This document shows, in pieces, positions 1-64,000 of a DNA stretch of 64,000 bases (its first letter is position 1; the number at the start of each line of letters is the position of its first letter). The stretch covers positions 392,001 to 456,000 of the forward strand of contig NZ_AP021888.1 of the NCBI RefSeq assembly GCF_011398155.1, read 5' to 3'. The notes under the pieces were generated by a model, which was not told the origin of the DNA, did not search any database, and was given only the letters and a program-made list of their open reading frames with translations. Source of the stretch: Thiosulfativibrio zosterae. GTDB lineage: Bacteria > Pseudomonadota > Gammaproteobacteria > Thiomicrospirales > Thiomicrospiraceae. Position numbers and translations under genes: made by a program.

Positions 1-2
1 AA

Positions 3-482
3 GCCGTTGCCGAACTCAAATACCCCGATGCCCCCGAAGACATTATGGGCGCCTTAAACGAATCGAAAGTATCGCAAATTTTTGCGGCACAACCCGATGA
101 AGTGATTCACCAAATCAGCGTACTCACCCCAGATCACATTATTCGCACCAAACAAAAACCCCTGATTTTATCTGGACGACTCGAGTTTATACGCGAAGAA
201 TTAGCGGCTTATGTTAAGCAATACAAAGCCTACTTTAAAAAATACGCAAAAAACGAAACCTGTTTAAATGTGGCGCCGAATTATGCGGTGATTAAAGATG
301 TTGGCTCGATTGCATTTGGTAAGTCTGAAAAAGAAGTGCAAATTATCCAAGACATCAATGACCATACCTTTGAAGCCGTACTACGCGCCCAAGCCTTTGG
401 CGGATACAAACCCTTGTCTGCGTGCGAGTTGTTTGAGATGGAATATTGGGAATTAGAACAAGCGAAGCTGAAGAAGGCTTGA
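3..482 (+). CDS. RhaD-type class II aldolase, C-terminal part (5' end outside window)
   Basis: The reading frame is open from base 3 through the window edge, so this is the 3' part of a longer gene; the ATG at 45 is internal. The remaining 160 residues carry the LTPDHIIRTK segment and end with FEMEYWELEQAKL. Both resemble the C-terminal part of the aldolase domain in RhaD/YuxG-type class II aldolases (family recall). These enzymes split or form phosphorylated ketoses. The N-terminal metal-binding histidines are not in view, so activity cannot be judged. In YuxG-like proteins a short-chain dehydrogenase domain follows, whereas here the protein stops after the aldolase part. The next genes are a sugar-type kinase and a phosphohexomutase, consistent with a small carbohydrate pathway, but a 347-bp repeat-rich gap separates them. 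Substrate unknown. Confidence 0.65.
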   Translation, partial: AVAELKYPDAPEDIMGALNESKVSQIFAAQPDEVIHQISVLTPDHIIRTKQKPLILSGRLEFIREELAAYVKQYKAYFKKYAKNETCLNVAPNYAVIKDVGSIAFGKSEKEVQIIQDINDHTFEAVLRAQAFGGYKPLSACELFEMEYWELEQAKLKKA

Positions 483-530
483 GATAAGTAATTGGTGTCA
501 AAGTAAAATTAATTTAAAGGGCGAATGAAA

Positions 531-592
531 GCAGGCTAAAGCCTGCGCCCCGAGGAGTTTGAAAACTTAATGGGGCGAAGGCTTTAGCCTTC
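531..592 (+). repeat. REP-like double hairpin, copy A
   Basis: First hairpin GCAGGCTAAAGCCTGC (531-546) is followed by GCCCC. After a short spacer comes GGGGC and the second hairpin GAAGGCTTTAGCCTTC (577-592). Each half is a short stem with an A/T loop, and the two halves point at each other, as in bacterial interspersed mosaic elements. Same orientation as copies B and C. Confidence 0.85.
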
Positions 593-702
593 TCATTTTT
601 GGAACCAAAGGATCTACGCCAACTGTGTCACTTTTTTGTTTCGCCAAAAGTAATTGAAAGTAATTGGGGTCAGAGTGAAATTAATTTAAAGGGCGAATGA
701 AA

Positions 703-765
703 GCAGGCTAAAGCCTGCGCCCCGAGGTGTTTTAAAAACTTAATGGGGCGAAGGCTTTAGCCTTC
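703..765 (+). repeat. REP-like double hairpin, copy B
   Basis: GCAGGCTAAAGCCTGC at 703-718 and GAAGGCTTTAGCCTTC at 750-765 flank a GCCCC...GGGGC core, as in copy A 172 bases upstream. It lies 65 bases ahead of the lsrK start and could affect the leader of that transcript. Confidence 0.85.
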
Positions 766-829
766 TGATTTTTGTAGCTAAGGGTTTTCGCCAACCGAAC
801 GGCTAAACTTTAGATATCAAGGAGCAACG

Positions 830-2404
830 ATGCAAGATGTTTTATTGGCCTTAGATGCGGGCACTGGCTCTGGTCGTGCGGTGATTTTTGATACGGCGGG
901 TCATCAACTTGGCGTGGGTCAAGAGGAATGGACTCATATCAGTGAACCGAATGTGCCCAATTCCATGGCGTTTGATTGCGCTGCCAATTGGCCATTATTG
1001 TGTCGTTGTATTAAAACGGCTATCCAACAGGCCAATATTCAACCGGAACAAATCAAAGCCATTTCTTCCACCTCCATGCGCGAAGGCATTGTGCTTTATA
1101 ACGCGCAAAAGCAACCTATTTGGGCAGTCGCCAATGTGGATGCCCGTGCGGGTGAACAAGTGAAATGGTTGCATCACACTTATCCCGAACTTGAAGCAGA
1201 GTTTTATGCCGCATCTGGCCAAACCTTTGCGTTAGGCGCTTTGCCGCGCTTGTTGTGGTTGCAACAACATCATCCCGAACGCTTTGCACACGTGCGTCAT
1301 ATTAATATGATCAGTGATTGGGTGCTCACCGAACTCTCGGGTGAAATCATTACCGAGCCTTCTAACGCCGGAACTGCGGGCATTTTTGACCTTAAAAGTC
1401 GCCAATTTTCACCAGGCCTGGTCAAAATTTGTGCGGATTTAGGCATTTCTGAGTCGATTTTTCCAAGCACGATTGAAACCGGTACGCCGGTTGGCGTGGT
1501 GAGCCAAGCGGCTGCTGAGGCCACTGGGCTTACAGCCGGCACACCCGTGATTGCTGGCGGGGGTGATGTACAGTTGGGTTCGGCAGGTCTGGGCATTGTA
1601 GAATTGGGTCAGTCGGCGATTTTGGGCGGCACTTTTTGGCAGCAGGTGGTGAATATTCCTGCAGACACACCACCGCCTAAAGACATGAGTATTCGGGTGA
1701 ATCCGCATGTGGTACTCGGTATGTCGCAGGCCGAGGGCATTACTTTTTTCAGTGGACTGGTGATGCGCTGGTTTAGAGATGCGTTTTGTGAGTTAGAAAA
1801 ACACCAAGCCGCCGCGCAGGGTGTGGATACCTATACCTTGATGGAGCAACAAGCGGCGCAAGTGCCGGTGGGGTCTTATGGGATTTTGCCAATTTTTTCA
1901 GATGCCATGCATTATGGCCATTGGATGCACGCCAGTCCGTCGTTTATTAATTTGGGGCTGGATGCCAGCAAATATAACAAAGCGTCGATGTTTCGTGCCT
2001 TGCAAGAAAACGCCTGTATTGTGTCGGCATTGAATCTGCAAGCGATTGAAGCGTTTTCTGGGGTTTCAAGCGACACCTTGGTGTTTGCGGGTGGGGCAAG
2101 TAAAGGTCAATTATGGCCTCAGATTTTGGCCGATGTCACCGGTAAAACCATTCAAATTCCCGAGGTTAAAGAAGCCACCGCCTTAGGTGCCGCCATGGCA
2201 GCTGGCGTGGGTGTGGGTATTTATGAGTCTTTACCTCAGGCGGCTAAAACCCTGGTGCGCTGGGAGAAAACCTATGCGCCCAATCTTGCAAACACTGCGC
2301 TGTATGCGCAAATTGCCGAGCGTTGGCAGGCGGTTTATGTAGAGCAACTCAATTTGGTCAAACGAGGGCTGACCGAGTCTTTGTGGAAAGCCCCTGGACT
2401 TTAA
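830..2404 (+). CDS. lsrK: Autoinducer-2 kinase LsrK (FGGY family)
   Basis: FGGY-family kinase of 524 residues, close to the length of E. coli LsrK, which phosphorylates the AI-2 precursor DPD in the cytoplasm. The N-terminal ATP-site motif DAGTGSGRAVIF (residues 9-20), SMREGIVLY, the NVDARA segment, GGGDVQLG (about 243-250), GGTFWQQVVN, SFINLGLD, VFAGGASKG and the C-terminal SLWKAPGL all match LsrK as I recall it, right to the last residues. The ATG follows an AAGGAGC Shine-Dalgarno. A phosphohexomutase starts 9 bases downstream, so the two are probably cotranscribed. No LsrR, Lsr transporter, LsrF or LsrG gene lies nearby, so the physiological substrate might be DPD for disposal or another five-carbon sugar. 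The gene contains one CCAGGCCTGG palindrome (1412-1421) coding Pro-Gly-Leu. Confidence 0.85.
   Translation: MQDVLLALDAGTGSGRAVIFDTAGHQLGVGQEEWTHISEPNVPNSMAFDCAANWPLLCRCIKTAIQQANIQPEQIKAISSTSMREGIVLYNAQKQPIWAVANVDARAGEQVKWLHHTYPELEAEFYAASGQTFALGALPRLLWLQQHHPERFAHVRHINMISDWVLTELSGEIITEPSNAGTAGIFDLKSRQFSPGLVKICADLGISESIFPSTIETGTPVGVVSQAAAEATGLTAGTPVIAGGGDVQLGSAGLGIVELGQSAILGGTFWQQVVNIPADTPPPKDMSIRVNPHVVLGMSQAEGITFFSGLVMRWFRDAFCELEKHQAAAQGVDTYTLMEQQAAQVPVGSYGILPIFSDAMHYGHWMHASPSFINLGLDASKYNKASMFRALQENACIVSALNLQAIEAFSGVSSDTLVFAGGASKGQLWPQILADVTGKTIQIPEVKEATALGAAMAAGVGVGIYESLPQAAKTLVRWEKTYAPNLANTALYAQIAERWQAVYVEQLNLVKRGLTESLWKAPGL
1412..1421. repeat. CCAGGCCTGG iterated palindrome inside lsrK
   Basis: Exact copy, in frame as CCA-GGC-CTG and followed by GTC (Pro-Gly-Leu-Val, starting at residue 195). 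Confidence 0.9.
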
Positions 2405-2413
2405 GAGAACCGC

Positions 2414-3796
2414 ATGACAGACGTTAATTCATCCATTTTTAAAATGTACGACATCCGCGGCAAGGTGGATAGTTCGCTCACTGAACAAACGGTTTATTGT
2501 GTGGGCAAAGCCTTGGGGTCAGAGGTGGTTAAAGCCGGTGGTAAAGCGATTGCCTTGGGGCGAGATGGTCGTTTGTCTGGCGAGCGTTTTCGTGATGCCA
2601 TTGTAAAAGGCTTGCTGGAAACCGGTTTGCGTGTGATTGATTTAGGGTTGGTGCCGACGCCGATGGTGTATTTTGCGGCAGCCACCTTGCCCGAGGTGCG
2701 TTCTTGTGTGGTGATTACGGGGTCGCACAATCCGCCGCAAGACAATGGCATTAAAATGGTGATAGAAGGTGTCACCCTCTATGGTGCTTACATTCAAACC
2801 TTGTTACAGCGCATTTTAAATGATGACTATCTGTTGCAACCTAATGGCCAATATGAAACCTTAGACATTTTTGCAGACTATCAGCAACGCATTGCCAGTG
2901 ACATTCAAATCGCGCGACCCTTAAAAGTGGTGGTGGATGCGGGCAATGGAGCGGCAGGCATTGCTGGGCCTGCGGTATTGCGTGCGATTGGTTGTGAAGT
3001 GATTGAGTTGTTTTGTGAGATTGATGGTCGTTTTCCCAATCATCATCCTGACCCAGCCAAACAAAAAAATTTATTGGACTTGATTGCTGCGGTCAAAACC
3101 CAGCAAGCCGATTTGGGCATTGCTTTTGATGGCGATGGCGACCGCTGTGGCGTGGTAGATAATTTAGGGCAGTCGCTCTATGCCGATCGCCAAATGATGC
3201 TCTATGCTAAAGATGTACTCAGTCGTCAGCCGGGTGCTGAAATAATTTATGATATTAAGTGCTCCTCTCTACTGGCTAAAGAAGTCGAGGCCGCCGGCGG
3301 CAAAGCCACCATGTGGAAAACCGGACATTCGTTTATGAAAGCCAAAATGCGTGAAACTGGTGCCGCCTTGGGCGGTGAAGTGTCGGGGCATATTTTTTGG
3401 CAAGAGCGTTGGTTTGGGTTTGATGATGGTATTTATACCGCTGCGCGCATGTGCGAGATTTTGGCCAAACAACCGCTGAGTGCAGCCGAGCTATTTGCCA
3501 GCCTGCCCAATGCCTTTAATACCCCAGAGTTAGAAATTGCCTTTGAAGAAGGCGAACATTATCAATTTATGGAAGCCTTTAGGGCCTTAGCCCCTTTTCA
3601 AGATGGCAAAATTTTTGCGTTGGATGGCATTCGGGTGGATTATGTGGATGGCTGGGGTTTAGTGCGCCCGTCTAATACCTCACCGGTAATTACCCTAAGG
3701 TTTGAAGCAGATAATTTAGAGGCCTTAGAGCGTATTAAGGCAAGATTTAGGTACAAGATTTTATTAATTAAGCCAGATTTGGTTTTACCCTTTTAG
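2414..3796 (+). CDS. Phosphomannomutase/phosphoglucomutase (AlgC/ManB family)
   Basis: Alpha-D-phosphohexomutase of 460 residues, the usual length for the AlgC/ManB group, which interconverts hexose 6-phosphates and 1-phosphates in the cytoplasm for sugar-nucleotide synthesis. The active-site phosphoserine loop TGSHNPP is near residues 102-108, the metal-binding loop DGDGDR near 239-244, the sugar-binding GEVSGH loop near residue 320, and the phosphate-binding RPSNTSP near 417-423; all four family loops are intact. It begins 9 bases after lsrK, implying cotranscription. Mannose versus glucose specificity cannot be read from the sequence. The C-terminal tail after the RPSNTSP region looks normal. 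Confidence 0.9.
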   Translation: MTDVNSSIFKMYDIRGKVDSSLTEQTVYCVGKALGSEVVKAGGKAIALGRDGRLSGERFRDAIVKGLLETGLRVIDLGLVPTPMVYFAAATLPEVRSCVVITGSHNPPQDNGIKMVIEGVTLYGAYIQTLLQRILNDDYLLQPNGQYETLDIFADYQQRIASDIQIARPLKVVVDAGNGAAGIAGPAVLRAIGCEVIELFCEIDGRFPNHHPDPAKQKNLLDLIAAVKTQQADLGIAFDGDGDRCGVVDNLGQSLYADRQMMLYAKDVLSRQPGAEIIYDIKCSSLLAKEVEAAGGKATMWKTGHSFMKAKMRETGAALGGEVSGHIFWQERWFGFDDGIYTAARMCEILAKQPLSAAELFASLPNAFNTPELEIAFEEGEHYQFMEAFRALAPFQDGKIFALDGIRVDYVDGWGLVRPSNTSPVITLRFEADNLEALERIKARFRYKILLIKPDLVLPF

Positions 3797-3874
3797 GATT
3801 TTAATGGGGTTATAAAAGTTATTGTCAGTAATTATCAGTATTTTTTTGTTGTTATTTTTTAGGCTTTGTGCAAA

Positions 3875-4729
3875 ATGGTTCGAAAAGTTCAAATCAGCGC
3901 GGAAAACTTTATGCAAGAAAAATTACGAGCAGCTCTAAAAGCCATTCAAGGTGTAAAAATTCCGGATTTACCTAAAGAAATTATGGAACTGGATCAAGCT
4001 CTTGGATCGCGTTTTCCCAATAATCAACACATCACTGAAATCATTGAAAGTAACACCAAACTCAGTGGTGAAGTGTTGCGCATTGTTAACTCTCCCGCCA
4101 TGAAGGCTAAAACCCCCATAAACTCCATTCGCAAAGCGGTGGATACGTTGGGGTCAAACAATCTTAAAAACTTGGTGTTGTCGGCTTGTTTACAAAATTT
4201 ATCTAAGACACCACCGGTGGTCGATATTATTGAGCATTCTAAAGATGTTGCTTATTGTTGTGCCGAACTGTCGGAAGTGGTTCATGATGTGTCTCGTGAT
4301 GAGGCGTACTTGGCTGGCCTGTTTCATAATGGCGGTTGTTTAATGTTGGCAACCAAAGACCCAAATAATTATCTAAAGGTTTTTTCCAAGCTCAATACCA
4401 ATGCCCAGCAAGGTGTTGAAAGAGAGCAAGAGCTCTATGGTTCAAATCATATGTTTGTCGGAATTTTGCTCGGGCAAAAGTGGAAGTTACCCGTTAATTT
4501 GCTCAATATTATTATGAAACACCATTCCCCCTTGAGTAGCTTACAAAATGATAAATTGCGCAGTATGGTGGCAATGATGACCTTGGCTAATTTTATTGTG
4601 AATGAGGTTGCTTATGGAGCTTACATTACTGAGCAAGCCCAAAATGAATTTAATGAAGCGCAAGCAGAGTTAATGATATCCAGTGCGCAGATTAATTTAG
4701 TTAGAAATGCTTTGTTATCGAGTGGCTAA
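3875..4729 (+). CDS. HDOD domain protein
   Basis: Single-domain HDOD protein of about 285 residues. The stretch from IPDLPKEIMELDQAL through EIIESNTKLSGEVLRIVNSP is the classic start of an HDOD domain, a catalytically inactive relative of HD phosphohydrolases used in signalling and regulatory proteins. AYLAGLFHNGG and the MKHH region represent the degenerate HD core. I chose ATG 3875, which has AGG 11 bases upstream; an in-frame TTG at 3866 and an ATG at 3911 (behind GGA) are possible, and the latter would trim 12 residues outside the domain. The 3' end overlaps the convergent aminotransferase gene by 15 bases. The partner protein is unknown; the window is rich in cyclic-di-GMP proteins, which often use HDOD partners. 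Confidence 0.85.
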   Translation: MVRKVQISAENFMQEKLRAALKAIQGVKIPDLPKEIMELDQALGSRFPNNQHITEIIESNTKLSGEVLRIVNSPAMKAKTPINSIRKAVDTLGSNNLKNLVLSACLQNLSKTPPVVDIIEHSKDVAYCCAELSEVVHDVSRDEAYLAGLFHNGGCLMLATKDPNNYLKVFSKLNTNAQQGVEREQELYGSNHMFVGILLGQKWKLPVNLLNIIMKHHSPLSSLQNDKLRSMVAMMTLANFIVNEVAYGAYITEQAQNEFNEAQAELMISSAQINLVRNALLSSG

Positions 4730-5893
4730 ATAGTCCGTGATTCTTTTGACCGCCTCGGTTAAACGCTCGGGTGAGGTGGTATAGGCCAATCGTATATGGT
4801 GTTTGGCTTTAAATTCTCCAAAATCTTTCCCCGGGGTCACCGCCACTTTGGCGTGATGTAAAATATCCAACGCCAGTTGCTCGGCATTATCCGTTAAATT
4901 TGACACATCCCAGTACACATAAAATGCGCCTTGCGGTTGAACGCTGACTTGCCAGCCGGCTTGTTGCATGGCGTTTAATAAAGCGTTACGGCGCATTTCA
5001 AAAGCTTGACGACGCTCTTCCAGTTGCGCCAAGGCATCTGGCTCTAACACGCGCAAAGCACCATATTGCGACAGCGTTGGTGCGGCTAAAAAGAGGTTTT
5101 GTCCCAGTCGGTCTAAAATGGGCATTAAAGCCAACGGCGCCACCAACCAACCCAAACGCCAGCCTGTCATGCCAAAAAATTTAGAAAAAGAATTAATCAC
5201 CAACACATTGTCAGGCAAGTTGGGGTGCGCCAAAATCGATTCGGCAGGACGCTGGTAAACCAAGCCTTGATAGATTTCATCGACCAATAAATAGGCATTT
5301 TGCTTGGCGAGAAACTGCGCCATTTTAACCAGTTCAGTTTGCTCAATAACGGTGCCAGTTGGGTTCGCCGGACTGGCGACCATCACCACCTTAATACCTT
5401 CTTGCCAATGCGCTTGCAGCAAGTCACTATTGAGTTGATATTGGCTACTGGCATCCACCGGCACACTGATGACTTGCCCATGCAGTAAATTGACAAACTG
5501 GCGATTACAGGGATAACTAGGGTCGGTGAGCATTACCTTGTCCCCGGGATTTAAAATGGCAGTGAGCAACAACTGTAAACCAGAGGACGAGCCGGGGGTG
5601 AGCATAATGCGTTCCATAGGCACTTGCGCGTGATAAAACTGGCCGTAAAACTCAGCCAACTTTTGACGCAAGGCGGGTAAACCTAAGGTGGGTGTGTAAT
5701 GGGTTAAACCGGCTTGCATGGCTTGATTAACCGCCTCATGCACACAAGGCAGGGAGGGGAAGTCTGGCTCGCCAATTTCAAGGTGAATGATGTCTTGCCC
5801 AGCGGCTTCTAGGGCTTTGGCTTCGCCTAAAATTTTCATGACATGAAAGGGTTGTACCGCCGCTGCAGTTTTGGATACCGGTAGATGGGACAT
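4715..5893 (-). CDS. Class I/II pyridoxal-phosphate aminotransferase
   Basis: Fold-type I aminotransferase of 392 residues in the aspartate-aminotransferase superfamily. The PLP lysine lies in NSFSKFFGMTGWRLGW, the cofactor-ring aspartate region in LLVDEIYQGLVY, and the PANPTGT loop and the C-terminal substrate-carboxylate arginine (HIRLAY) are present. These are cytosolic enzymes that transfer amino groups between amino acids and 2-oxo acids; whether this one prefers aspartate, alanine or aromatic substrates is not decidable here. I chose ATG 5893 because AGGA lies eight bases upstream; an in-frame ATG 30 bases earlier has no good ribosome site. The last 15 bases overlap the convergent HDOD gene. 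Confidence 0.88.
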   Translation of the reverse strand: MSHLPVSKTAAAVQPFHVMKILGEAKALEAAGQDIIHLEIGEPDFPSLPCVHEAVNQAMQAGLTHYTPTLGLPALRQKLAEFYGQFYHAQVPMERIMLTPGSSSGLQLLLTAILNPGDKVMLTDPSYPCNRQFVNLLHGQVISVPVDASSQYQLNSDLLQAHWQEGIKVVMVASPANPTGTVIEQTELVKMAQFLAKQNAYLLVDEIYQGLVYQRPAESILAHPNLPDNVLVINSFSKFFGMTGWRLGWLVAPLALMPILDRLGQNLFLAAPTLSQYGALRVLEPDALAQLEERRQAFEMRRNALLNAMQQAGWQVSVQPQGAFYVYWDVSNLTDNAEQLALDILHHAKVAVTPGKDFGEFKAKHHIRLAYTTSPERLTEAVKRITDYLATR

Positions 5894-6005
5894 CTTGTTT
5901 TTCCTAATGACGATAATCCGCACATTCTGACTGAGAGTTGAGCAGATGACAATCTTAACTCACCGAAAAGATTCCCCAAAGTTCATAAAAAGGTCATAAA
6001 TTTAA

Positions 6006-6015
6006 CCAGGCCTGG
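6006..6015. repeat. CCAGGCCTGG iterated palindrome, intergenic
   Basis: Exact copy preceded by TTTAA, in the 223-bp region between the divergent aminotransferase and histidine kinase genes. The right flank (GCAAAA) departs from the usual TCATTTTTA context. I see no other clear structure in this gap. Confidence 0.9.
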
Positions 6016-6116
6016 GCAAAATAAACTCTATTGGATTTTGGAATAATTTTTATGTGGCCTCGCAAATTTGCGCATATAATCTTAAAGTTATTATCACTAG
6101 AGCCTATTTTTAATTT

Positions 6117-8681
6117 ATGAGTCGATTCAAAGCGCTGCAGCAAATTATGGTCATAACCAGTATTGTGTTTGTCATATCTGGTTATTTCGCGCACCAAAAA
6201 ATGCAGCAAGAAAATGCCATCTTTGAAGCAGAAATTTTAGGGATTGAAACCATTCGTCCTTTTAATGAGCTGCTGAAGTTATTGCCAGAGCATCGTGGCC
6301 TGACATTTGGCTACCTCTCAGGTGAGCAAAATTTTGCTGCACAACGCCAACAAAAACATGATGCCATTAATCATGCGTTTGGCGCATTGCAAAATCATCT
6401 AGACAAGCGAGCGCAGCAAACCAAGGAGCAGGCCAGTTTTACTCAATTAAAAGTGCAGTGGCAAACGCTAGAATCACAGCTCTATCCTGCAGCCGTTGTG
6501 GATGCAAAACAAAGTTTTGAGTTGCATAATCAACTGATTAGCCAACTGCTGTTATTCTATTCTGAGGTTTCGGATGACTACAAACTCACCCTAGAACCCG
6601 ATTTGGCCAACTATTATCTCATGGATTTATCTTTTCACATTTTGCCGCGTTTGGTGAACGAAGTGGGTCAAGTGCGTGGTTTTTCGGCAGGATTGGCGTC
6701 ATTACAAGATTGGTCTAAGGTGAATCAATTTGAGTTGATTCAATACATCGCAGATGCCAAATATGTGATGGAAGATTTAATCAAAGCACATCGCATTTTA
6801 GAAAAAGCACTGCCTAATCAAAAAGTTGTTGATATTGCAGAACTCTATGCTGCAGAAAATAAATTAGATGCGTATTTAAGCGATAGTTTGCAATTATTAG
6901 CAACTGATACTGCCAGTTTTGTTAGCCAAGATCGTTTTAAAATGGGCACAGAAATGCTGGGTTATTTGTTTGCAGAACAAAACATGGCTATGGAGTTTTT
7001 ATATCAGCGGCTCAATCAAGCCTTGACCATTAAAAAGTCTGATCAAAGGCTGTTTTTAATCGGATTATTTTTCAGTATTTTGTTGGTGAATGCCTTGGTT
7101 TATGTTGGCGCGCTTCGTTATTCGCAAAAAGTTGGCAAAGAGAAACGCCAAGTTGAACACCAAGCTGCACGCAATCAAGCCTGGTCTGAAGCCATTATTG
7201 AGTCCAGTACCGATGGGATTCATGTGCTTGATGAGAAAGCCAATCTCGTATTTTGCAACAACGCATTTGCACAGATGTTGGGTTACAGCAAAGCAGAACT
7301 TTTAAACATGTCTGTGTTTGATTGGGACACTAAAAATGACCCCGTTGAAATTCGGCGAGAGATGTTTAATCAAGCCATTATGCATATGGACTCGATGAGT
7401 TTTGAAGCCTTGCATACTCGTAAAGATGGTACTTATTTTTATGTAGAGCTGATTGCTCAAAAAATGGTTTTTGATGGTAAAACCTATATGTTTGCCTCGG
7501 CGCGGGATATTGATGCTCGAAAGAAAGCAGAAGTCAGCTTGCAACAAACTCAGAAAGCGCTAGAAGCCTCTTATGCGGAATTGTCTGAGCAAAATGCCAA
7601 ACAAAAAGAAATATTCGCCATTATTGCCCACGAACTGCGCACCCCTGCCGCCGCCATGCAAATGATCTTGTCACAAGAAAATGTGGTCGAAAAATTGAAT
7701 CGGGGCAAAATGTTGTTAAAAACCTCGAATCATCTGCTGACCATTTTAGATGACATGCGTGCCGTGATTCACCCAGAAGCAGTTTTGGAGGGCAAGGTTG
7801 AAGATGCCAAACTCCATAACCTAATTTATGACGCCATTGCTTTACAGGGCAAGTTGTTAAAGTCACATCAATTGCAACCCAACTTTGTGGCAGATAAAGC
7901 CGCCAAACTGTTTTTTCATTTTAATGTGCAGCTGTTGCGCCAAATTGCGTTTAACTTGGTTAAAAATTGTGCGCTGCACGCTCAGGCAAGCCATCTGTGG
8001 GTCAGTATTGTGTTGTTGGATGAGCAAGACGATTGCATGACCTTTGAAGTGCATTTTAGAGACGATGGCAAGGGAATTTCTGAGACCGATCAAGCGAATC
8101 TCTTTCAAAAATTCTCGCGTGGCAATACTGAGGCGGGTGGTTCTGGTTTGGGGCTGTATTTAAGTCGGCAATTTGCGCGTGAGCATTTGGGCGGTGATTT
8201 AATTTATCAACCTAGCCCAGAAGGCGGCAGTGAATTTATTCTAACGGTCACCTTAAACAAAGCAAACCCTCAAGAAGCCAATCATCCAGCATCGCCTACC
8301 GATGCTTTGAACGATTTATCTGGTTATCGATTGCTACTGGCAGAAGACGATTTGTTGATTCGGGAACTCACCCAAGTTATGCTCGAAGAAAAAGGCGCGC
8401 AGGTGGTTGCCTTTGAGAATGGACAAAAGGCGCTTGAAGCCGCACAATCTCAAACTTTTGATGCTGTCATAACCGATGCTTTTATGCCGGTCATGGATGG
8501 TTTTGAGTTGGTAGCGCAACTTCGTAAGTTGGGCTATACCCAACCGATTATTGCGGTCACCGCAGCCACAATTGGCTTTGAGTCCAAGCGTTTAGTAGAA
8601 GCAGGTGTAACCGGTGTGATTAGCAAGCCTTTGGACATGGCAAAATTATTACAGCTCCTTGCCTCATCAAAATCGATTTAA
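6117..8681 (+). CDS. Hybrid sensor histidine kinase with PAS and receiver domains
   Basis: Membrane-bound hybrid kinase of 854 residues. An N-terminal membrane helix (about 10-28) and a second one (about 306-330, FLIGLFFSILLVNALVYV) enclose a periplasmic sensor region that includes PEHRGLTFGYLSG, reminiscent of nitrate/nitrite-type sensing helices. A PAS domain (about 355-475) follows. The dimerisation histidine is His505 in IIAHELRTP. The ATPase has an N-box (LVKNCALHAQ), DDGKGIS and GSGLGLYLSR. A receiver domain (about 735-850) has acidic residues in LLAEDD and phospho-acceptor Asp787 in VITDAFMPVMDG. The signal would pass from PAS to His505 and then to Asp787; no separate phosphotransfer protein or output regulator is adjacent. 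It is flanked downstream by a perfect palindromic terminator. Signal unknown. Confidence 0.9.
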   Translation: MSRFKALQQIMVITSIVFVISGYFAHQKMQQENAIFEAEILGIETIRPFNELLKLLPEHRGLTFGYLSGEQNFAAQRQQKHDAINHAFGALQNHLDKRAQQTKEQASFTQLKVQWQTLESQLYPAAVVDAKQSFELHNQLISQLLLFYSEVSDDYKLTLEPDLANYYLMDLSFHILPRLVNEVGQVRGFSAGLASLQDWSKVNQFELIQYIADAKYVMEDLIKAHRILEKALPNQKVVDIAELYAAENKLDAYLSDSLQLLATDTASFVSQDRFKMGTEMLGYLFAEQNMAMEFLYQRLNQALTIKKSDQRLFLIGLFFSILLVNALVYVGALRYSQKVGKEKRQVEHQAARNQAWSEAIIESSTDGIHVLDEKANLVFCNNAFAQMLGYSKAELLNMSVFDWDTKNDPVEIRREMFNQAIMHMDSMSFEALHTRKDGTYFYVELIAQKMVFDGKTYMFASARDIDARKKAEVSLQQTQKALEASYAELSEQNAKQKEIFAIIAHELRTPAAAMQMILSQENVVEKLNRGKMLLKTSNHLLTILDDMRAVIHPEAVLEGKVEDAKLHNLIYDAIALQGKLLKSHQLQPNFVADKAAKLFFHFNVQLLRQIAFNLVKNCALHAQASHLWVSIVLLDEQDDCMTFEVHFRDDGKGISETDQANLFQKFSRGNTEAGGSGLGLYLSRQFAREHLGGDLIYQPSPEGGSEFILTVTLNKANPQEANHPASPTDALNDLSGYRLLLAEDDLLIRELTQVMLEEKGAQVVAFENGQKALEAAQSQTFDAVITDAFMPVMDGFELVAQLRKLGYTQPIIAVTAATIGFESKRLVEAGVTGVISKPLDMAKLLQLLASSKSI

Positions 8682-8744
8682 GTCCCACACTTATTTAAAC
8701 TCCTAATTTCATAATGTTAAAATACGCCAAATCTTAATAAAAAG

Positions 8745-8785
8745 TCCCTAAAAACAACCAGGCCTGGTTGTTTTTAGGGATTTTT
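8745..8785 (+). terminator. Perfect 36-bp palindromic terminator built on CCAGGCCTGG
   Basis: Bases 8745-8780 form a perfect inverted repeat with 18-base arms and no unpaired loop, followed by TTTTT. The centre is an exact CCAGGCCTGG (8758-8767). It ends the histidine kinase transcript, and the arms have A runs on the left, so it could also work on the other strand. Confidence 0.9.
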
Positions 8786-8818
8786 GGCCGTTTTTAACCC
8801 ATTTTTTAGGAGTGATTT

Positions 8819-10272
<1,454 letters not shown>

Positions 10273-10298
10273 TTGCCGAACCCATTAACTTTTTAATA

Positions 10299-10328
10299 AC
10301 GCCCTGAAATTTCAGGGCGTTTTTGTTT
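10299..10328 (+). terminator. Rho-independent terminator after argB
   Basis: A perfect 22-base inverted repeat (11-base arms ACGCCCTGAAA and TTTCAGGGCGT, 10299-10320) is followed by TTTTGTTT, between argB and the TauE/SafE gene. Confidence 0.88.
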
Positions 10329-10342
10329 ACGAGAGCAGAATC

Positions 10343-11110
10343 ATGGATTTTTATGAGCAGGGCGTGTTGTTGTTGGTATCCTTGGTGGCCAACTTTTTTT
10401 CGGCCTTAGCCGGTGGTGGCGCAGGGCTTTTGCAATTGCCGGCCTTGTTATTTTTAGGCTTGCCCTTTGCCGTGGCTTTAGCTACTCACAAGGTCGCCAG
10501 TGTGTTTTTGGGGTTGGGTGCGACCGCCAGACATTTAAAAAGCTCAACGCTCAGTTTAAAGTTTGTGGCAGTGGTGTTGGGGTTTGGTTTACCCGGTGTT
10601 GTTTTGGGTGCCAATGTTATTTTGCACATTGAAGAGCATATCGCGCAATTTGCGCTGGGTGTTTTAACCTTGGGCTTAGGGGTGTATTCCTGGAAAAAAC
10701 CCCAGCTGGGGCAAGTGCTGAACTTGCAAAATCAAACCTTCAAGGGGTTGATGTTGGGCGGTGGTGTGTTGTTTTTAATTGGTGCTTTAAACGGCTCACT
10801 GACCTCAGGAACAGGATTGTTTGTCACCTTGTGGTTGGTGCGCTGGTTTGGGTTAGATTATAAAACGGCGGTGGCTTATACCTTGGTATTGGTGGGCATT
10901 TTTTGGAATGGCTCTGGTGCCATTACTTTAGGTTTGCTGGGCAATATTCAGTGGGATTGGTTACCTGCCTTAATTTTAGGGTCTTTAGTGGGCGGTTATT
11001 TTGGCGCACACTTGGCCATAGTTAAAGGCAATGCTTGGGTCAAGCGAGCGTTTGAGGTGATTACCATTTTGGTAGGTTTGGCGTTAATCTACAAAGCGCT
11101 TTCTAACTAA
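10343..11110 (+). CDS. TauE/SafE family membrane permease
   Basis: Integral membrane protein of 255 residues with about eight hydrophobic segments and the family-typical N-terminal ALAGGGAGLLQLPALLFLG and later GALNGSLTSGTGLF glycine-rich repeats. The TauE/SafE family includes exporters of sulfite, sulfoacetate and other organic or sulfur anions across the inner membrane. A sulfur-oxidising host would make sulfite or thiosulfate species plausible, but that rests on my inference about the host. It begins 15 bases after the argB terminator with a weak AGAGCAG ribosome site, and is closed by a bidirectional terminator shared with the convergent chemoreceptor gene. Confidence 0.85.
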   Translation: MDFYEQGVLLLVSLVANFFSALAGGGAGLLQLPALLFLGLPFAVALATHKVASVFLGLGATARHLKSSTLSLKFVAVVLGFGLPGVVLGANVILHIEEHIAQFALGVLTLGLGVYSWKKPQLGQVLNLQNQTFKGLMLGGGVLFLIGALNGSLTSGTGLFVTLWLVRWFGLDYKTAVAYTLVLVGIFWNGSGAITLGLLGNIQWDWLPALILGSLVGGYFGAHLAIVKGNAWVKRAFEVITILVGLALIYKALSN

Positions 11111-11120
11111 ACAACCTACA

Positions 11121-11147
11121 AAAAAGCGGCTAAAAAAGCCGCTTTTT
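11121..11147. terminator. Bidirectional terminator between convergent genes
   Basis: AAAAAGCGGC, a seven-base loop and GCCGCTTTTT form a 10-bp stem with A and T runs on both sides, so it can serve the permease on the plus strand and the chemoreceptor on the minus strand. Confidence 0.88.
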
Positions 11148-11202
11148 GTGTTTTTGCTTTGTTTAAAAGCGTTTAAAAGTATTTAAAAGTGTTGTGAAGG
11201 GA

Positions 11203-14200
11203 TTAAAACTCACCCCATTCATCATCGTTGTGGTTTGAAGTTGCGGCTGCTTTTTTAGGCGCAACGGCTGGAACTGCTCTAGGTGTTGTCGTTCTAGCCG
11301 CTGCCGTTGGTGCTTTAGCTGCGGGTTTTGGAGCCATTGTGCTGGTTTTAGGCGCACTGGCAGACGCTTTGGGTTTGTTGCTCGGCGCTTCTTTTTTGTG
11401 CGATGAAGCAACCACGCGTTCTGCAAGGCTGAGGTTTTCAATCACTTTAGCACTGACTTCATCTAGGTTAGTAAATTCACGCTCTAGGGTGACTAGGTCT
11501 TGAATTTTATGAGCTTCTAAAATGCGTTTAATGGTGGCGTGTAATTCTGCGTGATATTTTTCCACTTGTTGCATTTCAGGTAAATGCGCATAAGCTTGTC
11601 CCGCAGGGCTATAGAACCATTTGCCCAATCCACATTCACGATGATCTGTCGCCACTTTTTCATTGATTTCAACTTCCATACCATCGACATAAGCGCGGAT
11701 GAGTCCTTTCCATTGACGGTGTGCACGACGCGCTTGGGCAAAAGCAAATTCGCCCGTTTGCATGGCCGTGCTAAAGCCGATTTGGTCAAGGTCAATTTTA
11801 AAGGTGCTAGAAACTTGAATCACTTCTTTTGCTTGGCGTCCCATTTCATCAGTGCGCGCGGCAGTTTCATCCACTAGGGCGGCATTTTTTTGCGTGGCAT
11901 GGTCAATCGAGGTAATGGCTTGGTTAACCTGCTCAACGCCTTGCGCTTGTTCCGCAGTGGTTCGGGTGATTTCACTGACTAAGCCACTGATTTCTTCAAT
12001 GGATTTATTGATAACTTCTAAGGCTTCACCAGAAGCTTTGGCAAGCTCTGCACCTTGATGGACTTTATCGACGGTGTCATCAATTAGGGTACGAATTTGT
12101 TTTGCCGCTTCGGCAGATTTGCCAGCCAAGCTGCGAACTTCAGAAGCAACTACCGCAAATCCACGCCCATGTTCGCCCGCTCTAGCCGCTTCTACCGCGG
12201 CGTTTAAGGCCAGTAGATTGGTTTGGAAAGCGATACTGTCAATCAAGGTGGTGATTTCTGAGATCTTGTGGCTGGCATCGTTAATTAAGTTAATCGATTG
12301 AATGGTTTTATGAACCACTTCATTAGCCTGGCGCGCTTCGTTAAGCGATGTGGTGGCTTTTTCATTGGCTTCAGTGGCATTGTCGGCCGTGTGTTTGATG
12401 GTGGAGGTAATTTCTTCCATACTGGCAGCAGTCTGTTCTACCGCTGCGGCTTGCTGTTGGGTTCTGGCTGAAAGGTCATTAATGTCGCGAGCTATGGCTT
12501 GCGCACCTTCTGATAACTTGTAGATAGAGTAGTTTGATTGTGACATCAAGCTTCCCATGTTGGTTACGGAGTTATTAATGCCGTCTTTTAAGATGGCCAG
12601 CGTGCCTTCCATTTCTGATTTAATACGTCCGTTTAAATTACCCGTGCCTTGGTTAATCATCACATTAGTGGTTTCAGAGATGGCTTCTTGTAACTTATCT
12701 AAAGAGGCATTGATATTGTCTTTTAAGACTTGCAATTCACCTGAGGCTTGGGCTTTGATACGGCGTGTAAAGTAACCACGGGCAACCTGACTCATCAGTT
12801 CATTCACCTCATGGAACACGCCTTGCAAGATGGCCATGGCAGACAGGGCGGTTTGCATGGCTTCTTTAAATTGCCCGCTGACTTGCAGTTTGGGCTCATA
12901 ATGAAATTTCCCTTCGCGAATGTAACTTAATACTGTGGTCAGTTCAGCGAAAGTTTTATCAATGTTTTCGGCACTGCGAGTCATGTTATGGTTAAGCACT
13001 TCATAGTCGCCTTCATATTTCATCACACTGCTGGCTTTAAAGTTACCCATTGATATCTCGCGTAAAATTCGACCGGCTTCGCCCATAACTACCTGAGAAG
13101 ATTGCATTTGATGATTATAAGCCGATGCAATTTGCCCCATTTCATCAGAGTAACGGTCATCTAAACGCACTGATAGGTCGCCATGCTGTGCCGCATGGTG
13201 AATGGCTTTAACCATATGTTTAATCGGGCGTGAAACATTGATATAAACAATCCAAACCAAGATTAAGGTGATAATCAGTATGGCAATAGATACTTTAATA
13301 ACCGAGTTAATCGCGGTCGCTTTAGAAATAGCGTTTAGTTTATCGATTTTACTGAGGTCTTCGGTAATCAGTTGGTAACCAATCAGCTCATTTCGTGCAT
13401 CATAAATTGGAAAGCTACTGAAAAAATGCTCAGCGCTCAATAAAGCCCCTTGGGTGATAAGTTGTTCAATATCGATGCCTGTAAACCATGCCAGTTCTGG
13501 TGCTTGAGTATCGGTTTGAGTGGCTAGGGTGTAGTTACCCAGTTTAGGGTTACTGGCTTCTTTATTGGCAATGCTGACGGCACTGTCACTGAGGACAACA
13601 AAGTAGTGGGTATTGTTTTTGGCTAAGGCAGCTTTCAGTGCGGTAATGGGCGTAATGACCTCAAGTGAGCCGATATATTTGTTCGTAGCGTCATGGCTAA
13701 AAACTGGAGATAAGCTACGAATGGCAATGCCAGTGCGACCCAGTTCAAGCGCAGCCATGGCTTTTTGGCTTTTGATGACTTGATTGACAGAGAATCTAAA
13801 ACTGGATAATTCATCATCAGACTTGTCGTTCCAACTTCTTAAAAATGAGGTGGCATCTGGGCGGTGAATTTGAACCTTGTATTTTTCTGCCCCAACCATT
13901 TCATAAGCGGGCAGTTTTTCGGCTAAGACGGTTTTGGCTAATTCATTGCCTTGATCTGCCTCTAAGCTTTGCTGAATTTGAGCGTTGGTTGCTAAGCCGA
14001 TGGCGGTGTTCAGTCCAGCCATTTTCAAAGCGTCTAGTTTATCGGCAATTTGCTTTTGCAGGGTGTCATGGCGTTGATTGGTATTGGCTTCAACCGCATT
14101 TTCGTATTGCAGTTTGCTTGAAACGCCAGCCATGATAATGCCCAATAACATAATGATGATGGCAGGCACCATCAATTTGCCCATAATGCTCAATTTTGCA

Positions 14201-14676
14201 TAGGGGTTGTTTTTAGCCCAAAAATATTGATTTGGTGTGTAAACACGCGCTTCATGAATCACCATTTTTTTGGCGTTAATTTGCTTGTAGGCTTCAGTTG
14301 CGGCGCTAATTTCTGCAGGTGTGGCGGGTTTGCGCACAGAAATATAACCGACGCATTGACCATTTTCAATAATGGGGGATGCATTGGCTTTTACCCAATA
14401 GTGGTCACCATTTTTGGCGCGGTTTTTAACGATTTGAGTCCAAGATTTACCCGCCTTTAAGCTGTCCCACATATCCTTGAAAACCGCAGAGGGTACATCT
14501 GGGTGACGCAATAAATTGTGAGGCTGACCAATCAATTCTTTTTCTGAATAACCACTGACATGAATGAACTCGAAATTGGCTTCGAGAATCGTGCCATTGA
14601 GGTCCGTTCGAGAAATTAACCGAAAGTGTTCAGGCATTTCAATCGCATTTTGGGTAACAGGTAAATTTTCTCTCAT
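11203..14676 (-). CDS. PAS-Cache-HAMP chemoreceptor with CZB domain and C-terminal pentapeptide
   Basis: Methyl-accepting chemotaxis protein of 1157 residues, about twice the usual size. In order: cytoplasmic PAS (about 15-120), membrane helix (about 165-187), periplasmic double-Cache-like region (about 190-455), second helix (about 460-480), HAMP and a second HAMP-like stretch (about 480-680), the signalling coiled coil with hairpin tip [20 protein letters not shown], then a zinc-binding CZB-like domain (about 985-1070) with [16 protein letters not shown] and a later HAEL histidine. A 60-residue Ala/Pro/Lys-rich tether ends in EWGEF, matching the xWxxF pattern of CheR/CheB docking peptides (NWETF in E. 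coli Tar). CZB domains sense zinc or hypochlorite in some species. The gene stands alone, between the OmpA gene and a convergent permease. Ligand unknown. Confidence 0.92.
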
Positions 14677-14791
14677 GGCGTTTCTTCTTGTATTGTAGAG
14701 CTGTAAAAGGTAAAGCGTTTTTAAAGGGCTCGTAAGACTTGCTGCTACGAGAGCTGTAAAAAAACTTTAAGGGTTTTTGTAAACAAAGCAG

Positions 14792-14830
14792 AAAAAGTGC
14801 CAAGGTTTTATATCGCTATAACCCCTTGGC
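14792..14830 (-). terminator. Terminator of the OmpA-like gene
   Basis: On the minus strand, GCCAAGG, an 18-base loop and CCTTGGC are followed by ACTTTTTC, just past the OmpA-like stop codon. Confidence 0.7.
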
Positions 14831-14846
14831 CTTTTATGGCGCTAAA

Positions 14847-15527
14847 TTATTGAGTGATTTCTAACTCAACACGACGGTTTTGGGCACGGCCATCGGCAGT
14901 GTTGTTGTCCGCGATAGGGTTGCTCTCGCCCATGCCTTTTGCGGTGATGCGGTCGGCAGCAATGCCTTTAGATTCTAAGTAAGTTTGTACTGCTTTAGCA
15001 CGCTTTTCTGATAATTTTTGGTTGTAAGTGGCTGCACCACGGTCATCCGTAAAGCCAGTGACCACAACACCTTCGGTTGGGTGGGCATTTAGGTAATCCA
15101 CATATTTGTCTAATTGCGCTTGCGCATCAGCGGTTAATTTATTGCCATTGGTTTTAAAGAACCCACTGAATGCCAAAGGCTTTGCGACCGCAATAGGGGC
15201 TTCTGCAACAGGAGCAGGTTCGGCAACGATGGCAACAGGGGTAGGTTCAACAACAGGTGCAACAGGGGCAGGCGCGGCTACTGGAGCAGGTGCTGCTACC
15301 ACTGGCGCAGGCTCTGGCCAACCTTCACATTTAGCGGTTGCTAATTCTTTAGTCCAGTGAATGGTGCGCACACAACGACCCCAAGAATCGCGCACGATGT
15401 CGCCATCTGTGTCTTTGGCATAAGCACGGTTGCCGTCATGGCGAATATCGCCTTCCCAAGCAATGGCTTGACCTGAAAGACTTGAAATGCCTAAAGCGAT
15501 GGCAAGAGGGAGTAATTTAATTTTCAT
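14847..15527 (-). CDS. OmpA family outer-membrane/peptidoglycan-anchoring protein
   Basis: Secreted protein of 226 residues. A signal peptide (about 1-23, ending GQAIA before WEGD) precedes a short domain with two cysteines (residues about 52 and 68), a roughly 45-residue Pro/Ala/Val-rich linker made of repeated PAPVA units, and a C-terminal OmpA domain (about 115-226). That domain has TGFTDDRGAATYNQKLSEKR and AQNRRVELEI, which supply the aspartate and arginine that bind diaminopimelate in peptidoglycan (family knowledge). There is no beta-barrel, so it probably tethers an envelope partner to the wall. The ATG has AAGGAAA upstream and a terminator follows the stop. Orphan gene with no obvious operon partner. 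Confidence 0.88.
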   Translation of the reverse strand: MKIKLLPLAIALGISSLSGQAIAWEGDIRHDGNRAYAKDTDGDIVRDSWGRCVRTIHWTKELATAKCEGWPEPAPVVAAPAPVAAPAPVAPVVEPTPVAIVAEPAPVAEAPIAVAKPLAFSGFFKTNGNKLTADAQAQLDKYVDYLNAHPTEGVVVTGFTDDRGAATYNQKLSEKRAKAVQTYLESKGIAADRITAKGMGESNPIADNNTADGRAQNRRVELEITQ

Positions 15528-15577
15528 AGGGTTTCCTTAAGTTTGTTAATGAAAAAAGTGTTTAAAGCTGAATGGGG

Positions 15578-16099
15578 TTATTGAGCCGTCACGCTGAGTT
15601 CTCGGGGCCGAATGAGGTTGACCAATTTACCTGCCCCAGCGCTCAGTTGCGTCCAGTCATTTGGCATAATAAAAACCGCCAAGGCAGCCGTTGGAAAACG
15701 CTTGGTTTCAACGGTCGCTGTTTCTTCTGACTGGTCATGTGCCAAAAAAGACACTAATTTTTCTAAACCAGGGTTATGTCCTACCAACAAAATGCGCTGT
15801 GCTTGGGGGCTTTGAGCCAGGGTTTGTAAAAGAGTGTCTAATTCGGCTAAGTAGAGTTCGTCTAAATAAAGTGTGTTGATTTGGTTGTCTGGGTTGATGC
15901 GTCTAACGGTTTGGGTGGCGCGTTTTGCGGTGGAGCTGAGAATCAGGTCTGGTAACAGTTTTTGGTCTTCTAGCCAGCGCAACACTTTAAGAGTGGCTTT
16001 TTTGCCGCGTTCGGCTAGGGGGCGTTCAAAATCGTCCAGTTCTTGTTTCCAGTCTGATTTTCCGTGGCGCAAAATCAGCAGTTCACGCAATTGACTCAT
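15578..16099 (-). CDS. sixA: Phosphohistidine phosphatase SixA
   Basis: Histidine-phosphatase superfamily protein of 173 residues. The catalytic LRHGKSDW (His12) sits at the N-terminus, followed by the SSTAKRATQTV arginine motif near residue 56 and the second histidine in LLVGHNPGLEKL near residue 108; these are the SixA signature. SixA removes phosphate from phosphohistidine in phosphotransfer proteins in the cytoplasm. It starts 4 bases after the pyrE stop codon on the same strand, so the two are probably cotranscribed, although the functions are unrelated. A phosphorelay target could be the hybrid kinase at 6117, but that is only proximity. Confidence 0.9.
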   Translation of the reverse strand: MSQLRELLILRHGKSDWKQELDDFERPLAERGKKATLKVLRWLEDQKLLPDLILSSTAKRATQTVRRINPDNQINTLYLDELYLAELDTLLQTLAQSPQAQRILLVGHNPGLEKLVSFLAHDQSEETATVETKRFPTAALAVFIMPNDWTQLSAGAGKLVNLIRPRELSVTAQ

Positions 16100-16103
16100 G
16101 GGA

Positions 16104-16748
16104 TTAAATTCCGTAGGTTTCTCGGTAAGACTTCATTGCCTCTAGGTATTCGGTTTTTTGATTGGCTTCTAGGTATTCAATAATATCGTTTAGGTTGATG
16201 ATGCTAATCACCGGAATGCCATAGTCATCCTGTACTTCTTGAATGGCAGAACGAGCGCCTTGTCCTCTTTCCATGCGGTCTAGCGCAACAATAACACCGG
16301 CCGGTTTCGCGCCTTGCGCTTTAATCAGGTCCATAGACTCACGAATCGCGGTACCGGCGGTAATCACATCGTCAATAATCAAAATATCGCCTTCCAGAGC
16401 GTGGCCAACAATGTTGCCACCTTCGCCGTGATCTTTGGCTTCTTTGCGGTTGAAAGCATAGGGTTTGTCGATTTGAAATTCTTGCGCCAAACACACACTG
16501 GTGGTTGCGGCTAAGGGAATACCTTTATAGGCTGGGCCAAACAAAACATCAAAGTTAATCTCGCTATGAGCGATGGCACTGGCATAACCTTTAGCCAGTT
16601 GAGCGAGTTGCCCGCCGGTGTTAAATAAACCTGCGTTGAAAAAATACGGGCTTTGACGACCCGATTTTAGCGTAAAACTACCTAGTTTTAGCACGCCAGT
16701 TTGCATAATGAATTCAATGAATTGCGCTTTGTGAGATGGGTTTTTCAT
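16104..16748 (-). CDS. pyrE: Orotate phosphoribosyltransferase PyrE
   Basis: Enzyme of 214 residues, the normal length, converting orotate and PRPP to orotidine 5'-monophosphate in pyrimidine synthesis. The PRPP-binding loop is [17 protein letters not shown] (about 118-134), the orotate-loop lysines lie in [13 protein letters not shown], and [10 protein letters not shown] is typical. ATG 16748 has AGGAG upstream. The dihydroorotase for the preceding pathway step is also in the window (26773) but not linked. Its 5' side is divergent from a sigma-54 promoted gene; sixA follows in the same transcription unit. Confidence 0.96.
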
Positions 16749-16864
16749 AGGAGATTTATAAGGCTTTGTCGTTATAAGAAATTTTGTGTAAGTATCGCCT
16801 TTATCCCTACGGATATCAAGTTTTTCACGGAAATTTTCTCACGCCATTTGAGCTTAATCGAAAC

Positions 16865-16881
16865 TTGGCACGCTTGATGCA
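16865..16881 (+). promoter_or_regulatory. Candidate sigma-54 (-24/-12) promoter
   Basis: TTGGCACGCTTGATGCA keeps the TGGCACG -24 box and has GG (16867-16868) and GC (16879-16880) separated by exactly ten bases, as RpoN promoters require. Only the first base of the TTGC box deviates (ATGC). It predicts a start near 16892, about 70 bases before the ATG at 16961. Confidence 0.7.
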
Positions 16882-16960
16882 ATAGAGCCGTTGATGAAAC
16901 AATAAAACTGTCAGTAATTTGACGATTCGAGTTGCTGGGAAACAGATAAAGGATAAGATT

Positions 16961-17458
16961 ATGGCGATTGATTTAAGAAAAATAGAACCACTGGGCTCAA
17001 AAAGTGTCTTGTTAGAACAGGCTTTGCGCCGTCATCGTCAAAATAATGGCCACTCTGATATGAATATTGATGACGATGATATGGTGGCACCGGATTATGC
17101 TTGGCTAAAAGAAGATAAAACCGCCATTGAAAGTTTGGTGAAGCAAATGGATTCGTCGATTGGACAGTTGGCTATTCAAATGCGTGACCTAGAGCAAATG
17201 TCTGAAAAAACGCGTGCCAAGGTTGATAAAGAACAACAGTTATTGTTTAAACAAATTAAAACACTCAACGGTTTATTGAAAAAACAAGTGGATATTTTTA
17301 CCCATGTAGAGCGTCAAATGTCTGACATTGAAATGAATCAAAACAGCATTATGCCGCAGGTGGGTATTGGATTGGTGGCTGGCTTAATGTCTGCGGTGAC
17401 CATTTTAGCAACTGCCCCTTGGATGACGCTTTTAATGGAGCATTTGCGCGCCATGTAA
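16961..17458 (+). CDS. Coiled-coil protein with C-terminal membrane anchor (unknown function)
   Basis: I do not recognise this 165-residue protein. Residues 1-30 are basic and alanine/leucine-rich, 35-45 form an acidic DDDDM patch, and 50-130 are a charged heptad-like helix (VKQMDSSIGQLAIQMRDL and following) predicted to form a coiled coil. The last 35 residues contain one hydrophobic span, VGIGLVAGLMSAVTILATAP, that would leave it tail-anchored in the inner membrane with its bulk in the cytoplasm. ATG 16961 is chosen because AAAGGA is 7-8 bases upstream; a TTG at 16919 lacks one. A probable sigma-54 promoter lies upstream, suggesting control by an enhancer-binding activator. The CysJ-like reductase starts 39 bases after it, so they may form an operon. 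Confidence 0.75.
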   Translation: MAIDLRKIEPLGSKSVLLEQALRRHRQNNGHSDMNIDDDDMVAPDYAWLKEDKTAIESLVKQMDSSIGQLAIQMRDLEQMSEKTRAKVDKEQQLLFKQIKTLNGLLKKQVDIFTHVERQMSDIEMNQNSIMPQVGIGLVAGLMSAVTILATAPWMTLLMEHLRAM

Positions 17459-17464
17459 TTTATA

Positions 17465-17493
17465 CTCCTAAGCTTATTATTTTGTTTAGGAGG
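17465..17493 (+). promoter_or_regulatory. Hairpin that hides the ribosome binding site of the next gene
   Basis: CTCCTAAGC (17465-17473) can pair with GTTTAGGAG (17484-17492), giving a 9-bp stem with one G-T pair and a 10-base loop. The 3' arm contains the entire AGGAG Shine-Dalgarno of the reductase gene starting at 17498. No T run follows, so it is not a standard terminator. It may control translation, for instance through coupling to ribosomes finishing the upstream gene. Confidence 0.55.
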
Positions 17494-17497
17494 CAAC

Positions 17498-18568
17498 ATG
17501 CAGCTGTCGGTGGTGTTTAATCACAAGTTAACCCCCTTATCTGATAAATCGATTTACCATATGCAATTGTCCGGTGACGCAACTTTGACTTACGAACCGG
17601 GCGATTGGCTTAAAATTACCCCTCAAAATCAACCAGGCCTGGTTAAAATTCTGCTCGAAAAACTCAATTTAAGCGTTTCTGAAACCCTAGAAATTCGCCG
17701 AGTGGGTCAGGTGACGGCTGGACAAGCCTTGTTAAATCACCTTGAAATTACCCAGCTCAATCCCGCCATTCTTAATAAAATACAACGCCAATTTGATTTA
17801 AAAATCTGGCCAGACCGCAGTGCTATGATGGCGGATGCCATGGGCAAAGATATTTTAGATTTATTAGAGCGCTTTGATTTTTTGCTTGAGTTGGGCGTGG
17901 AGTTTTTAGAACTCTTGTCGCCGCTCGCCCCGCGTTATTACTCGATTGCCAGTGCGCCAAATGCTCAAAATACGCTGGATTTACTGTATCGTGAAGTGGT
18001 CAGTTGTTGTGAAAAGCGTCAACGCTTGGGTGTGGCTTCGGGTGGTTTGGCGCAAAAGACTGCAGGTGATCTTGTGGCGGCGGAGCTCAACACCAATGCG
18101 GCTTTTAAACTCCCCGAAACCTTAGCAACGCCCATTATTATGGTGGGCGCTGGCACGGGTTTGGCGCCGTTTAGAGGGTTTTGCCAAGCACGCTTTGCGA
18201 ATCCGCAGGCTTCTGAAAACTGGTTGTTTTTTGGTGAAACCCACGCCAAACAGTGTTTTTTGTGGCAAGACGAACTGCAGCAATGGCAGGCGCATAGAGG
18301 GTTGCAGTTGTTTTGTGCGTTTTCTCGTGACCAAGCCCATAAACGCTATGTGAGCGATTTACTTTGGGAGCAGGGTAGTGATATTTGGGCGTTGATGCAA
18401 CGCGGTGCAAACTTGTATATGTGTGGCAGTAAAACGGGATTGGCTTTGGGGGTGGAGCAGGTAATGCTCAAAATTCTGCAAGACATTGCGGGTATGGATG
18501 AAGAATCTGCCAAAAATCTCTGGCAAAGTTGGAAAACCCAGCGGCGAGTTCAATTAGATGTTTATTGA
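17498..18568 (+). CDS. CysJ-like FAD/NADPH reductase module without flavodoxin domain
   Basis: Ferredoxin-NADP reductase-type protein of 356 residues corresponding to the C-terminal half of sulfite reductase flavoprotein CysJ. The FAD-binding RYYSIAS is near residue 146, the NADPH loop GAGTGLAPFRGF near 217, a nicotinamide-side MCGSK near 307, and the C-terminus VQLDVY resembles the YQRDVY end of CysJ. The N-terminal FMN flavodoxin domain of CysJ is absent, so electrons must pass from NADPH through FAD to a separate acceptor that is not encoded nearby. The ATG has TTAGGAGG, locked in a predicted hairpin. The gene contains CCAGGCCTGG (17633-17642) as Pro-Gly-Leu. Membrane attachment through the upstream coiled-coil protein is a guess. 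Confidence 0.82.
   Translation: MQLSVVFNHKLTPLSDKSIYHMQLSGDATLTYEPGDWLKITPQNQPGLVKILLEKLNLSVSETLEIRRVGQVTAGQALLNHLEITQLNPAILNKIQRQFDLKIWPDRSAMMADAMGKDILDLLERFDFLLELGVEFLELLSPLAPRYYSIASAPNAQNTLDLLYREVVSCCEKRQRLGVASGGLAQKTAGDLVAAELNTNAAFKLPETLATPIIMVGAGTGLAPFRGFCQARFANPQASENWLFFGETHAKQCFLWQDELQQWQAHRGLQLFCAFSRDQAHKRYVSDLLWEQGSDIWALMQRGANLYMCGSKTGLALGVEQVMLKILQDIAGMDEESAKNLWQSWKTQRRVQLDVY
17633..17642. repeat. CCAGGCCTGG iterated palindrome inside reductase gene
   Basis: Exact copy with flanks AA and TT, so the symmetric unit is 14 bases. It is in frame as CCA-GGC-CTG-GTT (Pro-Gly-Leu-Val). Confidence 0.9.
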
Positions 18569-18608
18569 ACGCTATTGAGCCGCTGTGAGATGGGTTTGCG
18601 AGATGGGG

Positions 18609-20171
18609 TTATTTAAAAGTCAGCGTAAAACCCGCCAGCGCTAAGCGTTCGGCTTCTATGTTTAAGTCTAAGCGCGTCAGCGGATGTTTATCCAGCCAGT
18701 TGCTTTCAAATTCAAGATGAACATGGGTTTCTTGCTCGATAAAAATGAGTGGCAAGATTTGATCATTTTCACGCCCACGGTGGATACGCACCGCCAAACG
18801 CAACAACAGGGTTAGAAAAGGCAGTTTTGAGCGTTGTGGTTTGGGAAGGTTGTCAAACACTTCGGGAATAAATTTACCGCGATGATTGAGCAACATGGCC
18901 GCCAACATCAATTTTTCTTGTTGTGAAAACCCCGCCAGATCAGCATTTTCGGCAATATAGGCACTGTGGTGTCGGTAACGCTTATAGCTTAGTGCCATGC
19001 CCACTTCGTGAATTTGAGCCGCCCATTCTAATAGTTTTTTATAAGAATAATCTGGGCTGTGCAGTTGCCAAGTATTGTGTGCTTGGTGATATAAGCATAA
19101 AGCCGTTTCAGCAATGAATTTAGCTTGTTGAATATCCACCTTCATCCACTGTTGTAACGCGCTGATGCTGATTTCTCGGGCATCTTCGGAGTGCAAACGC
19201 CCAAGGGTATCAAAAATAAGTCCTTCACGTAACGCATTGGCAGAAACCTGCATGATTTCAATTTTTAATTCTTCAAAGGTCACCATGAGAATGACCAGTC
19301 CACCCAGTAAGACGGGCACGCGCTCTTCTTTAAGCCCAGGAATCTCAGCTTGTTCGATATTGCCCACTTCTAACAGTTTTTCACACAGACGCTGCATACC
19401 TTTGAGGGTAATGCCATCTTTGCTCCATTGGTTTTCTTCTAGGATGGTGCCAATGGATTTAATGGTGCCAGATGCACCGATGGCGGTATCCCAGCCTAAG
19501 CGCATCAATTTACGATAGTGGGGGCGCAACACTTGGCGGCAATAACTGAGGGCGCGGTCTAAGTTGGCTTGGGTAATTTCGTTGTTATTAAAAAATAACT
19601 CAGAGACACTGACGCAGCCCATTTCGGTGCTGGTGAGGTGGTCATAAGAAAAATCTTTACCAATAATGTATTCGGTTGAGCCACCGCCTATGTCCATAAC
19701 CAAACGCTGTTCGGCGTTTTGAGGTAAGCCGTGTGCCACGCCAAGATAAATCAAGCGTGCTTCTTCTTGCCCTGGGATGATTTGAATTTCGTGGCCGATG
19801 GCTTTGCGGGCAGCTTTGAGAAACTCGCGACTGTTTTTGGCATTGCGCAGGGTGTTGGTGCCCACGGCACGCACCTGTTCGGTGGGAATGTGTTTAATCA
19901 GTTGCCCAAAGCGCTCCAGACAGGCGATGCCGGCTTCAAAGGATTCTGCGGACAACATACCGTTAGAGTCGAGCCCGGAGCGTAGTCTGACCATTTCTTT
20001 GTGCTTGTCAATCACTTGCATTTGTCCAAGAACATCACGCGCAATAATCATGTGAAAACTGTTCGAGCCCAAGTCTATCGCGGCGTATAAATCTTTAGAG
20101 GACTGTTCTGGGGCGGTTTCTTCTGAGGGTTTTGATACAGGGGTATCAAGCTCAAGGTCATGTTCGGTCAT
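18609..20171 (-). CDS. ppx: Exopolyphosphatase (Ppx/GppA family)
   Basis: Ppx/GppA enzyme of 520 residues that releases phosphate from the ends of polyphosphate (or from pppGpp). The N-terminal YAAIDLGSNSFHMIIA, GTNTLRNAKN, PGQEEARLIYLGVAHG and the second phosphate loop MDIGGGSTEYIIG show the actin-like fold. The roughly 200-residue C-terminal part with an HD-like helical domain matches the long Ppx form. It lies on the same strand 181 bases downstream of ppk1, so synthesis and degradation of polyphosphate are genetically linked. Ppx versus GppA cannot be settled by sequence alone, but the ppk1 neighbour favours Ppx. Confidence 0.9.
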   Translation of the reverse strand: MTEHDLELDTPVSKPSEETAPEQSSKDLYAAIDLGSNSFHMIIARDVLGQMQVIDKHKEMVRLRSGLDSNGMLSAESFEAGIACLERFGQLIKHIPTEQVRAVGTNTLRNAKNSREFLKAARKAIGHEIQIIPGQEEARLIYLGVAHGLPQNAEQRLVMDIGGGSTEYIIGKDFSYDHLTSTEMGCVSVSELFFNNNEITQANLDRALSYCRQVLRPHYRKLMRLGWDTAIGASGTIKSIGTILEENQWSKDGITLKGMQRLCEKLLEVGNIEQAEIPGLKEERVPVLLGGLVILMVTFEELKIEIMQVSANALREGLIFDTLGRLHSEDAREISISALQQWMKVDIQQAKFIAETALCLYHQAHNTWQLHSPDYSYKKLLEWAAQIHEVGMALSYKRYRHHSAYIAENADLAGFSQQEKLMLAAMLLNHRGKFIPEVFDNLPKPQRSKLPFLTLLLRLAVRIHRGRENDQILPLIFIEQETHVHLEFESNWLDKHPLTRLDLNIEAERLALAGFTLTFK

Positions 20172-20306
20172 AAGCTGCTACAGATTAAGAAAGAGGTGTA
20201 TTTTAACCCAAAAAAAACTTGTGGCGACGACTTTGGCCATTGAAGATGCAATTGATTCGTTTAGGGAACCCAGAAAACATGGACAACAGCAAATCGGCTA
20301 AAGAAT

Positions 20307-20343
20307 CCTGCCAAGCTGAAAATGCTTATTTGGCAGGTTTTTT
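20307..20343. terminator. Hairpin after ppk1, possibly a terminator
   Basis: CCTGCCAA (20307-20314) and TTGGCAGG (20330-20337) form an 8-bp stem with a 15-base loop. T6 follows on the plus strand, whereas the minus strand used by ppk1 has only ATTCTTT after the hairpin. It may weaken, not fully stop, read-through into ppx. Confidence 0.5.
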
Positions 20344-20352
20344 AAGGACGGT

Positions 20353-22461
20353 TTAAGAGTATTTTTCAATCAGCGTTTTTTGAGCGCTGAATGCCAGTTT
20401 GGTAGCCGTGACTTGTTTGGGTACATAGGTGCCGTCTGATTGCAGTACCCAAGCCCCAATGTTGTCTTCCAAATAAATGGCCAAACCTTCGGTATAGACC
20501 TGTTGAAAACAATCTTTATCTAAGATAGGGAAGCAGGTTTCAACGCGCGATAACAGGTTGCGTTGCATCCAGTCGGCACTAGAACAATAGAGTTCTGGTG
20601 AGGCTTGGCTGTTTTCAAAGTAGTAGATGCGGTGATGCTCTAAGAAGCGTCCAATCACGGAAGTTACGGTAATGTTTTCTGAGAGATTGGGAATGCCAGG
20701 TCTTAAGCTGCAAATACCCCGCACAATCAAATCAATTTGCACGCCAGCGTTTGAGGCTTCATAAAGCGCATCAATAATGCCTTGCTCTTGTAAGCCGTTC
20801 ATTTTAGCGATAATGCGTGCCGGTTTGCCGAGTTTGGCATTTTCAGCTTCGCGTTGAATTTTGGCAATCATACCGCTGTGAAGCGTGAAGGGAGATTGCA
20901 ACAATACTTCTAGGTCTTTGGTGTCGCCTAAGCTGGTCAATTGCTGAAAGATTTTAGACACATCACGGCAAATCGCTGGGTGAGTGGTAAACAGCCCAAA
21001 GTCGGTATAGAAACGCGTGGTGATGTGGTGGTAGTTGCCTGTGCCCAAATGCACATAATGGCGCAATAGGTTTTCTTCGCGGCGTACCACCAAAATCATC
21101 TTGGCGTGGGTTTTATACCCCACCACACCATACAAAACATTCACGCCCGCATCTTGCAAACGGTTGGCTTGGATAATGTTGTTGTCTTCGTCAAAACGCG
21201 CGCGCAATTCCACCACCGCCGTCACTTCTTTGCCATTGCGAGCCGCTTTTTCTAAGGCATCAATAATGGCCGATTTTTCACCCGTACGATAGAGCGTCAT
21301 CCGAATGGCCAATACATCTGGGTCATTAGCAGCCGTTTTTAAAAAGTCGATGACGGGCGTAAAAGAGTCATAAGGATGGTGCAATAAAACATCTTTGCGT
21401 TTAATGCGGTCAAAAATAGATTCAGGTTGTTTGTTGCGCTTGAATAGACGCAAAGGGCCTTGCACCGCTTTATTGCCAGGTAATTGGCGTTGTGCGTAAG
21501 GCTCAAATGATAAGTCAGGACGATTACACATATCGGGTACGGCATTGATACGATGCAGGTTGACAGGGCCACGCACGCGATAGAGTTGGTGCTCTTTCAT
21601 GTTGAATTGATCTAGCAGATATTCATACATGGGTTTTGGACATTGGTCTGAAACCTCAAGGCGAATCGCACCACCATATTGACGACTGGTCAGTTCGCCT
21701 TGTAAGGCTTTCATAATGTCATCGACTTCTTCTTCATCGATAAAGAGGTTGGTATTGCGTGTTAAACGGAATTGGTGACAACCGGTGACCATCATGCCTG
21801 GGAAAAGACGCGATACATTCGAGTGCAAAATGGACGACAAAAACACGAAATCGTTAGGACCATCGGTGGCATCTGGCGGTAATTTGATAATGCGTGGTAA
21901 AGAGCGTGGCACCTGCACGATGGCTAAACCATTGGAGCGGCCAAAGGCATCTTTGCCTTCTAAAGAAACGATAAAGTTTAAACTTTTATTGAGTACGCGC
22001 GGAAACGGATGCGATGGGTCTAAACCCATCGGGCTTAAGACTGGGTGCAAATATTGGGTAAAATAGTTGCGCATCCATTCTTTCTGTTGCTCGCTCCAAT
22101 GGCTGCGGCGTAAAAAGCGAATGCCTTCTTTTTCGAGCGCGGGAATAATAATGTTGTTCAGTGTGTGATATTGGTCTGTGACCAGATCATGCGCCACAGC
22201 AGACAACATTTGAATAGCATCTTCAGGACACATATCATCAGGACGCGTGCGTGCTGCCGAATCTTTGGTCAACTCGTACATACTGGCCAAGCGTACTTCA
22301 AAGAACTCGTCCATATTGGTACTGGAAATGCACAGAAACTTTAAACGCTCTAACAACGGAATTTCAGGGTTCTTAGCCTGTGCAAGCACACGACGATTAA
22401 ACTCTAAAAGACTTTTTTCTTGGTTGATATAGTTAGGGTGTTCTGTAATATCGATTTGCAT
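20353..22461 (-). CDS. ppk1: Polyphosphate kinase PPK1
   Basis: PPK1 of 702 residues, the usual size, making polyphosphate from ATP. The four-domain layout is seen: N domain from SLLEFNRRVLAQA, head domain, then two phospholipase-D-like C domains. The C1 domain carries the autophosphorylated histidine region (YKTHAKMILVVRRE) and the HLGTGNYHHITTRFYTD motif with the second histidine. C2 includes SADWMQRNLLSRVETCFPI. I chose ATG 22461; an upstream TTG at 22473 adds only four residues and has no better ribosome site. ppx follows on the same strand. Polyphosphate links to phosphate storage and stress, and PpnN in this window is another stringent-response-related enzyme. Confidence 0.95.
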   Translation of the reverse strand: MQIDITEHPNYINQEKSLLEFNRRVLAQAKNPEIPLLERLKFLCISSTNMDEFFEVRLASMYELTKDSAARTRPDDMCPEDAIQMLSAVAHDLVTDQYHTLNNIIIPALEKEGIRFLRRSHWSEQQKEWMRNYFTQYLHPVLSPMGLDPSHPFPRVLNKSLNFIVSLEGKDAFGRSNGLAIVQVPRSLPRIIKLPPDATDGPNDFVFLSSILHSNVSRLFPGMMVTGCHQFRLTRNTNLFIDEEEVDDIMKALQGELTSRQYGGAIRLEVSDQCPKPMYEYLLDQFNMKEHQLYRVRGPVNLHRINAVPDMCNRPDLSFEPYAQRQLPGNKAVQGPLRLFKRNKQPESIFDRIKRKDVLLHHPYDSFTPVIDFLKTAANDPDVLAIRMTLYRTGEKSAIIDALEKAARNGKEVTAVVELRARFDEDNNIIQANRLQDAGVNVLYGVVGYKTHAKMILVVRREENLLRHYVHLGTGNYHHITTRFYTDFGLFTTHPAICRDVSKIFQQLTSLGDTKDLEVLLQSPFTLHSGMIAKIQREAENAKLGKPARIIAKMNGLQEQGIIDALYEASNAGVQIDLIVRGICSLRPGIPNLSENITVTSVIGRFLEHHRIYYFENSQASPELYCSSADWMQRNLLSRVETCFPILDKDCFQQVYTEGLAIYLEDNIGAWVLQSDGTYVPKQVTATKLAFSAQKTLIEKYS

Positions 22462-22551
22462 GGGGCGTCTCAACTAAAAATGAATCTAATATTTTACGGA
22501 TTTATCACTTGAATAAAATGACAGTTGAATGAAATAAGTGAAATAACGAAC

Positions 22552-22878
22552 TTATTCAGGGTCTTTTTTGGGTTTTGTCGCGTTTTCCGAAGCAGTAGAC
22601 GTTTCTGCATTGGGTTTATGGCAGCCGCAACTGGGCACCATATCGACGCCACCCGGATTACCGGGGTGGCAGCGTAAAATGCGTTTGATGCCGAGCCAGC
22701 CGCCGCATAGCACCCCATGGCTTTGAATGGCTTCTAGGGTGTAATGTGAGCAACTGGGGTAAAAGCGGCAACGCGGACCTAGCAAGGGGCTAATAACCCA
22801 TTGATAAAATTTAATCAGCGTTATCAACACCCATTTAATGGGGTTGAGTTTAGACCAGGGGATTTTTGATGGGTTCAT
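22552..22878 (-). CDS. yidD: YidD membrane protein insertion efficiency factor
   Basis: Small protein of 108 residues with the conserved YidD core: [31 protein letters not shown] split over residues about 16-47, then [20 protein letters not shown]. Three conserved cysteines and an amphipathic N-terminal helix suggest inner-membrane association; the family helps YidC-mediated insertion. The Ser/Thr/Lys-rich 25-residue tail is variable in the family. I chose ATG 22878 because it gives a family-like N-terminus. It overlaps the 3' end of the GGDEF-EAL gene by 29 bases, so translation may be coupled. The gene is normally located in the rpmH-rnpA-yidC region; here it sits with signalling and polyphosphate genes. 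Confidence 0.9.
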
Positions 22879-25591
22879 GGAGTGCTTTTGGGGGAATGAT
22901 ATTGTCGTGATGTTGTGCATACCAAGCTTCAAATTGCTGGGCATTAATGGGTTTGCTGAAGAAATAACCTTGCACCATGTCACATTCGTGTTCGCGTAAA
23001 AATTCGAATTGTTCTAGGGTTTCAACCCCTTCGGCAACCACTTTCATTTTTAAGCTGTGCGCCAGCTGAATGATTGAGCGACTGATAGAAACATCGTCTT
23101 CATCGCCCGGAAGCCCGTCCACAAAAGACTTATCGACTTTTAAAATATTCAGTGGAAAACGCTTGAGGTAACTGAGTGAAGAATAGCCTGTTCCAAAGTC
23201 GTCCACCGATAAAGACAAGCCGCGCGCTCTGATGTCATTAAATAGCTCAATATTGCTTTGGGCGTTAGACATGATAGAGCGTTCTGTGAGTTCCACTTCT
23301 AGCAGGTGGCTGGGCAATTTAGCCGTTTGCAAAGCTTCGTGTAATTTATCGGCTAGGTTTTTTTGCTCTAATTGTTGGGCGCTGATGTTGATGGCGATTT
23401 GTAGGTTCGCTAAATCCGTGTTTTGCCAAGCCAATAATTGTTTGATAGCTGCTTGAATAACCCAGTCGCCGATTGCCAAAATTTGTCCGGATTCTTCGGC
23501 AATGCTGATAAACATATCGGGCGGTACAAAGCCTAAGTCTTTGCTGTTCCAACGAATCAAGGCTTCAACCCCAATGACTTTTAGCGATTGGGTTTCGATT
23601 TGTGGTTGATAGAATAACTCAAATTCATCATGGTTTAGGGCAAAGCGCAGATGTTTTTCAATGAGTAAATGCTGTGAAAGTTTTTCTTCCATGCGGTCTT
23701 CGTAAAGCGTAAAAGTATTTTTGCCTTTGAATTTGGAATGATACATGGCTGAGTCTGCATGGCGCATCAGGGTGTCTAAATCTTGACCGTGTTGCGGGTA
23801 GCTGGCAATGCCCACACTGCAAGAAATTTGGATTTCATGGTCGTCTATTTTAATGACTTTTTGAAGTTGTTCGATAATGCGTGTAGCGGTTATTTGCGCC
23901 GCATTGGGGGTAACATTGTCTAAGAAAAACAAGAACTCATCGCCCCCAAAACGGCAGAGATGGGTGTTGCGTTGATTGCCGCGAATAGCGTTTTGAAAGC
24001 GTAAAGCCACGATCTTTAATAACTCATCGCCCACCGAGTGCCCAAGGGAATCATTGACCTTTTTAAAGCCATCTAAGTCTATAAACAGCAGTGCGGAACT
24101 TAATCCTAAGCCTTCAGAAAGTATTTCTGTGACCTTATTTGAAAAATAAGTGCGATTTTCTAGGCCGGTCAGGCTGTCATAAAATGCCAGGCGTTTGATT
24201 TCTTCTTCTTGAGAGTGGCGTTCTGAAATGTCTTCAATAAAAAACGCCAGCTCTTGACGCGCATCTAGCGTCAGTTTTGAAACGGCAATCTCGCAATTAA
24301 TGATATTGAGGTTTCGTTTTTGCAGTTTTGACTGGGCCTTAAACGATTTTTTATTAAACAGGTCGGCAGATTTTAGGATGTCTTCTGACTCGTTACAGAC
24401 GATAAGGTTTTGAATTGTCTTACCAACAGCTTCAGCATGACGATACCCAAATAAGGTAGCGGCACTGGGGTTCCAGTTGGTAATGAGCCCGGTTTCATCG
24501 GTGAGGATAATGGCATCGTGTGCCGCCGCCATAAACTCGTTAAGACGATTTCCTTCAAGTTTTAAATGTTGGGTATAGTCGTTATATGCTTTGAAAACAA
24601 GCCAGGTTGCGATCAAGGCTAAGGTTGTTAAAAATGCAATGAGCAGCAACTGAATCCAAGGCAGATTTTGCCATGCCAGATAGTCAATTTTGAGTTGAAA
24701 GGGCGTGTTGAGTAAATTAAGTGTCAGTTCATGGTGCGAAGCCAGCATGGATACCATAGTGTTTGGCGCTGAATGGGCAGGGGAGAAGGTATATTGGTCT
24801 AGTTGACTACTGATTAAATTAGCTTGTACCCAGTCATCACCGAGGTTCTTTTCAAGTAAGCTACTGAGTAAACTTTGTACATGATAAGCACTGAAAGACA
24901 AACTTTGCGTGGGTATCAACTCTTTTTCAATTTGTGCCCAGAGCGGTTCGTGGTGCCAAATAATGATCATTAAGGGTTCGTTAAATAAATGTACCAGAAG
25001 GGACTGGGCGTTTTTTTGTTGCAGCATGGCTGCCAGTTTGGTTTGAAAGTTTGGTAAGTCAGAGAGTGTTTTACCTAACAAGGCTTGAGTTTTGGGTTTG
25101 AAGGGAAAAACCTGATCGATCACATAGCCTTTTGCATACGCTTGAGTGGTTTGGTCATCTTGTGCAAAACGGCTTAAAGTTAGGTTTTCATAGCCTTCCT
25201 GATATTTGTCGGCAAGCCATGCGGATATTTGCGCTGGCTCCCATTCTTGAGCAGTTCCGAGAGCAACAAAAGCGGCATTTTTTTGTGCCAAACTGAGGCT
25301 TTTAATCAACATTGGATTGGCTTCAGACTGGGTTTGATCGAGTGCAATGTCCGTATTTATAAGTTCATTGGCTTGGGTTTGAACGAAGTCTTCAATTTTA
25401 ACTTTTAAAGATTGTAATTGTTCTTTATAGGCTAAGTTTTTAGCGTGATATTGATAGGTGACGAGCAGCAGTGTTAAGGCCAAAAACAGCAATAATGCAG
25501 CGACCAGGGTTTTGCCGGGTTCTAAAAGTACCCGTTTGTAACGAAGGATTCTATCGCTGGCATAAGGTTGTGGGTTGATGGCTGTTTTCAT
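22850..25591 (-). CDS. PAS-GGDEF-EAL membrane receptor
   Basis: Cyclic-di-GMP turnover protein of 913 residues. A membrane helix (about 30-50) and a second (about 313-335) bound a 260-residue periplasmic sensor region. PAS (about 345-460), GGDEF (about 465-630) and EAL (about 640-895) follow. The cyclase motif FGGDEF is intact. The inhibitory RxxD site is replaced by RNTH, so product inhibition through that site is unlikely. The phosphodiesterase motif EALIRW and [17 protein letters not shown] are intact. Both activities are therefore possible. It starts 11 bases after a periplasmic substrate-binding-protein gene, which probably supplies its ligand signal, and overlaps yidD at its end. Confidence 0.92.
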
Positions 25592-25602
25592 AGGTTCATA
25601 TT

Positions 25603-26598
25603 TTAGGGCATTGAACTGTGATAAAGCTGAAAATTCCGTGGAATTCGCAAGTTTGGGAATTTTTTGGCGGTGGTTGCATTCACCCAGGTATCAAAATGGT
25701 GATTGGGCACTATCGGGATTTGCGCAGGTTTTAAACCATTTAAAATCTCTAAACTACTCATGGCGGCCCATTCGCCTTGTTCTTTGGCAGATTTGGTGAT
25801 ACCCAAATTGGCATAAGCCAACATCCAGGGTTGGATGGCGACCAAAGGTTTGGTTTGGTGTTTTGCAATAAATGCCAGATTGGCTTCCCTGTCCCAAGTT
25901 TTAAAAGGTTTGTAGCTGCCCAGAACAATCAAATCGACCTTGTCATCTTGGTTAAGTTTGCGAAAAGCCTCTTGCCAGGCTTTTTCGTTAAGTGTTTCTA
26001 TGCCAAAACCTAGCAGGCGTTCTTTGTTTAGGGCTTCTTCAAAAAATTGGATATTGCGTTTTTCGGTGATTCCCGTGGTGCTGAGATAGACAATTTGATG
26101 ATTTAACGAGGTCATTTTTTGAAGGGTTTGAAGTACGGCGGCAAAGTTGGATTTTTCAATCATGCCGGTGGTGTTTTGATAGGGTAAACCATAGGCCTTT
26201 CCGGTTTCATTCACCCCACAAAACACGGCAGGTAAATCGCTGTCGCGATAATAGGGCATTAGCACTTCTTTGACCGCATTGTCGTCCGAAAAAATTAATA
26301 AGTCTGGCGCAAAGGCTTGAATAAATTGCTGGGCATCCTCAGCGCGTTGTTTTAAGGCAGCCTCATCTAGCAACTGTTTAGAGTTCATGTAAAAAGTATC
26401 GATTTGACAGTGCGGGCTTAAGAGGGGTTTTAGGCCAGATTCTAATTCTGCTTGCCAAGCATAGCTGGGTTCGTAAGAGGCGATATAAGCGCATTTGGGC
26501 AGGGCGCTCATTTCAGCGACAAGCGGTTGGCTTAAAAAGGTGCTAAGGCCAATTAAAAGCACAGCCAGCTTAATAATAGCTTTGTTAGTTTTGCGCAT
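25603..26598 (-). CDS. Periplasmic ABC-type substrate-binding protein (PF04392-like)
   Basis: Exported protein of 331 residues. A basic start and hydrophobic core (about 8-27, ending near QPLVA) form a signal peptide. The mature part alternates strands and helices with IASYEPSYAWQAELESGL, FAPDLLIFSDDNAVKEVLMPYY, LPAVFCGVNETG and IPIVPNHHFDTWVN, which resembles the uncharacterised ABC substrate-binding family near LuxP-like periplasmic proteins. No permease or ATPase gene is adjacent; the next gene, 11 bases on, is a GGDEF-EAL receptor. I infer a sensory role, presenting a small ligand to that receptor. Start: ATG 26598 is preferred over a TTG at 26622; neither has a strong ribosome site. Ligand unknown. 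Confidence 0.8.
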   Translation of the reverse strand: MRKTNKAIIKLAVLLIGLSTFLSQPLVAEMSALPKCAYIASYEPSYAWQAELESGLKPLLSPHCQIDTFYMNSKQLLDEAALKQRAEDAQQFIQAFAPDLLIFSDDNAVKEVLMPYYRDSDLPAVFCGVNETGKAYGLPYQNTTGMIEKSNFAAVLQTLQKMTSLNHQIVYLSTTGITEKRNIQFFEEALNKERLLGFGIETLNEKAWQEAFRKLNQDDKVDLIVLGSYKPFKTWDREANLAFIAKHQTKPLVAIQPWMLAYANLGITKSAKEQGEWAAMSSLEILNGLKPAQIPIVPNHHFDTWVNATTAKKFPNLRIPRNFQLYHSSMP

Positions 26599-26772
26599 GG
26601 CTGAGGTGTGTGGTGAATTCAAATGGCGTTACTCTAGCAAGGTTGAACAAAAATCACTTAAGGTTGCCCAATTTATTTTAATCGACATATTACTGTATTT
26701 TGTAGTTAAAATGTTAGCGATTCCAAAACGGCGCGCATCGCCCCGCAAAAACCTTAAAAGGAGTGTTTTCTC

Positions 26773-28110
26773 ATGTCAACTATCTTGATTACTCAAGCGA
26801 CCTTAGTCAATGAAGGTCAGCGATTTGAAGCGGATGTTTACATCAAAAATGGCCGCATTGAAAAAATTGCGTCGCAGATTGATCAAGCGGCTGACCAAGT
26901 CATCGATGCCAAGGGTCAAATTTTGATGCCCGGCATGATTGATGACCAGGTACATTTTCGTGACCCAGGATTAAATGCCAAAGGCTCTATTGCCACTGAG
27001 TCAAAAGCCGCGGTTGCGGGCGGAACCACCTCCTTTATGGATATGCCCAATGTTAAGCCCGCTACGGTCACCAATGCTATTTTGGAAGAAAAATATGTGC
27101 TGGGTGGCCAAACATCTTGGGCCAACTTTTCATTTTATCTGGGCGCAACCAATGACAATATTGAAGAGGTTAAGGCCTTAGACCCTAACAAAAGCTGTGG
27201 GGTAAAAATCTTTATGGGTGCTTCAACCGGCAATATGTTGGTCGACAGGGAACAAACCCTGACCGATATTTTTACCTATAGCCCCACCCTCATCACAACA
27301 CACTGCGAAGACACACCGATGATTCAAGCCAAAGAAGCATGGTATCGTGAAAAATATGGTGAAGATGTGCCGATGATTGCGCATCCTGAGATTCGCTGTC
27401 GCGAAGCCTGTTATAAATCGTCTAGTTTTGCGGTGGACTTAGCCAAGAAAACCGGCGCAGATTTGCATATTTTGCATTTAACCACGGCTGATGAGATGGC
27501 CTTATTTGAGCCAGGTCCGGTGGAGGGTAAAAAAATCACCGCCGAAGCCTGCACCCATCATTTGTGGTTTTACGATGCAGACTACGAAACCTTAGGCAGC
27601 CTAATCAAATGTAATCCCGCCATCAAAAAACAGTCAGACCGTGATGCCATTCGCCAAGCGGTGATTGATGGTCGCATTGACATTATTGCCACCGACCATG
27701 CGCCCCATACTTGGACAGAAAAACAAAACAAATACTTCACTGCGCCAGCCGGTTTGCCACAGGTGCAACAGTCTTTGGTGTCTTTACTAGATTTGGTGCA
27801 TGAAGGCGTTTTTAGCTTGGAGTTAGTGGTACAAAAAGTGGCGCATAATCCGGCGATTCGTTATCAAATTATTGAGCGTGGATTTATTCGTGAAGGTTAT
27901 TGGGCCGATTTGGTATTGGTGGACATGAATCGTCCGCACGTGGATGACAAGGCAAACAATCTTTACCATTGTGGCTGGTCACCGTGGGAAGGTCACGAGT
28001 TTAAGTCGACAGTTATGACGACCATAGTGAATGGCGAGGTGAAATACCATCAAGGACAATTTGCGGCCTTTACCCCAGGGCAACGCTTGCTGTTTGATCG
28101 ACGCAAATAA
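26773..28110 (+). CDS. pyrC: Dihydroorotase (class I type)
   Basis: Amidohydrolase of 445 residues that cyclises N-carbamoyl-aspartate to dihydroorotate in pyrimidine synthesis. The barrel-metal motif reads DDQVHFRDPG, so the first histidine of the usual DxHxH is glutamine; I recall this variant in a family of dihydroorotases common in Bacteroidetes and some proteobacteria. The metal-bridging lysine is in CGVKIFMGAST, further histidines in TTHCEDT and LHILHLTTADEM, and the catalytic aspartate in ATDHAPHT. The start has AAAGGAG upstream. An alternative is a related hydantoinase-like amidohydrolase, but the overall match to dihydroorotase is good. An iterated palindrome follows the gene. Confidence 0.87.
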   Translation: MSTILITQATLVNEGQRFEADVYIKNGRIEKIASQIDQAADQVIDAKGQILMPGMIDDQVHFRDPGLNAKGSIATESKAAVAGGTTSFMDMPNVKPATVTNAILEEKYVLGGQTSWANFSFYLGATNDNIEEVKALDPNKSCGVKIFMGASTGNMLVDREQTLTDIFTYSPTLITTHCEDTPMIQAKEAWYREKYGEDVPMIAHPEIRCREACYKSSSFAVDLAKKTGADLHILHLTTADEMALFEPGPVEGKKITAEACTHHLWFYDADYETLGSLIKCNPAIKKQSDRDAIRQAVIDGRIDIIATDHAPHTWTEKQNKYFTAPAGLPQVQQSLVSLLDLVHEGVFSLELVVQKVAHNPAIRYQIIERGFIREGYWADLVLVDMNRPHVDDKANNLYHCGWSPWEGHEFKSTVMTTIVNGEVKYHQGQFAAFTPGQRLLFDRRK

Positions 28111-28146
28111 GACAGTGTAAAATCGCATAATTTAAGCGTATTTTTA

Positions 28147-28178
28147 CTTAAATTTAACCAGGCCTGGTCATTTTTAAG
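28147..28178. repeat. CCAGGCCTGG iterated palindrome with extended arms, intergenic
   Basis: Exact core at 28158-28167 within a 32-base imperfect inverted repeat (13 of 16 arm positions match), with A/T-rich outer arms CTTAAATTT and ATTTTTAAG. It lies 37 bases after the dihydroorotase stop and may act as its terminator, although only a short T run is inside the arm. Confidence 0.85.
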
Positions 28179-28288
28179 CGTGAAAACGCAAGGGATTAGG
28201 CGGTTTTATGGCTAATTAACTTTTTTTGCTTGCGGTTTTTTAAAGCCCCGAGTAAAGTTTTATAAAATTCATTTCTAAGGTAATCAAC

Positions 28289-29488
28289 ATGTCACAAGTA
28301 TTTATCGGTCGCCAACCTATTTTAGATAGAAATATGCAGGTTTTTGCTTACGAGCTGCAATTCAATCAAGGCTTAAACCCCGGTAAAGAAGCCATTCAAG
28401 CCACGGCAGATTTAATTGCTAAAACTGAAACTGAAATTGGTTTTGACGCCATCGTCGGTAAGCACGCCGCCATGATGAAATTGCCAAAAGAACTGATTAA
28501 AAAAGATGTTCTGCCCAGCTTTGATCCGGATAAGCATGTGGTGTTAGAAATCCCTAACAATGTCACTAAAGATGTTGAGGTGCTTAGAAATCTTAAAGAA
28601 TTGAAAAGCACGGGTTCAACCATCGCTTTGGACAACTTTATTGATGATGACTCCAGCATTAAGTTGGCTTCTATCAGTGACTTTGTCAAAATCGATGTCG
28701 AAAAAAACTCCGAAGTGAAACTGAAAAAAATTCTGGAAGAGTTGCACGCCAAAGGCGTCAAAGTCATTGCTGACCGTGTTGAAACGGAAGAAATGTTTAA
28801 TTATTTGAAAAAACTCGGCTTTGACTTTTTCCAAGGATATTTTTTCACGAATCCTGTCATCATTAACGGCGAAAAGCTCTCAGGTAACAAGCTAACCCTA
28901 TTGCAACTCTTAGCAAAAGTGAACGATCCCAAAACTGATTTTCATGAACTTTCTACCATTATCGGTCACGATGTGGGTTTAACCCATAAGTTGTTAGTTG
29001 CGGTCAATAATCCGGCCACGCTGATTCCGGTTAAAGTTGAAAGTGTTGCTGATGCTTTGAAATATATGGGTTTAAAACGCTTAAAGTTTTGGGTCAATAT
29101 GTTAATGCTGTCGGGTATGGACGATTCGCCACAAGAATTATTAGTCACCTCCTTAATGCGCGCCCATTTTTGCGAGCAACTGGCAGTGAAAGCTGGCCAT
29201 GTTCATGATAAAGACAGTTATTTCTTAGTGGGTCTATTCTCTAACCTGGGCGCATTTTTCCGTTCGCCCATCGGTGAAATCTTGGCAGAAATGCCCTTGG
29301 CGCCTGAAATTAACGATGCCCTTGTAAACAAGAAAGGCCCTATGGGTGAAGCCTTGAAATGTCTAGTGGCTTTAGAACAATGCAACAATTCGGTGACGAA
29401 ATTGCAGTTTGAAACCTTGGGTATTTCAGAAATTGGCAATATCTTTATGTCATCATCTGCTTGGGCCCAGCAGGTTGTTCAAGACTGA
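28289..29488 (+). CDS. EAL-HDOD signalling protein (YuxH/CdgJ type)
   Basis: Cytoplasmic two-domain protein of 399 residues. The N-terminal EAL domain (about 1-195) opens with the family signature VFIGRQPILDRNMQVFAYELQF; the EAL motif is YEL here and the catalytic acidic residues are largely missing, so it is probably an inactive or binding-only EAL. TIALDNF and GFDFFQGYFF mark the rest of the barrel. The HDOD domain (about 200-395) contains LTLLQLLAKVNDPKTDF, LTHKLLVAVNNPA and the VGLFSNLGAFF core. Vibrio CdgJ of this architecture influences motility (family knowledge). The gene is bounded upstream by an iterated palindrome and downstream by a strong terminator, so it is monocistronic. Confidence 0.9.
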   Translation: MSQVFIGRQPILDRNMQVFAYELQFNQGLNPGKEAIQATADLIAKTETEIGFDAIVGKHAAMMKLPKELIKKDVLPSFDPDKHVVLEIPNNVTKDVEVLRNLKELKSTGSTIALDNFIDDDSSIKLASISDFVKIDVEKNSEVKLKKILEELHAKGVKVIADRVETEEMFNYLKKLGFDFFQGYFFTNPVIINGEKLSGNKLTLLQLLAKVNDPKTDFHELSTIIGHDVGLTHKLLVAVNNPATLIPVKVESVADALKYMGLKRLKFWVNMLMLSGMDDSPQELLVTSLMRAHFCEQLAVKAGHVHDKDSYFLVGLFSNLGAFFRSPIGEILAEMPLAPEINDALVNKKGPMGEALKCLVALEQCNNSVTKLQFETLGISEIGNIFMSSSAWAQQVVQD

Positions 29489-29520
29489 TTTAGTCAAACA
29501 GGTAAATGCGTTACAATTAA

Positions 29521-29544
29521 AGGCCGGGCTTTCCCGGCTTTTTT
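29521..29544 (+). terminator. Rho-independent terminator
   Basis: GCCGGG, loop CTTT and CCCGGC are followed by TTTTTT, 35 bases past the EAL-HDOD stop codon. Confidence 0.92.
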
Positions 29545-29571
29545 ATTCTTTTCAGAAAACTGGATACACTT

Positions 29572-30942
29572 ATGGTCATGCAATCAATTAACCCCGCCAC
29601 TAACGAACTGCTTGCCGAGTTTGACACTTGGGATGACGCCACTTTAGATGAAGTGATGACGCAAGTCAGCTATGGCTTTGCAGACTGGTCACAACTGACG
29701 CCTTTAGAAGACCGCTGTTTGTTGTTGCGTCGCCTAGCCGATGTTTTGCGTGATGACCAAGATTTATTGGCTGAACTGATTACGCTTGAAATGGGCAAAC
29801 TCTATACCGAGGCCATGGCAGAAGTCGAAAAGTGTGCCGTATTGTGTGAGTTTTACGCCGACCATGCCGATGAGATGCTGGCCGATGAGTTGGTAGAAAC
29901 AGATGCTTCGAAAAGTTATGTGGCTTATTTACCCTTAGGCGTTATTTTGGGGGTAATGCCCTGGAATTATCCCTTCTGGCAGGTGATGCGCTTTGCAGTG
30001 CCAGCGGTGACAGCTGGTAACTTAGCGGTGTTAAAACACGCCTCTAATGTGCCGCAATGTGCCTTAGCCTTAGAAGAAGTCTTTCGTAAAGCCGGTTATC
30101 CAGACGGAATTTTCACCAACTTGATGATTACTTCTAGCCAAGTTGAACAAGTCATTCGTCATCCTGCGGTGCAGGGTGTGGCGCTGACCGGCAGTGAAAC
30201 TGCTGGTCGTAAAGTTGCCAGTATTGCCGGTTATGAGCTGAAAAAAACGGTTTTAGAGTTGGGTGGTTCGGATGCGTTTATCGTGCTTGAAAATGCCAAT
30301 ATGAAAGCCGCCATTCAAGGTGCTTTAAAAGGGCGCTTTCAAAACATGGGGCAAAGCTGCATTGCGGCCAAACGCTTTATTCTGGATAACTATATTTCTG
30401 AGGATTTTATTGCAGATTTTAAAACCGCCATTGAAGAACATTTTGTGGCGGGTGATCCGATGGATAAAAACACAACGCTTGCCCCCATGGCGCGTCAAGA
30501 TTTGTTAGACGAACTGCACGATCAGGTCATGCGTTCGGTTGAATTGGGTGCTGAGCTTGTCTGCGGCGGTTATCAATTGGATCGGGAGGGTTGTTATTAT
30601 GCGCCGACCATTTTGAAAAACATTACCAGCAATATGCCCGCATTTAATGAAGAATTTTTTGGCCCAGTGGCCATAGTGCTTAAAGCTTCTGAACCAGCCC
30701 ATGCGCTCGGCCTAGCCAATGCCACGGATTTTGGTTTGGCAGGCTCTGTGTGGAGTGATGATTTGGCAACGGCAGAGTCCATAGCGATTGGCATGCAATC
30801 GGGTGCCAGTTTTGTGAATAGCATCAGTTTCTCTGACCCCAGAATGCCCTTTGGCGGTATTAAAAACTCAGGTTATGGACGAGAGTTGTCGGCTGAAGGA
30901 CTGCGAGAATTTGTCAATATAAAATCTGTTTGGATAAAGTGA
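29572..30942 (+). CDS. NAD(P)-dependent succinate-semialdehyde dehydrogenase-like enzyme
   Basis: Aldehyde dehydrogenase of 456 residues, the short succinate-semialdehyde dehydrogenase type that oxidises aldehydes to acids. The catalytic glutamate is in LELGGSDAF (near residue 229) and the catalytic cysteine in NMGQSCIAAKRF (near residue 263). PWNYPFWQ, NEEFFGPVA and PFGGIKNSGYGRE are family signatures. The start could be ATG 29572 or 29578, as both are in frame. The EI24 membrane protein starts 7 bases downstream, so they are cotranscribed, though no functional link is evident. GABA catabolism partners are not present, so the natural aldehyde may differ. Confidence 0.87.
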   Translation: MVMQSINPATNELLAEFDTWDDATLDEVMTQVSYGFADWSQLTPLEDRCLLLRRLADVLRDDQDLLAELITLEMGKLYTEAMAEVEKCAVLCEFYADHADEMLADELVETDASKSYVAYLPLGVILGVMPWNYPFWQVMRFAVPAVTAGNLAVLKHASNVPQCALALEEVFRKAGYPDGIFTNLMITSSQVEQVIRHPAVQGVALTGSETAGRKVASIAGYELKKTVLELGGSDAFIVLENANMKAAIQGALKGRFQNMGQSCIAAKRFILDNYISEDFIADFKTAIEEHFVAGDPMDKNTTLAPMARQDLLDELHDQVMRSVELGAELVCGGYQLDREGCYYAPTILKNITSNMPAFNEEFFGPVAIVLKASEPAHALGLANATDFGLAGSVWSDDLATAESIAIGMQSGASFVNSISFSDPRMPFGGIKNSGYGRELSAEGLREFVNIKSVWIK

Positions 30943-30949
30943 GCCAGTT

Positions 30950-31720
30950 ATGAATTTATTATGGAAAACACTGGCAGACCTCAAAGAACCCGCCATTTTA
31001 ATTCGTTTGTTTATCCCTTTTGCAGCAGGCTTGGTGCTGGTCTCTTTATTGGGTTATGGTATTTTTGGTTTGTTACTGACCAGCGATTGGGTGTTGCAAA
31101 GCACGGTTGTGCAAGATGCGCAAACTTGGCAAATGCACGCCGAAAGTACCATCGGTGCCATTCCCTTAATTGGTGGGTTAATTTTGTGGTTTATTGGCTT
31201 GGCAGTCACGGTCATTGCTGGCGTGTTGGGGATTATTTTAGGCAGTTATTTGGTGTTACTGTTTGCCATGATTATTACCGGCTTTATGACGGATACCTTG
31301 GTGAAAACCGTCCAGCAAAAACATTATCCGCATACCGCCTATAGCGGTCATGGAACAACTGCCGGTATGATTTGGAAGTTGGTTAAATATGGCCTGCTGA
31401 TGTTACTGTTACTCATCGTCACCATTCCTTTGCTCTTTATTCCACTGGTCAATGTGATTTGGTTTTGGATGCTCGGTTTTATGTTTTTTCGCTATTCAAT
31501 CGTCTTAGATGTTGGGCAAGTCATTTTGCCTGAGCCGCTTTTCGAAAAACTTAAGCCTATGACCAACTGGGAACCCACCATGGCAGTGGGCATTTTGTTC
31601 GCCCTGAGTGTCTTCCCAATGGTGAGTTTTTTTGCGCCCGTGTTGGCTGTGATTGCTTTGTCACACTATTACTTAGACCAACTCTCTCTTGAAAGACCTA
31701 ACCCTGCCGACATTTCGTAA
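30950..31720 (+). CDS. EI24/CysZ-like membrane protein
   Basis: Inner-membrane protein of 256 residues with four or more hydrophobic spans: about 20-42, 75-115 (a long double helix rich in Gly and Ile), 144-180 and 208-240. The arrangement and the FFRYSIVLDVGQ segment resemble the EI24 family, whose best-studied member CysZ moves sulfate. It is joined to the upstream dehydrogenase gene by a 7-base gap. The substrate is not readable from sequence. A repeat-rich 567-bp gap follows. Confidence 0.75.
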   Translation: MNLLWKTLADLKEPAILIRLFIPFAAGLVLVSLLGYGIFGLLLTSDWVLQSTVVQDAQTWQMHAESTIGAIPLIGGLILWFIGLAVTVIAGVLGIILGSYLVLLFAMIITGFMTDTLVKTVQQKHYPHTAYSGHGTTAGMIWKLVKYGLLMLLLLIVTIPLLFIPLVNVIWFWMLGFMFFRYSIVLDVGQVILPEPLFEKLKPMTNWEPTMAVGILFALSVFPMVSFFAPVLAVIALSHYYLDQLSLERPNPADIS

Positions 31721-31767
31721 AACCTACAAACGATAGCGCGCTATTGATTTTTAGATTGGAATTGCAA

Positions 31768-31828
31768 GCAGGCTAAAGCCTGCGCCCCAAAGAAAACAAT
31801 TGTCAAAGGGGCGAAGGCTTTAGCCTTC
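31768..31828 (+). repeat. REP-like double hairpin, copy C
   Basis: GCAGGCTAAAGCCTGC at 31768-31783 and GAAGGCTTTAGCCTTC at 31813-31828, around a GCCCC...GGGGC core. It forms the left boundary of a larger nested palindrome whose right boundary is copy D in the opposite orientation. Confidence 0.87.
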
Positions 31829-31920
31829 CTGGATTTTTACCTCTAGCGTTCAAGTGCTTTTTCACTATTTATGACGCTTGTTATAAGGTCGCTTTTTAGG
31901 TTTGTATTTTTAAATAGGAC

Positions 31921-32167
31921 TTTTGCCCCGCGCCCTTGTTACTTTTTGGCTCGCCCAAAAAGTAACCAAAAAGTCGACCCTCTCATCATTTCTATGCCCC
32001 TAAAACTCAGGACTGGAAAGTGGCGAACTCGCTTCGCTCAAACAGCGCCACTTTTTCTCCAGTCCTTTCGTTAAGGGGCATCACGAAATGATTCAAAGGG
32101 AACTCTGGATATTCTGACAGAGCAGTTTGTCCTTTCAGAAAAAAAGTGACAAGAGTGCAGGGCAAAA
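31921..32167. repeat. Large nested inverted-repeat element (MITE-like)
   Basis: About 247 bases with three layers of symmetry. Outer arms TTTTGCCCCGCGCCCTTGTT (31921-31940) match the reverse complement of 32148-32167 imperfectly. Inside the left arm is a local hairpin GTTACTTTTTGG/CCAAAAAGTAAC (31938-31966). The centre pairs 31986-32024 with 32046-32090 over GCCCCT, AGGACTGG and AAAGTGGCG blocks, with a CTCGCTTCGCTC-rich loop. No open reading frame of note is inside. Together with flanking REP copies C and D it fills most of the 567-bp gap between the EI24 and helicase genes. Confidence 0.7.
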
Positions 32168-32173
32168 TTTCAA

Positions 32174-32234
32174 GAAGGCTAAAGCCTTCGCCCCTTTGAA
32201 AACACCTCACTTCGGGGCGCAGGCTTTAGCCTGC
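32174..32234 (-). repeat. REP-like double hairpin, copy D
   Basis: GAAGGCTAAAGCCTTC at 32174-32189 and GCAGGCTTTAGCCTGC at 32219-32234. It is inverted relative to copies A-C and closes the nested palindrome begun by copy C. Confidence 0.87.
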
Positions 32235-32245
32235 CTTTGTCTTAA

Positions 32246-32276
32246 ACAAAAAAGCCACTCTGTTGAGTGGCTCTTT
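32246..32276 (-). terminator. Terminator of the helicase gene
   Basis: On the minus strand, GCCACTC, loop AACA and GAGTGGC are followed by TTTTTT, 12 bases beyond the helicase stop codon. Confidence 0.87.
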
Positions 32277-32287
32277 AATGTGCTGAT

Positions 32288-33535
32288 TTATTTCTTTTTA
32301 GGCTTGCTGGGCGCTTTGCCTAGGCGTTTGGCTTTGGCGGCGATTTTTTTCTTGTGGGGTTTCTTTTTGGTTTCTGCGGCTTTTTTAGGATTGACTTTAG
32401 GTTCTAATCCTTTGATCTTTGCCACAGGAATTTTTGTTTGTAAGTGGAATTCAATGCGCTGTAAGTGACGGTAATCATGGGCTTCAACTAGGTTTATGGC
32501 AATGCCCACGGCTTGCGCACGACCGGTGCGTCCGATGCGATGAATATAAACATCACCACGGAAAGGCAAGTCGTAATTGATAACATGGGTGATATTGAGT
32601 ATATCTAGCCCTCGTGCCGCAACATCACTCGCAACCAATACTTTGATGCGACCTTGTTTAAAGCGGGTGGCCACATCTAAGCGTTTGGCTTGGTCGAGAT
32701 CGCCATGCAGGGCGCTTGAGCTGATTTCTTGGGTTTGTAACCAATCACTTAATTCGATGGCGCGTTCTTTCTTATTGCAGAAAATAAGGGCGCTGACACA
32801 GCTTTCATCTTTTAATATGGCTAACAATAGCGCGTTTTTGTGGGTTTTATCATCTGCGTAATAAACCACCTGTTGAACTTGGCTGGATTGTTGGTTGGGC
32901 GCATCGACTTGAATAACGGCTGGTTCATCCAAAATCTCATTAGCAAAACGCTCTACCCCTGAGCCCGATAAGGTTGCTGAAAAACATGCGCCTTGAAAGT
33001 CGCCTGCAAAGGTATCCATAATGGCCGCCACATCTGGCCCTTGCCCCATGTCGAGCATGCGATCGGCTTCGTCGATAATGAGCATTTCAATGTCGCTTAA
33101 ATCGATAGCGTCTTCGCCAACCATGCCGATTAAGCGTCCTGGGGTGGCGACGATGATGTCGGCAGGTCGTGTGAGGTGTGTTTTTTGTTTGGCTAGGTCA
33201 AAGCCCCCGGTGATGATGTTAGAGGTAATGTCGCAATGTACCCCCAGCTCTTTGACCACCTTGTGAATTTGAAAAGCCAGTTCACGCGTGGGCGCCAGCA
33301 TTAAAATGCGGGCTTTGGTTTGATAAGCTGGGCTAGGATGGTCGAGCAAATATTGTAAAGCGGGCAATACAAACGCCGCGGTTTTTCCGGTGCCAGTGGC
33401 TGCACCCGCTAAAACATCCCGACCTTCGAGCATTTCAGGAATGGCGGCCGCTTGCACGGGCGTGGGTTTGTGAAAGTGGTTTTCTCTCAGGGCTTGCAAT
33501 AAGGGTTCGTCTAGGTCTAGCTCATCAAATGTCAT
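32288..33535 (-). CDS. srmB: SrmB-like DEAD-box RNA helicase
   Basis: ATP-dependent RNA helicase of 415 residues. Q motif HKPTPVQAAAIP, Walker A AATGTGKTAAF, motif Ia APTRELAFQ, DEAD as IIDEADRMLDMG, motif III SATLSGSG, and C-terminal HRIGRTGRA are all present. The opening FDELDLDEPLLQAL and the DEADRMLDMG/VAARGLDI context, and a 50-residue Lys-rich tail, fit SrmB, which helps 50S ribosome assembly, better than RhlE or DeaD. The assignment within the DEAD family is by resemblance only. It is followed by a terminator and lies 20 bases downstream of ppnN on the same strand. Confidence 0.85.
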   Translation of the reverse strand: MTFDELDLDEPLLQALRENHFHKPTPVQAAAIPEMLEGRDVLAGAATGTGKTAAFVLPALQYLLDHPSPAYQTKARILMLAPTRELAFQIHKVVKELGVHCDITSNIITGGFDLAKQKTHLTRPADIIVATPGRLIGMVGEDAIDLSDIEMLIIDEADRMLDMGQGPDVAAIMDTFAGDFQGACFSATLSGSGVERFANEILDEPAVIQVDAPNQQSSQVQQVVYYADDKTHKNALLLAILKDESCVSALIFCNKKERAIELSDWLQTQEISSSALHGDLDQAKRLDVATRFKQGRIKVLVASDVAARGLDILNITHVINYDLPFRGDVYIHRIGRTGRAQAVGIAINLVEAHDYRHLQRIEFHLQTKIPVAKIKGLEPKVNPKKAAETKKKPHKKKIAAKAKRLGKAPSKPKKK

Positions 33536-33554
33536 GCGTTTCTTCTTTAATAGA

Positions 33555-34928
33555 TTATTCAGTGACTATTTTATAACAAGGCTCGTAGTGGGCATCGCCT
33601 AATTTCATGCGTTTTTGTTTAACAAAGTCTTTGAGCAGGTTATCCATCTCGCGCATGATTTCAGGGTCACCATGAATATGGAAAGGCCCTTTTTCGGCAA
33701 CCATTTGCACCGCATCTTGTTTAACATTGCCGGCAACTATCGCTGAAAATGCTCGGCGCAGTTGGCTGGCGAGTAAATGGGGCGGTTGATCTCGATTGAG
33801 ATTTAGAGCGGCTACATTTTCATGCGTTGGGTTAAAGGGTTGCTGCACTTCATAAGGAATGTGGAGTTTCCAGTTGAAATAATAGGCATCGCTGTTGTTT
33901 TTGCGGTATTCGCGAACGCGTTCAAAGCCATTGCTCATAAAATCAGCGAGTTCTTCAGGTTGTTCAATAAACACTTCAAATTTACTGCAAGCGCTTGCGC
34001 CCAGTGTCAGCTCAATAAAGCGTAAAACCGAGTCAAAATAGTTGCGATAACTTTCGGGTGCGGTAAAGGCCACAGGGAAAGGTAAGTTTTGGTTTTCTGG
34101 GTGCATCAAAATGGTGAGTAGATAGAGAATTTCTTCCATGGTCCCTGCACCACCCGGGAAGATAACAATGCCGTGCCCAAGGCGCACAAAGGCTTCAAGG
34201 CGTTTTTCAATGTCTGGGAAAATGGTCAACTCATTCACGATGGCATTTGGGGCTTCGGCAGCGATAATGCCAGGTTCGGTTAAACCGATATAGCGTCCAT
34301 TCGTGTAGCGCTGTTTGCCATGCCCCAGCACGGCGCCTTTCATGGGGCCTTTCATGGCGCCTGGACCACAGCCGGTGCAAATGTCTAGTTTTCTAAGACC
34401 TAGGTGATAACCGACATGCTTGGTGTATTTGTATTCGTCTAATGAAATTGAGTGGCCGCCCCAGCACACCACGATATTGGGTGAAACACCGGATTTCAGC
34501 AATTGCGCGTTGCGGGCAAAGTGAAAGATGGCATTGGTGATGTCAAAAGAATCTTCTAGGTTGAATTCTTTGGCTTCTAGAATTTCGTTTTTGGCATAAA
34601 TTAGGTCGCGGATAACCGCCCACAGGTGTTCTTGTAAACCGGTGATGATTTCGCCGTTCACAAAGGCATTTTTGGGCACGTTGTCTATTTCAACTTGCAG
34701 ACCGCGACCTTTCGCATTGACATGGATTTGATAGTCGGGGTGTGCCGATAACAGCGCCATACTGCTGTCTTCTTTGCTACCGGTATTGAGCACAGCGAGG
34801 GTGCATTGGCGTAATAATTCATTTAAACCTTTATCTGAGTGGTCACACAGCTGCGCCACTTCGTGTTTTGATAAGATTTGTAAGGTGCCGGCTGGGCGAA
34901 TTAAGACTTTGTTGTTCTCTAATTCCAT
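33555..34928 (-). CDS. ppnN: Nucleotide 5'-monophosphate nucleosidase PpnN
   Basis: LOG-family protein of 457 residues, full length for PpnN (formerly YgdH), which hydrolyses purine and pyrimidine monophosphates to base and ribose 5-phosphate. VVCWGGHSI, CTGCGPGAMKGPMKG and the phosphate/catalytic motif FPGGAGTMEEILYLL (PGGxGTxxE) are intact. N- and C-terminal domains such as RRAFSAIVAGNVK are those of the E. coli enzyme, where (p)ppGpp binds and activates it (established knowledge). The start has GAGGG ten bases upstream. Only 41 bases separate it from the divergent AI-2E transporter gene, so promoters must overlap. The helicase gene follows on the same strand. Confidence 0.93.
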   Translation of the reverse strand: MELENNKVLIRPAGTLQILSKHEVAQLCDHSDKGLNELLRQCTLAVLNTGSKEDSSMALLSAHPDYQIHVNAKGRGLQVEIDNVPKNAFVNGEIITGLQEHLWAVIRDLIYAKNEILEAKEFNLEDSFDITNAIFHFARNAQLLKSGVSPNIVVCWGGHSISLDEYKYTKHVGYHLGLRKLDICTGCGPGAMKGPMKGAVLGHGKQRYTNGRYIGLTEPGIIAAEAPNAIVNELTIFPDIEKRLEAFVRLGHGIVIFPGGAGTMEEILYLLTILMHPENQNLPFPVAFTAPESYRNYFDSVLRFIELTLGASACSKFEVFIEQPEELADFMSNGFERVREYRKNNSDAYYFNWKLHIPYEVQQPFNPTHENVAALNLNRDQPPHLLASQLRRAFSAIVAGNVKQDAVQMVAEKGPFHIHGDPEIMREMDNLLKDFVKQKRMKLGDAHYEPCYKIVTE

Positions 34929-34969
34929 GTTAGATTTACCCTCATTGATATTTCATAGACGAGACTATT

Positions 34970-36079
34970 ATGCGTGGAAAACAGCCTTATGAAGAAGGTT
35001 TTTTAATCATTTTGATGATTTTGTCAGTGGTGGGCTTGTTGTGGCTTTTTTCGCCATTTTTAGAAGCCTTATTGTTTGCCATGATTTTATCCACCGCCAC
35101 CTATCGACTTTATCTGTGGGTGTTACCTCAAGTTAAAGATAACGAAACCAGCGCATCAGGTTTAATGAGTTTGGCAGTTTTTGTCACCGTCATTGCGCCA
35201 GTGTCTTATTTATTGGTGGCGGTGAGTTTAGAAATGGGGGATATTTATGGCCATGCCCAGTCTTGGTTGGTGCAACAAACCCCAGAAAGCTTGGCTGCTT
35301 TAAATGCACAATGGATGCAAACGTTGGGCATAGAAGCCAGTAATCAGCAAAAAATTCTGACCCAAATTAAAGACCATGCAGCGGATTTAATTTCGTTAGC
35401 GCAACAAGCGGCCGTGTTTTTGGTGCAGGGTGTTTTGGGCAGTGCCACCTCTTTTATCAGTTTTATTGCCTTATCGGTGTTTGCCTTGTTTTTCTTTTAT
35501 CGCGATGGGCATCGCATTGCCAGTCACTTAAAAGTGTTATCCCCTTTAGAAAACTATTACGACACCATGATCATGAATCGCTTTGCGGGTCTTTCAACCG
35601 TGTTGTTGTTATCTATTTTGGGCATTGCCATTATGCAAGGCGTTTCGTTTGTTATTTTGGCTTGGATTATTGGCTTGCCAGCCTTATTTATCGGCATGGC
35701 CATAGCGGTCACCTCGTTTATTCCCATCGTGGGGGCGGCACTGGTTTGGGTGCCTATGGCGGCTTATTTAGGGCTCAATGGCAGTTATGTTTCGGCAGGC
35801 CTGGTGGTTTTTTGGGGTGCGGTCATTAACGGATTTTTAATTGATAATTTGGTGCGACCGATTTTGATTCAAAAAATTTCGGGCTTGCTGGCAACGCCTG
35901 ATAAAGCCAATGATTTGGCAGTAGCCAATCATACTTTAATTACGGTGCTGTCGACCTTTGCGGGTTTGATTCATTTTGGCATGATCGGTTTGTTTTTTGG
36001 CCCAGTGATTGCGGCCATGGCCATTACGATTTTTGATGTTTACGAGCATAAAAATACTGATTTGCTCGATAGAACTTAG
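34970..36079 (+). CDS. AI-2E family transporter
   Basis: Membrane protein of 369 residues with about seven to eight hydrophobic spans and the TqsA/PerM/YdiK-like layout: paired N-terminal helices, a soluble helical stretch (about 95-135), and a C-terminal block with LSILGIAIMQGVSF, SFIPIVGAALVWVP and DNLVRPILIQ, the family signature. Members export AI-2, indole or sodium/protons depending on subfamily, so AI-2 transport is not assured. It contains a near-copy of the iterated palindrome (35795-35804). It is divergent from ppnN and 76 bases upstream of the metallo-hydrolase gene. Confidence 0.87.
   Translation: MRGKQPYEEGFLIILMILSVVGLLWLFSPFLEALLFAMILSTATYRLYLWVLPQVKDNETSASGLMSLAVFVTVIAPVSYLLVAVSLEMGDIYGHAQSWLVQQTPESLAALNAQWMQTLGIEASNQQKILTQIKDHAADLISLAQQAAVFLVQGVLGSATSFISFIALSVFALFFFYRDGHRIASHLKVLSPLENYYDTMIMNRFAGLSTVLLLSILGIAIMQGVSFVILAWIIGLPALFIGMAIAVTSFIPIVGAALVWVPMAAYLGLNGSYVSAGLVVFWGAVINGFLIDNLVRPILIQKISGLLATPDKANDLAVANHTLITVLSTFAGLIHFGMIGLFFGPVIAAMAITIFDVYEHKNTDLLDRT
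35795..35804. repeat. Near-copy of the iterated palindrome inside AI-2E transporter gene
   Basis: GCAGGCCTGG, one mismatch from the consensus, in the same reading frame as the exact intragenic copies (Ala-Gly-Leu-Val). Confidence 0.6.
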
Positions 36080-36155
36080 TAATGTGCAGTTATAAATGAA
36101 AAGTGTTAGTATTTATGAGTAAATAAAAAGTTCAGCTTTTCAGAGGAGGAAAGTC

Positions 36156-37274
36156 ATGAAAAAAATTATAAAAACAACTATAAAAACAACCCTGGGAATA
36201 GCATCGCTATCCTTAGCCTTAGCCACTCCTAATATTTATGCCAGCGGTTCTGAAGACCCTTATATTGCAGGCTTTGAGGCTTGGGCAGCCTCTATGAAAA
36301 AAATTGGCGGAGAAAGTGCTGCGCATGGTCCTGAGCAGTATATAAAAGATGTTAAAGCGGCCATGAAGAAAGCCGGCTATATTGGTGCTGAATTGCCTAT
36401 GCCGCAAGCCACCCAAGTAACCGAAGGCGTTTATACCATTGTTGGTAGTCAAATTTGGCACAACCCGTCTAACTTTGGGTTAAACAACAATATCTCGTTT
36501 GTGATTTTTAAAAATGGGGTGTTTGTGTTTAATGCCGGTGCCAACCCTGCCATTGCATACAGCGTGCATCAACAAATTAAACGCATTACAGATAAACCGG
36601 TGAAATGGTTGGCGGTTGAAAATAATCAAGGCCATGCCTATTTAGGCGCGAGTTATTGGGTAGATGTTGGGGTTAAAAATCTCTACTCCAGCGAGTTGGC
36701 GAATGCTCAGTTCGAAGAAGCCTACGACTTTATCAAAGAAGATTGGGCAACCAAAGTTAGCCATGTTTTAACAGACCCAGCAAGAGATGTGTCGAGCCAA
36801 TTTACGACTTTCAAGGGCAAAAAGGTTATTGATTTAGGCGGTGGCGAAACGCTGGAGTTGTTAGATTTTGGCCCGGGCCATACCCCTGCTTCGACCAGTG
36901 TGTATATTCCTAGCAAAAAAGTTTTCTTATCGGGCGATTTAGCGTTTAACGAGCGTATGCCGGTCATGTTTAATTACACCAATAGTTTTGATTGGATGAA
37001 ATCGTTTGAAGCCATGATGAAAACCATCCCACAAGACAGCTTTGTGATTCCTGGGCATGGCACACCCACCGATATGGCGACCATCAAAAAACAAACTTAC
37101 GATTACTTCCGCTATGTACAAAAAGAAGTGCAAAAAGTGATTGATGCTGGCGGCAAGCAAGAGCAAGCAGAGATGGTAGATCAGTCTATGTATCAAGACA
37201 GACCGGTGTTTGAGCAAGCGGCGCGTAACAATGCGCGTCGTATTTATATTGAATTAACGGGTGGTGATTTTTAA
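36156..37274 (+). CDS. Exported metallo-beta-lactamase-fold protein with altered zinc site 1
   Basis: Secreted protein of 372 residues with a signal peptide (about 1-29, ending NIYAS). The MBL fold is clear: NISFVIFKNGVFVFNAGANP, then GPGHTPASTSVYIP, FLSGDLAFNERMP and IPGHGTPT supply the later histidine, aspartate and histidine. The expected HxHxDH loop reads VENNQGHAYLGA, so the first zinc site has at most one histidine left. The protein may bind a single metal or be non-enzymatic. It resembles periplasmic MBL proteins of the SoxH/quinoprotein-relay type, a loose comparison. AGAGGAGG precedes the ATG, indicating strong translation. A terminator carrying a split iterated palindrome follows. 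Confidence 0.82.
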   Translation: MKKIIKTTIKTTLGIASLSLALATPNIYASGSEDPYIAGFEAWAASMKKIGGESAAHGPEQYIKDVKAAMKKAGYIGAELPMPQATQVTEGVYTIVGSQIWHNPSNFGLNNNISFVIFKNGVFVFNAGANPAIAYSVHQQIKRITDKPVKWLAVENNQGHAYLGASYWVDVGVKNLYSSELANAQFEEAYDFIKEDWATKVSHVLTDPARDVSSQFTTFKGKKVIDLGGGETLELLDFGPGHTPASTSVYIPSKKVFLSGDLAFNERMPVMFNYTNSFDWMKSFEAMMKTIPQDSFVIPGHGTPTDMATIKKQTYDYFRYVQKEVQKVIDAGGKQEQAEMVDQSMYQDRPVFEQAARNNARRIYIELTGGDF

Positions 37275-37299
37275 CCCCGATTTTTGAGTGCTTAAAAGC

Positions 37300-37366
37300 A
37301 AAAAAGCCCCTAAATTTAACCAGCACCCAAAGGGCATAAAGCCTGGTCATTTTTAGGGGCTTTTTT
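37300..37366. terminator. Bidirectional terminator containing a split iterated palindrome
   Basis: Outer arms AAAAAAGCCCCTAAA and TTTTTAGGGGCTTTTTT pair over a long stem, with A and T runs at both ends, between the convergent metallo-hydrolase and folE2 genes. Inside, AACCAG (37318-37323) and GCCTGGTC (37341-37348) are the two parts of the palindrome seen elsewhere, separated by 17 extra bases that form the loop. Confidence 0.88.
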
Positions 37367-37385
37367 GGTTTCTACAAAGATGATT

Positions 37386-38327
37386 TTATAACCGATCCAT
37401 TAAATTAGGGTCTTGAATATAACCCCCTTCAACGCCTTTGGTGACGATGGCAACCGCGTCATGCGGATGCAAGCTTTCTAAATGGTTCACTCGAATCCAA
37501 AAATCTTGGAAATGGTCATTGGTTAAAAATTGCGCCTGTAAACGACGCGCCGCATCTTCACAAAACATTAGGTTTGAAGCATTTAATCGGGCAAACTCTT
37601 GCTCATCTTCGCGTTTAACCGTGGCTTGCACCGGCGTTTGCACAGCATCTTCAATGGCATTAATCACACCTGAAATATCCAAAGATTGTTCATTGGCTAA
37701 CTTCAATTTGACCTGCGCATACGAACGCTGGCTGTGCGGCGTGGCGCAAATGCCTTCGGGCGAGCCCAGCCAATCCACCACGGTTTGGTAATCTAGGGTT
37801 TGCTTGGCAAACTGTGCTTCAAAGGCTTCTTGAATCAATTGGCGCGATAGCGCCGCCGAGCAAGGGCAAGTGGAAGAATAGGGTACGGTAATGCTGATTT
37901 CACATTCAAATTGACCGTTGCGTAATTCACCACGCAAAATCGTTGGATAGTGCTTCCAGCCGCTATTGTCGCTTTTTAAAGATTTGCGACGCTCGTAATA
38001 GTCAAATTGGAATTCCACAAAGGCTTGATTGCTTAAGCCTTGATGCGAAGCTAAGAAGGCTTTAAGAATGGCTTCAATGCGTTGTGGAGATAAAGGTTCT
38101 TCTGAGCCCATTTCATCCAAAATTAAATATAAGCGCGACATGTGAATGCCTTTGCTCATGGGGTCGTCCAAACTCACATAGGCTTGCACCTGAGAAGACA
38201 ATTCACGATGAATATTGGCGGTGCTGATAAGAATAGGCAGTTCGATGCCACTCATTCCGACCCAGTTGAGTTTTCCTTGCGGGCCTTGATGGGGCTGGCA
38301 GGCGATATCGGGCATGTGCTTGGTCAT
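37386..38327 (-). CDS. folE2: GTP cyclohydrolase FolE2
   Basis: GTP cyclohydrolase type IB of 313 residues, making dihydroneopterin triphosphate for folate. SLDDPMSKGIHMSRLYLIL, FQFDYYERRKSLKSDNSGW and YSSTCPCSAALSRQLI are signatures of the COG1469 enzymes, including the metal-site cysteine. FolE2 works with several metals and commonly backs up zinc-dependent FolE in zinc shortage, under Zur control (established in several bacteria). ATG 38327 is chosen as AAGGAAA lies upstream. The preceding gene is a COG0523 GTPase, a frequent FolE2 companion, and a 17-base palindrome lies in between. FolM for a downstream pterin step is at 45542. Confidence 0.95.
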   Translation of the reverse strand: MTKHMPDIACQPHQGPQGKLNWVGMSGIELPILISTANIHRELSSQVQAYVSLDDPMSKGIHMSRLYLILDEMGSEEPLSPQRIEAILKAFLASHQGLSNQAFVEFQFDYYERRKSLKSDNSGWKHYPTILRGELRNGQFECEISITVPYSSTCPCSAALSRQLIQEAFEAQFAKQTLDYQTVVDWLGSPEGICATPHSQRSYAQVKLKLANEQSLDISGVINAIEDAVQTPVQATVKREDEQEFARLNASNLMFCEDAARRLQAQFLTNDHFQDFWIRVNHLESLHPHDAVAIVTKGVEGGYIQDPNLMDRL

Positions 38328-38429
38328 GCAATTTCCTTCGACTTGTGGGCTAGAAAGCATTCATAAGCGCAGGAAAAGCGCTTGAAATTCTAGCCAAAAA
38401 TAAATAAGTAAGCCATTTTAGCAGACTTG

Positions 38430-38446
38430 GCCTTATGGCATAAGGC
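38430..38446. promoter_or_regulatory. Perfect palindrome upstream of folE2, candidate repressor site
   Basis: GCCTTATGGCATAAGGC is a perfect 8-1-8 inverted repeat in the 151-bp gap upstream of folE2. On the minus strand it overlaps the expected -35 position of a possible promoter with -10 TAAAAT. No T run follows, so it is not an obvious terminator. A metal regulator such as Zur is a guess from gene context; the bases do not match the enterobacterial Zur box I know. Confidence 0.5.
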
Positions 38447-38478
38447 TTAATTGTCTATTAGTTGACTATTTTAGTCAG

Positions 38479-39495
38479 TTATTGGGGTGGTGGATTAAAT
38501 GCTTTAAGTAATTGATTTTCGAGCATTTCAATTTGAGTGCTATCTAACACTTCCGAAAAGATTAACTCTAAGCGACTGTCTTGGCGCCAAGCAACATCTT
38601 CCAAGGTTAGTTGGTCATCTGCCCAGTTGAGCAGTTGCCATTCGAGTCCGGTTTTTAAAATACCTTTTCCGCGTTGCAGTGCTTGTGCCCAATCGGCAAA
38701 GAAGCGGCGCAATTGGGTGCGGTTAAAGGTTTGTTGTGGGCCAAAAATCCAACCTAAGGCGCTACTGTTAGATGCGCTTTGATGCCAGCTTTCAATCACA
38801 TTGGGTAGTTGACTTTTAAAGGTTTGGTGCAGCGTTTGGGTGGTATGGGTATGCTCTTCAAGGCCAGCTAATAAAACAAAGGGTGCTTTATTGCGGGGTT
38901 TGTTTAACAGGTCAAGGTCTACTTGGCCTTGTGTGGTTGTAAGGCGTTGTGTTTTGGGCGGATAACAAAGGTCTAGAGTTTGATGGGCTTGGGTGAGTTC
39001 GTCGGTGGAACACAGGTCGGTTTTATTGAGTACGATAATATCACTTAGCGTCACCAAATCACGCATCACTGCCGATTTTTGCCAGCGTACAGGGGTGAGA
39101 TGTTGAGGATTTAAGATGCAAAGACTGCTGTGTAAAACCAGCGGTCTTGGGAAGGGATTTTTTTGCAGGGTATCGAGTAACTTTGCAGGATGCCCCAGCC
39201 CGGTGGGCTCTATCAATAAGCGCGTGAGTTGCGGGTTTTGCAGTAATTTTTGTAAGGCTTGCGTTAAGCCAAATTGAGCCGTGCAACAAATACAGCCGCC
39301 AGACACTTCTAACACATCCAAATTGTTTTGGGGCGAGATGCTGGCCGCATCTATCCCAATATCACCAAATTCGTTAATGAGCACGCCCCAAGTTTCAGAG
39401 GCGGGTTTTTGTTGGATTAGGTGTTTGAGTGTGGTGGTTTTGCCGCTGCCCAGCAATCCGGTAATCAGGTTGACGGGCAGAGGTATTGATGACAT
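38479..39495 (-). CDS. COG0523 (CobW/YjiA-type) metal-chaperone GTPase
   Basis: G3E-family GTPase of 338 residues. The P-loop GLLGSGKTTTLKHL is at about 13-26, the metal-binding GGCICC motif (CxCC) at about 66-71, a switch IEPTGLGHPAKLL near 95-107, and base-recognition NKTD near 157. The C-terminal CobW_C domain spans roughly 240-330. Such proteins deliver zinc or cobalt to client enzymes in the cytoplasm. The start lies 6 bases after mqo on the same strand, and folE2 is downstream, a pairing known from zinc-limitation regulons. The link to mqo, a flavoenzyme, is unexplained and may just be shared transcription. Confidence 0.87.
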   Translation of the reverse strand: MSSIPLPVNLITGLLGSGKTTTLKHLIQQKPASETWGVLINEFGDIGIDAASISPQNNLDVLEVSGGCICCTAQFGLTQALQKLLQNPQLTRLLIEPTGLGHPAKLLDTLQKNPFPRPLVLHSSLCILNPQHLTPVRWQKSAVMRDLVTLSDIIVLNKTDLCSTDELTQAHQTLDLCYPPKTQRLTTTQGQVDLDLLNKPRNKAPFVLLAGLEEHTHTTQTLHQTFKSQLPNVIESWHQSASNSSALGWIFGPQQTFNRTQLRRFFADWAQALQRGKGILKTGLEWQLLNWADDQLTLEDVAWRQDSRLELIFSEVLDSTQIEMLENQLLKAFNPPPQ

Positions 39496-39501
39496 GTCTA
39501 G

Positions 39502-40848
39502 TTAAGCGTCTAGGTCTTGACCGTCAAGTAGGTCGTTTACAAAAGCTTCACGGTGCATCGGCACGCCCAGTTTTTGACAAATAATTTTGGCATCACGATA
39601 AGCATTGCCTAAACAAGTGGTTGCCCCTGGAGAGGGTGTCATATTGAAAATAATATTGTCTTTTTCAGGCACGATACTGGCTTCGCCCAGCTTGAGTAAC
39701 ATTTGGGTTTTGTCGATGACTTGACCGCGCACACCGCCATAACCTGAGGCATAGGTGAGGTCTTCAGCTTTTAAGTCTGGGATAATCTTTTGCGCGTCTT
39801 TTACAAAGAGTTTGCGGTTAATCCAAGGAATTTCAAACAGGAAATTACGCAAAATATAGTTGCGAATGGTGCTGTCTTTCATCAAATCCCAAAACACACG
39901 GATGACTTTGCCATCGAGTTTTAAACTTTTCCAAAAGTCTAAATAAGTGCCACCGGTATAGCGCTCCAGTTTGGGTAACGCCAAGGCGGTTGGGCCTAAA
40001 CGAGTTTTACCGGGTTCGGTTAAGTCAGGGTCGCCATGCAGCGCTGCAAACGGCAGTTTGTCGTTTTGCATGGTGTAGACTTTGCCTTTAAGCATTTCTG
40101 GGATGAAATAAAAGCTACCCGCCATCGGTAAAATCGACATATCCATGCCGTGGCCGAGTTGGTTGGCCAGCATTAGGCTGTGCGCACCGGCCGATACCAC
40201 CACAAATTTACCCATAAAAACACCTTGCGCGGTGTGCAATTCGTAATGGTCGTCAAATTTAACAATGCGCTCTACCTTGGAGCTCAAAGCAACTTGTACT
40301 TCCTTGCCTGTTTTGCGAGCAGTGTTGATGAAAGATTTAGTCAGCGTGCCATAGTTAACGGCAGAGTATTCGTCTATACAACCAGAGGCCAAAATTTTCT
40401 CAGGGCGGGGTTTGCCATCTTTTAAAGCCACAGCGGGTTCAACTTCAGCGATTTTTGAGGCATCCCACAATTCCATGTAAGGAAAGGCTTCTTTAAATTC
40501 TTCGTAGCGCTTTAGCAGGCGATCACATTCATCGTCGCCGACCGCCAAAATCATTTTGGGATATTTATAAAGGAAGTCGTTTTTTTCAACCTGTTCAGCA
40601 TACTTCACCAACATATTGGCTGTGCGTTTGACCGAGATGGCTTTGGTGAGGGTGTAATTGGTTTCAATATCACCGCAATGCAGGGTTTGGCTGTTACTGC
40701 GCGCATTAGAATTGAGTGCCGCCAGAGAGCCGTATTTTTCGAGAACAGCAATGCTTTTTATGTCGGTGTATTTGGCCAAGACATAAGCTAACGCAGAGCC
40801 TGTAATGCCGCCGCCAACAATGACTACATCAAAAAAACGATTTTGCAT
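39502..40848 (-). CDS. mqo: Malate:quinone oxidoreductase (Helicobacter-type)
   Basis: FAD-dependent membrane-associated dehydrogenase of 448 residues that oxidises malate to oxaloacetate and reduces quinone. The FAD-binding DVVIVGGGITGSALAYVL is at the N-terminus, with NSNARSNSQTLHCGDIETNY, a middle VVVSAGAHSLMLA, and the C-terminal SPGATTCLGNAYRDAK. The length and these segments fit the short Mqo form known in Helicobacter and Campylobacter as I recall, distinct from the longer E. coli Mqo. ATG 40848 is used with TTGAGA upstream; a TTG at 40860 is unlikely. The COG0523 gene follows after 6 bases. A general L-2-hydroxyglutarate-oxidase-like enzyme is the main alternative. Confidence 0.85.
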   Translation of the reverse strand: MQNRFFDVVIVGGGITGSALAYVLAKYTDIKSIAVLEKYGSLAALNSNARSNSQTLHCGDIETNYTLTKAISVKRTANMLVKYAEQVEKNDFLYKYPKMILAVGDDECDRLLKRYEEFKEAFPYMELWDASKIAEVEPAVALKDGKPRPEKILASGCIDEYSAVNYGTLTKSFINTARKTGKEVQVALSSKVERIVKFDDHYELHTAQGVFMGKFVVVSAGAHSLMLANQLGHGMDMSILPMAGSFYFIPEMLKGKVYTMQNDKLPFAALHGDPDLTEPGKTRLGPTALALPKLERYTGGTYLDFWKSLKLDGKVIRVFWDLMKDSTIRNYILRNFLFEIPWINRKLFVKDAQKIIPDLKAEDLTYASGYGGVRGQVIDKTQMLLKLGEASIVPEKDNIIFNMTPSPGATTCLGNAYRDAKIICQKLGVPMHREAFVNDLLDGQDLDA

Positions 40849-40969
40849 GAAATTTCTCAATCTAAAAAAATAGCTAATAACGCGTAATTATATAAGAAAT
40901 GGCTTATTCAATTTTAAAATTATTTTGGAGTTTATTGGCTTGGCTTGAATAACAAACGCCAAACAACCA

Positions 40970-41064
40970 GAAGGCTAAAGCCTTCGCCCCGAAACTCAGC
41001 TACTCTAACCTTAATTGCCCTCCAGGCTATTATTGTCATCATTGGGGCGCAGGCTTTAGCCTGC
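40970..41064 (-). repeat. REP-like double hairpin, copy E
   Basis: GAAGGCTAAAGCCTTC at 40970-40985 and GCAGGCTTTAGCCTGC at 41049-41064, with an unusually long 63-base middle. Same orientation as copy D. TTTTTT follows at 41065, so on the plus strand the second hairpin resembles a terminator. It lies between mqo and arsR, at the edge of the arsenic cluster. Confidence 0.85.
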
Positions 41065-41081
41065 TTTTTTGAGTAGAGTAT

Positions 41082-41453
41082 TTAATGTTCACACACTTTA
41101 CAGCTGGCTGCGGCTTGTTGAGCTTGTTCTCTGGCTATGAGTTTTGCCAAGTCGCTTTGGGTGCTGGGCAGTTTAGCTAGGGTGTTTTTTAACACTTCCA
41201 GGTTAAGAGGGGTGAGCGCATTTGGCAGTAATTGATAATGCATCCAAGCCCCTTGTCGAAAGGAATCAATAATCTGGGCATTTTTTAAATAGGCCAAGTG
41301 GCGTGAAACGGTGCTTTGACCTGCCTCTAAAATTTCCACCAGTTCACACACGCACAAACTGTCGCGTTGCATCAGTAGGTGCAACACTCGAATGCGTAAA
41401 GGTTCGCTGAGCGCTTTAAAAAATTGACAGTAAGTTTCAAGGTTATCGGTCAT
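41082..41453 (-). CDS. arsR: ArsR/SmtB-family arsenic-responsive repressor
   Basis: Winged-helix repressor of 123 residues. FFKALSEPLRIRVLHLLMQ opens the fold, SLCVCELVEIL carries the CVC trivalent-arsenic site of ArsR, and GQSTVSRHLAYLKNAQI is the recognition helix. The C-terminal SCKVCEH adds another CxxC. Arsenite binding would release it from DNA. ATG 41453 gives a normal N-terminus; an upstream TTG at 41483 would overlap the operator. It is divergent from the permease, thioredoxin fusion, GAPDH and ArsJ genes, which I expect it controls through the site at 41489-41517. Confidence 0.92.
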   Translation of the reverse strand: MTDNLETYCQFFKALSEPLRIRVLHLLMQRDSLCVCELVEILEAGQSTVSRHLAYLKNAQIIDSFRQGAWMHYQLLPNALTPLNLEVLKNTLAKLPSTQSDLAKLIAREQAQQAAASCKVCEH

Positions 41454-41488
41454 GCTAAACGCCCATGTTAAAAATTTGGTCAAGGGAA

Positions 41489-41517
41489 TTGCTAATATCT
41501 GCTTATGCGGATATGAT
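41489..41517 (+). promoter_or_regulatory. Promoter of the arsenic operon with ArsR operator in the spacer
   Basis: -35 TTGCTA (41489-41494) and -10 TATGAT (41512-41517) have a 17-base spacer. The spacer is nearly filled by ATATCTGCTTATGCGGATAT (41495-41514), a 20-base imperfect palindrome with arms ATATC and GATAT, where bound ArsR would block RNA polymerase. The expected transcript start, near 41524, supports the GTG at 41558 as the permease start. Confidence 0.75.
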
Positions 41518-41557
41518 GTTATCCAGTTTTATTCAACTCTATTCTAAGGGAGTTTGC

Positions 41558-42520
41558 GTGTTTCAACAACTGGGAAATTGGGTTGCATTTGACGCTTTGG
41601 GTTTAGAGCCGGCCAGTGCGCTGGCTCAGGCGGTACAGTTTTTTGTGATGGATACCGCCAAAATCTTTGTGATGCTGGTGGTGATTATTTACCTAATGGG
41701 GTTGTTGCGGGCGTTTGTGTCCACTGAAAAAATTCGCCAGGTGGTGGCGGGCAAACCCTTATGGATGGGACGCAGTTTGGCGATAGGGCTGGGCAGTGTG
41801 ACGCCTTTTTGCTCTTGTTCATCCGTGCCGTTATTTATTGGGTTTGTTGAGGCGCGCATTCCGTTAAGCATTACTTTTGCATTTTTAATCGCCAGCCCCA
41901 TGATTAACGAGGTGGCTGTGGTGTTATTAATCGGTATTCTTGGTTGGCAGGTCGCCGCTTTATATGTGTTGGCAGGCGTAGTGGTGGCTTATGTGGGGTC
42001 AGTGGTGATGGGTTGGCTTAAGCCCGAACGCTGGGTTGAGGCTTATGTGTGGGACATTAAAGCCCGCAAGATGGCGGAGCAGCAAGCTTTGCAGTCGGGT
42101 TGGCAACAACGCCATGTGTTTGCATGGCATGAAGTTAAAGTGATTGTAAAACGCATTTGGCATTGGGTGTTTTTGGGCATTGCCGTTGGCGCAGCATTTC
42201 ATGGTTATGTGCCGCAAGCTTGGGTCACGGAACATCTGGCCGATGCCCATAATCTTTGGTCTGTGCCAGCAGCGGTTCTGTTGGGTATTCCACTTTATTC
42301 AAATGCCACCGGGGTGATTCCAATTGTGGAAGCCTTGTTGAATAAAGGCGTGCCGATTGGCACTAGCTTGGCTTTGATGATGAGTATTGCCGCCTTGTCT
42401 TTGCCCGAGTTATTGATTTTGCGCCAAGTCATTCGTTGGCCAGCTTTGGCTTGGTTTGTTGGGATTTTAGCCCTTGCGTTTATGCTGGTGGGTTTTGGAT
42501 TTAATTTTTTATTTCATTAA
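41558..42520 (+). CDS. ArsP/DUF318-type permease
   Basis: Membrane permease of 320 residues with about eight helices. SVTPFCSCSSVPLFIGFVEARIPL... is interrupted here for brevity: its CSCSS cysteine cluster, followed by FLIASPMINEVAVVLL, is the signature of the permease family that includes ArsP, which exports trivalent organoarsenicals, and some copper/zinc-linked members. A second half repeat has IPLYSNATGVIPIVEALL. GTG 41558 is preferred, because AAGGGAG is five bases upstream and the promoter predicts a start near 41524; upstream ATGs would be outside the transcript. It is the first gene of the arsenic operon, and the Cys-rich thioredoxin fusion follows after 17 bases. Confidence 0.87.
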   Translation: MFQQLGNWVAFDALGLEPASALAQAVQFFVMDTAKIFVMLVVIIYLMGLLRAFVSTEKIRQVVAGKPLWMGRSLAIGLGSVTPFCSCSSVPLFIGFVEARIPLSITFAFLIASPMINEVAVVLLIGILGWQVAALYVLAGVVVAYVGSVVMGWLKPERWVEAYVWDIKARKMAEQQALQSGWQQRHVFAWHEVKVIVKRIWHWVFLGIAVGAAFHGYVPQAWVTEHLADAHNLWSVPAAVLLGIPLYSNATGVIPIVEALLNKGVPIGTSLALMMSIAALSLPELLILRQVIRWPALAWFVGILALAFMLVGFGFNFLFH

Positions 42521-42537
42521 TTAATTTGGAGAGAGTT

Positions 42538-43167
42538 ATGACAATTCAAGGTAATAAACCCTTGCGTTTTTTTGCAGCCGCTATGTTTATATTAACGGTT
42601 GTTGCCCATTTATTAGGGCAGGTTAATTTGCTGGAGGCTTGGATGCTTTGGCCTATTTTGTTGATGAGTGTGAATGCGTTTCAAGCCTCTTTTACGGGCT
42701 TTTGCCCGATGTTTAAAAATGCCAAAGGTGAATGTATTGGGTGTGGCACAACTTGCAGCACAGCCAGCTGTGCGCCAGCATCAACCAATGCAGCCGCTGC
42801 GGGTTGTTGCGCGGGTGAAACCAAAACCGCTTTTTGTGATGACTCGGCCAAAGGGTGCTGTGACTCAGAAACGCCCAAAATAGCAGAAGCTTCAAAAACA
42901 GGGTGCTGTGGCACTCAAGCGCTTGAAGTCAAAGTGTTGGGCACTGGCTGTGCAAATTGTGAAAATACCGCCAAACTCATCCAAAAAACGGCTGATGAGA
43001 TGGGCGTTGCCATTACCTTGGTTAAGGTTGAAGGCGTTGCAGACATCGCCAGTTATGGCGTGATGTCTACGCCTGCGGTGGTCATTGGCGAGCAAGTGGT
43101 GCATTCTGGTGGTATTCCTGCCAAACCCCTTGTGCAATCTTGGTTAAAACCTCAAGGTTGTTGTTAA
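42538..43167 (+). CDS. DUF2892-like membrane domain fused to Cys-rich linker and small thioredoxin
   Basis: Protein of 209 residues with an unusual fusion. Residues about 5-60 form a two-helix membrane domain ending FTGFCPMF, as in the YgaP/DUF2892 family. Residues about 60-130 are a linker holding GECIGCGTTC, ASC and three GCC motifs. From about 132, LEVKVLGTGCANCENTAKLI and STPAVVIGEQVVHSGG form a redox-active-disulfide thioredoxin domain with a CxxC site; the end is QGCC. I count 16 cysteines. Small thioredoxins of this type commonly accompany ArsP-like permeases and ArsR. The linker could capture arsenite or relay thiols at the membrane; this is inference. ATG 42538 has GGAGAGAG upstream. 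Confidence 0.85.
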   Translation: MTIQGNKPLRFFAAAMFILTVVAHLLGQVNLLEAWMLWPILLMSVNAFQASFTGFCPMFKNAKGECIGCGTTCSTASCAPASTNAAAAGCCAGETKTAFCDDSAKGCCDSETPKIAEASKTGCCGTQALEVKVLGTGCANCENTAKLIQKTADEMGVAITLVKVEGVADIASYGVMSTPAVVIGEQVVHSGGIPAKPLVQSWLKPQGCC

Positions 43168-43227
43168 ATTTCATCGTCTTGTCATGCAAGTTAGGTAAAT
43201 TACAGCGTTTTAAATGGGAGCAAAAAA

Positions 43228-44253
43228 ATGAAAATTCGCATTGCCATTAATGGGTTTGGCCGCATGGGGCGTTTGGCCATGAGAGAGGTCTATGATTGGC
43301 CGAATGTGCAAGTGGTGCATATTAACGAAATCGCTACTGATGTGGTGGGATCGACGCATTTATTAAGTTTTGATTCAGCGCATGGACGCTGGTGGCACAA
43401 ACCCGAAGTGGTGGATGGTGGCTTTTTGGTCGATGAGGATTTTATTGGTTACTCCAGCGTTAAGAATATCGCCGATTTTGATTGGGGCGCACTCAATGTG
43501 GATGTGGTGATTGAAGCCACAGGCAAATTTCGCACCCTAGATACTGTGGGCGAATATCTCAAGCAGGGCGTTAAACAGGTCGTGGTGGCCGCGCCCATGA
43601 AAGAAGGCGTTAAGAATATAGTGATGGGGATTAATGACTCGGTGTTTGAAGCCGGCAAAGACCCGATTATCACCGCCGCTTCTTGTACCACCAACTGCAT
43701 CGCACCGGTGATTAAAGTCATGCACGAAAAAATCGGGATTAAACACGGCATGATTACCACCATGCATGACCGTACCAATACCCAAAAAGTGGTCGATCAC
43801 GGTCATAAAGATTTGCGCCGGGCGCGTTCTAGTTTTGAATCGCTTATTCCCACTTCAACCGGTTCAGCTTCGGCAATCGGTTCTATTTTCCCTGAACTGA
43901 ATGGCAAGTTGAACGGGATTGCGGTGCGCGTGCCTTTAATGAATGCATCCTTAACCGATTTGGTGTTTGAGATGCAACGCGAAACCTCAGTCGAAGAAGT
44001 GAATGGGTTTTTAAAAGAAGCCTCAGAAACCTACTTGGAAGGTATTTTAGGGTTTGAGGAACGCCCTTTGGTGTCGGTAGACTTTGAAGGCGAAACCAAC
44101 TCGAGTGTGATTGATGCGCTCTCGACCATGGTGGTGAATGGCACACAAGTCAAGCTGCTGGCGTGGTACGACAACGAAATCGGCTATGTCTTACGCATGA
44201 TGGAGTTGGCGGTTTCTGTGGCCGAGCAAAATCGCAAGGCGCTGCAAGGTTAA
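43228..44253 (+). CDS. ArsJ-associated glyceraldehyde-3-phosphate dehydrogenase
   Basis: Type I GAPDH of 341 residues. NAD site [14 protein letters not shown], catalytic cysteine in [10 protein letters not shown], histidine region [10 protein letters not shown] and C-terminal [12 protein letters not shown] are intact. Located directly before arsJ, it fits the specialised GAPDH that uses arsenate in place of phosphate to make 1-arseno-3-phosphoglycerate, which ArsJ exports (established for Pseudomonas ArsJ operons). The alternative, a central-metabolism GAPDH, is disfavoured by the arsenic gene context. The start has GGGAG upstream. Between this gene and arsJ lies a degenerate iterated palindrome (44281-44290). 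Confidence 0.93.
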
Positions 44254-44280
44254 AAACACTCAAAAATGCGCTAAAAATAA

Positions 44281-44290
44281 CGAGGCCTGG
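44281..44290. repeat. Degenerate iterated palindrome, intergenic
   Basis: CGAGGCCTGG, one mismatch from consensus, in the 79-bp gap between GAPDH and arsJ and flanked by A/T tracts as at the exact intergenic copies. Confidence 0.5.
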
Positions 44291-44332
44291 CCTGATTTTA
44301 CTATTTAACAGCAATATTTTCTCAAGGACGAT

Positions 44333-45517
44333 ATGAATCCCCAACAACAATATACCTTAGTGACGGCCAATTATTGGGCGTTTACCCTGACCGATGGCGC
44401 TTTGCGGATGTTGGTGTTGCTGTATTTTTATCAGTTGGGTTATTCGCCTTTGCAAATTGCAATGTTGTTTGTGTTTTATGAGTTTTTTGGGGTGGTGACC
44501 AATTTATTGGGCGGCTATTTAGGCGCTCGTTTGGGGCTGAATGTCACCATGAATATTGGCTTGAGCTTGCAGGTGTTCGCGCTGGTGATGTTAACCGTGT
44601 CGCCAGAGTGGCTAACAGTGGTTTATGTGATGGTTGCGCAAGCCTTGTCGGGGATTGCTAAAGATCTCAATAAAATGTCCGCCAAAAGCAGTATTAAAAG
44701 TTTGGCATCAGATGCTAATGGCCAACTCTTTAAGTGGATTGCCTTGTTAACTGGCTCTAAAAATGCACTCAAAGGCATTGGCTTTTTTATGGGCGCTGTG
44801 TTGCTAGAGTGGCTTGGGTTTGCAGATGCCATGTGGTTTATGGCAGCCATGCTTGGCATCGCTTTGTTGGTGTCGTTGTTTGCATTGGATGGACAATTAG
44901 GCAAGGCTAAAAATAAGCCAAAGTTTTCTGAGGTGTTTTCAAAATCGCCAGCCATTAATTGGCTGTCAGGCGCGCGATTCTTTTTGTTTGGGGCGCGTGA
45001 TGCATGGTTTGTGGTGGCCTTACCGCTCTATTTGCAGGGCGTACTGGGCTGGACTCACTGGGAAGTGGGGGCGTTTTTAGCGCTGTGGGTTATCGGTTAT
45101 GGGTTTGTTCAGGCGCTGACACCAAGCTTGCTCAGATCGCAAGGGTCGCCCACTAAAAATACCGCTTATCAATTAGCCTTGCCGTTGATGTTATTGCCCT
45201 TGGGTATGGCATGGTTGTTGGATTGGCAGCCGCAAACGGTTTTGTTAATCGGCTTAGGACTATTTGCATTGTTGTTTGCGCTAAACTCTTCGGTTCACTC
45301 TTATTTGATAGTGTCTTATGCCGATGCCGATGGCGCCTCGCGCGATGTTGGATTTTATTATATGGCGAATGCCGGCGGTCGTTTGCTGGGCACGGTCTTG
45401 TCTGGTTATGTTTATCAAGTTGCTGGATTAGAAGCCTGTTTGCAGGTGAGTGCGCTGATGGTACTGTTGGCGGCGATTTTGGTGGCTAGAGTCCCATCCA
45501 AAAATCCAGTAAACTGA
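44333..45517 (+). CDS. arsJ: Organoarsenical efflux MFS transporter ArsJ
   Basis: Major-facilitator transporter of 394 residues with about 12 hydrophobic spans. The opening YTLVTANYWAFTLTDGALRM, ALSGIAKDLNKMSAKSSIK and GARDAWFVVALPLYLQ are features I associate with ArsJ, which exports 1-arseno-3-phosphoglycerate; the product then falls apart to arsenate outside. The paired upstream GAPDH makes that substrate, so the two together resist arsenate. AAGGACG precedes the ATG. folM follows 24 bases downstream, possibly by read-through. Confidence 0.93.
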   Translation: MNPQQQYTLVTANYWAFTLTDGALRMLVLLYFYQLGYSPLQIAMLFVFYEFFGVVTNLLGGYLGARLGLNVTMNIGLSLQVFALVMLTVSPEWLTVVYVMVAQALSGIAKDLNKMSAKSSIKSLASDANGQLFKWIALLTGSKNALKGIGFFMGAVLLEWLGFADAMWFMAAMLGIALLVSLFALDGQLGKAKNKPKFSEVFSKSPAINWLSGARFFLFGARDAWFVVALPLYLQGVLGWTHWEVGAFLALWVIGYGFVQALTPSLLRSQGSPTKNTAYQLALPLMLLPLGMAWLLDWQPQTVLLIGLGLFALLFALNSSVHSYLIVSYADADGASRDVGFYYMANAGGRLLGTVLSGYVYQVAGLEACLQVSALMVLLAAILVARVPSKNPVN

Positions 45518-45541
45518 GCCTTTAACTGGGAGAGTCGAGCG

Positions 45542-46246
45542 ATGTTACAGGATGCAGTTCTCATCACCGGTGCCGGACAGCGCATTGGGTTTTATTTGGC
45601 AGAAGCTTTTTTGCAACGCACGACGCATCCGGTGGTGTTTACCTATCGCACCTATCGCCCCAGTGTACAAGCCTTGCTAGATCAGGGGGCGATGGGGTTT
45701 CAGGTGGATTTTACCGATGACCTGGCAGTACAAGTTTTTTTGCAAGATTTTTTAGAACAGGTGAGCAGTTGTCGCGCGGTGATTCACAATGCCTCGATTT
45801 GGGCTCGCGAGTCGCAGTTGTTTGAACAACCGCATTTGTGGCAAGACATGATGGCCGTGCATGTGCGAGCGCCTTATTTAATTAACCAAGCCTGTGAGCC
45901 TTTGCTGAAAGCGGGCAGTCATTTGCCCAGCGATATCATTCATATCACCGATGCCAAACTTAATGAAGGCCAAGCAGACCAAGTGGCCTATTTAGCCAGC
46001 AAAGCAGCATTGCATTCCATGACTTTATCCTTTGCCAAAGCACTTGCGCCAGCGATCAAAGTCAACGAAATTCAACCAGGCCTGGTTATTTTTAATGAAA
46101 ATGATGACGAAAATTACCGCCAAAAACGCCTTGCTGAAATGTCTATTCCCACTGAACCCGGAGCAGAAACCATTTGGCAAATGGTGCAAACCCTAATGGC
46201 ATTGCCCAATACCACTGGCTCTGCCTTTAGATTATCCAATGATTAG
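45542..46246 (+). CDS. folM: Dihydromonapterin reductase FolM (SDR family)
   Basis: Short-chain dehydrogenase of 234 residues. The NADPH loop ITGAGQRIGFYLAEAF, the arginine in FTYRTYRP that favours NADPH, NAS(I)W in place of NNAG, and catalytic tyrosine/lysine in YLASKAALHSMT are visible. The YRTYRPSV, SDIIHITDAKL and FNENDDENYRQ segments match FolM, which reduces dihydromonapterin and has dihydrofolate reductase side activity. It fits with FolE2 elsewhere in the window. A GGGAGAG site precedes the ATG. It holds one exact CCAGGCCTGG and overlaps the convergent rluF by 4 bases. Confidence 0.9.
   Translation: MLQDAVLITGAGQRIGFYLAEAFLQRTTHPVVFTYRTYRPSVQALLDQGAMGFQVDFTDDLAVQVFLQDFLEQVSSCRAVIHNASIWARESQLFEQPHLWQDMMAVHVRAPYLINQACEPLLKAGSHLPSDIIHITDAKLNEGQADQVAYLASKAALHSMTLSFAKALAPAIKVNEIQPGLVIFNENDDENYRQKRLAEMSIPTEPGAETIWQMVQTLMALPNTTGSAFRLSND
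46076..46085. repeat. CCAGGCCTGG iterated palindrome inside folM
   Basis: Exact copy within the 14-base symmetric AACCAGGCCTGGTT, in frame as Pro-Gly-Leu-Val and followed by ATTTTTAA as at intergenic copies. Confidence 0.9.
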
Positions 46247-47145
46247 CCACGGGATTTTTGCGGCGGTTTGGGTCTAGGTGCTCTAGCTGCTCTGGGTTCT
46301 TTTGGGGGTTTAGGCTTTGAAGGCGCGCGACTTGTGGGTGAGGCCGGGGGTTTAGGGTTTGCAAAAGGTTTATTAGATTCTTTGGGTTTGCTGGGTGAAG
46401 TCTGCTCAAGATGCGCTGCAGTTTTGCGAGAGCCTGCAACCGCTTGATTGATTTGAGCCATCTCTGCCGCAGTCAGATTGCGCCATTGGCCTACTTTTAA
46501 ATTGCCCAAAGTCACATTCATAATACGGGTGCGCACCAAACGCACCACCTCATACCCCAAGTATTCGCACATACGGCGAATTTGGCGGTTTAAACCTTGC
46601 GTTAAGACAATTTTAAAGACAAAGCGACTTTGCAATTGCACTTGGCAAGGCAGGGTAACCGTATCCAAAATCGGGATGCCACTCGACATGCGTTTTACAA
46701 ATTCGTTAGTTAAGGGCTTATTAACGGTCACTATATATTCTTTGTCGTGCGCATTTTCGGCGCGCAAAATTTTGTTGACGATATCACCATCGCTGGTCAA
46801 AAAAATCAATCCTTCAGAAGGTTTGTCTAAACGCCCAATCGGGAAAATTCGTTCAGGATGATTAATGGCATCGGTGATATTGCCAGGCACGGTTTTTAAG
46901 GTCGTGCAAGTGACCCCCACCGGTTTGTGATAGGCGATATAAGTGCGGTCGGTTTTGTCGGCTGCACTGGCGGCAATGCGTTTGCCGTTGACCGTTACCT
47001 CATCACCTGGCATAACAGGTGTGCCTAATTCAGCGGGTTTGCCATTGATTTTGACCGCATTTTGGGCGATCAAACGGTCGGCTTCGCGGCGCGAGCAGTG
47101 CCCGGAATCACTGATGAATTTATTGAGGCGAATGGCGTCGGTCAT
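46243..47145 (-). CDS. rluF: 23S rRNA pseudouridine synthase RluF
   Basis: Pseudouridine synthase of 300 residues. An S4 RNA-binding domain (about 5-60: RLNKFISDSGHCSRREADRL) precedes the RsuA/RluB-type catalytic domain with the active aspartate in FPIGRLDKPSEGLIFLT. GLNRQIRRMCEYLGYEVVRL is the second family motif. RIMNVTLG and the overall order fit RluF, which modifies U2604 of 23S rRNA in E. coli. The last 60 residues are a Pro/Lys/Arg-rich disordered tail, also present in E. coli RluF. Its stop overlaps folM by 4 bases. Confidence 0.92.
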   Translation of the reverse strand: MTDAIRLNKFISDSGHCSRREADRLIAQNAVKINGKPAELGTPVMPGDEVTVNGKRIAASAADKTDRTYIAYHKPVGVTCTTLKTVPGNITDAINHPERIFPIGRLDKPSEGLIFLTSDGDIVNKILRAENAHDKEYIVTVNKPLTNEFVKRMSSGIPILDTVTLPCQVQLQSRFVFKIVLTQGLNRQIRRMCEYLGYEVVRLVRTRIMNVTLGNLKVGQWRNLTAAEMAQINQAVAGSRKTAAHLEQTSPSKPKESNKPFANPKPPASPTSRAPSKPKPPKEPRAARAPRPKPPQKSRG

Positions 47146-47177
47146 GCATTTTCTCTTGAGCGTTTAAGGTGGGTTGA

Positions 47178-48581
47178 TTAAACCCAAATTTCTTCGGCAT
47201 ATTGAACGATATGCACGGTTTTATTCAACTGGGTTTCAATGGCGATTTTAAATGCCGCTTGCTTGTCAGGTTCACCATGAATCAAAAACACTTTATCCAG
47301 TTGGTTGAATTGACTCATCCAATTTAAAAGTTCGCTTTGATCGGCATGGGCTGAAAACCCATTAATCATACTGATTTTTGCCCCAACTTTAATTTTTTCG
47401 TGATAAATATGCACTTCTTCTGCACCATCCACCAACAATCTACCCAAAGAGCCTTGTGCTTGATAACCCACAAATAAAACGGAATTGCGCTCGTCCCACA
47501 AACGGTGTTTGAAGTGATGCAGAATACGCCCACCGGTGCACATACCACTGCCCGCAATAATGATGCAACCGCTTTCATGCTCATTGATTTGCATAGACTC
47601 TGCCCCCGTTAGGGTGTATTCCAAATAGGGAAAATCAAAAATCGAACCGTCAGTGGCTAACAGGTTTTGGGCGGTTGCGTTGAGTTCGGCATGATATTGG
47701 TTATAAATGCGGGTGGCACGAATCGCCATAGGCGAGTCCACAAACACTTTGCAGCGTGGTAATTCGTTGGCTAAAAACATTTGTTTTAGCAATACCAAAA
47801 CTTCTTGGGTGCGTTCGATGGCAAAGGACGGAATAATCACATTACCTTGGCGTTTAAGGGTTTGTTGGATAATTTCCTTAAACTCCAATAAACTATTTTC
47901 CATCGAGCGGTGATTACGGTCGCCATAGGTGGACTCAATATAAAGTGCATCCGCCTGAGCAACAGCCGTTGGCGGCTGCATAATAAGACCATTACTGCTG
48001 CCTAGGTCGCCACTAAACACCACTGACTTAGGCTGATTGTCGACTAAAAAGCTGACTTGAATGCTGGCAGAACCCAAAATGTGACCCGCATTACGAAAAG
48101 TGGCGCTCACCTCTTTGGCTAATGAGATGGGGGTGTCATATTGAGCAAACTGAATATTCAAATCGAAAACGGCTTTAACATCATCCAAAGTATAAAGCGG
48201 TTCTTTTAAGGTGGATTCTTCACCGCGGCGTTTGGCTTTTTTACGCTGAGTGGCAAAATCTTCTTCCATGATTTTGGCGCTGTCGAGCAAGACCACTTCC
48301 ATTAAATCGAGGGTTGCGCGTGTGGTGATGATGCGACCTTTAAAGCCTTCTTTAACCAGTTTAGGCACTCGTCCAACATGGTCAAGGTGTGCATGGGTGA
48401 TGAGTAAAATATCCACATCTTGAGGGTTAAAGCCAAAGGGTTCAAAAGAGCTTTTTTCGGCACCGCCTTGAAAAAGACCGCAGTCCACCAAAATTTTGGG
48501 GCCTTGTCGTAATTGTAAAAAGTGACAAGAACCAGTAACGGTTTCTGCCGCACCAAAAGATTGAATGGGGGTCATGGTCAT
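47178..48581 (-). CDS. Beta-CASP metallo-beta-lactamase-fold RNA nuclease
   Basis: Protein of 467 residues. The zinc loop THAHLDHVGRVP, NAGHILGSASIQ, FSGDLG, and the beta-CASP motifs IPSFAIERTQEVL, GSGMCTGGRILHHFKHRLW and GFSAHADQSELLNW, plus HGEPD, are all intact. These are the marks of CPSF-type RNA-processing exo/endonucleases in the cytoplasm. The bacterial type is often called an RNA-degradation or YSH1-like protein. ATG 48581 has AGGA eight bases upstream. It is flanked by rluF and a large GGDEF/EAL gene, all on the minus strand but separated by 32 to 82 bases. Confidence 0.9.
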   Translation of the reverse strand: MTMTPIQSFGAAETVTGSCHFLQLRQGPKILVDCGLFQGGAEKSSFEPFGFNPQDVDILLITHAHLDHVGRVPKLVKEGFKGRIITTRATLDLMEVVLLDSAKIMEEDFATQRKKAKRRGEESTLKEPLYTLDDVKAVFDLNIQFAQYDTPISLAKEVSATFRNAGHILGSASIQVSFLVDNQPKSVVFSGDLGSSNGLIMQPPTAVAQADALYIESTYGDRNHRSMENSLLEFKEIIQQTLKRQGNVIIPSFAIERTQEVLVLLKQMFLANELPRCKVFVDSPMAIRATRIYNQYHAELNATAQNLLATDGSIFDFPYLEYTLTGAESMQINEHESGCIIIAGSGMCTGGRILHHFKHRLWDERNSVLFVGYQAQGSLGRLLVDGAEEVHIYHEKIKVGAKISMINGFSAHADQSELLNWMSQFNQLDKVFLIHGEPDKQAAFKIAIETQLNKTVHIVQYAEEIWV

Positions 48582-48663
48582 TTAAGGCATCCTGCTTTGG
48601 ATAAACATTCACTATAGCATAGCTGCCAAGTAAAGTGAGGATTGAAGCCAGAGGATTTGGCGG

Positions 48664-51600
48664 TTATTTAAACGCTTGGTTCTCGGATAAAAAGGTTTCA
48701 AAATCATTAGCCGAGAGCGGTTTGCTGAGATAGTAGCCCTGGATTTCGCTGCAGTTTTCTTGTTGCAAGAAAGCCATTTGCTCGGCAGTTTCAACCCCTT
48801 CTGCAATGGTTTTTAGGCCTAAGTTTTCTGCCAAGCTGATAATGGTTTTAACGATGGCGCGGTCATCCATGTCGTCCATAATGTCGCGCACGAAAGATTG
48901 GTCAATTTTGAGTTTGGTGGCATTAAAGCGCTTTAAATAACTGAGCGATGAATAGCCTGTGCCAAAATCGTCGATGGCAATTTGAATGCCGCTAGAAACC
49001 AGGGTGTTAATCATTTGAATCGCTGCTTCTGGGTCGGCCATGGCGGCACTCTCGGTGAGTTCTAGTTCTAGGTATTCGGGCGAAATTTCGTATTCGTTTA
49101 GCAAAGCCAACACTTGCTGTGGCAGTTCTGCTTGCTTGAATTGAATAGCCGATAAATTTACGGCCATGGTAAAGGGCGGATAGCCCATTTTTAGACAAGT
49201 CTTTAACTCTTGTAACGCCGTTTTCAAAATCCAAACGCCGATGGGAATGATTTGCCCACTTTGTTCGGCAATCGGAATGAATTCGGCAGGCGATAAATTG
49301 CCCATTTCAGGATGGTTCCAGCGGATTAAGGCTTCTGCCCCAATCATTTGACCAGTGAAGGCATCAAACTGGGGTTGATAGTTTAGGCTGAGTTGGTGGT
49401 TATCCAGCGCAGAGCGCAGAGCATTTTCGATGCGCATTAAGCGCAAAGAGCGTTGTTGCATTTCGTCGGTAAAAAACTTGTAGGTGTTGCGGCCATCTTG
49501 TTTGGATTGATACATGGCGGCATCGGCATTTTTAAGCAGGGTGGCGACATCTTTGCCATCTTGGGGGTAAATGGCAATGCCAATCGAGGGCGTGATAAAC
49601 ACCTTGTAAGTTTCTAGTGCCATTTGTTTAGAGATTTCGGTGACCAGTTTTTCTGCGACATGCACGGCGCCTTCTTCGCCAGTGCCCGGCAATAACACAA
49701 TAAATTCATCGCCGCCAGGTCTGGAAACGGTATCTTCTTCGCGCAACAAATGTTGCATGCGTTGACTGACTTCAATCAACAACAGGTCGCCTATGTGGTG
49801 TCCGAGCGTGTCGTTGATATTTTTAAAATGATCTAGGTCTAAAAATAAAATAGCCACTTCAGCTTGGTAACGCTCGGCACTGCTAACGGCATGGCTCAAA
49901 CGGTCCATCAATAGTTGGCGGTTGGCTAATTGAGTTAAGGGGTCAAAATGAGCAAGATTGATAATTTTTTCTTCAGAGGCCTTCACTTGGGAAATATCTG
50001 AGAACATACCGATATATTCAGAAACCTCACCGAGGGCATTCTTACCGCGCGTTATGCTGAGTAACTGAGGATAAACTTCTCCATTTTTACGGCGATTCCA
50101 GATTTCGCCTTGCCAATGACCCTCTTGATTGAGCGTTTGCCAAATCTGTTGGTAAAAATCAGCGTTATGCTTGCCAGAACTTAATATTTTGGGTGTTTTG
50201 CCAATGGCTTCTTCAGCGCTAAATCCGGTGATTTCGCTAAAGGCATTATTCACCAATAGGATTTGCTGTTGGCTATCAGTAATCATAATGCCTTCGTGGG
50301 TTTGTTCAAAAACCTTGGAAGCCAGCTCGATTTTTTCTTGGCTGTTTTTTTGCTCGGTGATATCGTTAATGAAGCCGTGCCATAAAATTGAACCATCATT
50401 TTCTTTTTCGGGCATGGCGTTGCCAGAGAGCCAACGAATCGTGCCATCTTGGTATTTTAGACGATACTCATGACGCCAAGGGGTTAGGGTTTGTGCCGAT
50501 GCAAAGATAGAGCTGTGTAAGCCTTCCAAATCTTCAGGGTGGATGAGGTCATTAATTTGAGAGGCATCTTCAGTGACGGCTTCAGGTTCTACCAGATAAA
50601 TATCCTTGATGGCATGGCTGGCAAACGGAAAGCTCATCACACCCTCGGGCGTGACTCTAAATTGATACACCATGCCGGGTAAACTTTGCGATATTTTGGT
50701 TAAGCGAGCCAGTAATTCATTTTGAATTTTTTCAGAGGCTTGCTGGATTTTTGCATAGGCAAAATTATTGAGGGCAAAGCTGACATTGGAGGCCATTTCT
50801 GTGAGTAGGTTTTGTGCTGGCGTGTCAAAGGCATTTAAAGTCTGAGAATAAATGTTTAAGGCGCCAATCACTTTGCCTTCTTGGTGGAGCGGAATTGCAG
50901 CCGAAGATTGCCAGCCGGCTTGTTTGCCTTTTTCGTGCCACGGCTCTGTAATCGGGCTGTTTGCAAAATCTTGACACCAGAAAATGCGGTTTTCAAAAAT
51001 GGCTTTGCCGGTTGGGCCTTGTGCACTGGATGACAGGCCATTCAAGTCAATTTCAAGGTCTTGTAGATAGTCGGAATGAGTGCCAGCAAAGGTGACAGGC
51101 CTTAGGATGTTGTGTTCATCAATTAATCCAATCCAAGCCAATTGAATTCCCGTGTAATGAACGGCAATCGCGCAGACACTTTCAAGTAATTCGGTTTCAT
51201 TTTTACAACGCACGATGGCTTCATTCATTTCGTTGATGGTTGCGTAAAGTTGGCTGAGTTGTGCTAATTTTTCTTCGGCCGCTTTTCTAACGGTGATGTC
51301 GCGCGCTATCCCTAAAATACCAATCACTTTGCCTTGTTCGTTTAAAACAGGTGTTTTAATGGTGGCGAATAAACCACGGTATTGGTTTTGAGCAAAGGTT
51401 AACCATTCTTCATTTTCAGTCGGTCTACCTTGCTTCATGGCATTTAAATCGTGTCGGCGGAAAAAGTCGGCGGTTTCTTTATCTACAAAGTCATAGTCGG
51501 TTTTGCCGATAATTTCGTCTTCTTCTGTGCCATACAGCTTTTCAAACATTCGGTTACAGCTGAGATAAACACCGTTTAGGTCTTTTACCCAAATTAAATC

Positions 51601-53094
51601 AGGAATGGTATTAACCAAGGTTTGTAATTGCCGTTTTTGCGCAGCATTTTGTTCAGAAACCTCTGTCAATTCGCTGATATCTTGCAAGGTTGCCAAATAT
51701 AAACTGGGTTTACCATCATCGTCACGAATACATTTAATGTCCAAGTTAACAATGCTTGTTTCATGGGGTTCGCCACTGAGTTTTACAGACAATTTGATGC
51801 CATCTTGTTTATGATTGGCAATGTCTTCAAAACTTTGAATTAGGGTGTTGTGATGTTGCACATCAACAATATCGAGCAGCGTTTTGTTGCTAAGGTCATC
51901 TGTTTGGTCACCTAATATGCTTAGTAGTTGTTGATTAAAGCGGGTAAATCCAAAGTGCTGGGGTTCCAAAATGGCCATGCCGATAAAGGGCATTTCGTAA
52001 AAATTTTGCAGCACTCTTTCTGATTTGGTTTTCTCGTTTTGAATTTGCAGTTGCATGGACTGCCCTTGCTTTTTAAGCACAAACCAAAGGGCGATCGCCG
52101 TAATCAATAAAGCCAAAAAGGTAATGAGGATTAGGCTTTCAGACAACTCAATTAAGGGTTGATTGGCTTCTTCCATGTCTATTTTTGAAATCAGCATCCA
52201 ATCCGTACCTTCCACGGGACTGTAAGCGGCATAAACTCTATGGTTGCGATAATCTAGTCCAATCATCGAGCCAACGGTGCGTTCTTTGAGAGCAATATTT
52301 GCAGGGAGTTTGGGGTCGTCAAAATCTGCAATGGGGTCGTTAAGATGATGTTGATGAGCATGGCGAACGGGGTTTAAAACTTCTATCAGTTGGCCAGATT
52401 GGCGAACCAATAAGGTTTCGGCAGATTGACTGGGGGTTGGCCAATTGCGAATGTAAGGAAAGATAAAATCGTTGGGGTCAAGATGAATTAATACCAGCCC
52501 AAACACTTGGTTATTATTTGCCGTTTGATGAATAAGGGGCACAACATAATCTAAGTGTGAACGCCCAAATTCATCGTAGATTTGATAGTGGTTAACTGAA
52601 TTTTGGGTTGCGATACTTTTTTCAATTAACAGTTTTGTTTCCAAAGAAATGTTGTGCGAATTACCAACGCTGACCAGTTTATTTTGATCCGGAGTGATTA
52701 AAGAAATGGATTCAAATTCAAATAGAGTTCGCAAAGATTCAAACATCTTAGTCAAAGTTTGAAGTTCTTCAGTTGAGTCGGGGTTATTGATTAAGGCTTC
52801 GGCGTGTGACAGCAAAATGGGATTAGAGTTTAAAACCTGTGAAACTTTGTATTTATCATTAAACCAATGTTCTAGCTGGCGAGTTTTAAGGTCTGTAATG
52901 GCGGCAAGGTTTTCAAAGGCTCTATTTTGAACTTGGCGCTCGTAATCATTAATCACAAAAGCGGCTAACAAAGGAATGATCAGCATGAGCAGCAAGAAAG
53001 TAATGCCAATCTGCACCAGTTGCTTAATCGATTTTGGGTTAGATGCGATGGAATAAGACAAAATTAGGCCAGTTATTTTTTTACAAGTTTCCAT
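48664..53094 (-). CDS. Large Cache-PAS-GAF-GGDEF-EAL membrane receptor
   Basis: Protein of 1476 residues. Membrane helices at about 28-50 and 318-340 frame a periplasmic double-Cache-like region. In the cytoplasm come PAS (about 355-480), PAS (about 495-610), GAF (about 625-780), PAS (about 795-920), PAS (about 925-1040), GGDEF (about 1045-1210) and EAL (about 1220-1470). The GGDEF motif is intact and preceded by RxxD (REED five residues before it), an inhibitory site. EALIRWNH and [16 protein letters not shown] indicate a functional phosphodiesterase. With five sensory modules it integrates periplasmic and cytoplasmic signals for cyclic-di-GMP. No clear ribosome site precedes ATG 53094. Ligands unknown. 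Confidence 0.92.
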   Translation of the reverse strand: METCKKITGLILSYSIASNPKSIKQLVQIGITFLLLMLIIPLLAAFVINDYERQVQNRAFENLAAITDLKTRQLEHWFNDKYKVSQVLNSNPILLSHAEALINNPDSTEELQTLTKMFESLRTLFEFESISLITPDQNKLVSVGNSHNISLETKLLIEKSIATQNSVNHYQIYDEFGRSHLDYVVPLIHQTANNNQVFGLVLIHLDPNDFIFPYIRNWPTPSQSAETLLVRQSGQLIEVLNPVRHAHQHHLNDPIADFDDPKLPANIALKERTVGSMIGLDYRNHRVYAAYSPVEGTDWMLISKIDMEEANQPLIELSESLILITFLALLITAIALWFVLKKQGQSMQLQIQNEKTKSERVLQNFYEMPFIGMAILEPQHFGFTRFNQQLLSILGDQTDDLSNKTLLDIVDVQHHNTLIQSFEDIANHKQDGIKLSVKLSGEPHETSIVNLDIKCIRDDDGKPSLYLATLQDISELTEVSEQNAAQKRQLQTLVNTIPDLIWVKDLNGVYLSCNRMFEKLYGTEEDEIIGKTDYDFVDKETADFFRRHDLNAMKQGRPTENEEWLTFAQNQYRGLFATIKTPVLNEQGKVIGILGIARDITVRKAAEEKLAQLSQLYATINEMNEAIVRCKNETELLESVCAIAVHYTGIQLAWIGLIDEHNILRPVTFAGTHSDYLQDLEIDLNGLSSSAQGPTGKAIFENRIFWCQDFANSPITEPWHEKGKQAGWQSSAAIPLHQEGKVIGALNIYSQTLNAFDTPAQNLLTEMASNVSFALNNFAYAKIQQASEKIQNELLARLTKISQSLPGMVYQFRVTPEGVMSFPFASHAIKDIYLVEPEAVTEDASQINDLIHPEDLEGLHSSIFASAQTLTPWRHEYRLKYQDGTIRWLSGNAMPEKENDGSILWHGFINDITEQKNSQEKIELASKVFEQTHEGIMITDSQQQILLVNNAFSEITGFSAEEAIGKTPKILSSGKHNADFYQQIWQTLNQEGHWQGEIWNRRKNGEVYPQLLSITRGKNALGEVSEYIGMFSDISQVKASEEKIINLAHFDPLTQLANRQLLMDRLSHAVSSAERYQAEVAILFLDLDHFKNINDTLGHHIGDLLLIEVSQRMQHLLREEDTVSRPGGDEFIVLLPGTGEEGAVHVAEKLVTEISKQMALETYKVFITPSIGIAIYPQDGKDVATLLKNADAAMYQSKQDGRNTYKFFTDEMQQRSLRLMRIENALRSALDNHQLSLNYQPQFDAFTGQMIGAEALIRWNHPEMGNLSPAEFIPIAEQSGQIIPIGVWILKTALQELKTCLKMGYPPFTMAVNLSAIQFKQAELPQQVLALLNEYEISPEYLELELTESAAMADPEAAIQMINTLVSSGIQIAIDDFGTGYSSLSYLKRFNATKLKIDQSFVRDIMDDMDDRAIVKTIISLAENLGLKTIAEGVETAEQMAFLQQENCSEIQGYYLSKPLSANDFETFLSENQAFK

Positions 53095-53212
53095 TTTAGA
53101 GGAAACTTTTAAAGGTTGCCAATAATCTTGTAATAAACGAATAATCCTGGCTAGTTAGCAAGCCTAAAATGGTTGTTAAGGTAGAATTTAAGCGTTGAAA
53201 TAACGAGTCGAA

Positions 53213-54535
53213 TTAAGGGGTTGATTCGTTGTTTTTGGTTTTTGTTGATCCCAATTTTGTGGCCAGTACTTGATCAACACGGTTGTTATCGACATCAACC
53301 ACTTCAAAGCTCCAGCCAGACCAGTCAAATTGTTCGGTTTTGCGGGGAATTCTGCCAAGAGAGGCCAGTACAAAACCACCAACGGTATGAAAATTACCTA
53401 ATTCCTCTTGATTAATATAGTGAATGTCTAGCTTTACTTTCAAATCATCGATGGCCAAAAGCCCATCGAGCAACCAAGAGCCATCAGGCCGTTTAATTGC
53501 CAGTGCATCTTCTGGATTATCACCTGTCGGCATCATATCACCCACTAATGACAACACTAGGTCGTCCATGGTGACTATCCCTTCGTTAAGTCCAAACTCG
53601 CTTACCACCAGCGCAAATGTGGCGCGTTTTTGACGAAAAGTACGCAGTAAATCAAATAAAGATAAGGTGGAGGGTATAAAAAGGGGTTGCTCTATATGAA
53701 TTTCAGCAAAGTCAATTTCACCATCGAGCGCACTTTTTAAGATATGCTGACTTTCTACAATCCCAATAATGTGCTGCAAGTCGCCATTGCAGATCGGCAT
53801 ACGAGAGTGGGGTGTTTCGCGTAAAGTGCGCATGTTTTCTTCTTTAGGCGCCATTAAGTTAAGCCAAACCACATCGGTTATTGGCGTCATAATAGAAGCC
53901 AAACTTCTGTCATCAAACTTGAAAATATTACCCACTAAATGACTCTCTTCAGGGGCAAGCGTTCCGCAGCGTTTGCCTTCGTCTACATAGGCTAAAATAT
54001 CCTCAATACTGGTCACTGAGGGGGCATTGTCAACGGGTAAGATAAGCAAAATTTTATCGGAAATCCAAGACAGGATAAAAACCGCCGGGGTCATCATATT
54101 GATAAAAAATAACATAAAGGGGGCGCAAAACACCGCCACTTTTTCAGGCTGAGCGATCGCGATTCGTTTAGGCACAATTTCAGCCAAAATAATGGTAACG
54201 GCGGTAACCAATATGATGGTAAGGGTGAAGGCGATTTCTTCTACCCAGGAGATTAAAATTGGAAAGTAATGGCTTAAAAACTCGACAAAAAATAAAGACA
54301 TGGCCGACTCACCATAAATACCCACTAACAAAGCTGCTGCCGTAATACCAGTTTGCGTTGCAGCCAGCAATCTGCTTGGGTCTTCCTTAATTTTTAAAGC
54401 TTTTTTCGCGCGCGCATCCCCATCTTCAGCCATTTGGGCTAAACGAGACTGACGAGAAGAAGCCAAAGCCATTTCTGCCAGTGAAAAATAAGCGGAGAGC
54501 ACTATCAGAAAAGCAAGGATAAAAAAGGCATTCAT
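53213..54535 (-). CDS. CNNM/CBS transporter-associated protein (HlyC/CorC family)
   Basis: Membrane protein of 440 residues. The DUF21/CNNM domain (about 1-190) has N-terminal FSLAEMALASSRQSRL, a helix with TAAALLVGIYGESAM, and ILAEIVPKRIAIAQPE; four hydrophobic spans are visible. Two CBS domains (about 205-330) start with IMTPITDVVWLN, and a C-terminal CorC/HlyC domain (about 345-430) includes TVGGFVLASLGRIP. Family members influence magnesium or cobalt export; older hemolysin names are misleading. It lies upstream of the large GGDEF/EAL gene on the same strand, with a 118-base gap. Confidence 0.9.
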   Translation of the reverse strand: MNAFFILAFLIVLSAYFSLAEMALASSRQSRLAQMAEDGDARAKKALKIKEDPSRLLAATQTGITAAALLVGIYGESAMSLFFVEFLSHYFPILISWVEEIAFTLTIILVTAVTIILAEIVPKRIAIAQPEKVAVFCAPFMLFFINMMTPAVFILSWISDKILLILPVDNAPSVTSIEDILAYVDEGKRCGTLAPEESHLVGNIFKFDDRSLASIMTPITDVVWLNLMAPKEENMRTLRETPHSRMPICNGDLQHIIGIVESQHILKSALDGEIDFAEIHIEQPLFIPSTLSLFDLLRTFRQKRATFALVVSEFGLNEGIVTMDDLVLSLVGDMMPTGDNPEDALAIKRPDGSWLLDGLLAIDDLKVKLDIHYINQEELGNFHTVGGFVLASLGRIPRKTEQFDWSGWSFEVVDVDNNRVDQVLATKLGSTKTKNNESTP

Positions 54536-54700
54536 GAAAAAGATTCCAATAGGGGTAGATAAATCAAGATTCTAACAAACCCATTCAAAAATGTTCAAAT
54601 TATCATCAAAGTTGATACTGACCTGAAAATCAAATGCTTTGCGAAAATTCAACTTCTCTCAAAAAAATTTGAAACTTAATTCTCAGAAGTTAGAAATACT

Positions 54701-54729
54701 TTCATTAAATGCTGCCAAAACCCTATAAT
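54701..54729 (+). promoter_or_regulatory. Promoter of the tRNA gene
   Basis: A perfect -10 TATAAT (54724-54729) lies 16 bases before the tRNA 5' end. The hexamer TTCATT 17 bases further upstream is a weak -35. Confidence 0.7.
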
Positions 54730-54745
54730 ATGGCTTCAAAAAAAA

Positions 54746-54820
54746 GCTTTCGTAGTTAAATGGATATAACTTGCCCCTCCGGAGGGTAGATTGGAGGTTC
54801 GATTCCTCCCGAGAGCGCCA
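54746..54820 (+). tRNA. tRNA-Arg (anticodon CCG)
   Basis: Cloverleaf folded by hand. Acceptor GCTTTCG pairs with CGAGAGC with one wobble, the D arm is GTTA/TAAC, the anticodon arm is TGCCC/GGGTA enclosing CTCCGGA with anticodon CCG (reads CGG), and the T arm is GGAGG-TTCGATT-CCTCC. CCA is encoded (54818-54820). The 75-base gene is single and not in a tRNA cluster. tRNA-Arg genes are common phage and island insertion sites; a DUF1016 gene lies nearby. Confidence 0.95.
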
Positions 54821-55110
54821 TCTAATTTCCGAGTTTAGTCCGAAGTCACCAATTTTTATCTAAGTGACACAATGATGCCAAATTTGGTGATACCAAAACC
54901 AGCAAAATCCGAGCGTATTATTTTGGCCACTCAATGATTGCTTTTTATTTGTTAATCAACTTAAATTCAATTCTCTTGTCTTAGGCTTTTTCTGTCAGGT
55001 AATGCGCGTCAAACCTGTTAAAAAATTCTGAAAGTTTTTTAAATCCTAGTCTCTAAGGTCAAAATAGGGTTTTAGATATTTAAGTAGTTTTGACTGGGTT
55101 AGATTGAGGT
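54821..55110. other. Non-coding spacer after tRNA-Arg
   Basis: 290 AT-rich bases between tRNA-Arg and the DUF1016 gene. Nothing definite: a 10-base palindrome CCAAATTTGG near 54879-54888 and a 20-codon open stretch from ATG 54875 are the only items noticed. No copy of the tRNA 3' end was seen here. Confidence 0.4.
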
Positions 55111-56229
55111 TTATTCTGAGTCTGCTGCAAGCTGCTGAATTTGTTGTTCAATAAAGGCTTTCATGGTTTCAGGTTTCGGTAGTTCTAGTTGGTACTTAGA
55201 AACAAATAGTTGGTTGTCCATGCCGGCCAGCGCATATTCTGCTAGGGCGTTATTTTGGTTGGTGCATAGCAAAATACCTATGGGGGGTTGATCGCCCTGC
55301 GCCATCATATTGGCCTTATACCAGCTGACATAGGTATTGAGTTGGCCGATGTTGGTATGATTAAAGTCTTCAAGTTTTAAGTCTACTAATACATGACATT
55401 TGAGAATGCGGTGGTAAAACACTAAATCGATAAAGTAATAGTCATCGCCAATTAAAATGCGTTTTTGTTTGGCTTCAAAACAAAAGCCGTGCCCTAGTTC
55501 TAGCATAAAGTCTTCTAACTTTTTGATTAGCTGGGCTTCTAAGTGCGTTTCACTCATGACTTCTTGCGGCTTTAAGCCTATAAATTCAAAAACATAAGGG
55601 TCACGAATCACCAGGCCTGGTGTATTTTTTGGGTCAGATTGATTGGCCAGTTGTTGTAGTTGAGCCTTGTTATTTGATAACCCAGAGCGCTCGTAATAAA
55701 GGCTGTTTATTTGGCGCTTAAGTTCTCGCACACTCCATTGCGCTTGCATGGCTTCTACTTCGTAAAATTGGCGTTTAATTGGGTCTGCTATGGCAATCAA
55801 CTCGACTAGATGGCTGAAAGACAAACGACTGACCACTTGAGTTTGCCACAAGGTTGTTGATTGGTTTTGAATTTGGGAGATATTGTCTCCCATTTCTAAG
55901 CTTTGCAATTTTAATTCGGGAGTCAGTGTCTCCCGAATGTGAGGGTAGGTTTGATAAAACTGTGTGTAGCGGCGTAACTCACGGGCATCAACTCGAGAAA
56001 CTGCAAGACTTTTGAGTTGTTTAGCAAGTTTTTCGAAGAGTTGTTCTCCATAGTCAGCACGGTCTTGACCTTGCAGCTGGTATTCTGCTATGTAGTACCC
56101 AATAAGCCAGTTTCTGAGCGTTAAGCTGATATTGACCGCTTTGCTGGCAAGCTTGGTAAGTTGTGAGTCAGCCTGTTGAATTTGACCGAGTAGTGCAGAA
56201 AAGTTTTGCGGTTTTTGGATAATTGACAT
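55111..56229 (-). CDS. DUF1016 (YhcG-type) PD-(D/E)XK nuclease-domain protein
   Basis: Protein of 372 residues with an N-terminal DUF1016 domain (about 1-190; SLTLRNWLIGYYIAEYQLQG and LSFSHLVELIAI) and a C-terminal PD-(D/E)XK nuclease-like domain. That domain has an acidic residue in YYFIDLVFYHR and an ExK-like VDLKLEDF core, followed by IGQLNTYVSWY. YhcG-type proteins are typical of accessory regions and are suspected to act in defence or DNA handling; no function is established that I can name. It lies next to tRNA-Arg with short AT-rich non-coding flanks. It contains one exact iterated palindrome, arguing it has been in this genome or a close relative for a while. Confidence 0.87.
   Translation of the reverse strand: MSIIQKPQNFSALLGQIQQADSQLTKLASKAVNISLTLRNWLIGYYIAEYQLQGQDRADYGEQLFEKLAKQLKSLAVSRVDARELRRYTQFYQTYPHIRETLTPELKLQSLEMGDNISQIQNQSTTLWQTQVVSRLSFSHLVELIAIADPIKRQFYEVEAMQAQWSVRELKRQINSLYYERSGLSNNKAQLQQLANQSDPKNTPGLVIRDPYVFEFIGLKPQEVMSETHLEAQLIKKLEDFMLELGHGFCFEAKQKRILIGDDYYFIDLVFYHRILKCHVLVDLKLEDFNHTNIGQLNTYVSWYKANMMAQGDQPPIGILLCTNQNNALAEYALAGMDNQLFVSKYQLELPKPETMKAFIEQQIQQLAADSE
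55611..55620. repeat. CCAGGCCTGG iterated palindrome inside DUF1016 gene
   Basis: Exact copy; on the minus-strand gene it reads in frame as Pro-Gly-Leu-Val, the same frame as all other intragenic copies. Confidence 0.9.
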
Positions 56230-56483
56230 TGGTGCACACTCATTTGGTCTTGATAAGGTTGCTCTTTTTATTTAAGTATCTTAAGCCAAAATTAAGCCTG
56301 AGATTGTCAAATTTTTCTGAGTAACAAAATTGCTGACTAGAGTGATGAAATTAATATTGAGCATCGACATTCAAACATATAAGAATCGTATTATCAGGAT
56401 TTAAAGCTCGAGTGTTGAAATTTTGCGATTGAGTGAGTCAGTTTGTGACAAAATTACTGCATTAAAAAACGAATGAGAATTGC

Positions 56484-57071
56484 ATGATAGATAAGATTTC
56501 ATGGCTTGATAACTTGCCTTATGTACAGATTGTAATCAGTGTATTGATTCCATTTGCCATTGTCTTTACACAATGGATGGCGAAAAAACTCATTTTAAAC
56601 ATCAGCCTGGTTAAGCATGTGCCGCATGAGCGCGGTTATCAAGTTTACCGCTACTTTAAGTCACTGATTGTGGTTGTTTGGTTAGTGGTGCTTTTGGTCG
56701 TTTGGGGGATTGATTACCAAGCGCTGCTGGTTGTGGCTTCGTCAGTATTGGCGGTGATAGGGGTAGCTTTGGTTGCCCAGTGGTCTATTTTGAGCAATAT
56801 CACTGCGAGCATCATCGTGTTTTTTACCTTGCCGGCCAAAAATGGTGATGAAATTGAAATCCTCGATGGGCCTAATACCGTTAAAGGCCGCATTCAAGAA
56901 ATTAACTTTTTTAATGTGCTACTCAAAGACGATAAGGGCAATTTGATTGCCTTTCCCAATAATTTGATTTTGCAAAAAGCCGTCCGCAAAACAGATTTTC
57001 AGCCGCCAGAAGTGCCTAAGCCTTCTCGTCGTAGTTTACTCAAGCAGCGCCTTTCAAAAAGTCAGGAGTAA
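56484..57071 (+). CDS. Small MscS-family mechanosensitive channel
   Basis: Membrane protein of 195 residues, shorter than E. coli MscS (about 286). Two helices (about 12-32, 60-80) precede the pore-lining helix region LLVVASSVLAVIGVALVAQW, then IVFFTLPAKNGDEIEI and GRIQEINFFNVLLKD of the beta domain, and FPNNLILQKAV. The C-terminal alpha/beta cage domain is missing and replaced by a short basic tail. It could still gate under tension or act as a regulatory subunit. It stands alone between the DUF1016 gene and a sensor, with a 254-base upstream gap in which I see nothing definite. Confidence 0.85.
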   Translation: MIDKISWLDNLPYVQIVISVLIPFAIVFTQWMAKKLILNISLVKHVPHERGYQVYRYFKSLIVVVWLVVLLVVWGIDYQALLVVASSVLAVIGVALVAQWSILSNITASIIVFFTLPAKNGDEIEILDGPNTVKGRIQEINFFNVLLKDDKGNLIAFPNNLILQKAVRKTDFQPPEVPKPSRRSLLKQRLSKSQE

Positions 57072-57208
57072 ATCAGGGGGTTGAGTGCAAGAACTGTCAA
57101 AAATATTTGGCATGAATGGATGCCAGTAGAAGACTTTGGCATTTTGACTTATTGTGTCGCTTAATAGATGTGTGGTATGTTGTTTTTTTATTTTTTTGAA
57201 GATGTTTT

Positions 57209-60064
57209 ATGGGCTTATTGACTTGCTTTAAAACCCCAGCGCAAGGGTTTGCTAAAAGTTTAAATAATCAGCGTTCTTATCCGTTATTGGGTTTGATAGC
57301 GCTGGTTTTTAGCTTGTTAAGCAGTCCTCAGGGTTTTGCGAATGCCCCGCTTCAATCCTCAGAAAATGTGTCTAACGCCAAAGCAGCGCTGACTTATCGA
57401 TTGGCGGTCTTGGCCTATAGAGATAAGCCCAGCACCCATAAGCGTTGGCAGCCGTTAGTTGACTATTTAAATCAAAAATTTTATCCCGTTTCTTTTCAAT
57501 TAGAAGTCTTGCATTTGGCAGAGCTAGAAACGGCGGTTCAGCAGCATCAGGTTGATTTTGTACTGACTCAGCCAGCACATTATGTCTTATTAACTTATCA
57601 ATCAGGGTTAACTTCGCCCTTAGCTTCGTTGATTAATTTGGAAGGGGACTTTGCCACTGACCGCTTTGGTGGGGTCATTTTTACGCGTCATGATCGTGAT
57701 GATCTAGTGACGCTTGAAGATATCAAAGGGCAACGCATTGCGGCGGCGGCAACCAGTTCGTTAGGGGCCTATGAAATGCAAGCCTATGAGTTGCTTAAGC
57801 ATGGTGTGCGTTTACCTGGGCAAGCCACCTTGATAGAAACAGGTCAACCACAAAGTTTGGCGCTAGAGGCAGTTTTGTCTGGACAAGCAGATGTGGGCTT
57901 TGTGCGCACCGGTGTTTTGGAAGGCTTGGTTAAAAAGGGCAAGCTAGACATGGGGCAGTTGAAGTTAATCAATGCCCAGCGCCTACCCGATTTTCCCTTT
58001 GTGACCAGTACGGCTTTATACCCTGAATGGCCATTTGCTGCCATGCCGCATGTTGATAAAGAAGTGGCGCGTCAAGTCGCTGCCGCCTTATTGTCGATAC
58101 CCAGTATGGGCGACTTGGCGCGTTCTATGAATATCGCTGGATTTAACATTGCCGGTGACTATCGCACCATTGATGCCCTGATGCGCGAATTGCGTTTAGC
58201 CCCGTTTGACAAAGAAACCTTTACCTTGCGTGATTTTGTGGATATGTGGTTTACAGAATTACTCATTGGATTAGGGGTGTTTGTTTTTTGGGTGATGGCA
58301 ACTTTGTTTTTTATGGTTCAGCGTCAAAGGTTGCTGTCGCAAGAGCGCAATCGTTTAGAAGTGGCGCTTAATCAAGTGAGGTTATTAAACCAAGCGGTGG
58401 ATCAAAGCCCCGAAGCCATAGTGATTACCGATTCAGAGGGGCATATTAATTACATGAACCCCATGTTTCTAGATATGACCGGCTATTCAGAAACCGAAAT
58501 GCTGGGCAAAAATCCGCGTGTATTGCAGTCGGGATTAACCCCTGTTGAACAGTATGAAGCCATGTGGGCAATTTTAAAAGAGGGCAAGGTTTGGCGTGGT
58601 GAGCTGTCTAATCGACGCAAAGATGGCTCTGTTTATCCCGCACAGGCAATCATTTCACCCGTCAAAAATGCTATGGGCAAAGTGACTCATTACTTGGGTA
58701 TACAACGGGATTTGACCGAAAGAAAGCGCCGCGAAAAACGCATAGAAGAGTTGCTGTATCAAGATGAAGTGACGCAGGTTGCCAATCGCAATAAACTCAT
58801 TGAAACCTTAGATAAGTGTTTACAAGCAAACAATACTTACCCGGTTAAAGGTTGTTTAGTGTTGATTAATATAACGCGCTTTAAGTTTATTAATCAGTTG
58901 CATGGCATGGAAGTCGGGGATGGTGTTTTGTGCGCTGTGGCGCAACGCTTGAGTATTGTTTATGGTTCTAGAGGGTTGGTGGCGCGTTTAGCAGCGGACC
59001 ATTTTGCGATATTTTGTGAGAATAGGGTCGAAAAGTCTAAGGTAGACGAATGGATAGAGCAGATGGGGCAATTGGCAGCGACCGCCCTAGAACCGCGCTT
59101 AGAAGTCGGGCGTAAACGCTTTATGCTGGAAGCTTGTTTTGGTGTCGGTGCCTTTAGACAAGCGGAGGGGCAATTGCCCATTGATGCCATTAACCAAGTA
59201 TTTAATCAGGCAGGCATGGCGTTAAGAGCGGCGCGTCAGCCCAATGCGATAAGGTTGCAAATTTATAACGCCCAAATGATGGCCGAGCAATTGGAAAAAC
59301 ATCATCTGCAGTCAGAGCTGGCGCACGCCATTAAAGACCAGCAGTTGCGTTTATTTGTGCAACCCCAGGTATCGCAGGGTCAAGAATTGGTGGGGTTAGA
59401 ATGTTTGGTGCGTTGGCAGCATCCCGAAAAAGGGCTTTTGCCACCGGGTCACTTTATTACGCTGGCAGAGGAATCTGACCTGATCGTGTCCCTTGGCGAA
59501 TGGGTTATGGAGCAGGCCTGTGCCATTTTGGCTCAGGTTCAAAAAATACAGCCCAATATTCGAGTGGCGGTGAATATTAGCCCCAAGCATTTTCGCCAAG
59601 CCTATTTTAATGCTCAGTGTTTAGGGTATTTGGCAGCGGCAGGCGCAAATCCAAAGGGTTTGATGATTGAAATCACGGAAAGCCTGTTTGTAGATGATTT
59701 GGACGAAGTTATTGCCAAAATGACAGAGCTTAAAAAACACGGTATTCGCTTTTCGATTGATGATTTTGGTACCGGCTATTCTTCGTTGAGTTATTTACAG
59801 CATTTACCGGTAGATGAATTGAAGATAGACCGTGCCTTTATTTTGGGTATGGAGCGTTACGGGTTGGAAGGCAGTTTAGTGTCTTCTATTTATGCCATGG
59901 CACAACAAATGCAATTAGAAGTGGTTGCTGAAGGCATTGAAAATACCACGCAATGGCAACGATTGGCCAGGTTTGACCAGTTGCAGTTGCAAGGGTTTTT
60001 GTTTGCCAAGCCGCAGTTTTACCCTGACTGGTTAAAGACTTGGCAAAGCACGATTAATGTATAG
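57209..60064 (+). CDS. PhnD-like binding domain fused to PAS, degenerate GGDEF and EAL
   Basis: Sensor of 951 residues. A signal/anchor helix (about 22-45) leads to a periplasmic PhnD-type substrate-binding domain (about 62-335; YRLAVLAYRDKPSTHKRW, HQVDFVLTQPAHYVLL, IKGQRIAAAATSSLGAY). A second helix (about 350-372) is followed by PAS (about 390-510), a GGDEF domain (about 515-680) whose signature is AADHF and so cannot be a normal cyclase, and an EAL domain (about 690-945) with ECLVRW but intact [13 protein letters not shown]. The protein is probably a phosphodiesterase regulated by a phosphonate- or phosphate-like ligand (inference). It overlaps the convergent rsmJ by 33 bases. Confidence 0.9.
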   Translation: MGLLTCFKTPAQGFAKSLNNQRSYPLLGLIALVFSLLSSPQGFANAPLQSSENVSNAKAALTYRLAVLAYRDKPSTHKRWQPLVDYLNQKFYPVSFQLEVLHLAELETAVQQHQVDFVLTQPAHYVLLTYQSGLTSPLASLINLEGDFATDRFGGVIFTRHDRDDLVTLEDIKGQRIAAAATSSLGAYEMQAYELLKHGVRLPGQATLIETGQPQSLALEAVLSGQADVGFVRTGVLEGLVKKGKLDMGQLKLINAQRLPDFPFVTSTALYPEWPFAAMPHVDKEVARQVAAALLSIPSMGDLARSMNIAGFNIAGDYRTIDALMRELRLAPFDKETFTLRDFVDMWFTELLIGLGVFVFWVMATLFFMVQRQRLLSQERNRLEVALNQVRLLNQAVDQSPEAIVITDSEGHINYMNPMFLDMTGYSETEMLGKNPRVLQSGLTPVEQYEAMWAILKEGKVWRGELSNRRKDGSVYPAQAIISPVKNAMGKVTHYLGIQRDLTERKRREKRIEELLYQDEVTQVANRNKLIETLDKCLQANNTYPVKGCLVLINITRFKFINQLHGMEVGDGVLCAVAQRLSIVYGSRGLVARLAADHFAIFCENRVEKSKVDEWIEQMGQLAATALEPRLEVGRKRFMLEACFGVGAFRQAEGQLPIDAINQVFNQAGMALRAARQPNAIRLQIYNAQMMAEQLEKHHLQSELAHAIKDQQLRLFVQPQVSQGQELVGLECLVRWQHPEKGLLPPGHFITLAEESDLIVSLGEWVMEQACAILAQVQKIQPNIRVAVNISPKHFRQAYFNAQCLGYLAAAGANPKGLMIEITESLFVDDLDEVIAKMTELKKHGIRFSIDDFGTGYSSLSYLQHLPVDELKIDRAFILGMERYGLEGSLVSSIYAMAQQMQLEVVAEGIENTTQWQRLARFDQLQLQGFLFAKPQFYPDWLKTWQSTINV

Positions 60065-60730
60065 GTCGTAGCGCGTATTGGGGCTGCTGATTTCTGCTTG
60101 CGGTTTTTGGCCACCAATATAGGGCGCGCCTTTAGGGCGTTTAACCACCACACGATATTTGGCGATTTGCCGAGCAGCCGCGAGCAGGTTTTGGCTGTCT
60201 AGGTCGGGGCCAACTAAGGTTTGCAACAGTTTCATTTCTTTTTTAGGCGCAGCACTTTTCTTTTTCTCTGGGTACATGGGGTCTAAATAAATCACATCGA
60301 CACTGGGTTTTTCTTGCAGCAAATATTCGGTTGCATCGGCGTTGACGAGGGTTATGCGGTTTAAGATGTCTTGTATTTCTGGGTCTTGGAGGCCGCGAGC
60401 TAAACCATCTGCCAAAATTTGGGCAACCGGCTCGCTTTTTTCAATCATTAAGACTTCGCATCCCAAACTGGCAAATACAAAGCTGTCTGAGCCCATGCCG
60501 GCGGTGGCATCGATCACGCTGGGAATATATTGAGTGTGAAGGCCGATGGCTCTGGCTAAAGGCTGCCCTTTGCCTCCCCCAAATTGGCGGCGATGCGCTT
60601 TTTTACCGGCATTAAAGTCAATAAAAACCGGCCCGCTGTCAGCGGGTAAAATGGCCAGTTTGGTTTGACCTTGGTCAAGAATGTATTCAATGGTCGGTTG
60701 GCTTAAGCCAGATTGGGTGTTTTGAGTCAT
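60032..60730 (-). CDS. rsmJ: 16S rRNA (guanine-1516-N2)-methyltransferase RsmJ
   Basis: Methyltransferase of 232 residues. VIDATAGMGSDSFVFASLG is the SAM-binding motif I, VDVIYLDPMYP carries the DPMYP catalytic motif, and KKSAAPKKEM and YRVVVKRPKGAPYIGG are RsmJ-typical. It modifies G1516 of 16S rRNA. ATG 60730 is preferred over GTG 60745. The gene stands alone on the minus strand and overlaps the end of the PhnD-GGDEF-EAL gene by 33 bases. Confidence 0.92.
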   Translation of the reverse strand: MTQNTQSGLSQPTIEYILDQGQTKLAILPADSGPVFIDFNAGKKAHRRQFGGGKGQPLARAIGLHTQYIPSVIDATAGMGSDSFVFASLGCEVLMIEKSEPVAQILADGLARGLQDPEIQDILNRITLVNADATEYLLQEKPSVDVIYLDPMYPEKKKSAAPKKEMKLLQTLVGPDLDSQNLLAAARQIAKYRVVVKRPKGAPYIGGQKPQAEISSPNTRYDLYINRALPSL

Positions 60731-60852
60731 AGAATAAGCAACCACTTTTTAAAAAAAAATTAATTTGTGTGGCACTATTATAACTTCGATAATAAATAAA
60801 ATTGTTTTGAGTAACGCGGGCGTTACCGACTAAGAATAAATCAGGGGTTTTT

Positions 60853-62694
60853 GTGAACTTTACGCTGACTTGGCGCTACTGGATTTTGTTAATCATGGCT
60901 TGGATTGTGCCCGCTGTTGTCATGGTGCCGTTTTATCAATCGGATCGACAAAGCGTTAGCCACAAAGTATTTACCAATTACCAAGAGTATTTAGGGCGCG
61001 AAATCAAAACCCAAATCGACAGTAAACAACACAGCAATTTAGTTTTGGCAACGGCCTTGTCGCACTGGCCTAGCTTAATTTCTGTGTTAGAAAATGACGC
61101 CCCTGTTTCTGAATTACACCTGAATGATGTGTCTACCAGCCTCGCTTTAAATACCCGCTATAAAAATGTCTGGATTCAGGTGGTAGATGCCAAGGGCGTT
61201 AGCCGCTTAAGAAGCTGGACAGATAAAAAGGGCGATTCCTTGATTGAGGTTCGCAAAGAACTGGCTGATCTGATTAAACACCCGCGGGTAGATACGGCCA
61301 TTAGCATTGGTAAGTTTGCCTTATCACTGAAATCGATTGTGCCCTTGTATGGTAGTCAAAAACAGTTTTTAGGCTTTGTTGAGGTCATTACCCAATTTAA
61401 CTCCATTGACTATGATCTGCGAAAACAAGAACATCTGATGTCCATGTTGCTGATTAATCGCCCTTATTTAGATCAACTGTCGCGCTTGAAAGCGATTGCT
61501 GAAAATGAAGGGTACTTGCTCACTAATCATGCCGCAGGAGAGCCAGAAAAAGTCTTTTTGCAAAGCCATTCGGTAGACGACTTGGTTCGTATCAAGGATT
61601 ACAAGCTAATCGATGGTCAGTTTGTGGCCAGTTATCCCATTCGGGATGGAATGGGCGAAGTGCTTGCCTATTGGTTAATGGTGAAACACATAGAAGCTTT
61701 TGATTGGCACGAGTTTGATAACTTAGACAGCCGATATCTCTGGGGCTATTTTTTCATCGCCTCTTTGATGTTTTTGCTGGTTTTATTGGTATTCTTTAAA
61801 CGCAAAGCGGATTTTGAGCGTTTGTTCTTTTATCAAATATTTAATCACGCCCAAGAAGTTGTGTTTGTGAGTGATCGCAAGGGATTGGTCAAAGCCAATC
61901 AGGCGTTTTTTGACTTATTCAATGAATTTAAAACCCTTGAAGAGTTTCACAATACTTACCGTTGCGTCTGCGATACCTTTGTCAAAGAAGAGGGGTATCT
62001 GCAAGAGCACATGGGGGATTTGTATTGGTATGATTACATTCTGCAAAACACGGACATGACCCATCAAGCCAAAATTCAATATCGTGATAAAACATTCATT
62101 ATGACCGTGACCGCATCTAATATTATGCAGGCTCACCAAGAAAGCGGGCTGGTCAGTATTTTAATGGCCGATGTTACCGAGCAAGAGCTTTATAAAAAAG
62201 AGCTTGAGCATATCACCATCCATGATGATTTAACCGGTTTACGCAATCGCCATTATTTTAATCAGCGCATCGATGAAGAAATTCAGCGCTCGCAACGCTA
62301 TCAAAATCCTTTGTCATTGATTTCATTTGATATAGATCACTTTAAACAGGTGAATGACACTTACGGTCATGATGTAGGGGATTTGGTACTTAAAAAAGTA
62401 GCGCGCGAATGCTCGCCTTACATTCGTGAAACGGATGCCCTCTGTCGCGTTGGCGGCGAAGAGTTTATGGTGATTATGCCAGAAACCAAACTGGAAGATG
62501 CCGCGCTCATTGCCGAACGCTTGCGCATGGCGATACAAAATATGTCGTTAGGCAATTTGGAATTGCCGGTTACCATCAGTTTGGGCGTAGTAGAACTGAG
62601 CCACGTAGAAAACTTTACCCTGCTCTATAAGCGCGCTGACCAAGCCTTATATGCCGCAAAAGATAAAGGGCGAAATTGTGTGGTGGTGGGTTAG
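60853..62694 (+). CDS. Cache-PAS diguanylate cyclase
   Basis: Membrane diguanylate cyclase of 613 residues. An N-terminal helix (about 8-28), a periplasmic double-Cache-like domain with WIQVVDAKGVSRLRSW and FLGFVEVITQFNSIDYDL, and a second helix (about 298-315) precede a PAS-like domain (about 325-445) and GGDEF (about 450-612). The active motif VGGEEFMVIMPE is intact, with inhibitory RxxD (RETD) five residues before it, so the enzyme should make cyclic-di-GMP with product inhibition. There is no EAL domain. The GTG start has AGGGG upstream. A CCAGGCCTGG palindrome follows the stop codon. Confidence 0.92.
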   Translation: MNFTLTWRYWILLIMAWIVPAVVMVPFYQSDRQSVSHKVFTNYQEYLGREIKTQIDSKQHSNLVLATALSHWPSLISVLENDAPVSELHLNDVSTSLALNTRYKNVWIQVVDAKGVSRLRSWTDKKGDSLIEVRKELADLIKHPRVDTAISIGKFALSLKSIVPLYGSQKQFLGFVEVITQFNSIDYDLRKQEHLMSMLLINRPYLDQLSRLKAIAENEGYLLTNHAAGEPEKVFLQSHSVDDLVRIKDYKLIDGQFVASYPIRDGMGEVLAYWLMVKHIEAFDWHEFDNLDSRYLWGYFFIASLMFLLVLLVFFKRKADFERLFFYQIFNHAQEVVFVSDRKGLVKANQAFFDLFNEFKTLEEFHNTYRCVCDTFVKEEGYLQEHMGDLYWYDYILQNTDMTHQAKIQYRDKTFIMTVTASNIMQAHQESGLVSILMADVTEQELYKKELEHITIHDDLTGLRNRHYFNQRIDEEIQRSQRYQNPLSLISFDIDHFKQVNDTYGHDVGDLVLKKVARECSPYIRETDALCRVGGEEFMVIMPETKLEDAALIAERLRMAIQNMSLGNLELPVTISLGVVELSHVENFTLLYKRADQALYAAKDKGRNCVVVG

Positions 62695-62783
62695 CTCAAT
62701 AAAACAAACCCACTAATCTTGCCTACAAAAATCCACCCTCAAAAAAATCTCGCAAAACACGCGCAAAACCCATTTAAAAATCA

Positions 62784-62793
62784 CCAGGCCTGG
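62784..62793. repeat. CCAGGCCTGG iterated palindrome, intergenic
   Basis: Exact copy in the 152-bp gap between the diguanylate cyclase and gcvH, flanked by AAAAATCA and TCATTTC as at 28147-28178 and 37318-37350. Confidence 0.9.
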
Positions 62794-62846
62794 TCATTTC
62801 TTGGTATGATTTTGCCATTATTATGGTTTGTTCTTAGAGGTGAAAT

Positions 62847-63236
62847 ATGAGCGTGTTACCCAGTCATTTAAAATATGCCGAAACCCATGAATGGGTTTAT
62901 ATTGACCAAGACGGTTTAGCCGTGGTTGGTATTACGGATTTTGCCCAAGAGTCTTTGGGCGAATTGATGTCAGTGACTTTCCCCGATGAGGGTTCTGATG
63001 TGTCTGCCACTGATGAAGTCATGTCTTTAGAATCGGTGAAAGCCGCCTCTACCATTTTTGCCCCAATCAGCGGCGAAATTGTCGAAATCAATGAAGACTT
63101 AGAAGACAGCCCAGAGTTGGTCAATGACGAGCCTTATGATGGCGGTTGGTTATTCAAAATTCGTCCGCATGATGAGTCTGAGTTAGAAGACTTATTGTCT
63201 GATGAAGAATATGCCGAGCTCGTAGACGCTCAGTAA
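62847..63236 (+). CDS. gcvH: Glycine cleavage system H protein
   Basis: Lipoyl carrier protein of 129 residues, full length, that shuttles the aminomethyl group between the P and T proteins. KYAETHEWVYIDQDG opens the fold, the lipoylated lysine is in SLESVKAASTIFAP, and NDEPYDGGWLFKIRP is the C-terminal signature. The ATG has AGAGGTG upstream. No gcvT or gcvP is adjacent in the window. The RlmI-like gene follows after about 140 bases. Confidence 0.96.
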   Translation: MSVLPSHLKYAETHEWVYIDQDGLAVVGITDFAQESLGELMSVTFPDEGSDVSATDEVMSLESVKAASTIFAPISGEIVEINEDLEDSPELVNDEPYDGGWLFKIRPHDESELEDLLSDEEYAELVDAQ

Positions 63237-63376
63237 TGCATGTGCGAGTGCGTTGAGTGAACGGTGTTTCACTCAACCTAATTTTTTAAAGCCGTCTTTG
63301 ACGGTTTTATTTTTTATAAAGACTTTTGCAAGCCCCACTTGCAAGTCTTTTAGATGAACAGAGTTTAGGAAAATCC

Positions 63377-64000
63377 ATGACCGATAGCCCAGCCTTGGCG
63401 AGTTTACGCCTTAAAAAAAATGAAGACCGCCGTTTAAAGCAAGGACATTTGTGGATTTTCAGCAACGAAATCGATACCGAAGCCACGCCTTTGAAAAACT
63501 TTGAAGCCGGTCAAGTGGTCCAAGTAGAAGAGTCGAATGGGCGTGCCATTGGCATTGCTTATGTTAATCCCAATACCTTAATTTGCGCGCGTGTCTTGAG
63601 CCGTAATCCCAAAGTAAAACTTAACCAAACTTTTATCAAAAACCGCCTGCAAGCCGCCTTGCAATTGCGTGAGATGAATTTTTCTGAACTTTGTTACCGT
63701 TTGGTGTTTGGTGAAAGTGACGGTTTGCCTGGTTTGGTGATTGACCGTTTTAACGATGTGTTTGTGGTGCAAATCACCACGCAAGGTATGGAGCGTGTTA
63801 AGCACGATATTCTTCAAGTTCTAGAAAATCTATTTCACCCGCAAGCCATCGTGGTGCGCAATAACTCTGGCAGCCGTGAATTAGAAGGATTGCCTGTGGC
63901 GGAAGATGAAGTGATTGGTACTTTGCCAGAGGAAATCATCATCACCGAAAACGGCACGCAGTTTGCCATTCCGGTGAAAGATGGCCAAAAAACCGGCTGG
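63377..64000 (+). CDS. RlmI-like class I SAM-dependent rRNA methyltransferase (3' end outside window)
   Basis: Open frame from ATG 63377 to the window edge (208 codons, no stop). ATG 63377 has AGGA six bases upstream. RRLKQGHLWIFSNEID and AIGIAYVNPNTLICARVLS form an N-terminal PUA-like RNA-binding domain; YRLVFGESDGLPGLVIDRF and PVKDGQKTGW are motifs of RlmI/YccW-type 23S rRNA cytosine methyltransferases. The SAM-binding core lies beyond the edge, so family assignment rests on the first half. E. coli RlmI methylates C1962 of 23S rRNA. Confidence 0.85.
   Translation, partial: MTDSPALASLRLKKNEDRRLKQGHLWIFSNEIDTEATPLKNFEAGQVVQVEESNGRAIGIAYVNPNTLICARVLSRNPKVKLNQTFIKNRLQAALQLREMNFSELCYRLVFGESDGLPGLVIDRFNDVFVVQITTQGMERVKHDILQVLENLFHPQAIVVRNNSGSRELEGLPVAEDEVIGTLPEEIIITENGTQFAIPVKDGQKTGW

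Follow-up and report, generated by a model that had tools for sequence, protein, structure and literature searches.

The second gene of the ars operon of Thiosulfativibrio zosterae encodes a single chain in which a two-helix membrane anchor is joined to a CxxC thioredoxin domain of the MTH895/ArsE family through a cysteine-rich linker, and the adjacent cysteine (CC) pairs of this linker are selectively conserved. The gene was found in a stretch of 64,000 nucleotides (NZ_AP021888.1, positions 392,001 to 456,000), which we call the window. We propose that the fusion, tethered to the membrane, acts as a scavenger of arsenicals and as a thiol relay together with the permease ArsP, encoded just upstream, and we regard this proposal as evenly poised between right and wrong.

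Many bacteria have a thioredoxin next to ArsP, and the fusion tethers this ArsP partner to the membrane and adds a conserved dithiol arm to it. As the tether and the arm are combined in one gene, a chaperone role of ArsE-like proteins becomes directly testable. An initial reading of the DNA made without database searches (the sequence-only reading) took the three-part fusion not to have been described functionally. This stands for the fusion with its conserved CC-pair linker, of which no description turned up in a literature search that covered few subscription papers. It does not stand for the thioredoxin family, which has been known in ars operons as redox-active disulfide protein 2 since 2010 (PMC2963123) and is named ArsE by NCBI. 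A thioredoxin-like gene beside arsP was also reported in ICEpMERPH in 2019 (PMC6947025).

Architecture of the fusion protein

The reading frame starts with an ATG at 42538, which has the ribosome-binding site GGAGAGAG just before it, and its stop codon ends at 43167 (Table 1). Residues 9-60 match the YgaP-like_TM profile PF11127 with a marginal score (26.0 bits; cut-off 25.3), and the same domain was found in 16 of 20 fusion orthologues at an E-value of 0.001 or better. Residues 130-204 match PF13192 (79 bits) and the "MTH895/ArsE family" model TIGR00412 (79.5 bits against a cut-off of 62), and the latter is matched by all 20 orthologues. The MTH895 structure (1ilo) matches the thioredoxin domain both by sequence and by fold (TM 0.79 on target length), and the fold matches also include the Trx-ArsC structure 2ipa.

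An AlphaFold2 model built from 37 sequences contains helices at residues 7-25 and 37-53, disorder at residues 72-123 (pLDDT <50) and a confident thioredoxin fold from residue 129. The domain profiles and the model agree on the three-part chain that had been read from the letters alone. Positively charged residues are located before the first helix (in sequences with a well-placed start) and behind the second, and the loop between the helices has none. This charge pattern predicts that both ends of the hairpin, and hence the linker and the thioredoxin domain, are cytoplasmic.

Table 1. Features of the fusion gene and of the surrounding ars operon, in window coordinates
Feature	Position	Strand	Basis or remark
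ArsR/SmtB-family regulator, divergent	41082..41453	-	PF01022 52.6 bits; NF033788 85.7 (cut-off 55)
Inverted repeat ATATCTGCTTATGCGGATAT, candidate ArsR operator	41495..41514	+	Palindrome; overlaps promoter-like site 41489-41517
ArsP-type permease, TPFCSCSSVP motif	41558..42520	+	PF03773 212 bits
Fusion protein, 209 aa	42538..43167	+	Gene 2 of ars operon
YgaP-like two-helix membrane hairpin, then GFCP	42556..42696	+	PF11127; helices in model
Disordered Cys-rich linker (aa 57-126), CC at aa 90-91, 107-108, 123-124	42706..42915	+	pLDDT, orthologue conservation
Thioredoxin domain of the MTH895/ArsE family, active site CANC (aa 138-141)	42922..43149	+	TIGR00412, 1ilo
C-terminal CC pair (aa 208-209)	43159..43164	+	Cys positions
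ArsJ-associated glyceraldehyde-3-phosphate dehydrogenase (GAPDH)	43228..44253	+	NF033735 514 bits, cut-off 450
ArsJ organoarsenical efflux MFS transporter	44333..45517	+	NF033734 585 bits, cut-off 400

The ars operon

The operon has the order arsP, fusion, ArsJ-type GAPDH gene and arsJ, with arsR divergent from it. The arsenic context claimed by the sequence-only reading is borne out by the profiles, as ArsP_1, the ArsJ-associated GAPDH and ArsJ pass their curated cut-offs and the divergent regulator is of the ArsR family, its sequence showing the CVC of the metalloid-binding helix. The arsR open frame extends to 41483, with the ATG at 41453 being the likelier start. The arsP frame is listed from 41465, but translation more likely starts at an in-frame GTG at 41558, which fits the orthologue length of about 320 residues. 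The permease belongs to the ArsP_1 family by its PF03773 match and by a C(S/T)C motif that lies within a transmembrane segment, and its TPF-CSC arrangement is that of ArsP cluster 2, which is characterised by C(S/T)C and "tPF" (PMC4435449).

The palindrome ATATCTGCTTATGCGGATAT occurs at a single site in the window (about 0.05 expected). Of 21 orthologous arsR-arsP regions, about 10 contain the same motif, and the palindrome is a good candidate for the ArsR operator.

On the two sides of the operon lie genes for FolE2 (37386-38360; 326 bits, cut-off 215) and a FolM-like dihydromonapterin reductase (45542-46246; 276 bits, cut-off 249). Of the 35 fusion loci described below, 18 have FolE2 within the stretch that was fetched and 10 have FolM. 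This folate link may be functional because folE has been reported as an arsenic resistance gene (PMC9144182). Separately, the window has a SoxH-like MBL-fold gene about 5 kb further upstream (36156-37274), and in relatives an MBL-fold hydrolase-like gene is often found between arsR and arsP or near the fusion (L042:5719-6654, L034:9248-10249, L051, L053).

Cysteine pairs of the linker

The fusion contains 16 cysteines (residues 56, 66, 69, 73, 78, 90-91, 100, 107-108, 123-124, 138, 141 and 208-209). The sequence-only reading had counted all of them to the linker, which actually holds about 11 (residues 66-124); C56 ends the second transmembrane helix, two form the thioredoxin CxxC and two the C-terminal CC. 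This last pair is absent from most orthologues, and CC123-124 is invariant across the 20 orthologues that were aligned.

The four CC pairs of the window protein exceed those of its own shuffles (p = 0.008). In the linkers of 35 orthologues, which are 50-98 residues long and contain 7-20 cysteines and 2-9 CC pairs each, we counted 163 CC pairs compared with about 46-52 in shuffles, an excess of more than 20 standard deviations. A check on linker cysteine conservation, which the sequence-only reading had proposed, thus came out in favor of selectively conserved CC pairs. In the same linkers, CxC is absent (about 51 expected) and CxxC occurs only 9 times (about 51 expected). This pattern speaks against a metallothionein or a zinc ribbon, both of which we rejected, and fits a dithiol site for trivalent arsenicals.

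For pairs of orthologues with a thioredoxin identity of at least 70%, linker cysteines are identical in 86% of cases compared with 24-69% for other residues, as scored by a simple identity alignment of orthologues that are non-independent samples. Among 673 background ORFs taken from the flanking loci none has three or more CC pairs, whereas 26 of the 35 fusions have at least four.

Distribution and neighbourhood

The fusion is carried by 36 of 63 genomes of the window's own family, all from sulfur-oxidising bacteria, and no full-length match was found beyond this family in 369 genomes of the class and 398 of the phylum. Neighbourhoods were counted for the 35 fusions with fetched flanks. In 34 of them arsP lies directly upstream on the same strand, with a gap of typically 19-120 bp as measured from tblastn ends, and the lone exception is a draft genome that has arsP on another contig. 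The arsenic linkage for which the sequence-only reading suggested looking in other genomes is therefore present there. Within 7 kb of the fusion, ArsR was found in 29 of the 35 loci, GAPDH in 27 and ArsJ in 25. Eight loci have neither GAPDH nor ArsJ nearby, and the arsenic links that remain in these are arsP, some ArsR and one ArsB; ArsB is located directly downstream of the fusion in the ArsJ-less locus L046. In two loci, L057 and L061, arsP and the fusion are separated by a solo YgaP-like anchor that belongs to another subtype (at 7.2-8.2 kb), so that the operon encodes two anchors.

Neither Acr3 nor ArsB scored above its cut-off in 33 of the 36 fusion-bearing genomes, and in Fisher's test the association of the fusion with a lack of Acr3/ArsB does not reach significance (p = 0.084). 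The window's own genome has no Acr3, ArsB or ArsM above the cut-off and contains a glutaredoxin-type ArsC homologue that falls just under its cut-off.

No plasmid copy of the fusion was found, and the plasmids have the solo thioredoxin only. Similar thioredoxins are present on 139 plasmid records, many of them from Citrobacter and Klebsiella, and the one record that was opened, an Enterobacter plasmid (L217, NZ_CP135477.1), carries a pair of permease and solo thioredoxin.

Origin of the fusion

Outside the family, the thioredoxin is encoded by a separate gene, which adjoins the ArsP gene in nearly all fetched loci. The thioredoxin gene follows arsP either immediately or after a small YgaP-like gene. 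The latter order, in which the YgaP-like gene has about 65-85 codons, was seen in about ten loci, including those of Gallionella, Thiomonas, Sulfuriferula, Igneacidithiobacillus, Tibeticola and Lysobacterales. These small proteins usually end in CC (SGSCCSK, GKSCC, DGSCCK), and both of the split homologues that were scanned score above the PF11127 cut-off (27-42 bits). The split gene orders suggest that two existing partners were fused. As judged from these sequences, the fusion appears to have joined two pre-existing partners of arsP and to have expanded the CC tail. The long cysteine linker is missing from most arsP-linked thioredoxins outside the family, and hence the basic partnership of ArsP and thioredoxin does not depend on it.

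CC pairs have apparently also been acquired by an independent route, as two solo arsP-linked thioredoxins (L192 and L201) have CC-rich C-terminal tails. In L065, L066, L067 and L070, genes for solo anchor proteins whose tails are rich in cysteine (such as ...ESCCSGSDCCGGSNKKA) are located apart from ars genes, and no consistent neighbour was found for those of L066, L067 and L070 outside the ars context.

Proposed function and alternative explanations

In the proposed mechanism, the hairpin would anchor the fusion in the inner membrane with the linker and the thioredoxin domain on the cytoplasmic side. The CC dithiols of the linker would capture trivalent arsenicals, and the ArsE-like CxxC domain would either keep these dithiols reduced or exchange the arsenical. 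The arsenical would then pass to the CSC motif of ArsP and be exported, where both the direction of transfer and the contact with ArsP are inferred. It may be organic, as for characterised ArsP, or inorganic arsenite. Because most fusion-bearing genomes have no Acr3 or ArsB above the cut-off, they probably export trivalent arsenicals mainly through ArsP. A more specific version of the proposal is tentative, and we lean against it to some degree: the disordered, membrane-tethered multi-dithiol arm could be a new kind of arsenic metallochaperone, trapping trivalent arsenicals and passing them on through the thioredoxin to ArsP, which would serve as the main exporter of arsenite and organoarsenite. 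To our knowledge, no chaperone is known for ArsP. It is possible, again with the balance tilted against it, that inorganic As(III) is the substrate and that the ArsP lineage, together with its fused partner, takes the place of Acr3/ArsB in arsenite export. The shortage of Acr3 and ArsB in the fusion genomes and the lack of an above-cut-off ArsM in the window's own genome point in this direction, but their absence is not significantly associated with the fusion, and the characterised ArsP proteins cited in PMC4435449 act on trivalent organoarsenicals.

The conserved thiols could be interpreted differently. If the fusion were a redox partner, the thioredoxin would donate electrons for arsenical reduction or hold the CSC motif of ArsP in its reduced state, and the CC pairs would be a disulfide reservoir or a redox switch instead of a site that binds arsenic. 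Castillo and Saier suggested that redox-active disulfide protein 2 of ars operons passes electrons to ArsC (PMC2963123), and both the genomic ArsC homologue and the Trx-ArsC fold match agree with this. However, there is no arsC among the scanned operon genes, the GAPDH-ArsJ route requires no reduction, and a reservoir has no obvious need for CC pairs with CxxC depleted, which leaves this explanation doubtful. The cysteines also do not by themselves specify arsenic, as CC pairs also suit Hg(II), Cu(I) or Cd(II), and the relatives of ArsP_1 include a Cu/Zn exporter family, whose model NF033936 the window permease matches below the cut-off. It is nevertheless unlikely that the fusion serves to detoxify or transfer a different soft metal (Cu, Hg, Cd or Zn) via the ArsP-family permease: most loci contain ArsR, ArsJ and ArsJ-type GAPDH, L046 has its ArsB, and the linker lacks a CxC- or CxxC-rich pattern. 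It is very improbable that the linker cysteines are mere low-complexity drift in a spacer whose function is limited to tethering. Such drift would suit the variable length and CC number of the linker, but cysteines are its best conserved residues and are paired far beyond chance, and one pair is invariant. We rejected drift on the excess of CC over shuffles and on this conservation.

Comparison with known systems

The C-terminal domain of the fusion is a member of the MTH895/ArsE family above the cut-off. Members outside the window's family are mostly solo proteins of 76-100 residues, whereas here the domain is attached to an anchor via the CC-pair linker. The fusion shares with the YgaP-like TM proteins (PF11127, DUF2892) a hairpin of two helices, the second of which ends in GFCP. 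In YgaP itself, the hairpin is joined to a rhodanese, and in the fusion it is joined to a thioredoxin instead. The SAO system resembles the operon in combining a thioredoxin-like protein (SaoT) with an ArsP_1-type permease (SaoE), and weak matches of both kinds were obtained here. However, the permease scores 105.5 bits against the SaoE cut-off of 325 and the SaoT model is found in only 2 of 20 fusions, and we rejected membership in this system. The name that NCBI gives to the thioredoxin family includes ArsE, which connects it with ArsEFG (Chen, Zhang and Rosen 2019, as cited in PMC9144182); no sign of ArsF was seen here.

The closest precedent for the proposed function is ArsD, whose Cys12, Cys13 and Cys18 form an As(III) site that it requires to act as a metallochaperone (PMC4562236). 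The fusion is similar to ArsD in its adjacent cysteines, its location in an ars operon and the proposed delivery to a pump. It is not an ArsD, as no ArsD domain was matched in Pfam or NCBIfam at E-values up to 0.1, and it has no ArsA partner. Instead, it carries multiple CC pairs in a disordered tethered linker, and its partner would be ArsP.
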